A stretch of 64,000 bases of DNA from Akkermansiaceae bacterium (GCA_029242935.1 JAQWSX010000176.1:1-64000); one strand, 5' to 3'. Counted from the first letter of the stretch, positions 1 to 64,000 are shown. Notes: generated from the sequence alone by a model not told the origin. A program made the numbers and translations.

Positions 1-1398
1 GATCTAATCTTAAAGGATGGCACTACCCCTCCTTCTTCTTACAGCTTTGATGAAACTCCAAATCGCCTAGCTGTTAAGTTAGAAACAAACCCAGCCAAAC
101 CATTAACCCTAAACTCCCCAAACCACCCTCGGATGTGGCGTGACACCCCGGCCGGAATTTGGTCTTTTACTTCAGAAGTAACTCTAACCTCCGTGCAACA
201 GGGTGACTTTTACACTGGGATCATCGTCGATGGAGAGCAAAACGGCTCGCCAGTGCGTTTCACGGTCGGCATGGAAGACGGTGATTTACTCCGTGCCAAA
301 AAGATCACGACATCAGGCACAACGATTCTTGGATCAATCAGTTGGACCGAAAAAGACGCAGTCGTTAGGATCTTTAAGAAAACAACGGGGATCGATCTCC
401 AGTATCGCACCGAACCCGGTGTCTGGGAGACTCTGGGAATGGCCTCTGGAAATATCACCACCTCGCAAGCTGGAATTTTTGCGTCCACCGATACCCCGCA
501 AGCCCTCCGCGTGGAATTCGATGATGCTCTCATCGTAGATTCAAGTATTAGTAGCCCAACCCTCGATAATCTTAGAATTACCGAGATCATGTATCATCCG
601 ATTGGTGGATCGTTCTACGAATTTATCGAAATCCAAAATACCGGTTCGACACCGCTTGCTCTTGATGGAGCTTCCTTCGATGACACCCAACCTTTCGGCG
701 CCTTTACCTTTACAAACGTCACTTTGGCCCCGGGGCAATATGCCGTAATCGTTTCTGCCGAATCAGCATTTCGTGCTCGCTACGGAAATAATATTCTCAT
801 CGCAGGCAACTGGGCTTCTGATGCACTCTCCAACGGAGGTGAAAACATCGAACTCCGCGATCCATTCCGCAACACCATTCACGATTTTTCATACGATGAC
901 AATGCCCCTTGGCCCCTCGCTGCCGATGGCACCGGCCCATCCTTGGAAGTCATTGATACGGAGGGAGATTACAATGACCCCCTGAACTGGCGTGCCTCTG
1001 CATATACCGGAGGAAGCCCCGGATTTTCCGAAGCCACCGACCAAGATGGCGACGGACTCAGTAACATCAGGGAAAACGCATTGGGCACCAATCCCAACTT
1101 ATTTGACACTGATGGCGACGGATCTTCCGACGGCGCGGAAACTGTTGCAGGGACCAACCCGCTAGATACCTCAGATTACTTTCGTATTCTATCGGTCGGA
1201 CCTACCGATACTCCGGACGAAATCGAAATCACTTGGGCTTCAGTCACCGGAAAAACCTACAGAGTTGAATCAAGCACCACCCTAGAGGGCGTCTGGAGCC
1301 TCCACGATTCAGTCACAGCAGGCGGCCCCACAAGCAGCTCGACCGATCAAACCTCTGGTGAGAAGAAATTTTACCGGATTCGAGTCAGTGGGCCTTAA
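1..1398 (+). CDS. Lamin-tail-domain (LTD) surface/secreted protein with C-terminal calcium-binding-type DxDGDG repeats (5' truncated by window edge)
   Basis: Frame 1 is open from base 1; LTD signature 'LRITEIMYHPIGGSFYEFIEIQNTGSTPLALDGASF'; 'DQDGDGLSNIRENALGTNPNLFDTDGDGSSDGAE'. Confidence 0.8.
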   Translation, partial: DLILKDGTTPPSSYSFDETPNRLAVKLETNPAKPLTLNSPNHPRMWRDTPAGIWSFTSEVTLTSVQQGDFYTGIIVDGEQNGSPVRFTVGMEDGDLLRAKKITTSGTTILGSISWTEKDAVVRIFKKTTGIDLQYRTEPGVWETLGMASGNITTSQAGIFASTDTPQALRVEFDDALIVDSSISSPTLDNLRITEIMYHPIGGSFYEFIEIQNTGSTPLALDGASFDDTQPFGAFTFTNVTLAPGQYAVIVSAESAFRARYGNNILIAGNWASDALSNGGENIELRDPFRNTIHDFSYDDNAPWPLAADGTGPSLEVIDTEGDYNDPLNWRASAYTGGSPGFSEATDQDGDGLSNIRENALGTNPNLFDTDGDGSSDGAETVAGTNPLDTSDYFRILSVGPTDTPDEIEITWASVTGKTYRVESSTTLEGVWSLHDSVTAGGPTSSSTDQTSGEKKFYRIRVSGP

Positions 1399-1657
1399 AG
1401 AGCCCGATTAACTCTAACACCCTTCTCGTAGAGAAAAATTGCTCTACTTAATGACCACGGGGGCCGTGGTGGCATACCTATTCCCGTAGAGAATCATACC
1501 CCACAAACTCACCCTCCTTTCGCTCTTCGTTCTAAGCGTGGGCACAATTTTAACTAATCTGATCGGATCTTAAAATTTTCAAAAAACTAATTCATCATCC
1601 TCGATAGCTTTCAACAGAATTAACCTAGCACCAGCAGCGAATCTTTGAGACCGTCAC

Positions 1658-2467
1658 ATGATGCGAATCCTCCTCCTATTTTTTATATCAGTCCTTCAAA
1701 TTTGGGCCACTGACAGCGATTACGAAATCAAGAAAGACATTCCTTATCGTGAGGACACCCAGGCCCTCGACGAGTATCAGCGTGAAAGATGTCTTCTAGA
1801 TATCCATCACCCTTCATCAAGAGGCTTTGCGACCATTATCTGGTTTCACGGTGGCGGGTTGACTTCGGGGGGGAAAAGTTTTCCCAAAGATCTTCAGAAT
1901 AAAGGACATGCCATCGTTGCTGTTAACTATCGGCTGAGTCCGAAAGTCCAAGTCACCGAATGCCTTGACGACGCAGCTGCCGCAGTTGCCTGGGTCATAA
2001 AAAACATCGGGAAACTTGGGGGAGATCAGAAGCGCATCTTCATTAGCGGACATTCTGCCGGAGGTTACCTCACGAGTATGATCGGGCTTGATTCATCTTG
2101 GCTCAAGCGTCACCAGGTGGATACCAATGATATTGCAGGTCTCATTCCATACAGTGGGCACGCCATCACACATTTCACAGTTCGAAAGGAGCGTGGCATT
2201 GCTGCAACTCGCCCTGTCGTCGACGAACTGGCGCCCCTCTTCCACGTGAGGAAGGATGCCCCACCCATTCTCCTAATCACAGGTGATCGCGAAAAAGAGC
2301 TTCTCGGTCGCTATGAGGAAAATGCCTATCTCTTCAGAATGCTAAAAGTTGCAGGGCATCAGGACGTTACCTTGTTCGAAATTGATGGTTATGGGCATGG
2401 CATGACGGACCCGGCACACCCCCTACTATTAAATTTTGTGCAGCGAATTGGATCCAAAAAAAGATGA
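1658..2467 (+). CDS. Alpha/beta hydrolase (esterase/lipase, BD-FAE-like), secreted
   Basis: Signal peptide-like N-terminus; HGGG oxyanion motif; GHSAGG nucleophile elbow; C-terminal 'GYGHGM' His. Confidence 0.85.
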   Translation: MMRILLLFFISVLQIWATDSDYEIKKDIPYREDTQALDEYQRERCLLDIHHPSSRGFATIIWFHGGGLTSGGKSFPKDLQNKGHAIVAVNYRLSPKVQVTECLDDAAAAVAWVIKNIGKLGGDQKRIFISGHSAGGYLTSMIGLDSSWLKRHQVDTNDIAGLIPYSGHAITHFTVRKERGIAATRPVVDELAPLFHVRKDAPPILLITGDREKELLGRYEENAYLFRMLKVAGHQDVTLFEIDGYGHGMTDPAHPLLLNFVQRIGSKKR

Positions 2468-2736
2468 CTCCGAATTTCGTTCCGAAGCGACTACTAGAAA
2501 ACGGTTTCCAGAGTTAAACCCGATATCATTCATTGTAATGACTGGATGACAGGTCTGATTTTTGCGGAGGCCAAGAAACTCTTGGCATTCTTACTCTTTT
2601 CACCATTCACAATATCCACACTCAGGAGGCCACCCTCGCCCAATTAGAAACACAGGGATTCCAGCCAGAGACTTTTGGGACAAACTCTACTTCGGAAGCT
2701 ACCCCGAGAGCTTCAACGGGTCCTATTAGACCAACC

Positions 2737-3972
2737 CTATCGACCTCCTCGGAAAAGGGAGATCGTCCGCTCCATCGCACCATTGTGCTTTTCCAGCACA
2801 GCACGCGCTTTTGGAACTTGCCCCCTAGGTAATTTACGAAGCGCGGAAACTAACTCTTCGCGAGAAGACACCATACAAATTCCACCCGCCTCTTTGAGCT
2901 CAGAAACTAGGGGCTCAAAATTTGCCATATTTGATCCGCAAATGACCGGCACTCCGGCGAGAATTGCTTCGGAAGGATTCTGCCCACCCTCTTCAAAGAA
3001 GCTCTTTCCGATGACCACGACATCCGCGTGAGCTGTCCAGTCGCGTAACTCTCCCGTGCTATCAATCACAAACGATTCGCTCCCCAAAGGCTGCTGGAAT
3101 TCGCTTCTTAAAATCACATCGTCATTTAAAGCCTCGACCACCTCAGCTCGGCGCTCGGCATGCCGGGGCACAATAACCGATTGATAGCCTAGCTCTCTGA
3201 AAACATCGTCAAGGTATTCCTCTTCACCGGGAAAGGTTGAGACAGCCATCGCCACCGGCCTCTTCGGAAATCGATCCAGCATCGCCGAAAATTCCGGTCT
3301 CTTCTCTGGCAAAGCCGCACCCGACGGATCAAACTTCACATTTCCGGTGAGCACCGCCGCTTTCTCTCGAACTCCAATGGTCTGCCATCGGACAAGATCC
3401 TCTTTTTCGGGAACTCCGACATAGTCCAGCAACTCCAGAAAGGGGGCCACAAAACTTTGAAACTTTTTCAGGCGCCGGCCAGATCTCGGAGAAAGACGAG
3501 CATTCATCAAACCGATCGGAATTCCAAGGCAGTGAGTTTCATAGATCAGATTCGGCCAGATCTCGGATTCCACCATCACCACTACCCGGGGCTCCAACCG
3601 CTTCATAACGCGGCGGATCAAGAACCCAAGATCAAGCGGTGCATAAATGACCCGCACATCTTCGGGTGCCTTGTCCCGGGCCACCGCCATTCCGGTCGCC
3701 GTGGTGGGGACCAACACAAAATGATCACCTGTTTCTTTCCGCCATTCCGTGATCACCTTTAGCGCGAGAAGCACCTCCCCCACGCTCACCGCGTGGATAT
3801 AAACTGCTCCAGTGCGTTCAAACTCAACTTCTCTCCCATAGATCCCAATCCGCTCCAACAACCCACTCCCCCAACCATCGCGACGCAACATCTTCAACAT
3901 CCAAAAAGGCGCAGCAGCTAGCGCTACCAGCGGGTAGAGAATTCTCCAAACAATTATGACCAAGGTCCTCAT
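2737..3972 (-). CDS. waaA: 3-deoxy-D-manno-octulosonic acid transferase (Kdo transferase)
   Basis: 'AVYIHAVSVGEVLLALKVI', 'VVMVESEIWPNLI', 'MNARLSPRS', 'GKSFFEEGGQNPSEAILAGVPVICGSNMANF'. Start moved from 4074 to internal ATG at 3972, which directly follows the rsmD stop. Confidence 0.93.
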   Translation of the reverse strand: MRTLVIIVWRILYPLVALAAAPFWMLKMLRRDGWGSGLLERIGIYGREVEFERTGAVYIHAVSVGEVLLALKVITEWRKETGDHFVLVPTTATGMAVARDKAPEDVRVIYAPLDLGFLIRRVMKRLEPRVVVMVESEIWPNLIYETHCLGIPIGLMNARLSPRSGRRLKKFQSFVAPFLELLDYVGVPEKEDLVRWQTIGVREKAAVLTGNVKFDPSGAALPEKRPEFSAMLDRFPKRPVAMAVSTFPGEEEYLDDVFRELGYQSVIVPRHAERRAEVVEALNDDVILRSEFQQPLGSESFVIDSTGELRDWTAHADVVVIGKSFFEEGGQNPSEAILAGVPVICGSNMANFEPLVSELKEAGGICMVSSREELVSALRKLPRGQVPKARAVLEKHNGAMERTISLFRGGR

Positions 3973-3973
3973 C

Positions 3974-4519
3974 TCAAGATTCCAACTGATAAATTGCAAT
4001 TCGGCTCCGGCCATAATCCCTGCTTTGAACCAAAGCCAATTCTTTCGGACCAGGAAGTTCTCCCACCGCTTCACGCTCCAAGATCAAAAAACCATCCTTC
4101 GCCAACCATTGCTCCCAGCCTTCGGTGGCAATCAAATCACGTGCCGGATCACTCAAACCATCGGCGTAGGGAGGATCAGCAAAAATCAAATCGTAACTCG
4201 TTCTTTCGCTACGTAGAAAAGCTCCCACTTCGCGTTGAATTACTCTCCCGTCTTTGTATCCCGTCTTGTTTAAATTCTCCTCAATGACCCGGCATGCCCC
4301 ACGATTCTGCTCCACAAAAGTACACGAAGCCCCACCGCGGCTCAAGGCCTCAATCCCTAGGGCACCCGACCCCGCATAAAGATCAAGAACTCGTGCGTCG
4401 GGAATCACGGCCTTGAGAATCCCAAATACCGACTCACGGACGCGATCCGTAGTCGGACGCGAAACTTCACGCGGAACCTTTAGGGGGTGCCCCTTTGCTG
4501 AACCGGCAATAATTCTCAT
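3974..4519 (-). CDS. rsmD: 16S rRNA (guanine966-N2)-methyltransferase
   Basis: 'MRIIAGSAKGHPLKVP', 'RPTTDRVRESVFGIL', 'VLDLYAGSGALGIEALSRGA', 'DLIFADPPY'. Confidence 0.95.
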   Translation of the reverse strand: MRIIAGSAKGHPLKVPREVSRPTTDRVRESVFGILKAVIPDARVLDLYAGSGALGIEALSRGGASCTFVEQNRGACRVIEENLNKTGYKDGRVIQREVGAFLRSERTSYDLIFADPPYADGLSDPARDLIATEGWEQWLAKDGFLILEREAVGELPGPKELALVQSRDYGRSRIAIYQLES

Positions 4520-5982
4520 GGTAAATTAGGAGGATCGGTATTCTTTCGACTCAGGACCTCTTCCGCGGTCGCAAAAAAAGGAACCCAGGAACGATCCTCA
4601 CCAAGGTCCATCATCAATGTCCCGTTACGAGCTTCAATCCGAATATCCCGAAATGCGCGATCAGGAGTAATTAGCGGCTGAAAGTCCATTAGCAGGTTCC
4701 CGGAAGTCATCCTCACTCTTTTCGCGTGGGATTGTGCCCTTTCAGGGCTCGAAACAATCCGCACCGTTGCTGCCGCCTCTCCCGCAGCCGTCGCAAACCC
4801 ATTGATCAGAATGGCGTCCTCCTCACCAATAGCCCGAACATCTTTAGCCACAACTCCTGCCGCTGTGACAACGAACTTGGCCTTTCCACGGTTAAATCTC
4901 ATTCCGCCTTCATCCCGAGGGTCATTGATCACCACATTTTCAAAGTTCGTGACACTACTCCCTTTGAAACTCGCAGGAACCAACAAGTAACCCTGAAGTT
5001 GATTCCTTGAATTCAAATTAGACACCGCCACTGGGGATTTTTGCTCCCGAAAAACCGAACTCAAATCAACCTGCTGATCTGGAAGGCTCACCTGTAAACC
5101 AGCAGGAAAACCAGCGGCCAGTTTCACGGCCGCCGATAGCTCAAGATTCAAGCCAAAGACTTTAAGCGAATGCTCCATGACCGCAAGCGAGCGATCTGCC
5201 CACACCACAGGGATCGTCAATCCCCCTTCTGAAATCGCATCTGAAATCCTAACTTCCCGGCAGGAAATCTCGCCCTCCCGAGTGCCTCCCCAAAGCGGAA
5301 TCTCACCCTCGATTTGGTCCAGAGTCAGTGAGAGATCGGGAACTCGTTCTGAAAAGATCTTCACTTTCGCATTGGATAAAATAATCACTCCCTCAAAATC
5401 CTCGCTTGGCGGCGAGGTCACATTGGGAGCCTCACTTTTTGCAGGAACGTCGTCCCGGGCTAATGGAGATTCCTCGGTTTTCTGATCTGCTGGTTGACTT
5501 TCAGGATCTGGATGAGGCACCTCCTCTTGATCGCCTGGCCGTTCAACCACCGCCGACTTAGAAGCCCCCTCCATGGACAGGGCCAGAATATCACTAATCG
5601 TCTCAACCGCAACATTAGCACTAAGCTGATTGACCTCGAGTCGTTCCCAACGCCTTTTCCCCCTCAGCAGAGAAATCCACGATACATCGACACGAATCTC
5701 ACGAACTGAAAAAAGAGCATTTTTCTGCCCCAATTTAGCTGGAACAAATACCTGGAAATTGCTCGCCGTCACTCCCGTCCAGGGCGACCATGTCACACTT
5801 TCCAATTGGCAAGGCAGGCCTATTTTTTGCTCTATCTTATTGCAAAGGATCCTAGTCCCCAGCGCAGTTGAAAACAACAGGTTCACACATCCCCAAGCAA
5901 GTAGCGGCATTGTTGCCCACGTGCGGAATTGTAGTCCAAGAACTCGTTTTTTCAAAAGATTCACACGACTGGACCCTCTCAA
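4516..5982 (-). CDS. AsmA-like membrane-anchored envelope protein (hypothetical)
   Basis: N-terminal TM segment, 'LESVTWSPWTGVTASNFQVFVP' AsmA/TamB-like opening, Pro/Glu-rich linker; 4-nt overlap with rsmD. Confidence 0.5.
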   Translation of the reverse strand: MRGSSRVNLLKKRVLGLQFRTWATMPLLAWGCVNLLFSTALGTRILCNKIEQKIGLPCQLESVTWSPWTGVTASNFQVFVPAKLGQKNALFSVREIRVDVSWISLLRGKRRWERLEVNQLSANVAVETISDILALSMEGASKSAVVERPGDQEEVPHPDPESQPADQKTEESPLARDDVPAKSEAPNVTSPPSEDFEGVIILSNAKVKIFSERVPDLSLTLDQIEGEIPLWGGTREGEISCREVRISDAISEGGLTIPVVWADRSLAVMEHSLKVFGLNLELSAAVKLAAGFPAGLQVSLPDQQVDLSSVFREQKSPVAVSNLNSRNQLQGYLLVPASFKGSSVTNFENVVINDPRDEGGMRFNRGKAKFVVTAAGVVAKDVRAIGEEDAILINGFATAAGEAAATVRIVSSPERAQSHAKRVRMTSGNLLMDFQPLITPDRAFRDIRIEARNGTLMMDLGEDRSWVPFFATAEEVLSRKNTDPPNLP

Positions 5983-5985
5983 TTC

Positions 5986-6699
5986 CTATTTGAGCGGAAA
6001 ACGAATCACTCTACTGACATCCTCCAGAACAGTGTTATTTGCCGTAATATCCTGAAGACGATAAACGAGAAAACCAAATTTCCCGTCAGCAGATTTTCCA
6101 AGGGCCATATTCTCTTTAGTTTTTCCCAACGGTGTCTCCTCCTCAAACCTCCATTCGACTCCTTTCCATTCGCCAAGAATCGTTTCCTCGCCAGCATCAA
6201 TATCATCGATCCGCTTCATAACACCGTTGGTCGAACGAAACGCATCTTCCTTTTCTTCATATCGGAGCAAGGAAATCATTGCTCCCGTTCCCGATAATCT
6301 AAAGCTCCATTTGCCGCGCCGCTGTTCAAGAAGAACGCCGACCTTCTCCAGAACCTTAAATTCCCGCTTACCCCAGAGATCCAGGTATTCCTCATACTGT
6401 GCAGTGGTCAGATTAAGATTTTTGTGAAACGGAAGCGGAATCCCCGGCTTAGCATTCTTTGAGTATTCCTCATACCACTCGGGGTCGTTCTTCGCTCCCT
6501 CCTTCACCAATTTTATATATTTCTGGATTTCCTCCGGCGGAGTCACCACCACCCTTTCACCTTCGTAAAGCTTGTTCGGCTCAAGAATGTTCGTGAAAAC
6601 TTGGGGCGCTGTAGCCTGCGCAAAAACCCCAGCTGAAAATAGTATCACAAATGAAATGGCGAAAAAAGCAGTCACCCGGTTATTGTATTGTTTCATCAT
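5986..6699 (-). CDS. Secreted hypothetical protein
   Basis: Signal peptide 'AFFAISFVILFSAGVFAQA'; packed between flanking same-strand genes. Confidence 0.6.
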   Translation of the reverse strand: MMKQYNNRVTAFFAISFVILFSAGVFAQATAPQVFTNILEPNKLYEGERVVVTPPEEIQKYIKLVKEGAKNDPEWYEEYSKNAKPGIPLPFHKNLNLTTAQYEEYLDLWGKREFKVLEKVGVLLEQRRGKWSFRLSGTGAMISLLRYEEKEDAFRSTNGVMKRIDDIDAGEETILGEWKGVEWRFEEETPLGKTKENMALGKSADGKFGFLVYRLQDITANNTVLEDVSRVIRFPLK

Positions 6700-6700
6700 T

Positions 6701-6838
6701 CTAAATTATTGTCTCTTTCGATTGCTTTGCGCTCTTCGCCTGTTCGGACCCAACCATATAACTTCGCACAAGTAAACCCGCACCTGCCGCCACTATTCCC
6801 GGCACCAAAAATAGAAACGACCTCTTCACATTTAACAT
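6701..6838 (-). CDS. Small single-TM protein (45 aa), absent from the supplied ORF track
   Basis: Codon-by-codon translation: MLNVKRSFLFLVPGIVAAGAGLLVRSYMVGSEQAKSAKQSKETII*; stop lies 1 nt from the ATG of 5986..6699. Confidence 0.5.
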   Translation of the reverse strand: MLNVKRSFLFLVPGIVAAGAGLLVRSYMVGSEQAKSAKQSKETII

Positions 6839-6921
6839 AAAACAAGCGCAACTGAGAATCGCCACGCAAATCGGGGGCTGCAGAAGGCAAGTGACGCTAA
6901 AAAGACGAACACGCGCAAGGG

Positions 6922-7098
6922 TTATTGTTCTGCCTGCTTCCCCCCGTTTTTATGCCACGCAGACGTTGGCCCATCCAGTCTGCCTTCCTTTAAGGTATGT
7001 TCAGCACTCTTCTGCCCGGTTTCATGCAAATTAAAAGCTCTACCCGTGTAAGGAGTGTCCGAGCCATTGAGATAAAGGATACCTTTGCGATTTTCTAA
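6922..7098 (-). pseudogene. YwqK/MORN_2-repeat-like coding remnant without a canonical start, in frame after the stop of 7099..8235
   Basis: LENRKGILYLNGSDTPYTGRAFNLHETGQKSAEHTLKEGRLDGPTSAWHKNGGKQAEQ*, matching the YwqK-type pattern 'x-NGQK-x-E-x-KxGxxDGxxxxW'. Confidence 0.55.
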
Positions 7099-8235
7099 TT
7101 AATCGGCATCAACGGCATCTGATTCGTTCCCAGAAACTTCCTGTGGATTATGAGGAAACGCCCACCTTGTCGATTCCAGCCCCTCAATCAGCATTGAACG
7201 CGTAGCCTTGCTTTCCTCTAAGAATCTTGCCTTGATGATCGCAGCCTTTTGAGATTCATCACCTTCAAGCGGAAAAGCTTTAAGGAACTCCCGCTCCAAA
7301 GTAGTCCCCTTTTTCACAAAGCCATAAAGAGTAGTTTCCGATCCACGAAAGTTTAGTCGGAAACAATCAAACTCGCTCTCATCCGAAAATTCATACGTAT
7401 AGAAATTATCTCTCTGGGCATAGACCCTCAGCCCCATCAACTCGGTTGGACGCGATTTGGCAAGATCTTCTGGGCTCATTGGGAGATAACACACAAATGA
7501 TTCCCAATCTACGAGCATGCCATCCGGCCGGTCTTCGATAAGAATGGGAATGCCCTTCTCTTTTTCCTCAACCTTCACCCCTAGAGCTATGAACGGCTTA
7601 TTCTCGAGCGAAATGCTATGATACTTTTTCGTAGCTCTGAATACTAGGGGCTCAATTGGATTGCGCGCATAATAAGACTCCATCAGCGGAGCAACCCTCT
7701 CCGGATGCCTAACCCATTTAATCATCTCCTCAAGCGATTCAGCACTTAGGAATTCAGTCATGACCTTCTCCATTTTGTTAAAATGAACTTCCGCGGCCTC
7801 TCGTTCACTCTCCTCCGCCTCCGCACCCTTAGGTCGGTCTAGATCGCGACCCAATAGTTGATTAGCAATTTTCACATCTATCAAATCACTCTCGGAATCA
7901 CCCATGTTAGTTTGGAAAACCACCCAGCCCAAAATACCAAACAAGCCAACTGCCAATAAAACAAACCAACCCATCGGAACCAAGTCATCATCGGACTCCC
8001 TATCAAACTCCAACCACTCCCTTTCTGGATCGAATAGCTTTTCCTTAGCAGAATTCTCCTCAGAAGAATTTTCTTGAGTAGTAGATTCCTCCGCTGGAGC
8101 CAGAACAGCATTGGGTATTCCCCCCTTTTTCTTCAATGACCCCTCTTTCTCCGCGTCCAAACGAATAACCTCCGTAGGCACCTCATCGACAACCCTGATC
8201 TGATCTTTCCTATTTTCGTTCGACCTCTCTGCCAT
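7099..8235 (-). CDS. Hypothetical single-TM protein
   Basis: Long ORF with acidic N-terminus and one TM helix 'GWFVLLAVGLFGILGWVVF'; family not recognised. Confidence 0.65.
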   Translation of the reverse strand: MAERSNENRKDQIRVVDEVPTEVIRLDAEKEGSLKKKGGIPNAVLAPAEESTTQENSSEENSAKEKLFDPEREWLEFDRESDDDLVPMGWFVLLAVGLFGILGWVVFQTNMGDSESDLIDVKIANQLLGRDLDRPKGAEAEESEREAAEVHFNKMEKVMTEFLSAESLEEMIKWVRHPERVAPLMESYYARNPIEPLVFRATKKYHSISLENKPFIALGVKVEEKEKGIPILIEDRPDGMLVDWESFVCYLPMSPEDLAKSRPTELMGLRVYAQRDNFYTYEFSDESEFDCFRLNFRGSETTLYGFVKKGTTLEREFLKAFPLEGDESQKAAIIKARFLEESKATRSMLIEGLESTRWAFPHNPQEVSGNESDAVDAD

Positions 8236-8263
8236 TCTTCAATGTCAGAATGACCTCAAATGA

Positions 8264-9406
8264 GTGTCGACGCAACTCCGGATCCCCTCTAGATCTCATT
8301 CAACAATTGAACGCGTGAAGCCCAAAATCCTAATTCTCTCTGCAAGCTTTGGCGATGGGCACAATAGCGCGGCCCGTCACCTTGCCGAGGCGCTGGAAGA
8401 ACAAGCGGAAATTTTGGTCGCCGATCCCTGCCACATCGGCAATCCGAAAATTAACGCATTCTTGTGCAAAGCCTACCGGGAAATCACCACTTACACTCCT
8501 AAAATTTGGGCTTGGATGTATCGATCCACCGATCGCCAAGACTTCTCCCAGCCCCTACCCTTTATTGCCAAGACCGAGGACGCCGTTGCCAACCTGCTCA
8601 ACCGATTTGAGCCTGATCTGGTTGTTAACACCTACCCGCTTTACCCTTACATGGTTGACCGACAATTCTCGATAGGGCGCCGCGTCCCCATTGTCACTGT
8701 CGTCACCGACTCTATCGAAATCAATGCCGCCTGGACCCGCTCGCCCAGTGACTACTTTCTCATCACTGACAATCACACCCGTGAAGGACTGATCACCAGC
8801 AATCTTCCCAAAGAAAAAATGAAGGTCACCGGCTTTCCAGTGAGCCCTCGCTTTGAGAGTCTCGAAAAAGTTCCGCCGAATGATCCCCTTAATCCCTTCC
8901 GCATTCTTTTCTTTCCCACCGCCCGTTCTCCACACGTCACCGACATCATCAGGGCCGCTCTCAGTCACGAAAACCACATCACGATCGTTCTCGGACGAAA
9001 CGTCCGCCGACTTTATCGCAAGGTCCGGTCACTCAAAAAATCCTTTCCCGGGCGAATCCATATCAAAGGCTGGACTCGTAAAGTCCCCGAGCTGCTCTCC
9101 TCGCACCACCTCATCATTGGTAAAGCCGGAGGCGCCACCGTGCATGAGGCCATTGCCGCACAGTGCCCCATGCTGGTCCACCACATCGTTCCCGGACAAG
9201 AGGAAGGGAACATCGAACTTCTCGACCGATTTCAAACCGGATCGCTCGCAACCTCAGCAAAAGCCATTCGCGAATCCATCTCAAATCTACTCGCCAACGA
9301 TGCCTCCCTTTGGCGCGAGCAGAAAAAACGACTCATCCAACACGCACGCCCCTCCGCCGCACGCCAGGCTGCCAACTTCATCTTATCCAAAGTCAAACAA
9401 TCGTGA
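8264..9406 (+). CDS. MGDG synthase/UgtP-like glycosyltransferase (GT28-type)
   Basis: 'KILILSASFGDGHNSAARHLAEAL', 'VVTDSIEINAAWTRSPSDYFLI', 'IGKAGGATVHEAIAAQCPMLVHHIVPGQEEGN'. An in-frame GTG at 8315 is an alternative start. Confidence 0.88.
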   Translation: MSTQLRIPSRSHSTIERVKPKILILSASFGDGHNSAARHLAEALEEQAEILVADPCHIGNPKINAFLCKAYREITTYTPKIWAWMYRSTDRQDFSQPLPFIAKTEDAVANLLNRFEPDLVVNTYPLYPYMVDRQFSIGRRVPIVTVVTDSIEINAAWTRSPSDYFLITDNHTREGLITSNLPKEKMKVTGFPVSPRFESLEKVPPNDPLNPFRILFFPTARSPHVTDIIRAALSHENHITIVLGRNVRRLYRKVRSLKKSFPGRIHIKGWTRKVPELLSSHHLIIGKAGGATVHEAIAAQCPMLVHHIVPGQEEGNIELLDRFQTGSLATSAKAIRESISNLLANDASLWREQKKRLIQHARPSAARQAANFILSKVKQS

Positions 9407-10005
9407 CCTTCCTTTACGACATCGGAAACGTTCTCCTAAAACTCCACTTCCAGCGATTCCATCTCGCCATTCTTGGTTCTGAAAACACACCCCTACCCGA
9501 CGCCCTTGCGAGCCTCAAAGATCACTACGAGACTGGAAAACTCTCCGATCAGGAATTCGTGCAGCAATCACTCGACATCCTCAATCACCCTCTCACCTCG
9601 AACGAATTCGTGGCAGCGTGGAAAAACATTTTCTCGCCTAATCTACCGATGTGGGAGGTCGTCCACACCCTGAAGAAGCAAGGCCATCGCCTCATTCTCT
9701 TCTCCAACACCAACGCGATCCACGCCCGCTCATTTCTCAAAACCTATCAGGATTTCGATCTCTTCGATCACCACCACTTTTCACAGGAAGTCGGAACCAT
9801 CAAACCTCATCCCGAATTCTATCAATCAGCCATCGATCATTACGATCTCGTCCCTCGTGAAACCCTCTACCTCGACGACCTTCCCGAGAACATTGCAACC
9901 GGAAAAGAGTTCGGTTTTTCCTCGTGGCAATACAACCTGAACGATCACCAAGCCTGCCTCGCTTGGCTCTGTGACCAAGGGATCACCCTTGCAAAATCTT
10001 CCTGA
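9403..10005 (+). CDS. HAD-superfamily phosphatase
   Basis: 'TFLYDIGNVLLKLHFQ' motif I variant, 'LILFSNTNAIHA', 'GTIKPHPEFYQ', 'LYLDDLPENIATGKEFGF'. GTG start at 9403 overlaps the previous stop (GTGA). Confidence 0.85.
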   Translation: MTFLYDIGNVLLKLHFQRFHLAILGSENTPLPDALASLKDHYETGKLSDQEFVQQSLDILNHPLTSNEFVAAWKNIFSPNLPMWEVVHTLKKQGHRLILFSNTNAIHARSFLKTYQDFDLFDHHHFSQEVGTIKPHPEFYQSAIDHYDLVPRETLYLDDLPENIATGKEFGFSSWQYNLNDHQACLAWLCDQGITLAKSS

Positions 10006-10148
10006 AGCTTACCGTTAGGTATAGCCACCCAGACAAACCGCTGACCTCCTTGCTGACCGCTCTCTCGCCACTCTGCTTAAGGAGCCACAGCGCCTTAAAC
10101 TCACCTTCCTTATTTATAGTTGAGTCGGAAGCCTGAAAGGCAAGCCAC

Positions 10149-11126
10149 TTACTTCGTAAAGGCAGCTTCGCGTTTCTCGTCGATACGAGCTGGCTTCAAC
10201 TTCTTCCAATCGCTTGGGTTAGGAAGTTCTAGCCGCTTCATGTTCTTGCCATAGCTATCAAGATTGGCATTAAGATCATCTTCGGTCAGTGGCTTAGATT
10301 TCACTCCACCTTCAGGAACTTCAATCCCTGCAGACCAGATCAAAGCGTTAAGAACCACCGTGCGGAACCCATCCAACGCCCAACCGTGATGGTAGTGCCC
10401 ACCAGTAAAACCAACCCCGCGACCGCCATTCGGGCGCTCGTAGCCCCACATCAGAGCATGCTCTTTATTCAAACCATCAACGCCATGCTGATTCCAAAGG
10501 TTGATGTATCTATACATGTTCTCACGAGTCGGTGTTGCCGTCACCAAATCGAGCACCTTATCGCGTTCATCGATGAAGCGCATATTGTAGTAAAACTCGT
10601 CGAGACAAGTCACCGTTTCCGGCACCCCATTTCCGACTTCATGATCCTGTTTAATCTTCATATCGGCAACCCAGTGAGGATTTACCGACCACTCCGACTC
10701 CATCGCGCCACCGATCCAGGGCTGAAAATACTTTTTACCCATCTGCGGATTTGGGTGGACGGCATAGTGCATAAAGACCATTCCGACGCCCTTCTTCGCC
10801 AGAGAATCAAGATACTCCCATTCGCCTGCGATGCCGCTCACACTGTCGGCGAAGATAAAAATAGAATCCGCATTATCGAGAACCGACTTATCCTTAGGCC
10901 AATCTTTTCCTACAACCACCGCTTCAACATTGAGCCCGCTTTCCTCGTTCAGTGCCTTTGCAAGAACCATACAACCAGCCCTGAATTCATGCTCTCCTGA
11001 TGCGTGGCTACGGCTGCCCGCGATCAGCACGATCTTCTTTTTCGTTGTCCCCTCCTTTTTGGCTGACAAAAACAATGGACTGACGAGCGCCAGCAAAATC
11101 GGGATAACAAGGGCAAGACGTTTCAT
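10149..11126 (-). CDS. ThuA-like domain protein, secreted
   Basis: Signal peptide; 'KKIVLIAGSRSHASGEHEFRAG', 'VFMHYAVHPN', 'RGVGFTGGHYHHGWALDGFRTVVLNALIW'. Confidence 0.88.
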   Translation of the reverse strand: MKRLALVIPILLALVSPLFLSAKKEGTTKKKIVLIAGSRSHASGEHEFRAGCMVLAKALNEESGLNVEAVVVGKDWPKDKSVLDNADSIFIFADSVSGIAGEWEYLDSLAKKGVGMVFMHYAVHPNPQMGKKYFQPWIGGAMESEWSVNPHWVADMKIKQDHEVGNGVPETVTCLDEFYYNMRFIDERDKVLDLVTATPTRENMYRYINLWNQHGVDGLNKEHALMWGYERPNGGRGVGFTGGHYHHGWALDGFRTVVLNALIWSAGIEVPEGGVKSKPLTEDDLNANLDSYGKNMKRLELPNPSDWKKLKPARIDEKREAAFTK

Positions 11127-11196
11127 AAGTTCTATTTCTAATTACGGAAGGTTTCTCCCCACCTTTCCAGAAAGATCTAAGCCAAAGTAAGTTGGC

Positions 11197-12591
11197 CTAA
11201 TTTAAAGCCTCATATTCTCCAAACTTAAGCTCGTCACCGTGAAGTTTAGCCTCTGATTTGAGGGCTCGAAAGAGCCTCTTAGCAACTTCCTTGCCTTTTC
11301 CTTTTTGGAGCAAGTCCACTTTCTCCTGGGGATCTTTTTCAAGGTGATAAAGGCGGGCAATCCCACCACCAGGATAAAGGATCAACTTGTAGCCATCTTT
11401 GCTCAGCGCGCGCTGAGCATCCTTGAGATATGCCGAGTAAATCTGATCGCGACCACTCGACTCGTTCTTAAGAATGGGAATGTAACTTTGATATTGAATG
11501 TGCTCTGGAATCTCGATCCCTGCAACTTCAAGAGCAGTCGGAACCGAGTCCTGAATGTAGATCGGAGCAGAGACTCTCTTTCCAGCCTCTACTTCCGGCC
11601 CCACGACAACGTAAGGAACCCTGATGCTGTGATCATACATGTTTTGCTTCCCAAGGAGACCGTGATGACCGCAACCGAGCCCATGGTCAGCAGTGAAAAC
11701 AATATAGGTATTCTCCCGTTGACCATTCTTTTCCAGAGCATCCAGAACGCGCCCAATTTGAGCATCCATGTGCGTGATTAAGGCGAAGTATTCACGCCGG
11801 GCCACTTGAACCGAGTGCTTGGTCCTCGGCATTGGTGCGAGCTTCTCATCACGAAGACTATGCGGAGCCTTCATCACTTTTCGGTGAGGATAGGCATCGA
11901 GAAAATTCCCAGGCACCTTAACGTCGGAAATCGGATACATGTCGAGATACTCCTGCGGAGACTGACGGGGATCGTGCGGAGCATTAAAAGCCAAGTAGAA
12001 GAAAAACGGCTTGTCGTCCTTTTTAGCCATATTGAGAAACCTCACCGCAGTATCGGCCTCCACTTCCGACCAGTGTTTACCACCCTTCCAGAACCCGTTG
12101 TTGGACTTGTCAGCAGGATCCCAAATATCTTTCTTCCCTTCAAGAGGACGATTGTATCCCGTCTTTACCTGGTTGGGCATACCAGGACGGACATCCCCGA
12201 CGTGGTCAAAAAGATCCCCCGCTTTCATACGAACATGCCATTTTCCAGTCATGTAAGTAGTGTAACCGGCATCGCTCATCAATTGCGGCCAGAGACGGCG
12301 TTTACCCATCATTTTCTCTTCCTTCTGTGCATACCAGAGGTGACGTCCCGTCATCATCATATTCCGGCTGGCCACACAAATTGCGCCATTCCACCCACCA
12401 GAATTGTAGGCATGGGTGAACTGAGTCCCCGAGCTGAACAACTTATCCAGATTGGGAGTCTTCACTTCGGTCAGACCGAGAGAACCAATGGCCTCATAGG
12501 TCATATCATCAGCAAAAATGAACAAGACGTTGGGCTTCTCAGACGCTGACACGAGAGAGATTAGGGCAAGAAACGAGGCAAAAATACGCAT
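11197..12591 (-). CDS. Sulfatase (arylsulfatase family), secreted
   Basis: 'KPNVLFIFADDMTYEAIG', FGly-site region 'GAICVASRNMMMTGRH' (C-x-A-x-R), 'YMTGKWHV', 'FTADHGLGCGHHGLLGKQNMYDHSIRVP'. Confidence 0.93.
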   Translation of the reverse strand: MRIFASFLALISLVSASEKPNVLFIFADDMTYEAIGSLGLTEVKTPNLDKLFSSGTQFTHAYNSGGWNGAICVASRNMMMTGRHLWYAQKEEKMMGKRRLWPQLMSDAGYTTYMTGKWHVRMKAGDLFDHVGDVRPGMPNQVKTGYNRPLEGKKDIWDPADKSNNGFWKGGKHWSEVEADTAVRFLNMAKKDDKPFFFYLAFNAPHDPRQSPQEYLDMYPISDVKVPGNFLDAYPHRKVMKAPHSLRDEKLAPMPRTKHSVQVARREYFALITHMDAQIGRVLDALEKNGQRENTYIVFTADHGLGCGHHGLLGKQNMYDHSIRVPYVVVGPEVEAGKRVSAPIYIQDSVPTALEVAGIEIPEHIQYQSYIPILKNESSGRDQIYSAYLKDAQRALSKDGYKLILYPGGGIARLYHLEKDPQEKVDLLQKGKGKEVAKRLFRALKSEAKLHGDELKFGEYEALN

Positions 12592-12685
12592 GGAGAGAAC
12601 CTACGCAGAAAATCGGAGCATTTTGACACTTAACATTCACTTTTTTCGCTGGTAACACCCTTCCGCCAGCCATTGCGGGCACACG

Positions 12686-13876
12686 ATGAGTCGTTCCACC
12701 CCCCCCACCCTCAGTCATAGGCTTGAGTACTACGCCTATCGCGTCTTCGAGTGGATGCTCAAGATGATGTCTTTGGAGACCGTCTTCAAACTTGGTGAAT
12801 TTGCGGGGCGGATCGTGTATCGCTACAACTCAACTCGCAGGTATCAAGTCACCCGCAACCTTCGCTTCGCATTCGGCGACGAAATTTCGCAATCTGAAAT
12901 ATCACAGCTTACTGCAGAGGTTTTCGAACGAACCGGAGCGAACTTCCTAACTTCGCTCAAAATCCCTTTTTTAAGTGATGATAAAATTCTGGCTAGAATC
13001 CACTTTGAAGGGCTCGACGATTTCTTCGCTACGACGCGCGAGGGCGGTATTGTCATGGTCTCTCCACATATGGGAAACTGGGAACTCCTTGCCCAAGCCA
13101 TCTTCCTAGTCGATGGAGATTTTAGAGTCGGAACACACTATCGCCCCCTCAACAATTCTCTAATTAATGCCGTGGTCGAACGACGTAGAAGGCGACGGGG
13201 ACTAAAACTTTTCGCGAAACGTTCCTCAACCCATCGCCTCTCGAGCTTTGTAAGAGATGGTGGAGCTATGGGTATCCTGGCGGACCAACGGGTTGGTGAC
13301 CGCGGAGCCGCCTGCCTATTTTTTGGGCGCCCCACCACCTGTTCACCGCTCCCCCATATCATCGCTAAACGAGGAAAAGGTCTCCTGACCAGCCTCTCAT
13401 GCGAGACCGTCGGAATCGCACGTTGGAAAATCTCCTTTCGATACATCCCAACAATCTCTGCTCAAGCATGCGCCGATAGTATCGAGCAAGACTGGCGACG
13501 ATCACCTGTTGACGTCTTTTGGTTCGAAGACCGCTGGCGCCTCCGGGGGGAGGATCCAGTCGCCTTCCTCAACAAGTATAAAGATGAACTCGAAATCCCG
13601 CGCGCACTCCGAGCCGTGAATCTAGCCCAGCAAGAAAAAAAACTTCCCTACCCAGATCGCCTGATCACCCAGGAACATCAAGAAGTGGACTTTAATCAGA
13701 ACGACCAATCACTTCGCGAAATACTCAACGAAATCTCAAATCGTGGAGCGACTCCAGTCGATCTCTTCCTGGCACCTCATTCTCAATTGGGTCGGGTCAA
13801 AAAACTCTCGGGAAAAATAATCACCCTTGCTGTCGAAAAGAACTATTTCTCAGAGATCCCCCCTATTAAAAAATAA
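12686..13876 (+). CDS. Lipid A biosynthesis lauroyl/myristoyl acyltransferase family (LpxL/HtrB-like)
   Basis: 'GIVMVSPHMGNWELLAQAIF', 'THYRPLNNSLINAVVERRR', 'GAMGILADQRVG', 'FWFEDRWR'. Confidence 0.88.
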   Translation: MSRSTPPTLSHRLEYYAYRVFEWMLKMMSLETVFKLGEFAGRIVYRYNSTRRYQVTRNLRFAFGDEISQSEISQLTAEVFERTGANFLTSLKIPFLSDDKILARIHFEGLDDFFATTREGGIVMVSPHMGNWELLAQAIFLVDGDFRVGTHYRPLNNSLINAVVERRRRRRGLKLFAKRSSTHRLSSFVRDGGAMGILADQRVGDRGAACLFFGRPTTCSPLPHIIAKRGKGLLTSLSCETVGIARWKISFRYIPTISAQACADSIEQDWRRSPVDVFWFEDRWRLRGEDPVAFLNKYKDELEIPRALRAVNLAQQEKKLPYPDRLITQEHQEVDFNQNDQSLREILNEISNRGATPVDLFLAPHSQLGRVKKLSGKIITLAVEKNYFSEIPPIKK

Positions 13877-13982
13877 ACCTTTGCGGCATCGGAGGCGGAG
13901 GCAGCAAAGTTTCAAATCTTAAATTCATCGAACTCCATGCCCGGAAAATCGCCGCAGTCATCAAGCGAGACGTTGGGGAAAG

Positions 13983-16133
13983 CTAAACAAAGAGATATAC
14001 CGGCGAGCCTTCAACTTTCTCAATCTCAATCACCTCGCCAGAGGCATTCAGAGCGTGCTTGAAATCGACCGGCCACGGTCCGGAATAAGTTCGCCCATTG
14101 CACCACATCATCATGATTTTCTCGTCGCCTCGCTCAAAGCGCAGCGCGTAAACATCGTCTTCCATTTCCAACTTCTCGACAAAAGTCGCCGACCCCAACT
14201 GCTCTAGAAAGACACGAAGCATCGTAAACCCAATCCGCTCACGCCACCCGCCTTCGGCCCTCTCATCGATCAATCCAAATCCGTGGGCCACTAGGCGCCA
14301 CCAATAAACCCTATCCACAAATCCTGAACACACCGAGATCACAAGATATCTCAACATATAGACCCCGTAGTCGAATTCACTCACGCTAAGGGGGTGCTCA
14401 GGCGCATCAGGACCCACATACGTCGCCGTCACCGGGGACCAAATCCCGGTTCCTTCGAGGGGCCAATTCACCTCCGAGATGATCACTCGGTCATCACAAG
14501 CAGGCGCCACCTTCGCAATCGCTCGCAGTAATCCGCATTTCTCAAGGGTACTAAATTTCCCCTGGAAATTCTCCGGCGCTCCCCTCCGATCTACATAGAG
14601 ATGATGCGACAAGGCTCCGTAATGCAGCCCATCCGGAGCACTTTCCAAAGCTGAACAAATATAATGATACTCGAAGTCAATACAAGCAGGCCCCGTAAAT
14701 GTGATTTTAGGGAATTTCTCCTGCAACTTTACAACCGGATCCAACAAGGCAGCCTGATCATTCGGCCCGTGGACACCCCACTTCATCCGGTTCACGGCAT
14801 GACAGATTTCAACGTCAGTCACTAGGTCTCCGGCTTCGCCGATCACGTAGTTTAGAAATTCAGCCCACGACTCGGGTTCCTTGACGGCGCGACGGTCCTG
14901 TACTATCGCAATCATTACCTCGCGTCCAGAAGCCGCTAATCGCTTCACCTGAGTTACCCCTTCCTTCCAACACGACATTCCCTCATGGTGACAAAACCGC
15001 AAAAGAACCGGAACCTTCCCCAACTCTTCCAACAATTCAAACTGGCGATTAAAATCCAGATCGGTTGATTCGAGCGCTACTCCAAATCGCCCCTTCAAAT
15101 CAATCCGGCTCTGGTAGGCCAACGGAAGTTGTCTACGGTATTCACGCCAGACTTTTCCCGCAGATTTCAAAACCGCCCAAGCAACCTTGCAATACCTCCC
15201 GCGAGAATAATATCGCTTCCTCTCATACCTCTCCATCGTGATCGATGCCTGCGCTGATTCCCGGTCCCAAATCCAAATATCCTGCACCTCGGGATAACTC
15301 CCAACACCCCCCCGAGACCGTTTGCGAAATGGATGCCGCCACTTGCGGCTTCGCTCCCACCACTCAAAACCCCTCCGGCGAGAAATCATCTCTTTTGTGA
15401 ATTCTCTGGGTGGATTCCCTCCCCAATAAACTCTCGCCAACACATTAAGGAATGCCGAAGGCAGGCGTATCCTCGAAAAATCCTGTGCTCGTTCCTTCAA
15501 GCTCAGGTCCTCCCTGATTCGCCCCCGATTTAGGTCAATAAACTGAACCTCCCCCCACTCCTCGTCACCAGAAACCTGAAATTCCATGTTTTGATTTCCC
15601 AGGTCCCGATGCCAAAACCCCACATCATGCATTCGCCGAATCGCAGAGGCGATATGACCTAATCTTTCTACCAAAAATCGACAATCCGCCCTCTCCTGGT
15701 AGATCTGAATCAGTGAATCCTTGAAGCTGGTTAACGATTCAAGGTAATCCGAAAGATAAAAACTCTCCACTAGACGAGAACCTTCCCAGCAATCGAAATA
15801 GGCAATAGGTCTAGGCGTCCCGACACCACGGCTTTTTAAAAAAGTGGCCGCCTTGAACGAGCGTTCAGCCTTACTTCCCTTCCTGAAGTCATAGCGGTCC
15901 TTCAGACTCCCCTGCCTACCAAAGGCCTTCACCGCCACCTTCAAACACTTCCCATTTTTTTCCAAATCAAGCACTACTACCCGGTGCCTTCCCTCGGACA
16001 AAACTCCCTTCTTAGCAGATCTAACCCGCACCCCAAATCCTTCCAGAGACTCTTCGTCAAAGAATGATTTAAAAGTGGAAAGCACCTCTCCTTGGAGCCT
16101 CCCTACTGAAAGTTTCTCCACGCCTCCGTTCAT
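13983..16133 (-). CDS. Two-domain protein: LPS/protein-kinase-like domain fused to a C-terminal glycoside-hydrolase-like TIM barrel
   Basis: Kinase motifs 'LKVAVKAF' (Lys), 'WHRDLGNQN' (catalytic loop), 'FIDLNRGR' (DFG equivalent); barrel-like C-terminus with 'GVALESTDLDF', 'VEICHAVNRMKWG', 'VIISEVNWPLEGTG'. Confidence 0.7.
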   Translation of the reverse strand: MNGGVEKLSVGRLQGEVLSTFKSFFDEESLEGFGVRVRSAKKGVLSEGRHRVVVLDLEKNGKCLKVAVKAFGRQGSLKDRYDFRKGSKAERSFKAATFLKSRGVGTPRPIAYFDCWEGSRLVESFYLSDYLESLTSFKDSLIQIYQERADCRFLVERLGHIASAIRRMHDVGFWHRDLGNQNMEFQVSGDEEWGEVQFIDLNRGRIREDLSLKERAQDFSRIRLPSAFLNVLARVYWGGNPPREFTKEMISRRRGFEWWERSRKWRHPFRKRSRGGVGSYPEVQDIWIWDRESAQASITMERYERKRYYSRGRYCKVAWAVLKSAGKVWREYRRQLPLAYQSRIDLKGRFGVALESTDLDFNRQFELLEELGKVPVLLRFCHHEGMSCWKEGVTQVKRLAASGREVMIAIVQDRRAVKEPESWAEFLNYVIGEAGDLVTDVEICHAVNRMKWGVHGPNDQAALLDPVVKLQEKFPKITFTGPACIDFEYHYICSALESAPDGLHYGALSHHLYVDRRGAPENFQGKFSTLEKCGLLRAIAKVAPACDDRVIISEVNWPLEGTGIWSPVTATYVGPDAPEHPLSVSEFDYGVYMLRYLVISVCSGFVDRVYWWRLVAHGFGLIDERAEGGWRERIGFTMLRVFLEQLGSATFVEKLEMEDDVYALRFERGDEKIMMMWCNGRTYSGPWPVDFKHALNASGEVIEIEKVEGSPVYLFV

Positions 16134-16267
16134 TCTGCTGCTGAGATTACAAAGCAGTCAGGAAAAAACAATCCGGTTTCTTCCACTCCACTTTCCACTC
16201 GACCCCCAAGCATCCGAGCGATAAATTTCAGCTTTAAAACCCTCTTCCATCAGAGGCAATTGCAATA

Positions 16268-16924
16268 GTGAACCAAAATCTCATCAACCTTTCCTCTGAC
16301 TGCCAGACCATTGGCCAGGGACTCTTCTGCACTTGCTACCTCCACCCGGAAGACAACGGCATCTGCATCAAACTTCCGACCACTCACAAAAAGGCACGGA
16401 AACGTCAAAAAGCCGATAAGGCCTATTATCAAAAGCTTTATAAAAACAAAGCGGATTTAACCTATATTAGCGATTATCTGGGGACCTGCCAAACCAGCCT
16501 CGGCCCCGGCCACCTATACCAGTATATTAAAGACAAGAACGGCGAGACTTCAAAAACCCTCAATCACTATCTCGCAAACTATCCCCAAAAAACGGAGGAG
16601 CTTAACTCCCATCTCGCCAAGCTGGGACGCTACCTCCTAGAAAACCACATTCTTATTAGTGACCTCCACGGCAACAACATCGTTTTCCAGCATCTCAGCG
16701 AAAACTCGACCAAACTCATGATCGTAGACGGAATTGGCGATCGCGTCATTTTCACAGCCCCGAACTTTTTCAACTCGATCAAAGAAGGTAAAATCATCCG
16801 CCGGTGGAATAAGTTCATCAGGCGACTTCAAGCTGACCATCCATCTGCTTCTCTACCAAAGGAAAAACTCTATCTGGGGAATGAAGCCCTTATGGTCTCG
16901 GCAAAAATCAATCGGAGTCACTGA
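16268..16924 (+). CDS. YrbL-like (PhoP-regulated network) kinase-fold protein, GTG start
   Basis: 'QTIGQGLFCTCYLHPEDNGICIKL', 'YISDYLGTCQTSLGPGHLYQYIKD', 'ISDLHGNNIVF', 'LMIVDGIGD'. Confidence 0.8.
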   Translation: MNQNLINLSSDCQTIGQGLFCTCYLHPEDNGICIKLPTTHKKARKRQKADKAYYQKLYKNKADLTYISDYLGTCQTSLGPGHLYQYIKDKNGETSKTLNHYLANYPQKTEELNSHLAKLGRYLLENHILISDLHGNNIVFQHLSENSTKLMIVDGIGDRVIFTAPNFFNSIKEGKIIRRWNKFIRRLQADHPSASLPKEKLYLGNEALMVSAKINRSH

Positions 16925-16956
16925 ACGCTTGTGGGAGAATCGGAGAATCTTCTCTA

Positions 16957-18702
16957 CTAGGCCTTCGCCCGCTCCGAAATAATTGCTCCCTGATCGAGCT
17001 CGATCACGCGACTTGCAATCTTGGTAGTGGAAAGGCGGTGAGCAATTAACAAGGTCGTGCGCCCCTTCACCAAGTCCGCTAAAGCCGACTGAATAATTGC
17101 TTCGCTTTCATTATCAAGAGCACTGGTCGCCTCATCCAAAAGGAGAATGGGTGCATCCTTCAGAAACGCTCTCGCAATGGCAATCCGTTGTCGCTGCCCC
17201 CCGGAGAGACTTCTTCCCATTTCGGAAACCGGCGTGTCGTAGCCTTCCTCTTGTTTAAGAATAAAATCATGTGCATTTGCCTTTTTGGCAGCACTTATGA
17301 TTTCTTCCTCACTGGCATCTGGACGCCCAAGGAGAATGTTCTCCTGAATCGTTCCTTGAAATAACACTGCAGTCTGGGACACCACCGCAACTCGGTCACG
17401 AAGCTCACTCTTCGCCCATTTTCTCACATTCAGATCACTCACCGAGACACTTCCCGCCTTCACATCGTAAAAACGCGGGATCAAATTGAAGAGACTCGAT
17501 TTCCCCCCTCCACTCGGACCAATCAGGGCCACACATTGGCCGGGCTCAATCGTAAGATTGATTCCACGTAAGATGAGATCATCACCATAGCCAAATGACA
17601 CATCCTTAAAAACAACACGACTTTCAAAAATCTCCGGGCTCTCAGGACACTCGGGATCATCCAGATGATCAACAGACAAGGAAATCTCCTCCAATCGCTC
17701 AAGAGAAGCATCAGCCTGCCTCAAGTTCGCCTGAATCGCGCCCAACTTCTTGACCGGCTCATAGCAAAGATACAACGCCATCGCGATGGCCATAAAACTG
17801 GAGAGCTTCATCCCCTGTTGCGCTCCCAGATAGATCGCCACCGTCAAGCCAAGCACCGATACAAATTCCACCGACGGTGAAATCAGCTGCTTGTATTTCA
17901 CCACCTTCATCGAATAGCGAATAACCCCCTGAATTCGATCTCGAAATTTTTGCACAACCGCACCCTGGAGATTATAGGCCCGAATCTCGAGCGGAGCCTG
18001 AATCGACTCAGAAATCTGCCCACTTAAATCGCCGGCATTGGCCTGCAACTTGCGAGCTTTACCACCCAACCGCTTCGCAATCGCACGCAGAGGGAGGACG
18101 CACAAGGGGATCGAAAAGATCGAAAAGAGAACCAGCGAAGTTCCTTGGTTCGAAGCAGCTTCTGAGATCAAAAATACGAGAGCAGCAATTAGGACAGCGG
18201 GTTGTTTGATAATATCAACTGCCACTTTACCCACCGTCGAACGAACGACTTCAGCATCTCCCACAAGTCGCGCGAGCAAATCCCCCGCCTGTCTCTTCTG
18301 AAAAAACGCGATAGGCAGGGTTTGCAGCCTAGTGAAAACCTCGTCGCGGATCTGCTCCAAAAAACGATACCCACAATAACTCATTAGATAGGTATTCAGA
18401 AACCCACCAATCGCCCGAAAGAGAAACATCAGTGGAAGCCACGCACAAGCAACAGGAAGCAGCCACTCGCCCGGCAATTGCTCGAACCAACTCATCAATC
18501 CCTCCACAAAGAAGCTATTTTCCGACTCCCCTTCCCCAAGATTAACCTGATCGTCTTTAAAAATCAGAGGAAAGACCACCTTTGCCGCAAGCGGCAACCC
18601 TGCTCCAGTCGCCGCCGCATAGACCAATCCGGACAAAACACTTCCAAGAAGCTGCCATTTGACCGGCTTAAAGTATTTGAAATAAGGCAAAAAGCGCTTC
18701 AT
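16957..18702 (-). CDS. MsbA-like ABC transporter, fused permease/ATPase
   Basis: Six-TM N-terminus; Walker A 'GPSGGGKSS'; signature 'LSGGQRQRIAIARAFL'; Walker B 'ILLLDEATSALD'. Confidence 0.95.
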   Translation of the reverse strand: MKRFLPYFKYFKPVKWQLLGSVLSGLVYAAATGAGLPLAAKVVFPLIFKDDQVNLGEGESENSFFVEGLMSWFEQLPGEWLLPVACAWLPLMFLFRAIGGFLNTYLMSYCGYRFLEQIRDEVFTRLQTLPIAFFQKRQAGDLLARLVGDAEVVRSTVGKVAVDIIKQPAVLIAALVFLISEAASNQGTSLVLFSIFSIPLCVLPLRAIAKRLGGKARKLQANAGDLSGQISESIQAPLEIRAYNLQGAVVQKFRDRIQGVIRYSMKVVKYKQLISPSVEFVSVLGLTVAIYLGAQQGMKLSSFMAIAMALYLCYEPVKKLGAIQANLRQADASLERLEEISLSVDHLDDPECPESPEIFESRVVFKDVSFGYGDDLILRGINLTIEPGQCVALIGPSGGGKSSLFNLIPRFYDVKAGSVSVSDLNVRKWAKSELRDRVAVVSQTAVLFQGTIQENILLGRPDASEEEIISAAKKANAHDFILKQEEGYDTPVSEMGRSLSGGQRQRIAIARAFLKDAPILLLDEATSALDNESEAIIQSALADLVKGRTTLLIAHRLSTTKIASRVIELDQGAIISERAKA

Positions 18703-18789
18703 CGACGATTGAGAGGCTAGCTCAATCGCTCCGGATCAGCCAGACTTACTTGGGTTGACCAGAAGCAGCTCATAAGTCACCCTTCCGCC

Positions 18790-19761
18790 GTGGATCTGAT
18801 CGAAAAAGCCCGGACGGTTGTAGGGATTGAGACCTCGCAGCTCAACAGGCTGGCCGAGAGGCTCGATGAAAACTTTAGTAACTCCCTTGGTGCTCTTGAG
18901 GAAACCCTTAAGGCAGGGCATAAAATCGTCGTTATCGGAGTTGGCAAGTCCGAGCACATAGGCAACAAGTTCGTCGCAACCTTAAACAGCACTGGCGCCA
19001 CTGCCGTAAGCCTCAATTGTCAAAATGCCCTGCACGGGGATCTTGGTATGCTTTCGGTCGGAGATCTTGTCATCGCCCTCAGTCATTCTGGAGAAACCTC
19101 CGAAATGATCAGCTTGGTCCCTCACGCAAAGAAGCGAGCTTCTCAAATTATTACCATCACCGGAGATGCCAAATCCACCTTAGCCAAACACAGCGACATT
19201 GTCCTCGACACCCATGTCGAACAAGAGGCCTGCCCTCTCCGACTTGCACCCACTTCAAGTTCAACCAACATGCTCGTTCTCTGCGACGCGCTCGCCATGG
19301 TTCTTCTTGAAAAACGGGGTTTCCACGCCGAGGACTTCGCCGAACTCCATCCCAGTGGCAGTCTTGGAAAATATCTCTTGAGTCGGGTCTCCGACATCAT
19401 GCGAACCGGTTCAACCTTTGCGAAAGTCCCCACAACTTCTCTCGTCCAAGAAAGCGTTCTCGCGATGCTAGAATGTCGGGCCGGAGCCGCTGTTATTGTT
19501 GACTCTAACGGAAAACTGGCTGGCATCTTCACCCACGGAGACTTTGTGCGAGGCTATCAAACAAACCGGGAGATCGGCGACACTCCTGTTTCTGACCATA
19601 TGACAACCAAACCAATTACCGTCCACGAAAACGACCTTGCGGCCGAAGTCGTTCGCATCCTCCGTGAACATCGCATTGATGATCTCGTCGTTATCAATAA
19701 TGCCAATGAGGCAGTCGGCCTAGTTGACGTTCAGGATCTATCCCGTCATGGACTGGGTTAA
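18790..19761 (+). CDS. kdsD: D-arabinose-5-phosphate isomerase (SIS plus CBS domains), GTG start
   Basis: 'IVVIGVGKSEHIGNKFVATLNSTG', 'LSHSGETSEMI', 'LAPTSSSTNMLVLCDALAMVLLEKRGF', 'HPSGSLGKYLL', CBS pair. Confidence 0.93.
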   Translation: MDLIEKARTVVGIETSQLNRLAERLDENFSNSLGALEETLKAGHKIVVIGVGKSEHIGNKFVATLNSTGATAVSLNCQNALHGDLGMLSVGDLVIALSHSGETSEMISLVPHAKKRASQIITITGDAKSTLAKHSDIVLDTHVEQEACPLRLAPTSSSTNMLVLCDALAMVLLEKRGFHAEDFAELHPSGSLGKYLLSRVSDIMRTGSTFAKVPTTSLVQESVLAMLECRAGAAVIVDSNGKLAGIFTHGDFVRGYQTNREIGDTPVSDHMTTKPITVHENDLAAEVVRILREHRIDDLVVINNANEAVGLVDVQDLSRHGLG

Positions 19762-19771
19762 GCCAACAGGT

Positions 19772-21097
19772 TTACTTGGCTGAGAGGTCGACCTTTACTA
19801 ACTCCTTGTCGTTTCTCAGATAGGCCGCCTTTCCTGCAAAGGCAGGCCCACTCCAAACAACTGGACGGCTATAAGCCTCGTTGGTGGGTTCAAGGACATG
19901 TTGGCGACCAATCTCACGATATCCCTTCCGCGAAAGTTGCGCCAAAATTAGATCTCCATTTTCATTGAAGATCCAATAATTACCCGACTCTTCGTGACGC
20001 GTCAGATGTGCCGTGCCATGACTTCCGCCCTTTGAGCGATGCTCCTCGGCGACTGTAGGCTGCATCGTTGACCAGAATCTCTCCCCATTTTCCACCGATG
20101 CCGCAACCAACTGGCTGGATCGGACGTCACATCCATAAATGACACCATTATGGATCAGCGGCGTACTGTTACAGCAATAAAGCGCGGTCTTGGGTTTCCC
20201 CCTCCATAAAAACTTTGCAGTCGGTTCATTTTCATCCAGCTCAATCATCGCGCCGACCCGACCGATCCCACTCGCGAAAATCTTATTCCCCACAAGTCGC
20301 GGCGTCATCACTGACATTCCATAAATGGGCTTGAGTGGAAGCTCCCAATACTTTTCTCCTGTCTTGGGATTTAAGGAATTAATTGCTTCTGGATGCCAAA
20401 TCAAGAGTTGCTCCGCTTTACCGACTTTCACTAGAGATGGAGGGCAATATCCTTGGCTTCTCGCATCAAGCGCCTTCCACTTCACCCTACCGGTCATGGC
20501 ATCAAATGCCACCGCAACACTCCCCTTTCCACCGACAATACAATACAAAGTATCGCCAACCACAAGCGGATGAGCGGCGAACCCCCAAATGGGAAGCCCA
20601 GCACCAAAATCTCTTTGAAAATTCTTCTCCCACTTTTTAGCACCAGTCTTGGCATCAAGCACAACGAGATCTCCCATCCCGCCCAAGAAATAAACCAAGC
20701 CATTTGCAATCGTAGGAGTAGCACGCGGCCCTCCGGGATAGGAAAGCCTATAAGTCCGATTCTCTTCAAACTTCCAAATCTCTTCTCCTGTTACGGCATC
20801 CAAACAAAGCAATCTCTCTATTCCTTGCCACGTTACTGCTCTCCCAGGATTATTCAGCAACTCGCCCTCAGAGCGCTGGTAGTCAGAGACGTAAACTCTT
20901 CCATCAGCAACCGCAGGACCCGAATACCCCCAACCGACCGGAACCCGCCACACCACAGGAGCACCAGACTCCGGTAAATCTGTTCTGATTCCTTTTTCCC
21001 GCCATACCCCATCCGCTTTCTCACCCATCCAACGGGGCCAATCATCGGCAGAGGAATTCAGAATTCCGATAACACAAAACACAATAAAAGCTTTCAT
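19772..21097 (-). CDS. PQQ-like beta-propeller repeat protein, secreted
   Basis: Repeats of 'LDAVTGEEIWKFE', 'LDAKTGAKKWEK', 'FDAMTGRVKWKA', 'LNPKTGEKYWEL'; start refined to 'MKAFIVFCVIGIL' at 21097. Confidence 0.9.
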   Translation of the reverse strand: MKAFIVFCVIGILNSSADDWPRWMGEKADGVWREKGIRTDLPESGAPVVWRVPVGWGYSGPAVADGRVYVSDYQRSEGELLNNPGRAVTWQGIERLLCLDAVTGEEIWKFEENRTYRLSYPGGPRATPTIANGLVYFLGGMGDLVVLDAKTGAKKWEKNFQRDFGAGLPIWGFAAHPLVVGDTLYCIVGGKGSVAVAFDAMTGRVKWKALDARSQGYCPPSLVKVGKAEQLLIWHPEAINSLNPKTGEKYWELPLKPIYGMSVMTPRLVGNKIFASGIGRVGAMIELDENEPTAKFLWRGKPKTALYCCNSTPLIHNGVIYGCDVRSSQLVAASVENGERFWSTMQPTVAEEHRSKGGSHGTAHLTRHEESGNYWIFNENGDLILAQLSRKGYREIGRQHVLEPTNEAYSRPVVWSGPAFAGKAAYLRNDKELVKVDLSAK

Positions 21098-21237
21098 ATC
21101 TCCAGAATCCCTCTCTCCCTCCAAAAGTCAATCCGGCTTCGATTGAGGAGTTCTTTAAATTCAACCTCACGATCCGTCAGGTCTTTGAAACGAGCATGGA
21201 TAACCTTCATCGACTTGCTCAAAATATCACGATGCAC
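21094..21237 (-). CDS. Cryptic small ORF (47 aa from GTG); the open frame extends 5' to 21342
   Basis: MHRDILSKSMKVIHARFKDLTDREVEFKELLNRSRIDFWRERGILEI*; its TGA overlaps the start of the PQQ-repeat gene (ATGA). Confidence 0.3.
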   Translation of the reverse strand: MHRDILSKSMKVIHARFKDLTDREVEFKELLNRSRIDFWRERGILEI

Positions 21238-21384
21238 AACGTTACGGAGTCGATTTGCGAGCCAGACACTTGAGTAAAAGTAGTGTGTTTTTACAGATCC
21301 ATGCCACGAAGCTATGGCTAGAACCAGCCTTTGACCTTGCCTTCACCGTTACGCGGTGTTGACTCCTCTCAAGCCAAACACACT

Positions 21385-21885
21385 GTGAACGCATTCGAAA
21401 TCTATCAGAAAATCGACCCTTCCCCCATCAGCGACATGTTTCTCTGGATCCGGGAAAATGACCGTCAACTTTACAAATCAGCGATCGCGACCCTCACCGC
21501 AAACCGAAATCTCCGACCTGTCTTCGTTGAGAAAAAATCGGTCGCAGAGCAGATCATCTGGCTTCATAAGACTCTTAAACTCAAAACCAGCGACACCATC
21601 GGCGAACACCTCTTTCAGGTTTACTTCATGAAAGGGCAGCAGGAGCTTCTCATCGGATTCTGCGACGGCATGGGAATCGAGCACGATGGAGAAGGCTCGG
21701 TTGAAGGAGCTCTTCCCGACACTCTTGATGATGAAAAACTTAAGTCCACCATCAACAGCCTCATCGAAGCACACGACCCCAAATTGGTCACTCTCTACCT
21801 TAGGGTCTTTAACCTGCAGACCCCAAATGGGTGGGAGAACCTCACCAAGACCCTCGAAAGCGACGAGCGACTCATCCTAGTTTAA
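21385..21885 (+). CDS. Hypothetical protein
   Basis: ORF 21331..21885; in-frame GTG at 21385 'VNAFEIYQKIDPSPISDMFLWIRENDRQLYKSAIATLT' is the more plausible start than the TTG at 21331. Confidence 0.6.
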   Translation: MNAFEIYQKIDPSPISDMFLWIRENDRQLYKSAIATLTANRNLRPVFVEKKSVAEQIIWLHKTLKLKTSDTIGEHLFQVYFMKGQQELLIGFCDGMGIEHDGEGSVEGALPDTLDDEKLKSTINSLIEAHDPKLVTLYLRVFNLQTPNGWENLTKTLESDERLILV

Positions 21886-23126
21886 GAACCATCTAAATGC
21901 CGCCGGATCGCGGTAAGCGCATAATCTAACTCCCCTTCCGAGATCTGGAAAGGGGGCGTGAAAGAAAGGACGTTTCCTTCCGGACCATCCGCCAGAAAGA
22001 GAAGACCCTCAGCTAAAAGTGAGGCCAACAACCGGTTGGCTGGGCGATTCAATTCCATCCCCCACATCAAGCCGCGACCACGCACCTCTCGAACGGCTTC
22101 GTGATCAAATGCCTGCAGCGCGTTAGAAAGTCTTTCTAAGGCTTTTTCCACCAATCGAATTGTTGCGTCCCTCTCAAAAATCTCCAGAGATTTTAATGCC
22201 ATGGCACAGCCTACCGGGTGTCCCAAAAAAGTACTGGTATGCAACGCCTCCCCCGGACTCTTAGGCCATTGATCCATAACCTCTTCTTTGCCCACACAAG
22301 CGGAAATCGGAAACCCTCCACTCATCGCTTTTCCAACGCAAATCAGATCAGGAATAATCCCTTCCCAATCACAGGCAAACCACTTCCCGGTGCGATAAAA
22401 ACCGGTGTAAATTTCATCAAAAATCAAAAGAGCGCCGTGCTCATCACACCAATCTCTCAGCGCTGATAAAAATCCAGCGGGAGGAATCACTTTCCCCCCT
22501 CGTCCTTGAATTGGCTCCACTAGAACCGCCCCAATCTCATCGTCATTGGGCAGCTCGGACGAACCGTATTCCACCCGATTGGTCACCTCTGCCAATTGAT
22601 CTACAAAAGGCCCGCGAAACTTTTTCAGATCAGTGCCAAGCAAGCTTCCATAACCTAGTCCATGATAGCCATTGGTAAAAGCCATCACCCTACGCTTCCC
22701 CGTCGCTAATCGCGCCGTCTTGAGCGCCGTTTCCACCGCTTCAAATCCTGAATTTGAAAGCACTACCTTTCCCGAACCAGCACCCCATCTCTCGAAAGTT
22801 AATTTCGAAAGCTGTTCGCACAACTCAACCTTTAAAGCGGTTGGATGAACATCGCCCATACCATGAAGTAGCTGCTCGCTTTGCTCCTTCATTGCCTCCA
22901 CGATTTCAGGAGGACGATGCCCAAGCCCCGCAACTCCAAAAGCACTGGTGAAATCCAGGAAACGATTCCCATCTGCGTCCCACACGTTCACCCCTCTCGC
23001 CCTCTCCCAAAAAACCGGCCACGAGGGATCCATATAAGTCACATTCCGACTCTCATGCACGCGAAGTCTAGCCGCCAACTCCTGCGAGCGAGGGCCAGGA
23101 ATACTCGTTCTTATTTCAGGAATCAT
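21882..23126 (-). CDS. Class III PLP-dependent aminotransferase
   Basis: 'VNVWDADGNRFLDFTSAFGVAGLGHRPPEIVEAM', 'LIFDEIYTGFYRTGKWFACDWEGIIPDLICVGKAMSGGFPISACVG', 'STFLGHPVGCAMALKSLE'. Confidence 0.92.
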   Translation of the reverse strand: MIPEIRTSIPGPRSQELAARLRVHESRNVTYMDPSWPVFWERARGVNVWDADGNRFLDFTSAFGVAGLGHRPPEIVEAMKEQSEQLLHGMGDVHPTALKVELCEQLSKLTFERWGAGSGKVVLSNSGFEAVETALKTARLATGKRRVMAFTNGYHGLGYGSLLGTDLKKFRGPFVDQLAEVTNRVEYGSSELPNDDEIGAVLVEPIQGRGGKVIPPAGFLSALRDWCDEHGALLIFDEIYTGFYRTGKWFACDWEGIIPDLICVGKAMSGGFPISACVGKEEVMDQWPKSPGEALHTSTFLGHPVGCAMALKSLEIFERDATIRLVEKALERLSNALQAFDHEAVREVRGRGLMWGMELNRPANRLLASLLAEGLLFLADGPEGNVLSFTPPFQISEGELDYALTAIRRHLDGS

Positions 23127-24301
23127 GACCCTCGCATTAACATCATAAAGATGGCCCCGATTGCTGAGGCTGCGATCAAAAAGATCCCTATTCCTCCGAT
23201 CGCAAAATCCCGTTTTAAGATCAGCGGCCGATGAGGTGACGATGATCTGGGGAAAACCACGAACGCGTATGCAGCTCCTGTCACCAATCCACCTAGGTGG
23301 GCGGCATTGTCCACAAACTTGAATCCCAGCGTTCCGATCACGATCAGTGACACCAGAATCCCTGCCAACCTGCGGCGGGCAGGTCTCGGAACAAGCGGGC
23401 GATGAAGCGTCTCAAAGACCAATAGAAATCCCAGCAGCCCACACACCACTCCAGAAACTCCCACCGAAGTCTGATTCGGTAGCCAGGAAACAGTGGCCCA
23501 TCCCGCGCCGATGATACTAAGAAAAAAGGCGCCAGCAAGGTGCGGCCAGCGTGCCAAAATTTCGACACGTCGACCCAAATACCAAAGAGCACTCATATTG
23601 AGGATGAAGTGGATTAGATTACCATGGAGAAAAGCCGCCGTGAAAATTCGCCAGTTTTCTCCCGCCAAATAGCGGGTTTTAACTAAGCCCGCTTCGGAGA
23701 TTCCGAGACCTGGAGTTGCGAACTGAGCTCCACCAACCAATACCACCAGCACGAGAAACAGGACAGAGAAAGGAGTGCGCTGATTTTCCATCCAAAGCTC
23801 AAAACGAGCCTCTGGAACCTGATCGCCAATTTGATCCCGCGTTAAGAGTTTAGCGGCATCGCGCCCCTTCCGCGCCTCCCACCAAGGGCGCGCAGTAAAA
23901 TAAAGAAACCCAAAAATTGTCAGGACTAAAAATTGAATGCCCGGAAAATCAAACGGAGAAATGCCATTAAAAAAGCAATAGAAACCACAAAGGACTGCAA
24001 TTCCAGTTAACGGCGCCGTGCGTCGGGCATAAGCTTCATCTTCCGCCGCGAAATTGAGGCGCCTTTTTTTAAGCGTGCCAGCCAGCTTCGGGACTTCTTC
24101 CGGCGCGACCAGTTGATCATCCTCCGGTGTCCAAATCCAATCCAAGCGACCCTTCCCGACCTCTAAATGGGCTTTGAGCTCATCTAGCGATTCGAATGAC
24201 CGGCTCATTTTTGAGCTGTCAACAACCCCAAACTTACTGGTATTTGGCCGGGTTGGAAATGCATCATCACGGGCCCAAGCTGGCAAAGCTGGCTCGCTCA
24301 T
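23123..24301 (-). CDS. Rhomboid-family intramembrane serine protease with ~100-aa soluble N-terminal extension
   Basis: 'WRIFTAAFLHGNLIHFILNMSALWYLGRRVE', GxSG in 'TSVGVSGVVCGLLGF', catalytic His in 'DNAAHLGGLVTGAAY'. Confidence 0.92.
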   Translation of the reverse strand: MSEPALPAWARDDAFPTRPNTSKFGVVDSSKMSRSFESLDELKAHLEVGKGRLDWIWTPEDDQLVAPEEVPKLAGTLKKRRLNFAAEDEAYARRTAPLTGIAVLCGFYCFFNGISPFDFPGIQFLVLTIFGFLYFTARPWWEARKGRDAAKLLTRDQIGDQVPEARFELWMENQRTPFSVLFLVLVVLVGGAQFATPGLGISEAGLVKTRYLAGENWRIFTAAFLHGNLIHFILNMSALWYLGRRVEILARWPHLAGAFFLSIIGAGWATVSWLPNQTSVGVSGVVCGLLGFLLVFETLHRPLVPRPARRRLAGILVSLIVIGTLGFKFVDNAAHLGGLVTGAAYAFVVFPRSSSPHRPLILKRDFAIGGIGIFLIAASAIGAIFMMLMRGS

Positions 24302-24312
24302 CGTCTCAAAAA

Positions 24313-24960
24313 TTAGCCCCCTACTGGCGCCTTGTCCTCTTCAGTTGAGGTCTTAGCACCATCAGCTGGTGTCTCTTCGGGGATCTTTGAGGCCTCGTTC
24401 GTTTCCTCGGGAGCGGTAGTTGCCTCCTCGGGAGCGGCAGTTGCCTCCTCGGGAGCGGCAGTTGCCTCCTCGGGAGCGGCAGTTGCCTCCTCGGGAGCGG
24501 TAGTTGCCTCCTCGGGAGCGGTAGTTGCCTCCTCGGGAGCGGTAGTTGCCTCCTCGGGAGCGGCAGTTGCTTCCTCGGGAGCGGCAGTTGCTTCCTCGGG
24601 AGTCGGGGTGATAACATCCCCTGCGTTCCCAAGGACTGAATTTTCACCCTCGTTAGTCTCAACGGGAGCGTTAGCCGCAGAGCCCCCGTCAGAAGCGTAG
24701 TTCTTACCATCAATGGCATTTCTCTTTCCCATCAGGATCGCAAGGACCAGGGAGAAGATGAAGAAAAGCGTGCCGAGATAAACGGTTCCTTTTTGAAGAA
24801 CGTCAGTCGTCTTCGCTCCGAAAGCTGCGTCGGTCATACCGGCTCCAAATGCAGCACCAAGGCCTTCCTGCTTTGGGCGTTGCATGAGGATCACGAGAAT
24901 CAACAAGAGGCTCACGACGACGTGAGCAATGACCACAAGTGTGATGGAAATATCTAGCAT
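24313..24960 (-). CDS. secG: Preprotein translocase subunit SecG with Ala/Glu/Pro/Thr repeat C-terminal tail
   Basis: 'VVSLLLILVILMQRPKQEGLGAAFGAGMTDAAFGAKTTDVLQKGT' followed by a second TM helix; tail of PEEAT(A/T)A heptads. Confidence 0.92.
   Translation of the reverse strand: MLDISITLVVIAHVVVSLLLILVILMQRPKQEGLGAAFGAGMTDAAFGAKTTDVLQKGTVYLGTLFFIFSLVLAILMGKRNAIDGKNYASDGGSAANAPVETNEGENSVLGNAGDVITPTPEEATAAPEEATAAPEEATTAPEEATTAPEEATTAPEEATAAPEEATAAPEEATAAPEEATTAPEETNEASKIPEETPADGAKTSTEEDKAPVGG
24404..24592. repeat. Nine tandem 21-bp units (TCCTCGGGAGCGGYAGTTGCY) inside secG, encoding PEEATAA/PEEATTA
   Basis: Counted in sequence; units begin at 24404, 24425, 24446, 24467, 24488, 24509, 24530, 24551 and 24572; a partial unit follows at 24593. 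Confidence 0.95.
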
Positions 24961-25070
24961 GGGAGGGCGGGACTCTATCGGCTCAACCCGACTTGTAAAG
25001 ACGGAGTTTTAAGCAAAGTTTCCAATTTTATTTAGGAGGCCTTAACAAAATTAAGCAAGCCCACTCATCA

Positions 25071-25418
25071 TTAATTCGTCGACTTAATGATCTCGTTTTT
25101 CAAATTGAGCACATGTCGGAGGGGGATGATCCGCTCGTCCGAGATTCCAAAAGCCATAATCGTAACGCATTCGCCCTTCTTGATTAGGTGGGCCGCGCCC
25201 CCATTCATAATAATGTGCCCTGTCCCCGGATCACCAGCCTGCACGTAGGTTTCGAGACGGCTTCCCGAAGTCATCGACGTCACGAGGACACGCTCACCCT
25301 CCCAAAGTCCGGACGCCTCCATAAGATCAGAGGGAATCTCAATACTCCCTTCGTAATCAATATCAGCCTGCTTAATGATGGCCCGGTGAAGCTTCGACTT
25401 AAGTTGAATACGCTGCAT
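25071..25418 (-). CDS. panD: Aspartate 1-decarboxylase
   Basis: 'MQRIQLKSKLHRAIIKQADIDYEGSIEIPSDLMEASGL', 'YEGS' self-processing site, 'GDPGTGHIIMNGGAAHLIKKGECVTIMAFG'. ORF extends to 25532; start refined. Confidence 0.92.
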   Translation of the reverse strand: MQRIQLKSKLHRAIIKQADIDYEGSIEIPSDLMEASGLWEGERVLVTSMTSGSRLETYVQAGDPGTGHIIMNGGAAHLIKKGECVTIMAFGISDERIIPLRHVLNLKNEIIKSTN

Positions 25419-25513
25419 GGCGCTGACGAAACGAGGAATGACAGCCGCGGTCAAGCGGTGAAAAACTCCAAGATTGAAAAAATTCCGCTTGTCTTTAATA
25501 TTTCGGCGAAAGT

Positions 25514-26566
25514 ATGAGGAAATTGGTGCCATTCATCATCGGCTGTGCCGGGAGCTTCTTGCCTGGCCAAGAGACCGGGCCTGCCATTCCTCCCGTGGTG
25601 GCAAAAAAGGCTCTACAGTGGATGCAAAACCCAGATGCCAACAAACGAGCAGCCGCTTACCGCACATTTCAGCTTTACGGTGATGAGGGAGGATCTATCT
25701 ACCGCCGCACTCTCGAAAAAGCACGGACTCTTCATGGAAAAAAGCTAGCCGACATCCTCAGCGATGAACGATCAAACCCCTTCTTAGATCTCCCCGATGT
25801 TTCGGAAAAATTGAAGACTCATCGCGCGCGCATCTATAACTTAATTAAAACCGACTACAAAAAGCAGCCAGATAAAATTGCGATGCTACGCCGCGAAGTA
25901 GGATCACTACAAAAGCTCAACGGTCGCGCTCGTATCATCGCAGAGAATGATCCTGAACCTCTCGATAAGGCAGTCAAAGCCATCGCAACGGCTCTTGCCG
26001 AAGTTACTCGAGAAGTAAATCTTATCGACGAGACCGAGTTCGACCGAAACAAGCTCGACCTCGAGGACGCTCTCATGTCGGTTTACGAGGGCGAAATTCA
26101 TCTCAAGAATAGGAAAATTATTACGAATATTCGCAAGGAAACCGAATCACTAGTTTCGGCGCGGCTCGACAATAATGCCTCCGAATGGGCTAGCGTATCT
26201 CAAAAAGATTTTGCTAACTACCTCAACGAATTCCGTTCGTTATTCGCGCTCACCCCGCTCCGCCTAGAAGAGAAGCTCTCTGATGCCGCAGTTGGGCATT
26301 CAAGAGATATGGCTTCAATGGGATTCTTCGCCCATCAATCTCCCGTCCCCAAGAAAAAATCGCCAGGTGACCGAGCTCGACTTGCCGGTTTCAAACACCG
26401 CTGGTCGGGAGAAAACATTTTTATGGGATCAGCTTCACCAGTGGCCGCCTACGACGCTTGGTTCGGCTCCGATGGACACCGCTTTATCATGTTTGCAAAC
26501 GGTCCAAATCTGATTGGAATCGGCCCACACGGAAGGCACTGGACCATGATGACCGGTAGGAAATAA
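25514..26566 (+). CDS. CAP/SCP-domain secreted protein
   Basis: C-terminal CAP motifs 'LNEFRSLFALTPLRLEEKLSDAAVGHSRDMASMGFFAHQSP', 'GENIFMGSASPVAAYDAWFGSDGHRFIMF'. Confidence 0.82.
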   Translation: MRKLVPFIIGCAGSFLPGQETGPAIPPVVAKKALQWMQNPDANKRAAAYRTFQLYGDEGGSIYRRTLEKARTLHGKKLADILSDERSNPFLDLPDVSEKLKTHRARIYNLIKTDYKKQPDKIAMLRREVGSLQKLNGRARIIAENDPEPLDKAVKAIATALAEVTREVNLIDETEFDRNKLDLEDALMSVYEGEIHLKNRKIITNIRKETESLVSARLDNNASEWASVSQKDFANYLNEFRSLFALTPLRLEEKLSDAAVGHSRDMASMGFFAHQSPVPKKKSPGDRARLAGFKHRWSGENIFMGSASPVAAYDAWFGSDGHRFIMFANGPNLIGIGPHGRHWTMMTGRK

Positions 26567-26578
26567 AACCTTTCTAAC

Positions 26579-27259
26579 GTGAGTATCGAAGAACGGCTAA
26601 ACTACACATTCAAAAGCGGGACACTTTTGAATGAAGCACTCTCCCACCCCAGTCTTTCGTCGGAAATTCGTCCAGCGCCGCCCGATAACCAAAGACTTGA
26701 ATACCTAGGTGATGCTGTTGTCGAACTCGCCATTAGCTCTCATCTTTACCACCGCTTCCCGGAATTCCAGGAAGGCGTCCTCACTAAGCTACGTGCTTCG
26801 GTGGTTTCAAAACCAGCACTCGCCGTAGCAGCCCGCACCATCGATTTGGGCAGTGCACTTTTCATGAGTAATGGAGAATCCGGAAGCGGCGGCCGTGATC
26901 GAGATTCCAACCTCGCCGACGCCCTAGAGGCTATCATTGGCGCGATCTATCTCGACAGTGGTCTTGAGGCCGCCAATGAGGTGGTCCTGCAACTACTCAG
27001 TCATCAACTCGCAACCTTAAATCCCAAAAATTCCCAAGGAAATTCCAAAGGCGAGCTTCAAGAAATTCTCCAGCAATTAACCCCGGAGGCGCCTGTTTAC
27101 GAAGTCATCTCGGAAGAAGGGCCTCCCCACGACCGGACTTTCGTCTGCGAGGTTACGTGGAAAGGCAAAACTTTGGGTCAGGGCTCCGGCTCTAGTAAAA
27201 AATCAGCCGAAGCAAAAGCCGCACAGGCTGCCCTGACCACTCAGATCTGGAAAAGCTAG
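26579..27259 (+). CDS. rnc: Ribonuclease III, GTG start
   Basis: '[17 protein letters not shown]', '[21 protein letters not shown]', C-terminal dsRBD '[20 protein letters not shown]'-type. Confidence 0.95.
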
Positions 27260-28737
27260 GCAAGAATCTTACTAATCACCTTCCTCGGCTCCACGCCAGT
27301 CAGTCGTTCGTCGAGACCCTGATGCCTCAGGGTGAACCTCTCGTGGTCGATCCCTAAACAGTGGAGTGCCGTCGCATTGATTTCGTTAATATGCACCTTG
27401 TCCTTGACCGGATTATAGGAAAACTCATCAGTTTCTCCGACTTCGGCGCCTCCCTTAATCCCTCCACCGGCCATCCACATACAGAAATTTTTTGGGTGGT
27501 GATCTCTTCCGTATGTCTCACGGCTTAGCTTGCCTTGCGAATAAACAGTCCGCCCAAATTCCCCCCCCCATATCACAAGGGTTTCATCCAACATGCCCCG
27601 TTGCTTGAGATCCTTAATCAATCCGGCGCAAGCTTGGTCAGTGTCCAAACACTGGTTCCCCAACTCCTTCGGTAAATTCCCGTGAGAATCCCAACCACGA
27701 TGCATGATCTGGACAACGCGCACCCCCTTCTCCACTAGACGGCGGGCGAGAAGAGCACTTGAGGCAAACGAACCCGGTGTTTTTACGCGGTCCCCATAAA
27801 GCCCCAAGGTCGACTCTTTCTCTTGGCTCAGGTCAGTCAACTCCGGCACGCTAGCCTGCATTCTGAACGCCATTTCATATTGCGAAATACGAGTCTGGAT
27901 ATCCGGGTCCCCAAACTTTTCAAATCCTTGCTGATTCAGTTTTCCGAGAGCATCGAGCATCGAACGTCGATCCTGCCGATCCACCCCTGGCGGGTTTTCA
28001 AGATGCAGAACCGGATCATTCCCGGATCTCAAAACAACACCGCTATTCCTCCCCGGTAAAAACCCGGGTCCCCACATCCGACTGAATAGCGCCTGGGCAT
28101 TCGAGCCATTCGGAAAGTTGGGAGTCAGAGCGACAAAGGCGGGGAGATCTTCAGTTTCTGCTCCCAGCCCATATGAAATCCAAGACCCCATACTCGGCTT
28201 TCCCGGGACCTCGCTTCCGGTCATTACAAAAGTACAAGCCGGATCGTGATTAATTGCGTTGGAATGTACTGCTTTCACCACTGCAATATCATCTACGACT
28301 CCTGCAGTATGAGGTAACAACTCACTGACCCATCGACCACATTCACCATGCTGGGAAAACTTGAATTTCGAGGGTGCCACCGGAAAACGACCCTGTCCGC
28401 TTGTCATAGTCGTAATACGATTACCCAGGAAATCCTTCGGCAAATCCTTGTTAAATTGTTTGTGTAAATCTGGCTTATGATCCCAAGTATCAAGCTGCGA
28501 CGGGCCACCGTTCATATGCAGATAGATCACCGCCTTAGCCTTGCCTGCAAAATGGGGAAGCGTGGGCAAACCAGGGTGCATCGGAGACCCGGCTTGCGCC
28601 GCACCGCGGGAAGCCATCATTGACGCAAATGCCACACCTCCGAGTCGCATCCCGTTATCGCCAAAAAATTGGCGCCGAGTTTGCAAAAGTTGATTTTTGA
28701 AAAATGGATTCATGTCGGTCAGATCAATTACGGACAA
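27256..28737 (-). CDS. DUF1501 (sulfatase-like fold) protein
   Basis: '[23 protein letters not shown]', '[31 protein letters not shown]'-type C-terminus, '[14 protein letters not shown]'. Confidence 0.92.
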
Positions 28738-31700
28738 TGGCCTCGTCCATGTTTAAAATTAAATTGGCCACTAAGGACCATGCAGCCAGCTCAGAGGAAT
28801 CAAGATCCTTTGCAGGCTCGGATTCCCCAAAGGAAATGGCTTTCATCGCTTCCCCCGGAGCGCCCTGATATTTTGCGAATTGCTTTTGAAAGAAGTGGCC
28901 AATGATTTTCTTCTCCTCAACTCCTGGCAGCCTCGAAAGGACACTTCTGAAAATAAAGTCTATCCTTTTCCCGCGATCGTTCGCGCTCTTCATAGCCCGT
29001 TCACCCAACCCACGGGCGGCCTCAAAATGCTGCACATCGTTCATCAACTGCAAGGCCTGCAACGGCGTGTTACTCCGCTCACGCTTTAAACAGAATTGCT
29101 CGCGAGCAGGAGCATCGAAGTTGGCAAACATCGGATGAGGCGCAGTCCGCTTGAAAAAGGTATAAACCGACCTTCGATACAAATCAGCCCCATTCCCTCG
29201 CTTGTAAAACCGCGTGTTTGATCCCCCAAAGGCGACCGGCTCCCAAATATTTGAAGGTTGATATGGCATGACACCACGACCACCCATCTTGAAGTCCATC
29301 AAACCGCCTACAAACAACACCTGATCACGTAGCTGTTCGGCATCGAGACGGAACCTCGGCCCGCGAGCCAGGAGACGATTCTCAGGATCATTGTCCCACC
29401 TCGGACTTGCCGCGCCACTCTCCTGTCGAAAAGTCTTCGTCATCAGCATCTCGCGCATGAGTGCTTTGACATCCCAACCATTATCTTGAAAACGCAGAGC
29501 CAAGTAGTCCAACAACTTAGGATGACTGGGAACTTCTCCCTGAGTGCCAAAATCATGACTGGTCTTCACCAAGCCAGTTCCAAAAACCTGCTGCCAAAAA
29601 CGATTCACTACGACCCGGGCGGTCAGTGGATTCTCTCGAGAGACCAACCACTTTGCAAGATCAAGACGTGTTGCCCGCTCCCCAGTTTTCACCAATGCGG
29701 GCAGAACTGAAGGGGTCCCAGGTTCCACCTTCTCGCCCGGCTGGTTATACTCGCCGCGCTTCATCACGTAACTCTGACGAGGTTTGGGTAAATCTCGATA
29801 TACAAAAGTTGACGGCAACCCTTTTTCATAATTTACCTGATCACTCTTAATCTTTGTCAACTCGGTCCGTTTTACCTCAATTTCTTTCCCCAAAGTCCCG
29901 CAGACCCGTGCAAGATAGTAATCTTTCAGAAGAGCCAACTCCGATGGCTTTCGTTCTTTCTTAACACCTTCTCGAAGCCACTGACTCAGTGGTTCAGGGA
30001 CTCCATTCACCTGCTTTGCTTTCCTCCATGCTAAAAACGAAGCTTTAGGATTCGTCGTAGGATCTTCGCTTCCAAGAACCCCAAAATGATCAAAATAAGC
30101 GGTTCCTCCATGGACTGTGAAAGCAAACCCAACGACTTGCATCCCGGCCTTCAAACCCATTTTTTCACCAGGGACTTCCAACCTTACCCACTTGCCTGTC
30201 TCAGGTAATGGGCCAGCAACGAATCGCTCACTCGTCCCCTTCTTACCAAAATCAATAATATCAGCCCCCCAAACTGCCCGATGATTCCACGCCGAAGTAT
30301 GAAATTGAATCATCACTTCCTCTGGCGTATCTTTAGGATCGAGGTAAACGTGAAGAAAAAACCTCGATCCGCTTGGCACCGCCAAAGGAGCCCCCCCCGA
30401 TTGATAATAATCTTGGGCCATCTCTTTGCCTCCTCGCTTCAGCGCCTTTTGCCCACTGAATATGGGCTGATCTACCAACGTCAGAGGATGCCCAGAGTTT
30501 CCAACTTCCGCCCCATTTGGAAAACCATCTTCAAACCAAATAGCTTCCGTGTCTTTAATCCGACTCGACGATTCCTTCTCCGCCGGGTCTTGGTATGAAC
30601 TCCACACTGGAAGCTTCTTCATCGCTTCCACCACGGAATTGCTCAGCTCATTATACTCCGTAATTTTTGCATCATAATCGTCCGACTTCACCTTGATTAC
30701 CGGAGCAGTTAGCAGACTGTTACCATCCATTGCGGGATCCGCATTAGAATTAAAAAAGGCATACAGAGAATAAAAATCCTTCTGGGAAATCGGGTCGTAT
30801 TTGTGATCGTGACAAACCGCACATTGAGCTGTCAGCCCCAACCAAACCTGCGCAGTCGTGCTTGCGCGATCTACCGCATAGCGGAAGATCAATTCCTCTT
30901 TAATGCTTCCACCCTCACCACTCGTGACATTGCAACGGTTAAAGCCAGTGGCCACCAGTTGATCCACCTTTGGATTCGGCAACAAATCTCCTGCCAGCTG
31001 CTCAACCGTAAAATCATCATAGGGAAGATTCTCATTGAATGATTTGATCACCCAATCTCGATACGCCCACATCTGACGCTCATTATCTAAATGCATCCCG
31101 TGTGTATCACCATAACGCGCGGCATCCAGCCAATGCCGTGCCATTTCTTCTCCGTAACGAGGAGAATCTAAATAGCGATCTACCATTCGCTCATAAGCTC
31201 CATCCGTCTCATCAGACAAAAATCTATCTACCTCTTGAATCGTCGGAGGTAAGCCTGAGAGAGCAAAGCTCACTCTCCGAATCAACACCTCGCGATCCGC
31301 TTCGGACGATAATTGCAGATCATTCTTCTTTAGGACAGATCCCACAAATCGATCGATCTCACTTCCCTGACCAGGTGGCACGACAGACATCACCGGAGGT
31401 TCAAAAGCCCAATGCTTCTGGTAGGATGCACCTTCTTCAATCCACCGCTTAATCAATTTTTTTTCCTCATTGCTAAGCGTCTTACGCGAATCAGGCGGAG
31501 GCATCATCTCATCTTCATCATCCGAAATCATCCTCAGCCACGACTCGCTCTCATCCGGTTTTCCCGCCACTAATGCTGACTTTCCGCGGCGCTTCTTTCG
31601 GAATGCTCCCTCCGGCGTATCAAGCCGCAACTTAGCCTCCCGCGCATCCTCGTCCATCCCATGACACGCAAAGCATTTGTCCGAAAGAATCGGACGGATG

Positions 31701-31810
31701 TCCCTATTAAAGTTTAAGGCCTCGCTTTCATTTGCAAAAAGAGCCGGCCCCAACATCAAAAAAACGCAAAAAGCATCGCGGTATTTCACGGCTAAAATTA
31801 GCAAAAACAT
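28724..31810 (-). CDS. PSCyt1 (CxxCH) / DUF1549 / DUF1553 protein
   Basis: '[27 protein letters not shown]', '[20 protein letters not shown]', '[25 protein letters not shown]', '[30 protein letters not shown]'. Confidence 0.95.
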
Positions 31811-31942
31811 TCCAGAGCGAAAACTAAAAAAAACTCATTAGCCACCCGGAGAAACCTTTCGAGTCCTATGGGACCTTCAGAAATCATCCAGACGCCGAAA
31901 GGGAAAATAGCGCTATTAGTTCTCTTTTTTCCCGCTTTTCAC

Positions 31943-32731
31943 TTAGTCTAAAATTCGGATTTCGTTTGCTTGAAGTATTTTCTCGATCCCAGTCGCAGTC
32001 TGCAAGAGCAGCTCACCTTGGGGCGACACTCCGGCAACATGGCCCGTTCTAGTAATTCCTCCCACATCAAGTCGCACATTATTCCCATTCAAAACGCAAC
32101 GCGCCGACCAGGCATCAAGCAACTCCTCAAAATCCGATCCTATCTGGGCAAGCCTTAACTCTAATCGACGAAGACAACTAATGAGAACTTCTTCTCTCGA
32201 AATCTCCTCGCCCAACTCGAGAGCAAGAGAAGTTGCAGGGTGGGAAAGCCCATTTGGAAAAGCCTTCACATTCACGTTCAACCCAACTCCCACCACCACG
32301 AAACCCGAATCAGCCTCAACCAAGATTCCACAAATCTTTTTCCCTCCCACCCAAACATCGTTCGGCCACTTCACTCCAGAAGACACGCCAAACGAATCAA
32401 GCCCCTCGGCAATTGCCAGACCCGCCGCTAACGCAAAGCGAGACCATAAAGTCGGTGCTTCTTTGGGCCTGACAATAAGGGTAAAAGCCAAGCCCTCACC
32501 TGCTGGACAAAGCCAAGGTTGTCCCTGCCTACCTCGCCCGGAGGTCTGATGTTCAGTCAAAACCACGCTGAGATCGGATGCGCCCTTGAATGCAAATCTT
32601 CGGGCCTCATCGTTTGTCGAACCGCACTCAGGCAAAAAAATCACCCGCTCACCCCACTCGGGCGAGAGATCGTTCAGGATCACCCCATTCCATTCTTTAT
32701 CACTCACCACCGGATAGCTCTGTAAATTCAA
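31943..32731 (-). CDS. birA: Biotin--[acetyl-CoA-carboxylase] ligase (no N-terminal HTH)
   Basis: 'STNDEARR', 'EHQTSGRGRQGQPWLCPAGEGLAFTLIV', 'KWPNDVWVGGKKICGILVEAD', 'VVGVGLNVN'. An in-frame GTG near 32707 at the nadC stop is an alternative start. Confidence 0.92.
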   Translation of the reverse strand: MNLQSYPVVSDKEWNGVILNDLSPEWGERVIFLPECGSTNDEARRFAFKGASDLSVVLTEHQTSGRGRQGQPWLCPAGEGLAFTLIVRPKEAPTLWSRFALAAGLAIAEGLDSFGVSSGVKWPNDVWVGGKKICGILVEADSGFVVVGVGLNVNVKAFPNGLSHPATSLALELGEEISREEVLISCLRRLELRLAQIGSDFEELLDAWSARCVLNGNNVRLDVGGITRTGHVAGVSPQGELLLQTATGIEKILQANEIRILD

Positions 32732-33587
32732 GCGAAAGATCGAGCGCCACCGCCGAATGTGTTAAGGCCCCGACTGAAATAAAATTCACTCCGGTTTCCG
32801 CAATCTCTGCGACCGTTTCCAAATTAACTCCTCCGCTTGCTTCCAGCAAAGGCCCCATCCCCTCCCGCATCTCGACCGCCCTTCGCAGCGAGTCATTATT
32901 CATGTTATCCAGAAGAATATAGTCCACTCCATCTAACTTCAAAAATGCTTCAACCTGATCGGGGCAATCGGCTTCCAATTCGATTTCCACACCAGGTTTA
33001 TCGGCACGCAATTGATTAATTGCCTTCTGCAAGGCCTCGATCCCACCTTGGACAACCAAATGATTATCCTTTACCATTGCCCGGTCATAGAGCCCCATTC
33101 GATGGTTCATTCCACCGCCGGCGATCACCGCTGCTTTTTCCAAAGCCCGCCAACCCGGCGTTGTTTTTCGGGTATCAAGAATTTTCGCTCCCGTCCCATC
33201 GGTCAACTCCACAAATTGGCGAGTCTTGGTCGCCACACCCGAAAGTCGCTGCAGGAAATTTAAAGCCACCCGCTCCGCCGTCAGAAGGGAACGGGCTTTG
33301 CCCCGGACCTCTATTACGTATGCTCCTGAGTTCACATGATTTCCACTCTCGAGGAGAACCTTGACTGTAGTCTCATCATCGACCCGTTTAAAAACCTCTT
33401 CAGCAACCTCCACCCCTGCAACCACACCTTCAGCTTTCGCCAGAATTAAACCACGCGCCTCGCGATGCTCCGGCACAAAATAAGACGAAGTCACATCTCC
33501 GGGGCCGATATCTTCTGCCAGCGCCAAATCAATCAAAGTAGAAGTTCTTTCGTCCACTCCGAAACCATAGCGGGGTGCCCCGCCCAT
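32700..33587 (-). CDS. nadC: Nicotinate-nucleotide pyrophosphorylase (carboxylating)
   Basis: 'ALAEDIGPGDVTS', 'ALNFLQRLSGVATKT', 'ILDTRKTTPGWRALEKAAVIAGGGMNHRMGLYDRAMVKDNH', 'EASGGVNLETVAEIAETGVNFISVGALTHS'. Confidence 0.95.
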   Translation of the reverse strand: MGGAPRYGFGVDERTSTLIDLALAEDIGPGDVTSSYFVPEHREARGLILAKAEGVVAGVEVAEEVFKRVDDETTVKVLLESGNHVNSGAYVIEVRGKARSLLTAERVALNFLQRLSGVATKTRQFVELTDGTGAKILDTRKTTPGWRALEKAAVIAGGGMNHRMGLYDRAMVKDNHLVVQGGIEALQKAINQLRADKPGVEIELEADCPDQVEAFLKLDGVDYILLDNMNNDSLRRAVEMREGMGPLLEASGGVNLETVAEIAETGVNFISVGALTHSAVALDLSLEFTELSGGE

Positions 33588-33656
33588 ACCAGCGTTTTGG
33601 CGGCGTTTTGTGACTGGTATCCTGTCACAATCCGACGCACATTGATGCGCGCTTAA

Positions 33657-35051
33657 ATGTTGGTTATTTTCTCAAAACTCCCCACAACTCTCGCCCTCGG
33701 CCTTGCCGCCACTCTCGTCTCGTGCGAAGCCCTCAAAGGTCCCAAGGCGGTTGACTCTAAAAAACTCGATTTACCTGGAGCTTTTTCTCAGGCCAACTCC
33801 GGACAGAACGCAAAGATTTCAACCGGCTGGATTAAGGAGTTTCGCGACTCCCGTATGACCAAAGTTGTCAAAACCGCCCTCGCGCATAATCAAGGGCTCA
33901 AAGCCGCAGCTCATCGGCTCAAGGCTGCCCGCGAAGGAACTATCATCGGGGGAGCCGGCCGACTTCCCTCAATCAATGCTACAACCTCATTCCGCAAAAC
34001 GGATAGTCGGGATATCTCCTCAAGCGAGAATTATTCCATCTCTCTCAACGCCGCCTGGGAGCCTGACCTCTGGGGGCGACTTCGGAATCTCGATTACTCT
34101 GCTCGCGCAAATTACGTTGCATCGATAGCCGACTTTCGGGGCGCCAGACTTTCACTTGCAGCAAACACCGCGAAGGCCTGGTGTAATCTTGTCACCTCGG
34201 AACAACAGCTCGAACTCGCCAAAACCAATGTCGAGTCATTTAGTCAGGCTCTTATCGTTGTGGAGCGACGTTACAAGGCAAACACCCTTCGGTCCGTTGA
34301 TGTCCAGTTCGCCCGCAACAATGTCGCCAATTCAAAGCGTAGCTTGAGCGTTCGCCAACTCGACCGTGACGACGCGGCCCGGAACCTCGAAGTTCTTCTT
34401 GGGCGATATCCCGCCGCCTCCATCAAATCATCGACCGACCTTCCCTACCTTTCAGAAAACATCCCTATCGGCCTCCCATCCGAACTCCTCGAACGACGCC
34501 CCGATCTCGAAGCGGCCCGTGCCCGCCTCTTTGCCTCAGCCCAGAATGCTGAGGCAGCTCGTAAGAGCCTTCTCCCAAATCTTCGCCTAACAGGAGGCAG
34601 CTCAAATGGCTCAGATACCTTTCGCCGAGCCTTTGATCCAGATTTTTTAGTTTACTCGATAGCCTCATCGCTAGCGCAAACCATCTACCAAGGGGGTGCT
34701 CTTAGCGCACGTGCACGTGCGGCTCTCAATCAAAATCGAGCCGCCATCGAAGATTACACCCGCCTCGCTCTACTGGCCTTCCGCGAAGTCGAATCCGCAA
34801 TCGAAACAGACCGTTCGCTCACTGAACAGGAGCGCTACCTAAGACAAGAGGTCAAACAATCCCAGCTCGCTGTTAAACGCGCCCTTTCTGATATCAGTCT
34901 CGGAATTGATGGAGCCTCTTTCTTGGAATATCTTGAAGCACAACGTCGGGCAGAAGCGGCCGGCATCTCGTTGATTCGGCTCAAGAACCAACGCCTCCAG
35001 AACCGCATCGATCTCCATCTGGCCTTAGGCGGTGACTATTCGACAAAATAG
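33657..35051 (+). CDS. TolC/NodT-family outer-membrane efflux lipoprotein
   Basis: Lipobox 'AATLVSC', 'WEPDLWGRLRN', 'LLGRYPAA', 'GLPSELLERRPDLEAARARL', 'LHLALGGDY'. Confidence 0.9.
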   Translation: MLVIFSKLPTTLALGLAATLVSCEALKGPKAVDSKKLDLPGAFSQANSGQNAKISTGWIKEFRDSRMTKVVKTALAHNQGLKAAAHRLKAAREGTIIGGAGRLPSINATTSFRKTDSRDISSSENYSISLNAAWEPDLWGRLRNLDYSARANYVASIADFRGARLSLAANTAKAWCNLVTSEQQLELAKTNVESFSQALIVVERRYKANTLRSVDVQFARNNVANSKRSLSVRQLDRDDAARNLEVLLGRYPAASIKSSTDLPYLSENIPIGLPSELLERRPDLEAARARLFASAQNAEAARKSLLPNLRLTGGSSNGSDTFRRAFDPDFLVYSIASSLAQTIYQGGALSARARAALNQNRAAIEDYTRLALLAFREVESAIETDRSLTEQERYLRQEVKQSQLAVKRALSDISLGIDGASFLEYLEAQRRAEAAGISLIRLKNQRLQNRIDLHLALGGDYSTK

Positions 35052-35193
35052 CATTGTATTGGACTTCCTCTCGCTCATCGCGGGACTAAAGAAGAATTTT
35101 TCAATATCATTTAGGTCAAGCGTCTACCAAGACAATCTTCTCAGACCAGCAACACAAAATTCTAGGAAATTTTCCTTGATAAGGCCTCTCGTT

Positions 35194-35212
35194 AACGCAA
35201 GTTTATTGCGTT
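35194..35212. promoter_or_regulatory. Perfect 7-bp inverted repeat AACGCAA-gttta-TTGCGTT ending 1 nt before the ATG of 35214..36395
   Basis: Read directly from sequence; operator-like position. Confidence 0.35.
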
Positions 35213-35213
35213 T

Positions 35214-36395
35214 ATGAAGATATTACCTATTTTAGCGATTTCCACGAGTCCCCTGCTTGCCGACATTAGCCTTGATCCTACCTTTCACTTTAATGGGGTC
35301 ATCGGGGACACCTCAGCCGATTCGTTCAGCGAAACCGGAGGCCACGCCCACGATCCCAATGACAACTTCGCGGTTCAGGGTTTGGAGCCCGGGATGAACC
35401 TCCGGGTCGATGACTGGCTTGCCGGTTTCACCAACATTAACATTTTCACGGATTCGAATCACGAGGTTGATTGGGAACTCGAGGAAGCCTTCCTGAAATT
35501 CAAGAACCTCCCGGGAGGTTTTGAACTTCGTGGCGGGCGCATGCTCGCCCGGATGGGACTTCAAAATAATCAGCACCTCCACGCGTGGACGTCGGTCAAC
35601 TCCAACCTCACCACTTCCCAGTTTCTTGGTGAGGAAGGCTTAATGAGCGAGGGAGTTGAGCTGACCTGGCGAAAAGACTTCGATCAAGGATTCTTCGCAA
35701 TTTCATCCAACTTCAGCAATACCGCTTCTCATCATCATCACGACGATGATGAGAATCATGAAGATGATCATGGTGATGAAGAGGGCCACGGAGAGGACGA
35801 GCATGGTCACTCATCCGAAGACGCTTTTATGGAAGACAACGTATTTGTGACTCGAGCGCTCCTCAGCTACAACTGGAGCGATTTTCATCAAAATCGTCTT
35901 GGGATCAACACAGCATGGGGGGAAAACGGCTATGAGCGTGACACCTCCATGCACTCGATCGACTACGTCTATACTTGGCGCGAAAACGGCATCGAACCGG
36001 GTGGACGGGAGTTCTCGGTCGGCGCCGAATACTTCTATCGTGACGTCGAGTGGATGGGTGAAGACGACCACACACTCCGCGGAGCAACCTCGCAAAACAG
36101 CTTAATGGCCTACATCAACTACCGCTTCCATCCCCAATGGATTGCCGGCCTCCGCTACGAATACCTGGAAGGAGCCAGCGGTGGGGCCGACATTCACCTG
36201 GGCGAAACCGAATACGCTTTCGAGTCCGCCGAACGCAAACGCCTCACTCTTGCCATGACCCGCGAATTCCGTCACAGCGACATCATGCTCTCCACTATCC
36301 GTCTGCAGTATTCCCACGATAACCTGGAAGACGAAAATGCTGATTCTATCTGGCTACAATTCGGCTTCGATTTCGGTGGTCCCGAGATCCGCTAA
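35214..36395 (+). CDS. Outer-membrane beta-barrel protein with His/Asp/Glu-rich loop, possible metal-related OMP
   Basis: Signal peptide; alternating beta-barrel pattern; loop 'SHHHHDDDENHEDDHGDEEGHGEDEHGHSSED'; barrel-like C-terminus 'SIWLQFGFDFGGPEIR'. Confidence 0.7.
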   Translation: MKILPILAISTSPLLADISLDPTFHFNGVIGDTSADSFSETGGHAHDPNDNFAVQGLEPGMNLRVDDWLAGFTNINIFTDSNHEVDWELEEAFLKFKNLPGGFELRGGRMLARMGLQNNQHLHAWTSVNSNLTTSQFLGEEGLMSEGVELTWRKDFDQGFFAISSNFSNTASHHHHDDDENHEDDHGDEEGHGEDEHGHSSEDAFMEDNVFVTRALLSYNWSDFHQNRLGINTAWGENGYERDTSMHSIDYVYTWRENGIEPGGREFSVGAEYFYRDVEWMGEDDHTLRGATSQNSLMAYINYRFHPQWIAGLRYEYLEGASGGADIHLGETEYAFESAERKRLTLAMTREFRHSDIMLSTIRLQYSHDNLEDENADSIWLQFGFDFGGPEIR

Positions 36396-36633
36396 GCAAC
36401 GTTCCACGCTTACTTCGTTTAGCTTACAATAAGGGTCTCATCTACAAGTTGTTCTTTGAGGGGGCAAAACCAAGGTTTTTTGGTGAATCGTGATTCATGG
36501 GGAATTCAATAACGTTGCCAACTCATAGAACGACTCAAGACGCCCTTTATTTTACACTGAACGCAGCACCGAATCGGTATTTTCTGGATTTTCGATTGAA
36601 AAAAACCTCCCAGGGCTTTCTCCTCCCGGCCTC

Positions 36634-39018
36634 ATGAACGTTTCGCTCACCTGGCTCAAAGAACGCCTCGATTTCGGCTCCCGCTCGCTCGATGAAGTCT
36701 GCGACCTCCTCACCTTTGCCGGCATCGAAATCGAAGGCCTCCAAGAAATGGGTGTTAAGAGCAACCAAATTGTGGTGGCCGAGATTAAGGAAGCCATTCA
36801 ACACCCTGATGCCGATCGCCTCAAAGTCACCCAGGTTGATGCCGGCGAAGACTCGCTTCGCCAAATCGTCTGTGGAGCGACCAACTACAAGATCGGCGAC
36901 AAGGTCCCCTGCTGCCTCCCCGGCGCCACCCTTCCCGGCGGATTCAAAATCGGCGAAACCAAAATGCGCGGTGTCGAGTCCAAAGGGATGCTCGCCGCCG
37001 GATCCGAAATCGGCCTCACTGACAAGGAAGACGGACTCCTCATTCTCGATCCAAATTTCAAGGTCGGCTCGCCGATCAAAGATCTCTTTGATTCCGATAC
37101 CCTCATCGAAGTAGAAATCACCCCAAATCGTCCCGACCTACTCTCACACTCTGGTCTTGCTCGCGAACTCGCCGCCCTCCTTCACACCGAAACCAAACCG
37201 ATTGAAAAGTCATACGCTACCGAACTCGCCGAGGATTCCAAAATAGTCACTGTCGATTCAGCGACTTGCCCATTCTACTCTGCACTCAGTATTAAAGGAG
37301 TCAAAGTCTCTCCCAGCCCAGATTGGCTTGCCAAAAAACTCAAAGCCATCGGCCTCCGCCCCATCAACAACATCGTTGATATCACTAATTACGTTCTCCA
37401 CGAAATTGGGCAACCGCTTCATGCCTTCGATGCAAGCAAGGTTGATGGCGCCATCCACGTCCGCCAGGCTTCCGAAGGCGAAAAATTCAAAGCCCTCGAT
37501 GAAGAAACCTACGAGCTTAAAGAAATCGACTGCGTCATCTCTGACCAATCTGGCACACCCCTCGCCCTCGCCGGAATCATGGGCGGGCTCGACAGCGGAG
37601 TGACTGACTCCACTACCGATATCCTCCTCGAATCAGCTTACTTCACCACTTCCGAGATCCGCCGAAGCTCGCGCCGACTCTTCCTGACATCGGATTCCTC
37701 CTACCGCTTCGAGCGCGGAGTCGACCCTCAACAGGTCTTGCCCGCCTCGGCTCTCGCAGCCGCCCTCATTCTTGAAATTGCCGGCGGTGAAATTTGCTCG
37801 CAAACCGCGACCGCCGGACGCCTCCCCAGAGAACTTCCATCAGTCGAACTCGACGTAGACCGTATGCTCCAACTCATGGACAACAGCATCTCGCTGGAAG
37901 ACGCCGGAACCATCCTCTCTCGCCTTGGTCTTTCTTCCTCTGATCTTAAGACCTGGAAAATCCCAAGCTGGCGCGGCGACCTGGAACGTTCCGCTGACCT
38001 CGTCGAAGAAATTGCCCGCACCCACGGACTGGAAAATATCCCATCCCGCACTGGTGGGACTGCCGTCGACGAAAGTAAGATCGACCGCGACTACGATCGC
38101 CTCCTCGATTTCAAGAAAAATCTTGTCGCGCTGGGCTTTCACGAGACTCAAACCATCAAACTCATCGCAGAGAATCAACTCCGTGACTGCCTTCCGCTTC
38201 GCCCTATTCAGGACGGCGATCTCGTAAAAGTGGCTCGCCCGCTCAGCGAAGATCACGCCATTCTGCGCCCCGCACTCACTCCTGGACTTCTTGCCACGGC
38301 GGAAAACAATCTCCGGCAAGGCGCCAAAACTCTCCGTTTCTTCGAGGCTGGACGCCAGTTTCGAAACGTCGGTGGTGGTAAAACCACCGATCTCGAAGCC
38401 GATTCCATCGCACTTCTCCTCGGTGGAGAAGCCAGCCCTCTTTCTTGGACTCGTGGCGAGAACCGCCAACTTGACCTTTACGATCTCAAGGCTGCCATCC
38501 AAGCCGCGCTTGGTAATCGCTCGATTCAATTCACAACCCGTGCTCGCGATGGTTTCCTCCTCAGCGGCGATATCCAGCTCAGCGGCAAACCGATTGGCAC
38601 CTTTGCCCAGATCATGCCCTCCCGGGCTCGTGAAATCGGCTTCAAAGCTCCCATCTACCTCGCCGAACTCGATCAGAAAAAGGTCCTTGGAATCAAACAA
38701 GACATGTTCCAAATCGAGCCCCTCCCTCAATTTCCAGGATCGAGCCGTGACATCGCGATGGAACTTCCCATTAAAACCAGTAATGCGGAGATCGAAAAGG
38801 CCCTCGGCAAACACAGCGATCCCTTGCTGGTTTCCGCTACTTGCTTCGACCAATTCCATGATCCATCCGGGGAGAAAATGCCAGCTGACAAACGATCCAT
38901 CGCCTACTCATTTGGCTATCGATCTCATAAGGGCACGATGAAGCAAAAGGAAATCGACACTGCCCACGACAAGCTTCGGGCTCACCTCGAAAAGTCACTT
39001 CCCGTGACCTTCCGCTAA
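36634..39018 (+). CDS. pheT: Phenylalanine--tRNA ligase beta subunit
   Basis: 'MNVSLTWLKERLDF', 'ITPNRPDLLSHSGLARELAAL', 'RPINNIVDITNYVLHEIGQPLHAFDASKV', 'DSSYRFERGVDP', C-terminal FDX-ACB domain. Confidence 0.97.
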   Translation: MNVSLTWLKERLDFGSRSLDEVCDLLTFAGIEIEGLQEMGVKSNQIVVAEIKEAIQHPDADRLKVTQVDAGEDSLRQIVCGATNYKIGDKVPCCLPGATLPGGFKIGETKMRGVESKGMLAAGSEIGLTDKEDGLLILDPNFKVGSPIKDLFDSDTLIEVEITPNRPDLLSHSGLARELAALLHTETKPIEKSYATELAEDSKIVTVDSATCPFYSALSIKGVKVSPSPDWLAKKLKAIGLRPINNIVDITNYVLHEIGQPLHAFDASKVDGAIHVRQASEGEKFKALDEETYELKEIDCVISDQSGTPLALAGIMGGLDSGVTDSTTDILLESAYFTTSEIRRSSRRLFLTSDSSYRFERGVDPQQVLPASALAAALILEIAGGEICSQTATAGRLPRELPSVELDVDRMLQLMDNSISLEDAGTILSRLGLSSSDLKTWKIPSWRGDLERSADLVEEIARTHGLENIPSRTGGTAVDESKIDRDYDRLLDFKKNLVALGFHETQTIKLIAENQLRDCLPLRPIQDGDLVKVARPLSEDHAILRPALTPGLLATAENNLRQGAKTLRFFEAGRQFRNVGGGKTTDLEADSIALLLGGEASPLSWTRGENRQLDLYDLKAAIQAALGNRSIQFTTRARDGFLLSGDIQLSGKPIGTFAQIMPSRAREIGFKAPIYLAELDQKKVLGIKQDMFQIEPLPQFPGSSRDIAMELPIKTSNAEIEKALGKHSDPLLVSATCFDQFHDPSGEKMPADKRSIAYSFGYRSHKGTMKQKEIDTAHDKLRAHLEKSLPVTFR

Positions 39019-39237
39019 GACTTGCGTTTCACAACAGATGTGAAAATTCGAGAGAAAGCAATTATCATTACGGTCGAGGAAAACAATCCACCAACCACCC
39101 TTTGCCACAGAACAAATACCGTCGTTAGCGTAGCGGCGAACAAGGTCGGCAAAAACTAGATCATCACTGCTTTGGCAGTCACAGAAAATATGAGCTTTAC
39201 TCCCCGTAGCGGTAATGCCCCTTAATCGAGTAATCAA
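38995..39237 (-). CDS. Hypothetical 80-aa Cys-rich protein, TTG start, uncertain
   Basis: 'AHIFCDCQSSDDLVFADLVRRYANDGICSVAKGGWWIVFLDRNDNCFLSNFHICCETQVLAEGHGK' is protein-like and fills the pheT/DUF1287 intergenic space. Confidence 0.3.
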   Translation of the reverse strand: MITRLRGITATGSKAHIFCDCQSSDDLVFADLVRRYANDGICSVAKGGWWIVFLDRNDNCFLSNFHICCETQVLAEGHGK

Positions 39238-39916
39238 AGAGCTTCTTTTCCCACTGAGGACCGTCGCCTATGTTGTGAACGACCCACTTCTCGGTTTTTT
39301 TGGCACCCGGACCTGGAACGACAATCCCGATATGCTTGTTCCCATCAAGTAATTGCCAAATGATAATATCACCAAAACCGTAGTCCTCTGAATCTTGACT
39401 CACACCCAAAACCTGCCCTTTACGAGTAAAGAAACGCTGCAGGTTCTGAACCCGCCGGTGATCAATATTAGGATCTGGCACTTTGGAACCGAAGATCTGT
39501 GGATATGAGTAAAAGTTCTCTCTTATGTCAGCATGAACATCCACTTGGAGATCAATCTCAAGACTCCGATACGCCCTCACGATCAAATCCTCTGCTTTCC
39601 CGCGATTTGGAGCAATATCGCCGTTGGGAAAATCAATTTTGAAGTAAGAACCATCGTAATTAACTTGGGCTTGCGTTCTCTCAAGAGCCGCCGCTGCCAA
39701 TCGGGAGCCAAAATCACCATCTGATTCAAGGGTCGTGATGGACTCGCGAACATTCGCAGGGGAGGTCAAGTCAGTTTGAGCACGGAGAAAAGGGATCAAA
39801 GGGCGGAGAAAAAAACCACCCAGAACGACCGCAAAAACAACGAGAAGCCACCCACCCAGTGAGCTTCTGCGCTTTTTTTTCACCGGAGCAGCCCCGATAT
39901 ACTCAATTGGTCTCAT
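39197..39916 (-). CDS. DUF1287 (NlpC/P60-like fold) protein with N-terminal TM
   Basis: 'YDGSYFKIDFPNGDIAPNRGKAEDLIVRAYRSLEIDLQVDVHADIRENFYSYP', 'PDPNIDHRRVQNLQRFFTRKG', 'HIGIVV'. Confidence 0.88.
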   Translation of the reverse strand: MRPIEYIGAAPVKKKRRSSLGGWLLVVFAVVLGGFFLRPLIPFLRAQTDLTSPANVRESITTLESDGDFGSRLAAAALERTQAQVNYDGSYFKIDFPNGDIAPNRGKAEDLIVRAYRSLEIDLQVDVHADIRENFYSYPQIFGSKVPDPNIDHRRVQNLQRFFTRKGQVLGVSQDSEDYGFGDIIIWQLLDGNKHIGIVVPGPGAKKTEKWVVHNIGDGPQWEKKLFDYSIKGHYRYGE

Positions 39917-39959
39917 TAAACTTATCTTTGATACTAAGAAGTCTCATATTTATACGGAT

Positions 39960-40628
39960 GTGACGAGTGAAAACCTGTCGTTCTTCTTGAGAAATTTGAT
40001 ATTTTTTCGTCTTGTATGGTACGTGGAACGAATTCCGGTCATTTTTGCAGAAGTCACTCCGACTTTTCACGAGCTCCAGCACCATGGAGTCATACCTTTA
40101 ACGGATTGGTCGGGCTCGAAAATTACAAAATTGTCAAAGTTTCTTTTCTGGATCGATCAAACTCATTTTCACTTTCTTGCAAGCCAGGAAGGCACTCCTG
40201 GCTTGCACCACCCGGACAGCCGGCCTGGGCAATATCAGGCCGAGCTTTGGAAATACGACGTCGCTGAATTCTTCCTGCTTTCATCCGATAAAAGCCGCTA
40301 TCTCGAATTCAACCTTGCTCCGAACGGCGGATGGTGGTCGAGCGCATTTTCCGCCCCGTTGATACCTGCTCCGGGCGAACCCTTGCCTATTCCTGATGTG
40401 AAAACCTCAGCAGAAGTGAATAGCGATGGCTGGCGGGCTCGCGCCAGCATTCCATTGTCATGGTTAAAGAAACACTACGGATTCAGTAAATCGACATTCC
40501 TAAACGCCTGCTTCATCCTTAACTCACCGGACCAAATCTTCGTCAGTGCTGGAAATCTTGGCGATGGAGATCCCGATTACCATCGTCCGAAACATTTCCC
40601 TCCCCTCGATCCAGTCACTCTCGCGTGA
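39960..40628 (+). CDS. Carbohydrate-binding family 9-like (DOMON-like fold) protein
   Basis: 'LWKYDVAEFFLLSSDKSRYLEFNLAPNGGWWSSAF', 'WRARASIPLSWL', 'FNACFILNSPDQIFVSAG'-type ending. Confidence 0.6.
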   Translation: MTSENLSFFLRNLIFFRLVWYVERIPVIFAEVTPTFHELQHHGVIPLTDWSGSKITKLSKFLFWIDQTHFHFLASQEGTPGLHHPDSRPGQYQAELWKYDVAEFFLLSSDKSRYLEFNLAPNGGWWSSAFSAPLIPAPGEPLPIPDVKTSAEVNSDGWRARASIPLSWLKKHYGFSKSTFLNACFILNSPDQIFVSAGNLGDGDPDYHRPKHFPPLDPVTLA

Positions 40629-40659
40629 CATCTTACCTCATTCCCTCTATCTTGCCTTC

Positions 40660-41655
40660 ATGCCCGAAACGTCTCAGGCCGTGCTCCCCCAAGACCGGCC
40701 TTACCTCCAGTTGAACGAAGGTTATCTGGCAATCGCCTCACCCGATTCGATCGCGGAGGCTTGTTTCAGCATTCCAGCAGTTCGAGGAATTCAAGCCATC
40801 CGGATTGTAGTCGTTGCCAACCATGAAACAGCTCCATTATGGCGTAAGGTTGATGAAGTGAGTCGAGTCGTTGAGCATTCTCATTCTGATTCAGCCCGAA
40901 AGATCAGTAATTTAATCAAAGAATCCAATCTAAACATTGAGGCTACGATTGCCTGGGAGAATAGCTCCGCAGCGCAAGCCTTTGCAAGGATTGGAGTCAA
41001 AACCCGCCTAGGTTTTCCTGAGGACAAGCTTGTCAGATATCTGACTCAAACCGTAGAAATCGACCAAAAGTCCGGCCCCATCGTGCATCGCGTCCGGAGC
41101 TATCTCCACTTTGTCAAAAAACTAGGCTTTGACCCTTTTCAGCCAGCGTATTTCGCCCCTCCACCTAGGCCTCAAGCTCCAGAACTTCCGATCCTTGCGA
41201 TCTCACCTGGATCCGATTTTGGGGATGCTGCCGAATGGCCGATTGATCGTTTCACAGAGTTAGCCAAAGAGTTCTCCGGCAGATTTGATCTGGCGATCGT
41301 CCAGCGCCCTGATCGCCCAGAGCCCGCTCTCGCTCTCGCCAAATCCCTCGGCAAGAAAGTCTGCTCATCCGAAGGCCCTGATCTCATCGACTTCCTCGCG
41401 ACCTGCCACGGGCTCATTGCAAGTGATAGCTCCATCCCGCACCTCGCCTCCTTTGTAGGCACACCTTCACTTGTTTTCTTTGGCCCGAACGAACCCGAAT
41501 GGCGGCGGCCTCTCGGGAAAATTCACCACGTTATCCGCGAACACGTTGCCTGTAGCGGCTGTCTCCTGAACAACTGCCCCCTTGATCATCGCTGCATGAC
41601 TGAGATCACGTCGGCTAAAGCTTTGGCCGAAGCTCGCTCTCTTTTCGGCGAATAA
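40660..41655 (+). CDS. GT9-family (heptosyltransferase/ADP-heptose:LPS) glycosyltransferase
   Basis: 'ILAISPGSDFGDAAEWPIDRFTELAKEF', 'DLIDFLATCHGLIASDSSIPHLASFVGTPSLVFFGPNEPEWRRP', C-terminal 'CSGCLLNNCPLDHRCM'. Start refined from 40546. Confidence 0.88.
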   Translation: MPETSQAVLPQDRPYLQLNEGYLAIASPDSIAEACFSIPAVRGIQAIRIVVVANHETAPLWRKVDEVSRVVEHSHSDSARKISNLIKESNLNIEATIAWENSSAAQAFARIGVKTRLGFPEDKLVRYLTQTVEIDQKSGPIVHRVRSYLHFVKKLGFDPFQPAYFAPPPRPQAPELPILAISPGSDFGDAAEWPIDRFTELAKEFSGRFDLAIVQRPDRPEPALALAKSLGKKVCSSEGPDLIDFLATCHGLIASDSSIPHLASFVGTPSLVFFGPNEPEWRRPLGKIHHVIREHVACSGCLLNNCPLDHRCMTEITSAKALAEARSLFGE

Positions 41656-41704
41656 ATAAAGAAATGCGATTTCCAGAATGGCTGCAGATACGCAGACAAT
41701 TTAC

Positions 41705-42154
41705 CTAGTCAACCATTACATACTGAAGCAACAAGCCCTGAACGTGGCTGTAAAAGTTGTTGCGGAAGTAAGCGGCACGCGCCGAGGGATCTTCAAACAT
41801 TTGTGGATCTACTTCTTCACGGGCCCCAAATTTGTATTTGTCCTCAAGAGCCAGCCGGGCCTGATTCAAAGCACCATACCAGACTTCTACACTACCCTTC
41901 AGAATGTGAATGTCTTCACCCTCTTCCTTGGCCTTCATCACCTCCTTCACTACAGTGATTCGCTGTTTTGAAAACTCCTCGCTTAACTCAGGCGCCACGA
42001 TTTCATCCCACATCGAGTCCTCATCCATCAATCCAGCCAGCCTTCCCGCCAAATCGGAGTCACTATCGCCCGCGATCCCAATCAGAAGCATCCAATCTTG
42101 CTCCGTTTCGGGCACCAGCTTCAATCCGCCGGCAACTGTTGGTCCTACTGTCAT
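41705..42154 (-). CDS. DUF2017-like ClpS-linked protein
   Basis: 4-nt overlap downstream of clpS; 'SVEVWYGALNQARLALEDKY' and 'NNFYSHVQGLLLQYVM' resemble the DUF2017 layout. Confidence 0.45.
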   Translation of the reverse strand: MTVGPTVAGGLKLVPETEQDWMLLIGIAGDSDSDLAGRLAGLMDEDSMWDEIVAPELSEEFSKQRITVVKEVMKAKEEGEDIHILKGSVEVWYGALNQARLALEDKYKFGAREEVDPQMFEDPSARAAYFRNNFYSHVQGLLLQYVMVD

Positions 42155-42441
42155 TCTGCTCTATCAAGAGTGGCATGCAGTTGGGCGCTGTGAAGTTGGT
42201 TCACATACATTTCCGCTTTCTCGCGATTCCCGCTCCAAACAACGGCTCTACCTCTTTGGTGAACAGCCATCATCAACTCCTCCGCCTTCTCCTTTGAAAA
42301 CCCAAAAACTTTAATAAGCACGCGACTCACATACTCCATCAGGTTCACCGGATCATCAAGAACGACCACCTGCCAAGGCTTATCGGACTTTTTCTTAGTC
42401 CTCGTTTGAGTTTCGTGAGCCGGAGCATCTACCGCATTCAT
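42151..42441 (-). CDS. clpS: ATP-dependent Clp protease adaptor ClpS
   Basis: 'KPWQVVVLDDPVNLMEYVSRVLIKVFGFSKEKAEELMMAVHQRGRAVVWSGNREKAEMYVNQLHSAQLHATLD'. Confidence 0.92.
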   Translation of the reverse strand: MNAVDAPAHETQTRTKKKSDKPWQVVVLDDPVNLMEYVSRVLIKVFGFSKEKAEELMMAVHQRGRAVVWSGNREKAEMYVNQLHSAQLHATLDRAE

Positions 42442-42444
42442 GAC

Positions 42445-44217
42445 CTAGACCTCCGCAGCTTGTTCTGGCGCATCCACCCAGCGCCCATGTTCACGAATTA
42501 AATCCTGCAGTCTCTCAACTGCATCACCCTCCGGGATATTAAATTTCACGGCCTGCTTGCCGACGTAAAGATTGATTTTGCCTGGAGCTCCACCGACGTA
42601 ACCGAAATCCGCGTCCGCCATCTCACCAGGCCCGTTTACAATACATCCCATGACTGCAATTCGAACCCCTTTCAAATGTCCGGTGGCTTCACGAATTTTC
42701 TGGGTCGTCTCTTGAAGATTAAAGAGGGTCCGTCCGCAGCTCGGGCACGCCACGTAATCGGTCTTGAAAATTCGTGCGCCCGCCGCCTGAAGAATATTAT
42801 AGGAAAGTCGAAGCGATTGCCCCGGAGCTTCTTCGCCCTGCACCAGAATCGCGTCTCCAATTCCATCGCAAATCAACGAACCCAAATTCATGGAGGCCTT
42901 CAACAAGGTCGGAAGAAAATCAGCCGCCACATCATTCGATGGAGCGAGGGTGTCCTTAAGCAAAATCGAATGCCGAGCGTCAGCCTTTGCTGCCAGTAGG
43001 CGGAAAGCGGCAATAGTCGGGAGGTCTAACCCATCTTTTACCGTAAGCAATCTCGGCTCATCCGAATGATTGATTTCCGAGATCACCTCGTTTTCCCGGG
43101 GATCAAGCTCCACCACACCCGAATCCTCGCCGACGATTTCCGGCTTAAAATCGCCCATCTGGTCGATCTTGTGAGCCACCGAATCCCACTTTTTGCGAGA
43201 GGTGAAAACACGCATCAATTCCGTGCCACCCAAAGATCGTCCGCCCACCCGTTGAATCTCGCTCTTGCGACGCTCGTATTCAAAAGGATTCCAAGATTCC
43301 TTGACTCCGGACTCACAGCCACCCTCCGGAATCGCTTTCACCAAAGCCTGCGCCACCGGAACCTCATGCACTGCATCTTCGGTCAGACTCACGCGGATGG
43401 TATCTCCGATTCCATCCGCCAGCAGACTCCCGATCCCAATCGCGCTCTTAATGCGGCCATCCTCACCGTCACCGGCCTCCGTCACCCCCAAGTGAAGCGG
43501 GTAATTCCAATCGGAACCTTCCGCTTTAAGCCGCGCCACTAGGAGACGGTAAGCTTCGATCATGACCTTTGGGTTCGAGGCCTTCATCGAGAAGATGAAA
43601 TTATGAAAATCCTCCTCCCGCGCGATCCGCGCAAACTCCAGCGCGCTTTCTACCATTCCAAGCGGAGTGTCACCATAACGATTCATGATGCGGTCGGAAA
43701 GAGAACCATGATTGGTCCCGATCCTCACCGCACGGCCAAGGTCTTTGCAAAGAGTAACCAACGGAGCAAACTCCTCCCGAATCCGGCCCAACTCTTCTTC
43801 GTATTGTTCATCGGTGTATTCCCGGATCTCAAACTTTTTCTTATCCGCGTAATTCCCCGGATTGACCCGCACTTTTTCCACCCACTTCGCTGCCTCAAAA
43901 GCTGCATCCGGCTTGAAGTGAATGTCCGCCACTAAGGGAACCTCGCAATTAGCAGCCCGAACTCCATCACGGATATTCTCGAGATTCCCAGCATACTTCC
44001 GCGTTTGGGCCGTAATCCTAACCACCTCACAACCCGCATTCGCCAGCTGCAGCACCTCCTTAACACAGGCCTCGGTATCACGGGTGTCCGAGGTGATCAT
44101 CGATTGCACCACGACGGGATTACCGCCCCCCACTTTCACGTTTCCAACAGTCACCTCCCGTGACTCGCGACGGGAGTAATTGAAGAGGTTTTTACAGTAA
44201 CGTAGTTCGGGTGCCAT
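42445..44217 (-). CDS. ispG: 4-hydroxy-3-methylbut-2-enyl-diphosphate synthase, large insert-containing form
   Basis: 'VGGGNPVVVQSMITSDTRDTEACVKEV', 'VPLVADIHFKPDAAFEAAKWVEKVRVNPGNY', 'YVACPSCGRTLFNLQ', 'VMGCIVNGPGEMADADFGYVGGAPGKI'. Confidence 0.95.
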   Translation of the reverse strand: MAPELRYCKNLFNYSRRESREVTVGNVKVGGGNPVVVQSMITSDTRDTEACVKEVLQLANAGCEVVRITAQTRKYAGNLENIRDGVRAANCEVPLVADIHFKPDAAFEAAKWVEKVRVNPGNYADKKKFEIREYTDEQYEEELGRIREEFAPLVTLCKDLGRAVRIGTNHGSLSDRIMNRYGDTPLGMVESALEFARIAREEDFHNFIFSMKASNPKVMIEAYRLLVARLKAEGSDWNYPLHLGVTEAGDGEDGRIKSAIGIGSLLADGIGDTIRVSLTEDAVHEVPVAQALVKAIPEGGCESGVKESWNPFEYERRKSEIQRVGGRSLGGTELMRVFTSRKKWDSVAHKIDQMGDFKPEIVGEDSGVVELDPRENEVISEINHSDEPRLLTVKDGLDLPTIAAFRLLAAKADARHSILLKDTLAPSNDVAADFLPTLLKASMNLGSLICDGIGDAILVQGEEAPGQSLRLSYNILQAAGARIFKTDYVACPSCGRTLFNLQETTQKIREATGHLKGVRIAVMGCIVNGPGEMADADFGYVGGAPGKINLYVGKQAVKFNIPEGDAVERLQDLIREHGRWVDAPEQAAEV

Positions 44218-44440
44218 ATGAATCTGCAAAGTTCTAAGGCAAAAACGCCTCGCCCGCAACGCCCACATTCCCCGATTGTGACCGAGGAAGATTTGCCGAA
44301 TGCTCTCACCATAAAACTTATTGTTTCAGTTTTTGCGACCATGGCCCGCCCTTACCTGTGAAGACCACTTCACTTATTAAAAAAAAAGCACCCTTACGAA
44401 TACCCTCCCGTGAGTAACTTTTTTATTGAGATCGAGAAAT

Positions 44441-45349
44441 TTAGAGAGCGTCCGCCAATTCACTGGGCTCTATTTTGCTCAATAGAAAGTAAGCGTGCTC
44501 GGAATCGGCCCATTGGGTCACGGCCCACTCGTCATTTTTATCGCAGTTGCGGCACATTCCGACTGCAGCTTCAAACTCGCCGATCTCGTTCGTATCGATA
44601 GCCTTGAGCTCCATCATCACCAAATAAATCACCTCCTCACTCTTCTTATAGCAGATCAACGAACCACGGTGCTTCTCCTCACCAATCTCAAGAAACTTAC
44701 AACCAACCCCCCTTGCAACCTTCAGACCTTCAGGCAATTGCACCGGTATTGGCAGATCTTTTCCATCAAGCCATTCGTAAAGTGCGGCCTGCCGATCGTT
44801 TTGCAGATCGAACGAAAAAAAGGGCGACTGCAGCATTGCAATTGCGGAATCCTCCACCTCCCTCGGGGTCGTTCCAGCGAGGGTGTTCCCACCGGCTCCA
44901 GCAAAGAAAGCTCCCACCCCGAACATAATCGCGATTACAGCCATGGCAGAAACCGCCCACAAAGCTGTTTTGAAAAAGCGACGTTTACGACGCTTCGATA
45001 TTTCCATAGTGTTCTGCTCAACTGATATCGCTTGCAAAATCTGATCACGAAAATCCTTAGGAGGTCGGATCAAAGCGAGAGCTTCGACAAAATCGGCATC
45101 AAATTCAGCAGAATGCTCTTGAGCTCCTTCCAAAACTCGGAAAATAGCATCACGGAGTTCCTCTGGAATCTTAACATCTGAAAGTATCGACGCAAAAGTA
45201 GCATCCTCGGCATGCTCGGCCGCAAGCCACTCTCCCAATTCATGATCCTTAGCGGCCAACTCCAGCGCTTCCGCAAAAATAGGCTCAGTCGAATCCTCTG
45301 CGTCTGAGCGAAAGCTCTTCAGGATGAATTTGGCGCGTTTCTTATCCAT
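44441..45349 (-). CDS. Putative anti-sigma/membrane regulatory protein
   Basis: Soluble N-terminus, one TM helix 'TALWAVSAMAVIAIMFGVGAFFAG', directly downstream of an ECF sigma gene. Confidence 0.55.
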   Translation of the reverse strand: MDKKRAKFILKSFRSDAEDSTEPIFAEALELAAKDHELGEWLAAEHAEDATFASILSDVKIPEELRDAIFRVLEGAQEHSAEFDADFVEALALIRPPKDFRDQILQAISVEQNTMEISKRRKRRFFKTALWAVSAMAVIAIMFGVGAFFAGAGGNTLAGTTPREVEDSAIAMLQSPFFSFDLQNDRQAALYEWLDGKDLPIPVQLPEGLKVARGVGCKFLEIGEEKHRGSLICYKKSEEVIYLVMMELKAIDTNEIGEFEAAVGMCRNCDKNDEWAVTQWADSEHAYFLLSKIEPSELADAL

Positions 45350-45371
45350 GTTGTCGGCGAATCGTATCAGA

Positions 45372-45887
45372 TTAAAAATCGACGAGGCGCGTCGGAGCTT
45401 TCGCAGCTTCCGAGATCATTTTTTTGTGTAGCTGCTCCTTACCTCTCGAAATTCGAGACATCACAGTGCCGATGGGAACATCAAGAACTTCAGCAATCTC
45501 CTGATAAGAATGTTGTTGTAGGTAAAAAAGAGTCAAGGGAGCGCAGAAGGTTTCGTCCAATTCGCTCAAAAACCCCACCGTCTGCCGGGCATCCAACTTC
45601 CGACCATAATCTTGCTCTTCATATCTTAACTTATCTTCTGCCTTGGTAATCTCGGTTCCGAGATGGCGCTGGGAATAACCGACATTTCCAAGGTGCTCGT
45701 GATAGAGAGTCGTAAAAAGCCAAGTCTTAGCCTTCGAGCGATTCTTAAGCTGATGCCCCTTCTGCACTAAGATCACGAAAGTCTGCTGCACGAGATCCGC
45801 CGCGCGGCAAGAGTTTTTAGTCAGGGTAAGGCCAAAGCGATACAACGCCTTATGATACTGGTCCACCAAATCATTAAATTCCTCCAT
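45372..45887 (-). CDS. ECF-type RNA polymerase sigma factor
   Basis: Region 2 'YRFGLTLTKNSCRAADLVQQTFVILVQKG', 'KTWLFTTLYHEHL'; region 4 'YQEIAEVLDVPIGTVMSRISRGKEQL'. Confidence 0.92.
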   Translation of the reverse strand: MEEFNDLVDQYHKALYRFGLTLTKNSCRAADLVQQTFVILVQKGHQLKNRSKAKTWLFTTLYHEHLGNVGYSQRHLGTEITKAEDKLRYEEQDYGRKLDARQTVGFLSELDETFCAPLTLFYLQQHSYQEIAEVLDVPIGTVMSRISRGKEQLHKKMISEAAKAPTRLVDF

Positions 45888-45986
45888 CAGATCAATAATC
45901 TGACATTTCGGAAAATCTGTCGCGCAATTATTCTCGCAATTTCCCTTCTTTATTTTTCATGCAGAACAGATTACCCATCCCCAGCT

Positions 45987-46892
45987 ATGAAATCGACTTT
46001 TCTCCTCATCTCCGCCCTTCTCGCTCAATCCGCGCTCGCCGGCTTTCGTCAGGAAAAAACCGACTCCTCCCTGAAGCTTTTTGATGGTGACACTCTGATC
46101 ACAGAATACCGGACCGACCACCATCTGCCCTACCTCTATCCACTCGTAGGGCCCACCGGAGTTGGGCTCACCCGGAACTTCCCCATGAAAAAGAACGTAG
46201 AGGGCGAGCAACCGGATCACCCCCACCACCGCTCCTTTTGGTTCACCCACGGCGATGTCAACGGAAACGATTTCTGGCACTCAAAAGATCACAAATCGAA
46301 TATCGTCCACACATCCTTCGGGAAATCCAAAGATGGGACATTTTCGGTCAACCTTGAGTGGCAGCAGGACAAAAAGGTGATTCTTAAGGAAACTCGAACC
46401 TATAAATTTAGTAAACCCAATGAAAAATCACTCGCGATCGAAGTCCACTCAACGCTGACCGCAGCGACTGAAGTAAAATTCGGGGACACCAAGGAAGGTT
46501 CCTTCGCCCTTCGCGTTTCCCCCACCTTGCGGCACGAAGGCCAGGTCGCAAAAGGCCACATCGCCAACTCTGAAGGCCAGACCGACAAAAAAGCCTGGGG
46601 CAAGCGCGCACGCTGGGTCAGCTACTATGGCCCCGACAGCTCCGATAAGGACGTCACGATTACTATGATGGACCACCCCTCAAATCATAATCACCCCACT
46701 TTCTGGCACGCCCGCACCTATGGCCTTCTCACTGCAAACCCTTTTGGCGAGAAAAGCTTCACCAAAAGCGGAAACGGTAATCACATCCTCAAAAAAGACG
46801 AGTCGCTCACCCAGAAATACGGCCTCTTGATGCAGTCCGGAACTTTCAAAAAGGATTCCGTCGAAAAGGCCTACCAAGCCTTCGCTCGGTAG
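45987..46892 (+). CDS. DUF6807 (PmoA-like) secreted protein
   Basis: Signal peptide; 'YLYPLVGPTGVGLTRNFPM', 'DHPHHRSFWFTHGDVNGNDFW', 'WVSYYGPDSSDKDVTITMMDHPSN'. Start refined. Confidence 0.85.
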   Translation: MKSTFLLISALLAQSALAGFRQEKTDSSLKLFDGDTLITEYRTDHHLPYLYPLVGPTGVGLTRNFPMKKNVEGEQPDHPHHRSFWFTHGDVNGNDFWHSKDHKSNIVHTSFGKSKDGTFSVNLEWQQDKKVILKETRTYKFSKPNEKSLAIEVHSTLTAATEVKFGDTKEGSFALRVSPTLRHEGQVAKGHIANSEGQTDKKAWGKRARWVSYYGPDSSDKDVTITMMDHPSNHNHPTFWHARTYGLLTANPFGEKSFTKSGNGNHILKKDESLTQKYGLLMQSGTFKKDSVEKAYQAFAR

Positions 46893-46966
46893 CTTCGGAG
46901 CTCTGTTTCCAAGAATACTCCCAAATTCACTATCGCTCGGGAGATCGACATTCCTTGTCTTTTTTG

Positions 46967-46976
46967 GCCAATTGGC
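46967..46976. promoter_or_regulatory. 10-bp palindrome GCCAATTGGC upstream of tamB
   Basis: Directly read; followed by TTGGCACAATAAACGCA (GG-N10-GC spacing). Confidence 0.25.
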
Positions 46977-47033
46977 ACAATAAACGCAATGAAAGTCGTC
47001 GCATTCTCGTCATAACAAGAGAGTTCCTGCACG

Positions 47034-50000
47034 ATGCCACTTCTAGAGGATAAAACTAAAGACTCCCCAAAGCCCCGTCGGCCTTGGAGAAGGCGGATGC
47101 TTTATCCTTTCATTCTAATCGTTGGCGTCCTGATGTGGGTAAACGGCCCCGGAATTCGCTGGGGAGTTGAAAAGATTATTTTACAACAATTGGCTGCCCA
47201 GGACCTCTCGGGAGACTTTAAAATCGAGGGGACAGCTCTCTCGGGGATATCGATCCGTGATATTTCCATTAAGGGAAAATCAACCCTTCAAAGTCTTGAA
47301 TCCGATTTGATCAAAGTTGAATGGTCGCTCGGATCACTAATTAACAAGGAGCTCGAGTCCATCGTCCTAAGTCGACTTCATATTGTAATCGATCCAGAGG
47401 CTCCCAAAACCAAAGCATTGTCAGGCCCCCGCCCTCAGAGACGATCCTCTGACTCCAAAGCCTCTCTCAAAGATGCCCTGGGTCTAATCAAGGGCTTCAT
47501 CCAGCCTGCCGAAATTTCAATCACCGACCTTAAAGTTGAGGTCGGTGATATCACCCAAGTTTCGCTGGCATCCTTCACTCATACCGCTGGCGAGAGATCC
47601 TACCTAATTTCCGAGCTTCAATCACGTGACCATCTCGACCGCAACATTTACAATCCAGAGTCCGTCCTGACCTGGAATAAGGATGGCTTTTTCATCGACC
47701 AAGTTACCTTTAATTCGCAGCTTGCGATTCGGGATATTTTCTTCAAGCCAGAGAAATCAGCTTCAATGATCATCTCAGTCGCCGAAAGCCAACTCCTCGT
47801 AGAATCCGACCTTGGATCCTCCCACCGAATTTCACTTCAATCGCCTTCCCTGTCGATTCCTAGCCTCATCGGGCTCGCAAGGCCCGGCCTTGAAGCGTCC
47901 GGTGATATCACCAAGCTCGAAATCAACACCGCAACTGGCTCGATCGCCTTCGAGGCTTGCGACCTGAGGTATGAAAATCAAGAAATCTCACGTGCCTCCA
48001 TCGACGCCAGCACAGAAGACCTCCTCTCGCCCTTTGAAAATCCCATCAACCTTCAAGTCGTTGTTGATGAGAAACTAAAAGCTGAGGGAGTCATGGTGCT
48101 GAATCGCTCAATTCTTGATTCCTCAGCTGAGCTAGATCTCGTCGTCGATTGGCCCAAATTTCCCACCATTAATGCAGAAGTTCATTACGATTCCCGAGAG
48201 GCTCGCCTATTTGCCTCGACCCTTGATCACCTCCGAGCCACGGCCCAGTTTCAGGTCGATTCACAAACCTATCAGGCCAAATTTTACTCAGAGATCAATG
48301 ACGCAACGATTCTCAATGAGAATCTCGAAGGGCCTCTAAAATTCACCTCCACAGCCAAGGGTGATTTTAAAATAGCCGAGCACTCAGGCTCACTAGACCT
48401 ATTGGAACTGGGCCTCCATCAGCCTAACTTTCCGCAAGCCCTCACCAACGGGACGATCACCTGGAACTGGCCCAATAAGATTGCGGTCGAACGCCTCGAA
48501 ATAATTACTTCCGAGGCAGTCGCTAAGGCCAAACTAAACTGGTCGAATGACATTCTTGGAGTTGACTACATTAAGGTTTTTGAAAAAGACGATGAGCTTC
48601 TCTCGGTTAAAGCAAACTTCCCAGCACCTCTCTCAACTCGCTCGCTAAATGACATCATAGAATCGAAGAAAGAGATCTCCTTGAAGATCAAATCGAAGCC
48701 CCTCACCCTCGAACGACTCTCATCATTTTTCCCTATACCAGCTGAACTTTCCGGGATTCTGCATGCTGAAAACTTCAACCTTACCGGCACCTTTGCAAAT
48801 CCCTCACTAAATGGAACGGTTTCCCTGAAAGACTTCCAGTCAACTGCTACTCCACAACTCCTTCCTGCCACAATAGTAATTGATGTGGAGTCCGACGCTA
48901 AAAGGCTTATTGTGGACGTCGAGGCAGAAGATCCCGCAGGACAAATACTCAAACTAAATGGAACCTTCCCATTTCTTCCCCGAAAATGGATCGATCTGAA
49001 AACGATCCCGCTGGATTCGCCTATTACCCTAACAGTTAAAAACGACCAACTGGACCTCCGTCGCATCCAGCCGCTCATCCCCTCCATTCCCAACATCATG
49101 GGGACACTGAATCTCGACCTGAAATTGTCGGGCTCACTCATGGAACCTCGATTGGACGGCAATATTAACGCAAAAAATCTCAGTCCCAACTTTGAGGCCG
49201 ACCTTCCAAGCCTTGGTTTAAATCTGGAACTTAAGACCACTGAACAAGAACTCACCCTAACTGGATCAGGAAAAGACGGCACTTCCAACTTAATGACAAT
49301 TTTCGGAAACCTGCCTCTGCAACCAAAAACATGGTTGGGGCTTCCTGAATCAGAGCCAGAAAAAGAATTCTTATTCGAAATAAAAGATGCCGGAATAGCC
49401 CTAACCCGGATCCAGCCATTCGTTCCTATAGTTAAAGATATTCAAGGATCCTTGGATCTTAACATGAAAGTCATTGGCACACTTTCCAACCCACAATTTT
49501 CAGGGGATGCCGACTTAAAGGTCAAAAAAATGCGCCTTGATGATTCTCCCGGCTCGGAATTTCATGATTCACGAATCACCCTCAAGCTTGCGAATGACAT
49601 CATAACAATCAATGAGAGCCCTATCATAGCATCGGGCGGCAAAGCAACCGTCAGAGGATCCATTAACCTAACCTCAAAAGATGCTGATTTCGATCCTGTC
49701 TTAGACCTTAAAGTAGAGGGGAAATATATTCTTCTCTATCGCACCAAGGATTTCAATTTCCGCGGCCACCCTAACCTCACAATCACAGGCCCCTATTCGA
49801 AAGCTAAAATCGCTGGGACTCTCAAAATTGCTGACAGCCTCATATACAAAGATGTTGAAATCCTTCCCTTTGGCGTCCCCCGAACAACCGAAATCCCAAG
49901 ACCGAACCTTCCCTCATTTTCACAAAGACCCAACATGGAGAATCAAATGATTTCGCCTCCCTCCGGAATCATGGAATGGAATCTTGAAATTGATATCACG

Positions 50001-50633
50001 ACAAAAGACCCCATTTTGATTCGAGGTAATCTTGTAGATGGCAAGATTGCCGGCCAAAATTTGAAAATCAGAGGAACAATAGGAGCGCCCATAACCTCCG
50101 GTATTCTGAGCACCGAAAATCTTGTCGCCGACCTTCCTTTCAGCAAGCTGGAAGTGCAGTCGGGCTCTATCACCCTGCGCCCCGATTCACCGGCTAATCC
50201 ATACCTTGATCTCAAAGGAAGCTCTAAAGTCAGTTCCTACCTCGTTCAAGTTTACTTATCGGGGACACTTCAAAAACCGAAACTTGTCCTCACCTCGGAC
50301 CCACCGCTTCCCGAAAGTGAAATCATGCTTCTTTTAGCTACCGGTTCCGTGTCAGCACAACTTGCAAATCAAGAAGTCGCCTCACAAAAGGCACTTCAAT
50401 ACCTTTTCGAAACCCTCCGTCGCAGGAATGGTGAAAAAGATAAGTCGGTCCTCCAAAGATTCCTCAAAAACTCCGGCCAAATCAAACTTTCACTCGGCGA
50501 AACCAATCAATACTCAGGGCAAAATTTTTCCTCAGCAACCCTCAATCTTGACGATCGTTGGGATTTCACCACCCAAATCGATGAACAAGGGCAAACGAGA
50601 GCGCTCGTCGTTTTCTCGTTCCGCTTTAAGTAA
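47034..50633 (+). CDS. tamB: TamB-like translocation and assembly module protein (C-terminal TamB domain)
   Basis: 1199 aa; N-terminal TM anchor; repetitive beta blades; C-terminal 'PYLDLKGSSKVSSYLVQVYLSGTLQKPKLVLTSDPPLPESEIMLLLATG'. Confidence 0.85.
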   Translation: MPLLEDKTKDSPKPRRPWRRRMLYPFILIVGVLMWVNGPGIRWGVEKIILQQLAAQDLSGDFKIEGTALSGISIRDISIKGKSTLQSLESDLIKVEWSLGSLINKELESIVLSRLHIVIDPEAPKTKALSGPRPQRRSSDSKASLKDALGLIKGFIQPAEISITDLKVEVGDITQVSLASFTHTAGERSYLISELQSRDHLDRNIYNPESVLTWNKDGFFIDQVTFNSQLAIRDIFFKPEKSASMIISVAESQLLVESDLGSSHRISLQSPSLSIPSLIGLARPGLEASGDITKLEINTATGSIAFEACDLRYENQEISRASIDASTEDLLSPFENPINLQVVVDEKLKAEGVMVLNRSILDSSAELDLVVDWPKFPTINAEVHYDSREARLFASTLDHLRATAQFQVDSQTYQAKFYSEINDATILNENLEGPLKFTSTAKGDFKIAEHSGSLDLLELGLHQPNFPQALTNGTITWNWPNKIAVERLEIITSEAVAKAKLNWSNDILGVDYIKVFEKDDELLSVKANFPAPLSTRSLNDIIESKKEISLKIKSKPLTLERLSSFFPIPAELSGILHAENFNLTGTFANPSLNGTVSLKDFQSTATPQLLPATIVIDVESDAKRLIVDVEAEDPAGQILKLNGTFPFLPRKWIDLKTIPLDSPITLTVKNDQLDLRRIQPLIPSIPNIMGTLNLDLKLSGSLMEPRLDGNINAKNLSPNFEADLPSLGLNLELKTTEQELTLTGSGKDGTSNLMTIFGNLPLQPKTWLGLPESEPEKEFLFEIKDAGIALTRIQPFVPIVKDIQGSLDLNMKVIGTLSNPQFSGDADLKVKKMRLDDSPGSEFHDSRITLKLANDIITINESPIIASGGKATVRGSINLTSKDADFDPVLDLKVEGKYILLYRTKDFNFRGHPNLTITGPYSKAKIAGTLKIADSLIYKDVEILPFGVPRTTEIPRPNLPSFSQRPNMENQMISPPSGIMEWNLEIDITTKDPILIRGNLVDGKIAGQNLKIRGTIGAPITSGILSTENLVADLPFSKLEVQSGSITLRPDSPANPYLDLKGSSKVSSYLVQVYLSGTLQKPKLVLTSDPPLPESEIMLLLATGSVSAQLANQEVASQKALQYLFETLRRRNGEKDKSVLQRFLKNSGQIKLSLGETNQYSGQNFSSATLNLDDRWDFTTQIDEQGQTRALVVFSFRFK

Positions 50634-50638
50634 ACTCC

Positions 50639-52576
50639 ATGGTTCTCCGGATCACAATATTGATTCTGCTTGTCACCTCAGCATTGACTCCTGGTGCACG
50701 TGTGGAATTTGTCGGCTTGCGATCATTCACCTCAGAGACCCTCTTGGAAGCAGTCGCTGGTCGAATGGACTATATTCGTAAGCGAGAGGCCACCGATTCA
50801 CGAGCCGACGATGCGGCCTACCTAGTCGAATCTTATCTAAGAACCCATGGTCTTCCAGATGCCGTGATTTTAGGGCAAAGAATCTCGGATGATAAAATCC
50901 GACTCACCATTGAAGAAGGTCTCTCACAATTTCTAGGATCAATCAAAGTCATTGGCTTCGATGACGTCCAGGCAATCCAGGACCAATTCCAAGCGACATT
51001 TCCCGAGACGGTTAAACGGCGGGCCTTTGAAGCCAAATTTATTGAAGAAGGCCTAGAGAGGGTTCGTGATCTTTTGCACACAGATGGATACTGGGAAGGT
51101 ATCGTTACGGCAGTTCAAGAAACGCGCCAAGCTAACGGCGAAATCCCATTCACTCTGAAGATCCAGAAAGGACCGCTATTTACCCTCGACACTCCTAATC
51201 TAGAAAGCCGGGTCAAACCCTCGGCCGCTCTGAAAAAAATGGCCAGTGAAGCTAAAGGAGAAACAGCCACCGCAGAAAACATTATTTCGTTACGCCGCAA
51301 CATCACGGAAGACTATCGCAGACAAGGATATCCCGATATCTCACTGACTATGCTAAAGGAAACCAAGGGCAAAAAACTCCTCCTTAACTTCCTGATCACA
51401 CCGGGAAATAAATACCTTGTTCGCTCATTCCAGACCACCGGCCTCAACAAAACAAAACCCGCTAATATCCGGGATCGCTTCACCAAACTGATCGGTGAAA
51501 ACTTTGACGAAGAATTGGCAAACCAAGAGATTCAGAAATTACTCTCAACAGGAGCTTTTTCCAGTGTCCGCCTTGAGAAAACCGAAATTAACGATACTGA
51601 ACTAGATCTAACTCTTCATCTCAAGGAAGCCAAAGCAAGGGGATACTCCGTCGCTTTGGGATATGGATCGATCGAGGGTTACACCCTCGGCCTTCGTTAC
51701 TTTGACCGCAACCCATGGGGAAGCCTATCGAATTTGTCAGCAGTCGCTGAAATTACTTCGCTAGGTGGCTTGGGTGCAATCAGTCTCAGCAATCCGTTTT
51801 TTTTGGATCAGGATCTAAGGCTCGCCAACCGCGCTTTTCTCATTAATCGAAACTTCGACAACTATGACAAACTAGAAGGAGGAATTGGCAGTGAATTGAC
51901 ATGGAAATGGGGTGAAAACTACTCCAGCACTGTTGGCCTAACCATGTCCCAAACCTCGATCAACACCCCGATTCCCAAAGAATTGGCCGGCTCAAGAAAC
52001 TACATGGTCTCAAGACTCGGCCTGCAGCAGCTATTCGATAGGCGCAACAACTCCGCGCTGCCCTCAGACGGTTGGTTTGCTCGCCTCAACACATCTCTTG
52101 GTCTTTCAGATGGCGATAACACCATTGGTTTTTTCGAGGTGGAAAGTCAAATTAGCTACTATCAAACACTGAGCGAAAATTCCTCTTACGCTTTGGGCCT
52201 GCGGGGAGGTTTTATCTCCCCAGCTAGCGAGAACCAAAACCTACCCATCGACCTACGAAAATTCCTAGGTGGAGCAAACACCATCCGCTCCTTTCCCGAA
52301 CTTAAGATGGGATCATCTTTCAACGGCAACGCTTTGGGAGGAACAGAGTGGTGGATCGCGAATGCTGAATACATGTACAATCTCGCCGGTCCATTTAAAG
52401 CCCTAGTCTTTATCGATGCTGCGGGACTCGATTCCGAAGTGGAATTGGCTGCCGGCTTAGGAGTTCGCATCAACCTACCGGTAGGACCCATTCGGCTGGA
52501 ATACGGTCGTTCTCTGTCACAAAACAGCGGAGAACCTGGTGGCGCTTTCCACTTTGCTATCGGAACTACTTTTTAG
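50639..52576 (+). CDS. BamA/TamA-family outer-membrane protein with POTRA repeats
   Basis: POTRA-like N-terminus; barrel with 'LPLDGWF'-like 'LPSDGWFARLNTSL', 'RKFLGGANTIRSFPELKMG', C-terminal 'GPIRLEYGRSLSQNSGEPGGAFHFAIGTTF'. Confidence 0.9.
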   Translation: MVLRITILILLVTSALTPGARVEFVGLRSFTSETLLEAVAGRMDYIRKREATDSRADDAAYLVESYLRTHGLPDAVILGQRISDDKIRLTIEEGLSQFLGSIKVIGFDDVQAIQDQFQATFPETVKRRAFEAKFIEEGLERVRDLLHTDGYWEGIVTAVQETRQANGEIPFTLKIQKGPLFTLDTPNLESRVKPSAALKKMASEAKGETATAENIISLRRNITEDYRRQGYPDISLTMLKETKGKKLLLNFLITPGNKYLVRSFQTTGLNKTKPANIRDRFTKLIGENFDEELANQEIQKLLSTGAFSSVRLEKTEINDTELDLTLHLKEAKARGYSVALGYGSIEGYTLGLRYFDRNPWGSLSNLSAVAEITSLGGLGAISLSNPFFLDQDLRLANRAFLINRNFDNYDKLEGGIGSELTWKWGENYSSTVGLTMSQTSINTPIPKELAGSRNYMVSRLGLQQLFDRRNNSALPSDGWFARLNTSLGLSDGDNTIGFFEVESQISYYQTLSENSSYALGLRGGFISPASENQNLPIDLRKFLGGANTIRSFPELKMGSSFNGNALGGTEWWIANAEYMYNLAGPFKALVFIDAAGLDSEVELAAGLGVRINLPVGPIRLEYGRSLSQNSGEPGGAFHFAIGTTF

Positions 52577-52620
52577 TCACGATAGTAAGCCGACAGGCGC
52601 TTCCCCCTTGTTTCTTTTAA

Positions 52621-54327
52621 ATGACCCGTCAGTCTTCCGACATGGCCATTTCAGGTTCCGATCAACAACTTATAGATCAGTGGAAAAATGAACCCGCCCC
52701 GCTTCTCCCACTACTTCACGCGTTTCATAATCGTGATGGCTACCTTTCCGATGCCTCCCTTCGCGCGGTGTCCGAAGGATTAAAAACTCCTCTCGCAGAT
52801 CTTTACGGCACAGTCACCTTCTACCACCATTTCTCCCGCACTCCCGGCGGATTGGATGCACCCCGTGTTTGCACCGGGAATATCTGCAGCCTTCGCGGAG
52901 GGAACGACATCCTCAAAACTTTAAAAGCACAGGGCCAGAATGCTACTGAAATGCCCTGCTCAGGTCGCTGTGACGAGCCCATCCCGGTTCTCACCGCCCA
53001 CACCACTCTCGCGGGCGAATCAGCAGACGTCCTCAAGCCCACTCCTTCCCCGCTTCCTCCCGTGAATCCCAGCGGCAAGGAAGAAGCACTCTTCTCCAAC
53101 ATCCGCAAGCAAGGTCACAATACTTTTAAGGGTTACCAAGATAATGGTGGCTTCAAAGCTCTTGAGTCATCTCTCAAAGAGGAGCCGAGTGGTGTTATCG
53201 AAGTGGTTACTGAATCAAAACTCGCAGGGCGTGGGGGTGCCGGATTCCCCACCGGATTGAAGTGGAAAGCTGTTGCCGAGTGCGATCGCCACCCTAAGTC
53301 CATCGTCTGTAATGCTGACGAAGGCGAGCCCGGATGTTTCAAGGATCGTGCTCTCATGGACTACGATCCTTTCTCACTTATCGAGGGCATGATCATTGCG
53401 GGTTTCGCCACCGGAGCTCAGCGCGGGTTCATCTACCTTCGCTACGAGTATCCCGAGACCAACATCCTTCTCGAAAGATGCCTCGCCGAAGTCAAGGAAG
53501 CCGGAATCCTTGGAAACAACATTCTCGGATCCGGATTTGAATTTGACCTATATATCCGCCGAGGAGCGGGTGCTTACATTTGTGGTGAGGAAGGCTCGCT
53601 GCTGAACTCGCTGGAAGGCAAACACCCTTTTCCCCGCAACAAGCCACCATTTCCCGTCACTCACGGATTTGAAGACAAACCAACCGCTGTCAACAATGTC
53701 GAAACCCTTTGCGCCATTCCCCACATTATCAACAAAGGCGCCGAATGGTATCGATCATTAGCTATGGGTGACCACGCTGGCACCAAATTAATCTCGCTTT
53801 CCGGTGACATCAAACAACCGGGGAACTACGAGATCCCCATCGGTCTTCCCTTGAAAACCCTTCTTTATGATTGGGCAGGCGGACCACTGGATGGACGCTC
53901 TATTCAAGCCGTCACTATGGCAGGACTCTCGGGAGGATTCCTCGGTCATCAAATCCTTGATGACCTCACCCTAGATGATCCTTGTATCCGTTCGCACGGC
54001 TCCTTCCTCGGAGCCGGCGGAATCATGGTTTTCGATGATTCCCGCGACATGGTGAAAGCTGCCCACGATGCGATGGCTTTCTTCGCGCACGAATCCTGCG
54101 GCAAATGTTTCCCATGCCGTATCGGAACTCAACGGCTCACCGAGCGCTTGAATGGCGACGCCAAAGAACTGGACCTAGCAGCATGGACCGAAGAAGTGGT
54201 CGACATCAACGAGGCCATGAAAGCAACATCAGCTTGTGGACTTGGGATGGCTGCACCCCACGTCACAGAATCACTGATGAAGTATTTTCCCGAGCAGGTT
54301 GAAGCTGCTACGCATTCCAGTTCCTAG
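52621..54327 (+). CDS. NuoE-NuoF fusion / NAD(P)-dependent dehydrogenase diaphorase subunit (HoxF/FdhB-like)
   Basis: 2Fe-2S 'CTGNICSLRGG...MPCSGRCDEP'; FMN/NAD 'GRGGAGFPTGLKWKAV', 'CNADEGEPGCFKDRALM', 'RRGAGAYICGEEGSLLNSLEG'; 4Fe-4S 'ESCGKCFPCRIGTQRL'. Confidence 0.9.
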   Translation: MTRQSSDMAISGSDQQLIDQWKNEPAPLLPLLHAFHNRDGYLSDASLRAVSEGLKTPLADLYGTVTFYHHFSRTPGGLDAPRVCTGNICSLRGGNDILKTLKAQGQNATEMPCSGRCDEPIPVLTAHTTLAGESADVLKPTPSPLPPVNPSGKEEALFSNIRKQGHNTFKGYQDNGGFKALESSLKEEPSGVIEVVTESKLAGRGGAGFPTGLKWKAVAECDRHPKSIVCNADEGEPGCFKDRALMDYDPFSLIEGMIIAGFATGAQRGFIYLRYEYPETNILLERCLAEVKEAGILGNNILGSGFEFDLYIRRGAGAYICGEEGSLLNSLEGKHPFPRNKPPFPVTHGFEDKPTAVNNVETLCAIPHIINKGAEWYRSLAMGDHAGTKLISLSGDIKQPGNYEIPIGLPLKTLLYDWAGGPLDGRSIQAVTMAGLSGGFLGHQILDDLTLDDPCIRSHGSFLGAGGIMVFDDSRDMVKAAHDAMAFFAHESCGKCFPCRIGTQRLTERLNGDAKELDLAAWTEEVVDINEAMKATSACGLGMAAPHVTESLMKYFPEQVEAATHSSS

Positions 54328-54505
54328 TCCGACCACCCCCCCGGAAATAGAGATATTCCGCACGGGTAGTTTAGATCACCGAAACAAGATTAAAATCTTT
54401 TCAAACTTTTGCTGTCATAGGTCTGATTTTTCTGACTTACTGGCCAGCGATCGGGAAATTAATCCAGCCCGTTCTTCAATGCGCCCCGGGCGGTCCTCCT
54501 TTTTC

Positions 54506-54559
54506 GCAGGCAGTTCGTCGGGGGCGCTTTTTTATGCGTTTGTGACGCAATCGCCATTG
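54506..54559 (+). terminator. Candidate stem-loop after the NuoEF fusion (GCGCCCC ... GGGGCGC-TTTTTT, long loop)
   Basis: 7-bp perfect stem with a ~30-nt intervening loop followed by a T tract; long loop lowers confidence. Coordinates approximate. Confidence 0.35.
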
Positions 54560-54566
54560 CAGGAAG

Positions 54567-55580
54567 TCACCCCGCGCATGCTTCTTCGAAGCTCTTCACC
54601 ACATGCTCAATATCCTTAGCGGAAATCCCCAAGTGAGTAACAAGGCGTTGTTTCTCTCCGGTGTATCCCCCAATTTTTATCCCCTTCGCTTCAAGGCTCC
54701 GCGACACCGCCGCACCATCCACTTCGGACAGATCAACAAAGACCATGTTCGTCTGGATTGGATCGACCTTCAGCTTCGGCATAACAGCTAGGCCCTCGCC
54801 CAATCGGCGGGCATTTTCGTGATCCTCGACCAACCGCTCGATATGGTTTTTTAGCACATAAATTCCAGCCGCTGCCAACATTCCGGACTGACGCATCCCT
54901 CCCCCAAGCATCTTGCGCCACCTTTTCGCCTCTTTGATAAAATTAGCCGAAGCGACAAGAACCGAACCCACTGGAGCTCCCAGCCCTTTGGACAAACAAA
55001 TTGATACCGACTCGAAAGGCTTCGCCAATTGAACAGCTGGTATCCCAGTTGCAGTAGAAGCGTTAAAGAGCCGAGCACCATCGAGATGAAGCGATAGTTG
55101 ATAGTCACTGGCAAACGATTGAACTAATTTGAGATAGTCCATCGGAAGAACCTTGCCCCACGTTGTGTTTTCAAGACACAAAAGCTTCGTCCGCGCAAAA
55201 TGAAAATCGTCGGGCTTCACAAGTGCCGCAAGCTTATCCAGAGCCAATGTCCCATCTTCTTCCTGATCAAGAGATTGGGGCTGAATACTGCCAAGGGCTG
55301 CTGCGCCCCCGCCCTCGAAGAGATAGGTGTGAGCAGTTTGGCCAACCAAATACTCATCTCCCCTCCCGCAGTGAGAAAGCAGGGCACAGAGATTACTCTG
55401 GGTCCCACTCGGAACGAACATCCCGGCTTCTTTTCCCAACATCTCCGCAGACATTTCTTCGAGTCGAGCCACCGTTGGATCGCAGTCCATCACATCGTCT
55501 CCCACCTTCGCACGACACATAGCCTCCCTGATTTCGGGAGTCGGTTGGGTGACGGTATCACTCCGCAAATCAATCAACAT
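54567..55580 (-). CDS. Low-specificity L-threonine aldolase family
   Basis: 'IDLRSDTVTQPTPEIREAM', 'GTQSNLCALLSHC', 'LHLDGARLFNAS', 'CLSKGLGAPVGSVL', 'RWRKMLGGGMRQSGMLAAAG'. Confidence 0.95.
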   Translation of the reverse strand: MLIDLRSDTVTQPTPEIREAMCRAKVGDDVMDCDPTVARLEEMSAEMLGKEAGMFVPSGTQSNLCALLSHCGRGDEYLVGQTAHTYLFEGGGAAALGSIQPQSLDQEEDGTLALDKLAALVKPDDFHFARTKLLCLENTTWGKVLPMDYLKLVQSFASDYQLSLHLDGARLFNASTATGIPAVQLAKPFESVSICLSKGLGAPVGSVLVASANFIKEAKRWRKMLGGGMRQSGMLAAAGIYVLKNHIERLVEDHENARRLGEGLAVMPKLKVDPIQTNMVFVDLSEVDGAAVSRSLEAKGIKIGGYTGEKQRLVTHLGISAKDIEHVVKSFEEACAG

Positions 55581-55639
55581 GATCCTGCTCCTAAATAAGC
55601 CGGAGCAAGCTCACAAGAAATTACTCCGAAATAGCCCAC

Positions 55640-55679
55640 AAAAAAACAGCCCATTACGATCACGCAACGGACTGTTTTG
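55640..55679 (-). terminator. Intrinsic terminator for the multi-FKBP gene, possibly bidirectional
   Basis: Minus strand: AAAACAGTCC-(16 nt)-GGGCTGTTTT-TTT, 10-bp stem with one T-G pair. Confidence 0.75.
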
Positions 55680-55700
55680 AATGATTTTCAGGAATTCGAA

Positions 55701-57401
55701 CTACTCGGCAGGTTTATCTTCCTTCGGCTTGGCCGGTTTCACCTCGATGGGCGGAGTAACGGCCTCAATCTTTTTGGGAGCTACGGGGGTAACTATCGTA
55801 AAGAGTTCGATATCGAACACCAACATTCCTGCAGGCTTACCGGGTTGATTATTATACGCGAGTTCAACGGGAATCCAGAATCGCCTCTTCTCACCTTCAA
55901 CCATCAATTGAACTCCTTCCGTCCAACCTTTGATCACTTGGTTTAAAGGGAATTGAGCCTGCTCATCTCGCTCGATCGAGTTATCGAAGAGTTTTCCGTC
56001 TGTAGTCCAGCCTGCATAGTGGACCTTAACGGTGTCGGTTGCTGTCGGTTTGCGCTTACCCGTTCCCGCTTTGAGAACCTTAGAGGCGAGTCCCGAAGCA
56101 GTTTTGGTTGCATCGGCTGGAGGTGCAGCCACATCCACTGGGGCCTTGGGGGCAATTGGCTTCGGTTTGAACTCAACCAACTCAAGGTCGAAAGTCAAAG
56201 CGCCTTCGGGAGCTCCACGTCCTTTGGTTTCGAAAGTAAGATTTTCAGGAATCCAGACACGGCGGCTCTCACCCTTTTTCATCATCTTTAAAATCTCCGC
56301 CCATCCTTTAATCGGCGATTGATCGAGAGAAAGGGCCATGGGACCACCCATCGTTTCACTGGAACCAATTGAAGCACCATTGGTATCCCAACCTTTAAAG
56401 TTCACCTTCAGGAGATCACCAACAGTTGGAGAAGCATCTCCTTCGCCAGACTTAATAATCGTATAGGCGATTCCAGATTCTGTCTTAGTGGAACCTTCAG
56501 GGGCAGCTGCCACATCTTTTGGCGCACTCGGATCCTTCGGTGGCGGTGGCGGCTTGGGAACCGACCGGAAATCAATCAACTCGAAGTCAAAAATCAAATC
56601 GCCCACAGGAGCACCGGCAGGCGCCTCTCCCTCTTTACCAAAGGCAAGATTCGCAGGAATCCAGAATCGGCGCTTTTCACCCTTTTTCATGAGCTGCAGA
56701 CCTTCGGTCCATCCCTTGATGTTTAGTTCGTTCAGCTTGAACTGAGAGGGCTGAGGATTACGGGTTGAGGTCGTCAGGAACTCCCCATCGGCCTTCCAAC
56801 CAGTAAACTGCGTGGTCACTACATCTTCAGGTCCCGGAGTCATCTCACCTTCACCGGCCTTCAGGATCTTGGATTTAAGACCCGACTCGGTTATTAGAGC
56901 ATCAGCCGGAGCAGTCAGTTCCTTGGGCGCTGCTGGGGGCTTGACGATTTCAAGCAGCTCCACGTCAAAAGTAAGATTACCAGCAACCCGTCCCTGGTCG
57001 CCATAGGCGAGGTCAGAAGGAATCCAGAATCGGCGCTTCTCACCAACTACCATCAGCTGCAGACCTTCCGTCCAACCCTTGATCACTCCGTTGAGAGCAA
57101 ACTCAGCGGGTTGTCCCCGCTGCAGCGAACTATCAAACATGGTGCCGTCGGAAGCCTGCCATCCGGTGTAGTGAACTTTCACGGTATCAGTCGCAGAAGG
57201 CTTCTCAGTCCCGGTCCCTTTCTTCAGAACCAACGAGGCCAATCCAGATTCTGTCTTTGCAGCTTCAGCGGGAGCGGCCGCCACGTTGGCAGGTGCCTTG
57301 AACTGATCCCCTGCCGGAGCTGCAGGATCTTGAGCAATCGCAGTGAAACCGAGAGCGCCACTTAGTAGACCGGAAATCAGCCGGCTTTTTCTATTAATCA
57401 T
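55701..57401 (-). CDS. Secreted protein with four tandem FKBP-type peptidyl-prolyl isomerase domains
   Basis: Four copies of the FKBP core: 'VKVHYTGW..FDSS..VIKGWTEGLQLM..LAYGDQG', 'VTTQFTGW..NIKGW..LAFGKEG', 'VNFKGW..PIKGW..LTFETKG', 'VKVHYAGW..FDNS..VIKGW..LAYNNQPG'. Start refined to M at 57401. Confidence 0.93.
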   Translation of the reverse strand: MINRKSRLISGLLSGALGFTAIAQDPAAPAGDQFKAPANVAAAPAEAAKTESGLASLVLKKGTGTEKPSATDTVKVHYTGWQASDGTMFDSSLQRGQPAEFALNGVIKGWTEGLQLMVVGEKRRFWIPSDLAYGDQGRVAGNLTFDVELLEIVKPPAAPKELTAPADALITESGLKSKILKAGEGEMTPGPEDVVTTQFTGWKADGEFLTTSTRNPQPSQFKLNELNIKGWTEGLQLMKKGEKRRFWIPANLAFGKEGEAPAGAPVGDLIFDFELIDFRSVPKPPPPPKDPSAPKDVAAAPEGSTKTESGIAYTIIKSGEGDASPTVGDLLKVNFKGWDTNGASIGSSETMGGPMALSLDQSPIKGWAEILKMMKKGESRRVWIPENLTFETKGRGAPEGALTFDLELVEFKPKPIAPKAPVDVAAPPADATKTASGLASKVLKAGTGKRKPTATDTVKVHYAGWTTDGKLFDNSIERDEQAQFPLNQVIKGWTEGVQLMVEGEKRRFWIPVELAYNNQPGKPAGMLVFDIELFTIVTPVAPKKIEAVTPPIEVKPAKPKEDKPAE

Positions 57402-57435
57402 GTCGCGGGGACGGTCATCTGAAGATGAGGATCTG

Positions 57436-58443
57436 TCAACGCCACATCTCACAAGAATGAGCCGCAAACCCCGCACCAAAACTAGTCAACCAGTAGCGAG
57501 AATCGTTTTCCGATTGCCTCAAACGCTCTTCCAAAGCAAAAAGAACGCAGGGACTGGAGCAATTTCCAGCATTTTTCAGGACCGCACGTGTTTCGGGTAA
57601 TTCCCATCCCATTCGCTTCTCGAGAGCCTCAATCACATCCCTTCCACCAGTATGCGCGAGCACTTGGTCCGGATCGCCCCGCCGCTTCTGCCAAAGTTTT
57701 TCAACTGCGTCTGCCGCCAATCCAGGGACCGCACGATGAAGTTTATTCTCCAATTTTCCACCGGAATTGATGAATCGGATTTTCTCCCTCTGCTCTGGAA
57801 CATGAATCGATTCAAATTTACCCACCTTCCACCTACCATCACCTTCTTCATCAGACCAGATAGCCGCTGAAGCACCATCGCCAAACAGGCACATACTGAT
57901 GAGAACGCCGGGTTCTTCATTCATAAAGAGAGCCGCCGAACAAACTTCGACTGCCACTGTCGCAACCTTTTTCCCGGGATTTGCAGCCAGAAACCCCTCG
58001 GCAGCTCGCATCATCGGAAGCGCTGCACCGCACCCCAAACCCACAATATCCTGAAGATAAACGTTATCTCTCATCCCCATATTCTCGGCCACATGACTCG
58101 TTATCCCCGGGCACAAATATCCGGTGCAAGTGCAGATTATAAGAGCGTCAATTTCGGACGGATCGACACCCGTTTTTTCGAGGGCCGCAATTGAAAGGGT
58201 TGGAGCTTCTTTCTCAAAATATTCATTGAGCTCCTGAGCCCCCACCTCGAACATCGCAGCTGGGCTATCAGTGCAGAAATGTCGTCGCGCAATCCCAGAG
58301 TCTCCTAGCAGCACCCTCTCCATAATCCCACGTCCACGTTTACTTAGCGATTGATAGGAAGAAGTCGTCCGCGTAAATTCAAAGCACTCTTTTTGAGTGT
58401 AAGTATTGGAAGGAAAGGCGCTCGCAAGAGCTTCAAGAAACAT
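57436..58443 (-). CDS. Type III polyketide synthase (chalcone/stilbene synthase superfamily)
   Basis: '[21 protein letters not shown]', active-site Cys '[20 protein letters not shown]', His '[14 protein letters not shown]', Asn '[18 protein letters not shown]'. Start refined to M at 58443. Confidence 0.9.
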
Positions 58444-61400
58444 GCTCCGAATCTCCCTTAGTTTGCAGATTTGCCAAAGGTTTATTTCTACCCGTGAGCA
58501 GATCAGTGGCCCGGTTACGAATATCTTCAAGAATCACATAGAGTGAAGGAACTAAGATGAGAGTGATCGCGGTCGCAAAGAGAATGCCAAAGCCAAGCGA
58601 AACAGCCATTGGAATGAGAAACTTTGCCTGCATATCATCTTCCAACAACATCGGCATGAGACCCACAAAAGTCGTAAGTGAAGTCAGAAGAATCGGCCGA
58701 AATCGCCTCACCCCGGCATTACGCGCGGCTTCCAAAACGCTCGTTCCACTTTTTCTATTACGGTTCACATAATCAACTAGCACCAAGGAATCATTCACCA
58801 CCACTCCAGCCAGCGCAACAATTCCACACATTGACATAATGCTCATATTTAGCCCCATAAAAATATGTCCCGCCACCGCGCCAACCATGCCAAATGGGAT
58901 CACGCTCATTACGATCAGAGGCTGCAGGTAGCTCTTTAGAGGAATTGCCATCAAAACATACATTAGCAAAAGAGCCCCCACAAAGCCGATCCCCATCTCA
59001 CGAATACTGTCGCGTTGATCGCTCTGCTCGCCCTTGAAGGAATACCGCACACCTGGAAATTTTCCTGAAATTTTTTCGAGCACTTCCTCAGTGTATTTTT
59101 CTACAATCTCATTCGCATTATAACCTCTGGCAAGATCGACATCTGCCTTGAGGCTGATCGTGCGAAAACGATCCACGCGAGTTACCGTAGCCGGCCCGCG
59201 ACCATATTCAGGAATCACGACATCAAGGAGTGACACCTCTTCGCCTTCTGGGGTTCTTAACTTCATCTTCTCAAAATTGGCTAGCGAATCCCGCTCAGAT
59301 TCGGGGTAGCGGACCATCACTTTCACCTCGTCACGACCCCGCTGCAGCCGCTGTACTTCGTTACCATAAAAGGCGTCGCGAACCTGATTCATCACCATGT
59401 TCAGGTCGAAACCTAAAGCCTTACCTCGTGGCGTCAGATCCCGGACGATTAACTCCTCCCGACCACGCCGGTCGGAATTTGAGACATCAACCACTCCTTT
59501 GTAATCATTACGCAAGCGCTCAGTCGCCCAAGTTGCCGCTGCTACCAATTGATCGTTATTCGGCCCAGTAAGATTGATATCGATGGCATTCCCACCCGCC
59601 GCCGTTTCTGCCCTGAACGCAAGCGAAACTACCTCTGGAATTTCACCAGCAAGTTCCTGCCACATCGATTTTAATTCTTCACTGGAGAGGTCGCGATTCT
59701 TTGCTGCCGCGAGTTCAAGGGTCACTTCCCCTAAATGGGTTCCAGTGGGTGTATTAGGTGAAAATCCACCCTGAAATGGCTGCATACCCGCCGTCGCCAG
59801 CTGATTGATAATAATAGAATCTCCATCTTTGTCCTGCGTTGTTTCGCCAAGCTTAAGGGCCGCCGCTTCCAATCGCTTCACCACTTTCTGGGTATTAGAA
59901 AATGGGGCCCCCAAAGGCATTTCAAGTTTTGCAGAGAGAATTTCGCCCTCCACTTTCGGAAAAAACTGGAAGGGTAACCAACCGGTTTTCACCAGCGATA
60001 CCGAGATGATTACGAGGGCAATAAACACAGTCCAAACCACATAGCGAAACTTCAAACATAACTTCAGAAACGGCGAATAAATGACCTTCACAAATCGCTC
60101 AAGTCCTCCCGAAATTCTCCGCTGCAAGCGAGTCAATGGATTAGCACTTGGAGTCGTGGAATGCGGCTTAAGAAGGGCAAGGTGAGCAGGCAGGACGAAC
60201 TTCGATTGCAACAAGGAAAAACCCAAAACCGGAATTACCACTAGGGGAATATTAGGCCAAATCTTTCCACTCACTCCACTCAAACCAAGCATGGGCGTAA
60301 ACGCCGCCATGGTCGTGAGAATCCCGAAAATCACTACAATTCCGACCTCGTGAGTCCCCTTCCAACTCGCTTCCTTAGGATGTTCACCTTGCTGAATACG
60401 GGTATAAACATTTTCACCAACCACAATGGCATCATCCACCACAATTCCCAAAACAAGAATAAAGGCGAAAGCGGAAATCATATTAATCGAAATCCCAAGA
60501 GCGGGCATCAACCAGAGACCACCAGCGAAGGAAACCGGAATTCCTAATGCCACCAAAAACGCTAAACTTGGCCGCAAGAAAAGTGCCAGTACGAAAAGAA
60601 CTAGAATGAGCCCTATCCCAATATTGCTTTTAAGGAGATCTAATCGGCCTTTCAAAATAACACTCTGGTCATTCCAAACGTCGATCCCCACACCCTCAGG
60701 CTTCTCCAGTGACTCCACGTATTCCCGGGCAAGTTTGGCAATCGCTAAAGTGTCCTGATCGGCTACACGGAAGACATGAAGCACGACTGCCGGGCGACCA
60801 TTGAAAGTAGACACAAGTTCAATATCTTCGAATCCATCGATCACTGAAGCAATCTGCCCCAACCTCAAATCGGATCCATCAGGCATCTTTTTGACAGTCA
60901 CTTCCCGAAACTCCTCGCCCCGGTATTTACGGCCCAGGGCCCTCACTACAATCTCGCCTGAGTCAGTTTTGACGGAGCCACTGGGAAGATCAAGCGAAGC
61001 GCCTCGAACGGCCATCGCCACTTGTTGCAACGTGAGATTGTATCGCCTAAGAGTAACCTCTGGAACTTCGATTGAAATTTCGTACGGTCGAACCGATGCC
61101 AACTCCACTTTCTTGATGGTCTCCCGCCCCTTGAGCAGGTTCTGCACGAACCCTCCAGGATCGGCAAGAAACGCCTTTTTCTTTGATTCCGGCCTAGGCG
61201 GGACATAGTTCAGCAAACCATCACGAATTCCTTCAGCATACTGGCGAAGGCTGCCCTCATCGGTATCAGCAGTGATCGCAAGACTAAGAATTTGCCGATT
61301 TACGACCAATTCTTCAAAGATCGGCTCCTCGGCTTTCTCGGCAAAGTTATCAATGGCATCAACGTTGGTTTGCACATCACCCATGACGTCACGGGTATTG

Positions 61401-61699
61401 TAACTGGTCTCGACCTCAATCGTCAGCGTGCCAATATTTCTTACAGCAGCCGAGGTCACCTGCTTAATGCCCTCAACCTCCGCGATCGCTTCCTCAATCG
61501 GAATAACCACTCCATTCATAACCTCCTCAGGAGTTGCATTGGGATAAGGAACACTCACAATGACTGCATCAAAGGACGTCTCCGGAAAGACCTCTTTTCG
61601 AAGCTGAAACCATGCCGTAAAACCGGCAATTAAGACAACCAGCATGAGAAAATTGGCCGCAACGTGATTGCCACTGAACCATTTGATCGACTTCTGCAT
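58433..61699 (-). CDS. RND-family efflux transporter permease (AcrB/AcrD/AcrF family)
   Basis: 1088 aa, '[34 protein letters not shown]', '[26 protein letters not shown]', '[24 protein letters not shown]'. Confidence 0.96.
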
Positions 61700-61703
61700 G
61701 ACT

Positions 61704-62864
61704 TTAGTTGGACTGATTGTTGTCCTCTTTTTTCTCGTCCGTTTTCTCCAACTGCAAAGTCATCCCCGGAATCGGCATATCGAACTTCGTAAGAATGACC
61801 TTCTCACCATCAGCAATTCCCTGAGTTGCAAAAACGTGGTCGGCAGTTTGCCGAGCCACCATTAATTCACGCAGCTCCAACTTATTCTCCCCGTTAAGCA
61901 CAAAGATCTGGTTCCGCCCACGAATAGCTGACCGGGGAACGCCAATCACTCCCGGCAAAACAGCCCCTTTCACGGTAGCATTGAGAAAGATCCCCGGCGA
62001 GGGCAGAACAAACCGATACGGATGATCGTTATTTGCAATAATTTTCGCTAGCACGAATGAGGAAAGGGTCTTTTGATCGACCGCCCCCAACTCCCACATC
62101 ATCTCAGCCTCCCACTCGTAAGACTTTCCTCCGATATCGGCAGAAAGAGTGACATCCGCTTTCTCTGGCAGCTGCGCGTAATCATCCAATGAAAATGGCA
62201 AGCGAATCATGAGATTATTAGGATCATAAATCGTTCCAAGCTGAGCTCCGGGAACCATTGTCGCTCCGAGATTCAAGTTCACCGACCGCACCCGACAATC
62301 GAAGGGAGCTACAATCTTTGTCCGGGCTAGGTCGGCTTCCGCCTTATCTCGCGCGGCGATTGCTGCCGCCACCCGCGCCTTTGCGCTTGTTAAGAAAGGA
62401 ATCCGCAACACAAGGTCACTCGCCGGTTTGTCTCCACCAATTTTTTTCCAATCGCGCTCCGCTTGCTGGGCCCGGGCTTCCTCTTGGATCAAAGCCAATT
62501 CTGCGTCTGCAAGAGTTGACTCCGCCTGCGCAACCGCAGCCTGATAGTCAATTGTATCAATCTCTGCAATGACATGCCCCTTCTTATAGGTCGCTCCAAT
62601 TTCAAAGTTATCATCCACGACCACAAGCCTCCCCCCGACTTGCGAGGAAAGAATAGTCTCCCGGCTCGCCACCACGATTCCTTCGCTTTCAAGAGGAAAC
62701 TCCAAATCACCCTTGCTGACCACTTCAACTTCGACGACAGGCGTTGCTTCCAACCTTTGCTTCTTCTCAGCTTCGGGAGCATTCGCCTCTAGGAGCTTAA
62801 CTCCAAAGATGGTCAATCCAACCACGGTGGCGATTGAGACGACGGTTGTAATAACAGTTTTCAT
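61704..62864 (-). CDS. RND efflux periplasmic adaptor (HlyD/MFP family)
   Basis: 'ETILSSQVGGRLVVVDDNFEIGATYKKGHVIAEIDTIDYQAAVAQAESTLADAEL', 'TKIVAPFDCRVRSVNLNLGATMVPGAQLGTIYD', 'VIGVPRSAIRG'. Confidence 0.95.
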   Translation of the reverse strand: MKTVITTVVSIATVVGLTIFGVKLLEANAPEAEKKQRLEATPVVEVEVVSKGDLEFPLESEGIVVASRETILSSQVGGRLVVVDDNFEIGATYKKGHVIAEIDTIDYQAAVAQAESTLADAELALIQEEARAQQAERDWKKIGGDKPASDLVLRIPFLTSAKARVAAAIAARDKAEADLARTKIVAPFDCRVRSVNLNLGATMVPGAQLGTIYDPNNLMIRLPFSLDDYAQLPEKADVTLSADIGGKSYEWEAEMMWELGAVDQKTLSSFVLAKIIANNDHPYRFVLPSPGIFLNATVKGAVLPGVIGVPRSAIRGRNQIFVLNGENKLELRELMVARQTADHVFATQGIADGEKVILTKFDMPIPGMTLQLEKTDEKKEDNNQSN

Positions 62865-62870
62865 AAAGAT

Positions 62871-64000
62871 TTATTTTTGAGAGCGGTAATCTCCACCAAG
62901 AGCGAGATGAAGGGTGATTCGATTATCGAGGCGAAGCCTCTTAAGGGTGGTTTTTTGGGAAGCCAGATTGATCCGAGCTCTCTGTGCTGTAATCAAGGTC
63001 AGGGAGTCGCCCACTCCACCTGAATACTCGCTGACCGCAGCAGCAGCAGCTTCCTCGGCAAACTTAAGGGCCTTGGTAATGGCCTGCTCCCGGGCCACAA
63101 AAAATTTCTCAGCCACTATCGCCTGCTCCACTTCGCCGAACGCTTTCAGAACCGTGCTCTGAAGCTTGGCAAGGTTCGAGCGATCATCTCCTTTGATCCT
63201 CGCATACTCTATTTGCAAGCTCCCACCACCCCAAATCGGCTGGGTCAGACCACCAGCAAGCGACCAGACTCCAAAATCAGAATTGAAAATCTTCCCCATT
63301 GCGTCAGTTGTCGTTCCAGCTCTGCCGGTAATGGCAAAGCTGGGGTAAGAAGCCCGCTTGGCCTGCTTTACAAGACTTCCGGTCGAGGCAAAACGGCGCT
63401 CCGCTTCGAGGATATCGGGACGACGTAGAAGTAACTCGGACGGCAACCCTGATGGTGGCATGGCCGGAACCTCGGGTAGTGATACCATGCCAAGCAACAC
63501 GCCTTTGGGATACCGCCCCAAAAGCAGCTCTAACTGTCTGACCGCTTGCTCTCGATCGCCTTTTCGCTGGGCAATTAATGCTTCATTAGTCGCAACCTCA
63601 CTTTCTGCCAATCTGACTTCGGCGGCAGATCCCCCCTCGGCGGCAAGAGCATTATTGAAACGATCAATTACGATATCTTTCATCGACAGGAGGAGTTCCT
63701 GCGTTTCCTTCGCTAACACAATTTGTTCACTCGCCTCGGCCAAGGCCAGCCAGGCTCTCATCACTTGAGCCGCGAGAGAGGCCCGCGCGGCGCGGTAGAC
63801 ATTTCCTTCGGCTTGAGCATCGGCCAAAAGAGCTGCTTGCCCCGCCCTCTGGAAACCCCAGATATCAGGCTCCCACGAAACCATCATATTGGATCCAAAA
63901 TTGCTAAAGTTGGCCGAAGGAATCCTTTCCGAGCTTTCAAGCGGAATTCCGATGAAGGCCTGTTTTTGACGGCTTGAAGCGAGGCCTGCCGAAATCTGAG
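62871..64000 (-). CDS. TolC/NodT-family outer-membrane factor (5' part beyond window end)
   Basis: 'WEPDIWGFQRAGQAALLADAQAEGNVYRAARASLAAQVMRAWLALAEA', 'GLPSELLLRRPDILEAERRFA', 'LHLALGGDYRSQK'; frame stays open to base 64000 (…QISAGLASSRQKQAFIGIPLESSERIPSANFSNFGSNMMVSWEPDIWG). Confidence 0.93.
   Translation of the reverse strand, partial: QISAGLASSRQKQAFIGIPLESSERIPSANFSNFGSNMMVSWEPDIWGFQRAGQAALLADAQAEGNVYRAARASLAAQVMRAWLALAEASEQIVLAKETQELLLSMKDIVIDRFNNALAAEGGSAAEVRLAESEVATNEALIAQRKGDREQAVRQLELLLGRYPKGVLLGMVSLPEVPAMPPSGLPSELLLRRPDILEAERRFASTGSLVKQAKRASYPSFAITGRAGTTTDAMGKIFNSDFGVWSLAGGLTQPIWGGGSLQIEYARIKGDDRSNLAKLQSTVLKAFGEVEQAIVAEKFFVAREQAITKALKFAEEAAAAAVSEYSGGVGDSLTLITAQRARINLASQKTTLKRLRLDNRITLHLALGGDYRSQK

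Follow-up and report, generated by a model that had tools for sequence, protein, structure and literature searches.

Among the closest described systems is the hierridin operon hidABC of picocyanobacteria (Costa et al. 2019), which is described as encoding a methyltransferase, an oxidoreductase, and a type III polyketide synthase (PKS) (PMC8086630, PMC10896814). For its synthase, HidC, the proposed substrates are a C14 acyl-ACP starter and three malonyl-CoA (PMC8086630). In the mtr-fdo-t3pks operon of Planctomycetota (Milke et al. 2024, PMC10896814), the PKS alone yields C15 and C17 alkylresorcinols (pentadecyl- and heptadecylresorcinols), while the PKS together with methyltransferase and oxidoreductase yields a methylated alkylresorcinol; the same study also reports lone PKS genes without a neighboring methyltransferase or FAD enzyme gene. 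A plasmid of Caballeronia sp. SBC2 (NZ_CP049319.1) encodes a PKS 35% identical to the one studied here, likewise adjoined by genes for a methyltransferase and an FAD oxidoreductase, yet this PKS-MT-FAD-ACP-KAS cluster additionally includes an acyl carrier protein and a ketosynthase and has no RND pump within 13 kb. On the efflux side, RND operons of the AcrAB, MexAB, and MdtABC type bring together a TetR regulator, an outer-membrane factor (OMF), an adaptor, and a permease, with palindromic operators. A literature search for type III PKSs associated with RND efflux returned no precedent for an operon combining the two.

The locus described here lies at the end of the window, i.e. the 64,000-nt stretch of DNA analyzed (Akkermansiaceae bacterium, GCA_029242935.1, JAQWSX010000176.1:1-64000), whose contig (C59) extends to position 70481. 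Together with a methyltransferase and an FAD enzyme gene elsewhere in the genome, its PKS matches hidABC in the three enzyme kinds and the planctomycetal operon in gene content; most triads in Verrucomicrobiae also have the planctomycetal gene order (PKS last), methyltransferase-FAD enzyme-PKS, and the wider PKS-to-FAD spacing in other families of this class would fit a hidC>hidA>hidB-like order. Kinship to HidC and the planctomycetal alkylresorcinol synthases was judged by gene content, order, fold, and profile. Unlike in hidABC, however, the PKS gene of the window genome sits inside a TetR-RND-FKBP operon and the other two genes reside on another contig, whereas the planctomycetal genes are clustered and no pump linkage is described for them (PMC10896814). 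Conversely, what sets the pump operon apart from its AcrAB-, MexAB-, and MdtABC-type relatives is the PKS and FKBP genes at its 3' end. Taken together, we consider it probable that the PKS belongs to a hidABC-like phenolic-lipid pathway, ordinary in other respects, as its third enzyme, and that its gene has been relocated. The features are as follows:

57401-55701, minus strand: four-domain FKBP-type peptidyl-prolyl isomerase (FKBPx4) with an N-terminal signal-like segment
57436..58443, minus strand: type III PKS (ORF P0001, 335 aa), ATG at 58443; assigned by profiles, alignment, and predicted fold
57562..57564, minus strand: codon of catalytic Asn294 (NAGNCSS), invariant in 31 homologues
57652..57654, minus strand: codon of catalytic His264 (AHTGG), invariant in 31 homologues
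58030..58032, minus strand: codon of catalytic Cys138 (GLGCGAA), invariant in 31 homologues
58433..58443, minus strand: RND stop and PKS start overlapping by 11 nt, read from the ORFs
58433..61699, minus strand: RND permease (AcrB/MdtB-like, 1088 aa), by profile match
61704..62864, minus strand: periplasmic adaptor (RND_mfp, 386 aa), by profile match
62871..64000, minus strand: OMF (NodT/TolC-like), exceeding the window and complete on the contig (62871-64283, 470 aa)
Contig 64280-64918, beyond the window: TetR gene upstream of the OMF gene, overlapping its start
Contig 64914-64931 and 64947-64964: twin 18-bp palindromes further upstream of the OMF gene

This reading of the ORFs agrees with the first-pass annotation in the order OMF-adaptor-RND-PKS, in the gaps of 6 nt (OMF-adaptor) and 4 nt (adaptor-RND) on the minus strand, and in the placement of the PKS ATG within the end of the RND gene; this start codon is adopted because nearly all aligned homologues begin at the same residue. 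OMF, adaptor, and permease genes are adjacent and full length, and thus form a tripartite RND operon; their profile families (Pfam, NCBIfam) are outer_NodT/OEP, RND_mfp, and ACR_tran, respectively, the permease scoring far below the cut-offs for named pumps. The operon is longer than had been annotated, the FKBPx4 gene (starting 34 nt past the PKS stop, a position kept in most genomes of the same genus), the TetR gene, and the two operators having been missed. A scan of the RND/PKS junction detected nothing resembling a promoter on the strand of the operon, and terminator-like matches there were about as frequent as expected from shuffled sequence. As had been proposed, the PKS gene lies where it could be co-expressed with the pump, and the locus is most simply read as one transcription unit, TetR-OMF-adaptor-RND-PKS-FKBPx4.

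Profile, predicted fold, and catalytic residues support the ORF as a real type III PKS. It scored above the Pfam cut-offs for PF08392, PF00195, and PF02797 (FAE1_CUT1_RppA, Chal_sti_synt), and its AlphaFold model (mean pLDDT 90.4) retrieved type III PKSs as all of its top 50 PDB matches (Foldseek), with PKS11 of Mycobacterium tuberculosis as the best. The cysteine, histidine, and asparagine highlighted in the first-pass annotation are the invariant Cys138, His264, and Asn294. The SFGAGF loop, presented there as unusual, does occur, but FGAGF was invariant across the homologues aligned (n=31) and therefore is the norm of this PKS family rather than an oddity. Could the ORF instead encode a primary-metabolism KASIII (FabH)? 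The Cys-His-Asn triad is common to both enzymes and the FabH profile gave a weak score of 45.6 bits; yet the cut-off, at 292 bits, is far higher, and both the profile of DpgA, the 3,5-dihydroxyphenylacetyl-CoA synthase (113.6 bits), and the type III PKS profiles gave better scores. By the NCBIfam cut-off of 425, the ORF is not a DpgA either. Besides, the gene co-occurs with a methyltransferase-flavoenzyme pair and is not universal, being missing from the sampled same-family genus g2. With the FabH score this low and all of the top 50 structural neighbors being type III PKSs, we dismissed the KASIII identity as highly improbable.

In Verrucomicrobiae, the PKS forms a triad with a methyltransferase and a flavoenzyme, in which it comes third; this triad is widespread in the class. 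Among the matches listed (145 of the 153 PKS-bearing genomes class-wide), PKS and flavoenzyme occurred together in 139 of 384 sampled genomes, whereas six had the PKS alone, six the flavoenzyme alone, and 233 neither, the association having been tested without regard to phylogeny; the two genes were less than 4 kb apart in 130 of the 139 co-occurring genomes, again among the matches listed. Even in two PKS-only genomes, the methyltransferase gene still adjoins that of the PKS. When 40 loci outside the genus were inspected by tblastn, the flavoenzyme gene adjoined the PKS gene on the same strand in every one and the methyltransferase gene followed past it in most (order MT-FAD-PKS), while an RND gene adjoined the PKS gene at none of the 40. 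Nine close homologues of the PKS were found in a public genome collection, seven of them with the full synteny of the window. In place of the pump synteny, the homologue L008 (69% identical) displayed the triad, and in L010, an FAD fragment lay directly upstream of the PKS. PKS neighborhoods without RND genes, an outcome that the first-pass annotation had itself named as refuting, thus rule out a general functional pairing of PKS and RND pump, and of the link put forward initially, only its genus-level form survives. Pump capture by convergence in other families was likewise dismissed, as the PKS of family f49 has independently split from its methyltransferase and flavoenzyme genes and yet sits beside unrelated genes, with no pump.

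The observation that no methyltransferase or oxidase gene lies downstream of the PKS is locally correct but does not extend to the genome, a 3.16-Mb draft MAG (85.5% complete, 4.5% contamination). Both genes were found on contig C134, between the divergent argB and ydcF and without a PKS, which rules out their loss. Accordingly, the window genome possesses all three enzyme kinds of a hidABC-like pathway, though not as a cluster. By Pfam, the C134 methyltransferase is methyltransferase-like below the cut-off (class I) and its neighbor an FAD_binding_3 flavoprotein, whose profile retrieved flavin monooxygenases and halogenases from the PDB. The same split pair is present in all genomes of the genus that lack the triad. 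Operon mining for type III PKS products, which considers neighbors only, would in this case miss the true tailoring enzymes and credit the pump.

Our survey of the genus covered 27 genomes, 26 of which bear the PKS. In 18 of these 26, the gene order was RND-PKS-FKBP, with the methyltransferase-flavoenzyme pair at argB wherever this site was examined. In the remaining eight, the PKS is not linked to the pump and in seven of them it is part of an intact triad: four genomes combine MT-FAD-PKS-FKBP elsewhere with a lone pump, and three carry MT-FAD-PKS, with RND directly followed by FKBP and argB directly followed by ydcF, junctions that look like emptied sites. In the eighth, G488, PKS-FKBP is separate from the pump, while the methyltransferase-flavoenzyme pair lies at argB. 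No PKS was found in G486 (87% complete), and none of the 27 genomes had two PKS genes. Hence, while the PKS is clustered with methyltransferase and flavoenzyme genes in seven genomes of the genus and in nearly all other PKS-bearing Verrucomicrobiae, its place beside the pump was found only in the genus of the window; the adjacency claimed at first is conserved in 18 genomes of this genus, but neither in the other eight nor at any of the 40 loci outside it. The genus offers a natural experiment, in which closely related genomes carry the same pathway in either clustered or split form.

The pump predates its link to the PKS, because nearly all genera of the family have the pump without the PKS beside it: an RND orthologue was present in 15 of 16 sampled family genera, in most cases with the PKS at another site or missing. 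The putative operators tell the same story. Two palindromes, TTYAAACANNNGTTTRAA, lie upstream of the TetR gene with start positions 33 bp apart and are the sole perfect matches to this sequence in the window genome. At least one of them precedes the pump in every genome of the genus with the upstream region covered, and both do in most; weaker palindromes occur in one outgroup genus. Since they are found upstream of the pump whether or not the PKS is linked, they belong to the pump, the PKS having joined later. The motif was not found within 16 kb around the unlinked methyltransferase-flavoenzyme pair, so the idea of a shared TetR operator there was dropped, and co-regulation of the pump-linked PKS and its partner genes is thus unproven.

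What, then, would the PKS gain from the pump? One reading, which we regard as doubtful, is a dedicated operon for biosynthesis and export in which the TetR-controlled pump would carry the PKS product out of the cell or shield the cell against it, with TetR possibly sensing the product. It is favored by the PKS lying within an operon under twin TetR operators and by a linkage kept in 18 genomes of the genus, down to an RND identity of ~72% and while the genes past FKBP differ between subclades. In the window's subclade, the RND/PKS gap has even narrowed to the 11-nt overlap (identical in nine of ten genomes). On the other hand, RND orthologues are common in genera where the PKS is elsewhere or absent, eight genomes of the genus have the PKS unlinked from the pump, and the twin operators, present regardless of the PKS, thus evolved for the pump alone. 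To an alternative, namely that the PKS came by chance to lie behind the RND gene and uses its transcript with no relation to efflux, we assign a little less than an even chance. The PKS of f49, which ended up beside unrelated genes after independently leaving its partners, fits such neutral hitch-hiking, as do the PKSs that function elsewhere without a pump neighbor and the three nested species whose pump operon no longer includes the PKS and which have the triad instead. Less easily explained by chance are the tightened junction and the retention of the TetR-OMF-MFP-RND-PKS-FKBP block in all 18 genomes with the linkage, within the extent of their contigs, despite changed outer flanks. Either way, both readings are compatible with the hidABC-like pathway model.

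According to the hidABC-like pathway model, the PKS would most likely start from a long-chain acyl unit and extend it with three malonyl-CoA by condensation, yielding a 5-alkylresorcinol whose ring the class I methyltransferase and the FAD_binding_3-type flavoenzyme of C134 would methylate and oxidize. By analogy with the described triads, the product is most likely a long-chain alkylresorcinol, subsequently methylated and oxidized; the resorcinol-type lipid suggested by the first-pass annotation is hence probable, whereas export of this lipid by the pump is possible. Given the position of the PKS gene behind the permease gene of an older, TetR-controlled tripartite pump, its co-transcription and probable co-translation with the pump are to be expected, which would tie PKS dosage to the TetR-RND operon, while the methyltransferase-flavoenzyme pair would be expressed separately.

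Gene trees indicate that PKS and tailoring genes in this genus were passed on together, in conflict with the species tree. Pump-linked or split genomes formed one clade in the PKS tree (support 98/95) and in the flavoenzyme tree (98/92, including G488 and G486), and the PKS type equaled the flavoenzyme type in every genome with both known. By contrast, the RpoB, RND, and FKBP trees mix the arrangements: the triad genomes G426, G421, and G442 group with the pump-linked G455 and G435 in the RpoB and RND trees, and the triad genomes G411 and G465 with the pump-linked G404, G407, G475, and G480 in the RND and FKBP trees. In AU tests, species groupings were rejected for PKS (p = 7e-101, 9e-12) and flavoenzyme (2e-4, 0.007), and arrangement groupings for RpoB (0.005, 3e-4), RND (1e-8, 3e-6), and FKBP (1e-57, 2e-5), the groups for the latter three having been chosen after the PKS and flavoenzyme trees were seen. 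The conflict between the trees fits either an old duplication followed by matched losses or a transfer in which one version replaced the other. Under both histories, the PKS and the methyltransferase-flavoenzyme pair remain a matched set despite being unlinked, and this is good evidence for their continued joint function. A more far-reaching view, which we consider unlikely, is that a lipid PKS captured by a TetR-RND operon became a product-sensing make-and-export unit with unlinked tailoring enzymes, and that, in related species, the clustered and the split, pump-linked arrangements have displaced one another as co-adapted gene sets at separate loci. The genus makes two questions testable: what keeps the genes of an unlinked pathway together, and whether an RND pump can come to join a phenolic-lipid pathway.

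All genomes used are drafts and many are MAGs. Apparent methyltransferase and flavoenzyme pseudogenes in G484 were dropped, as the neighboring argB is disrupted there too, a sign of assembly error; breaks in the PKS and RND genes of G494 were set aside likewise. The nearest named relatives of the window genome are Akkermansiaceae MAGs.

The triad of methyltransferase, flavoenzyme and type III PKS genes is split a second time, and independently, in four genomes of family f49 (G127, G203, G362 and G377; loci L217-L220 and L227-L229). There, the PKS gene is solitary and adjoins a large gene of ~940 aa (GlnD-like by eye), the methyltransferase-flavoenzyme pair lies on a different contig, and no pump lies near the PKS. 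Elsewhere, in a single case from an unrelated family (L038 in genome G035), a triad PKS gene is closely followed, in the same orientation, by a gene for an RND-like permease (26% identity across ~435 aa).

Immediately 3' of the PKS, the pump-linked genomes and several triad genomes carry a four-domain FKBP gene (55701-57401 in the window; also L162 and L165). Besides, a second FKBP gene is present in some triad genomes.

Beyond these genomes, a PKS that is 35% identical to that of the window belongs to a plasmid-borne cluster, which hints at a dedicated acyl-ACP starter:

L216:6001-10708, PKS-methyltransferase-FAD oxidoreductase-ACP-ketosynthase cluster, betaproteobacterial Caballeronia sp. 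SBC2, plasmid pSBC2-3

Frameshifts disrupt the methyltransferase, flavoenzyme and argB genes in draft genome G484 (L178:3776-6333) and the PKS and RND genes in draft genome G494 (L159/L009). Assembly error is the likelier cause than decay, since neighbouring housekeeping genes are also broken in G484. Finally, draft genome G000 yielded no FabH above the cut-off; in this genome, a flavin-reductase-like ORF close to a contig end terminates, in frame, in 40 residues that form the C-terminus of a FabH-like protein (L232, contig C126:9590-9712), possibly a misassembly.
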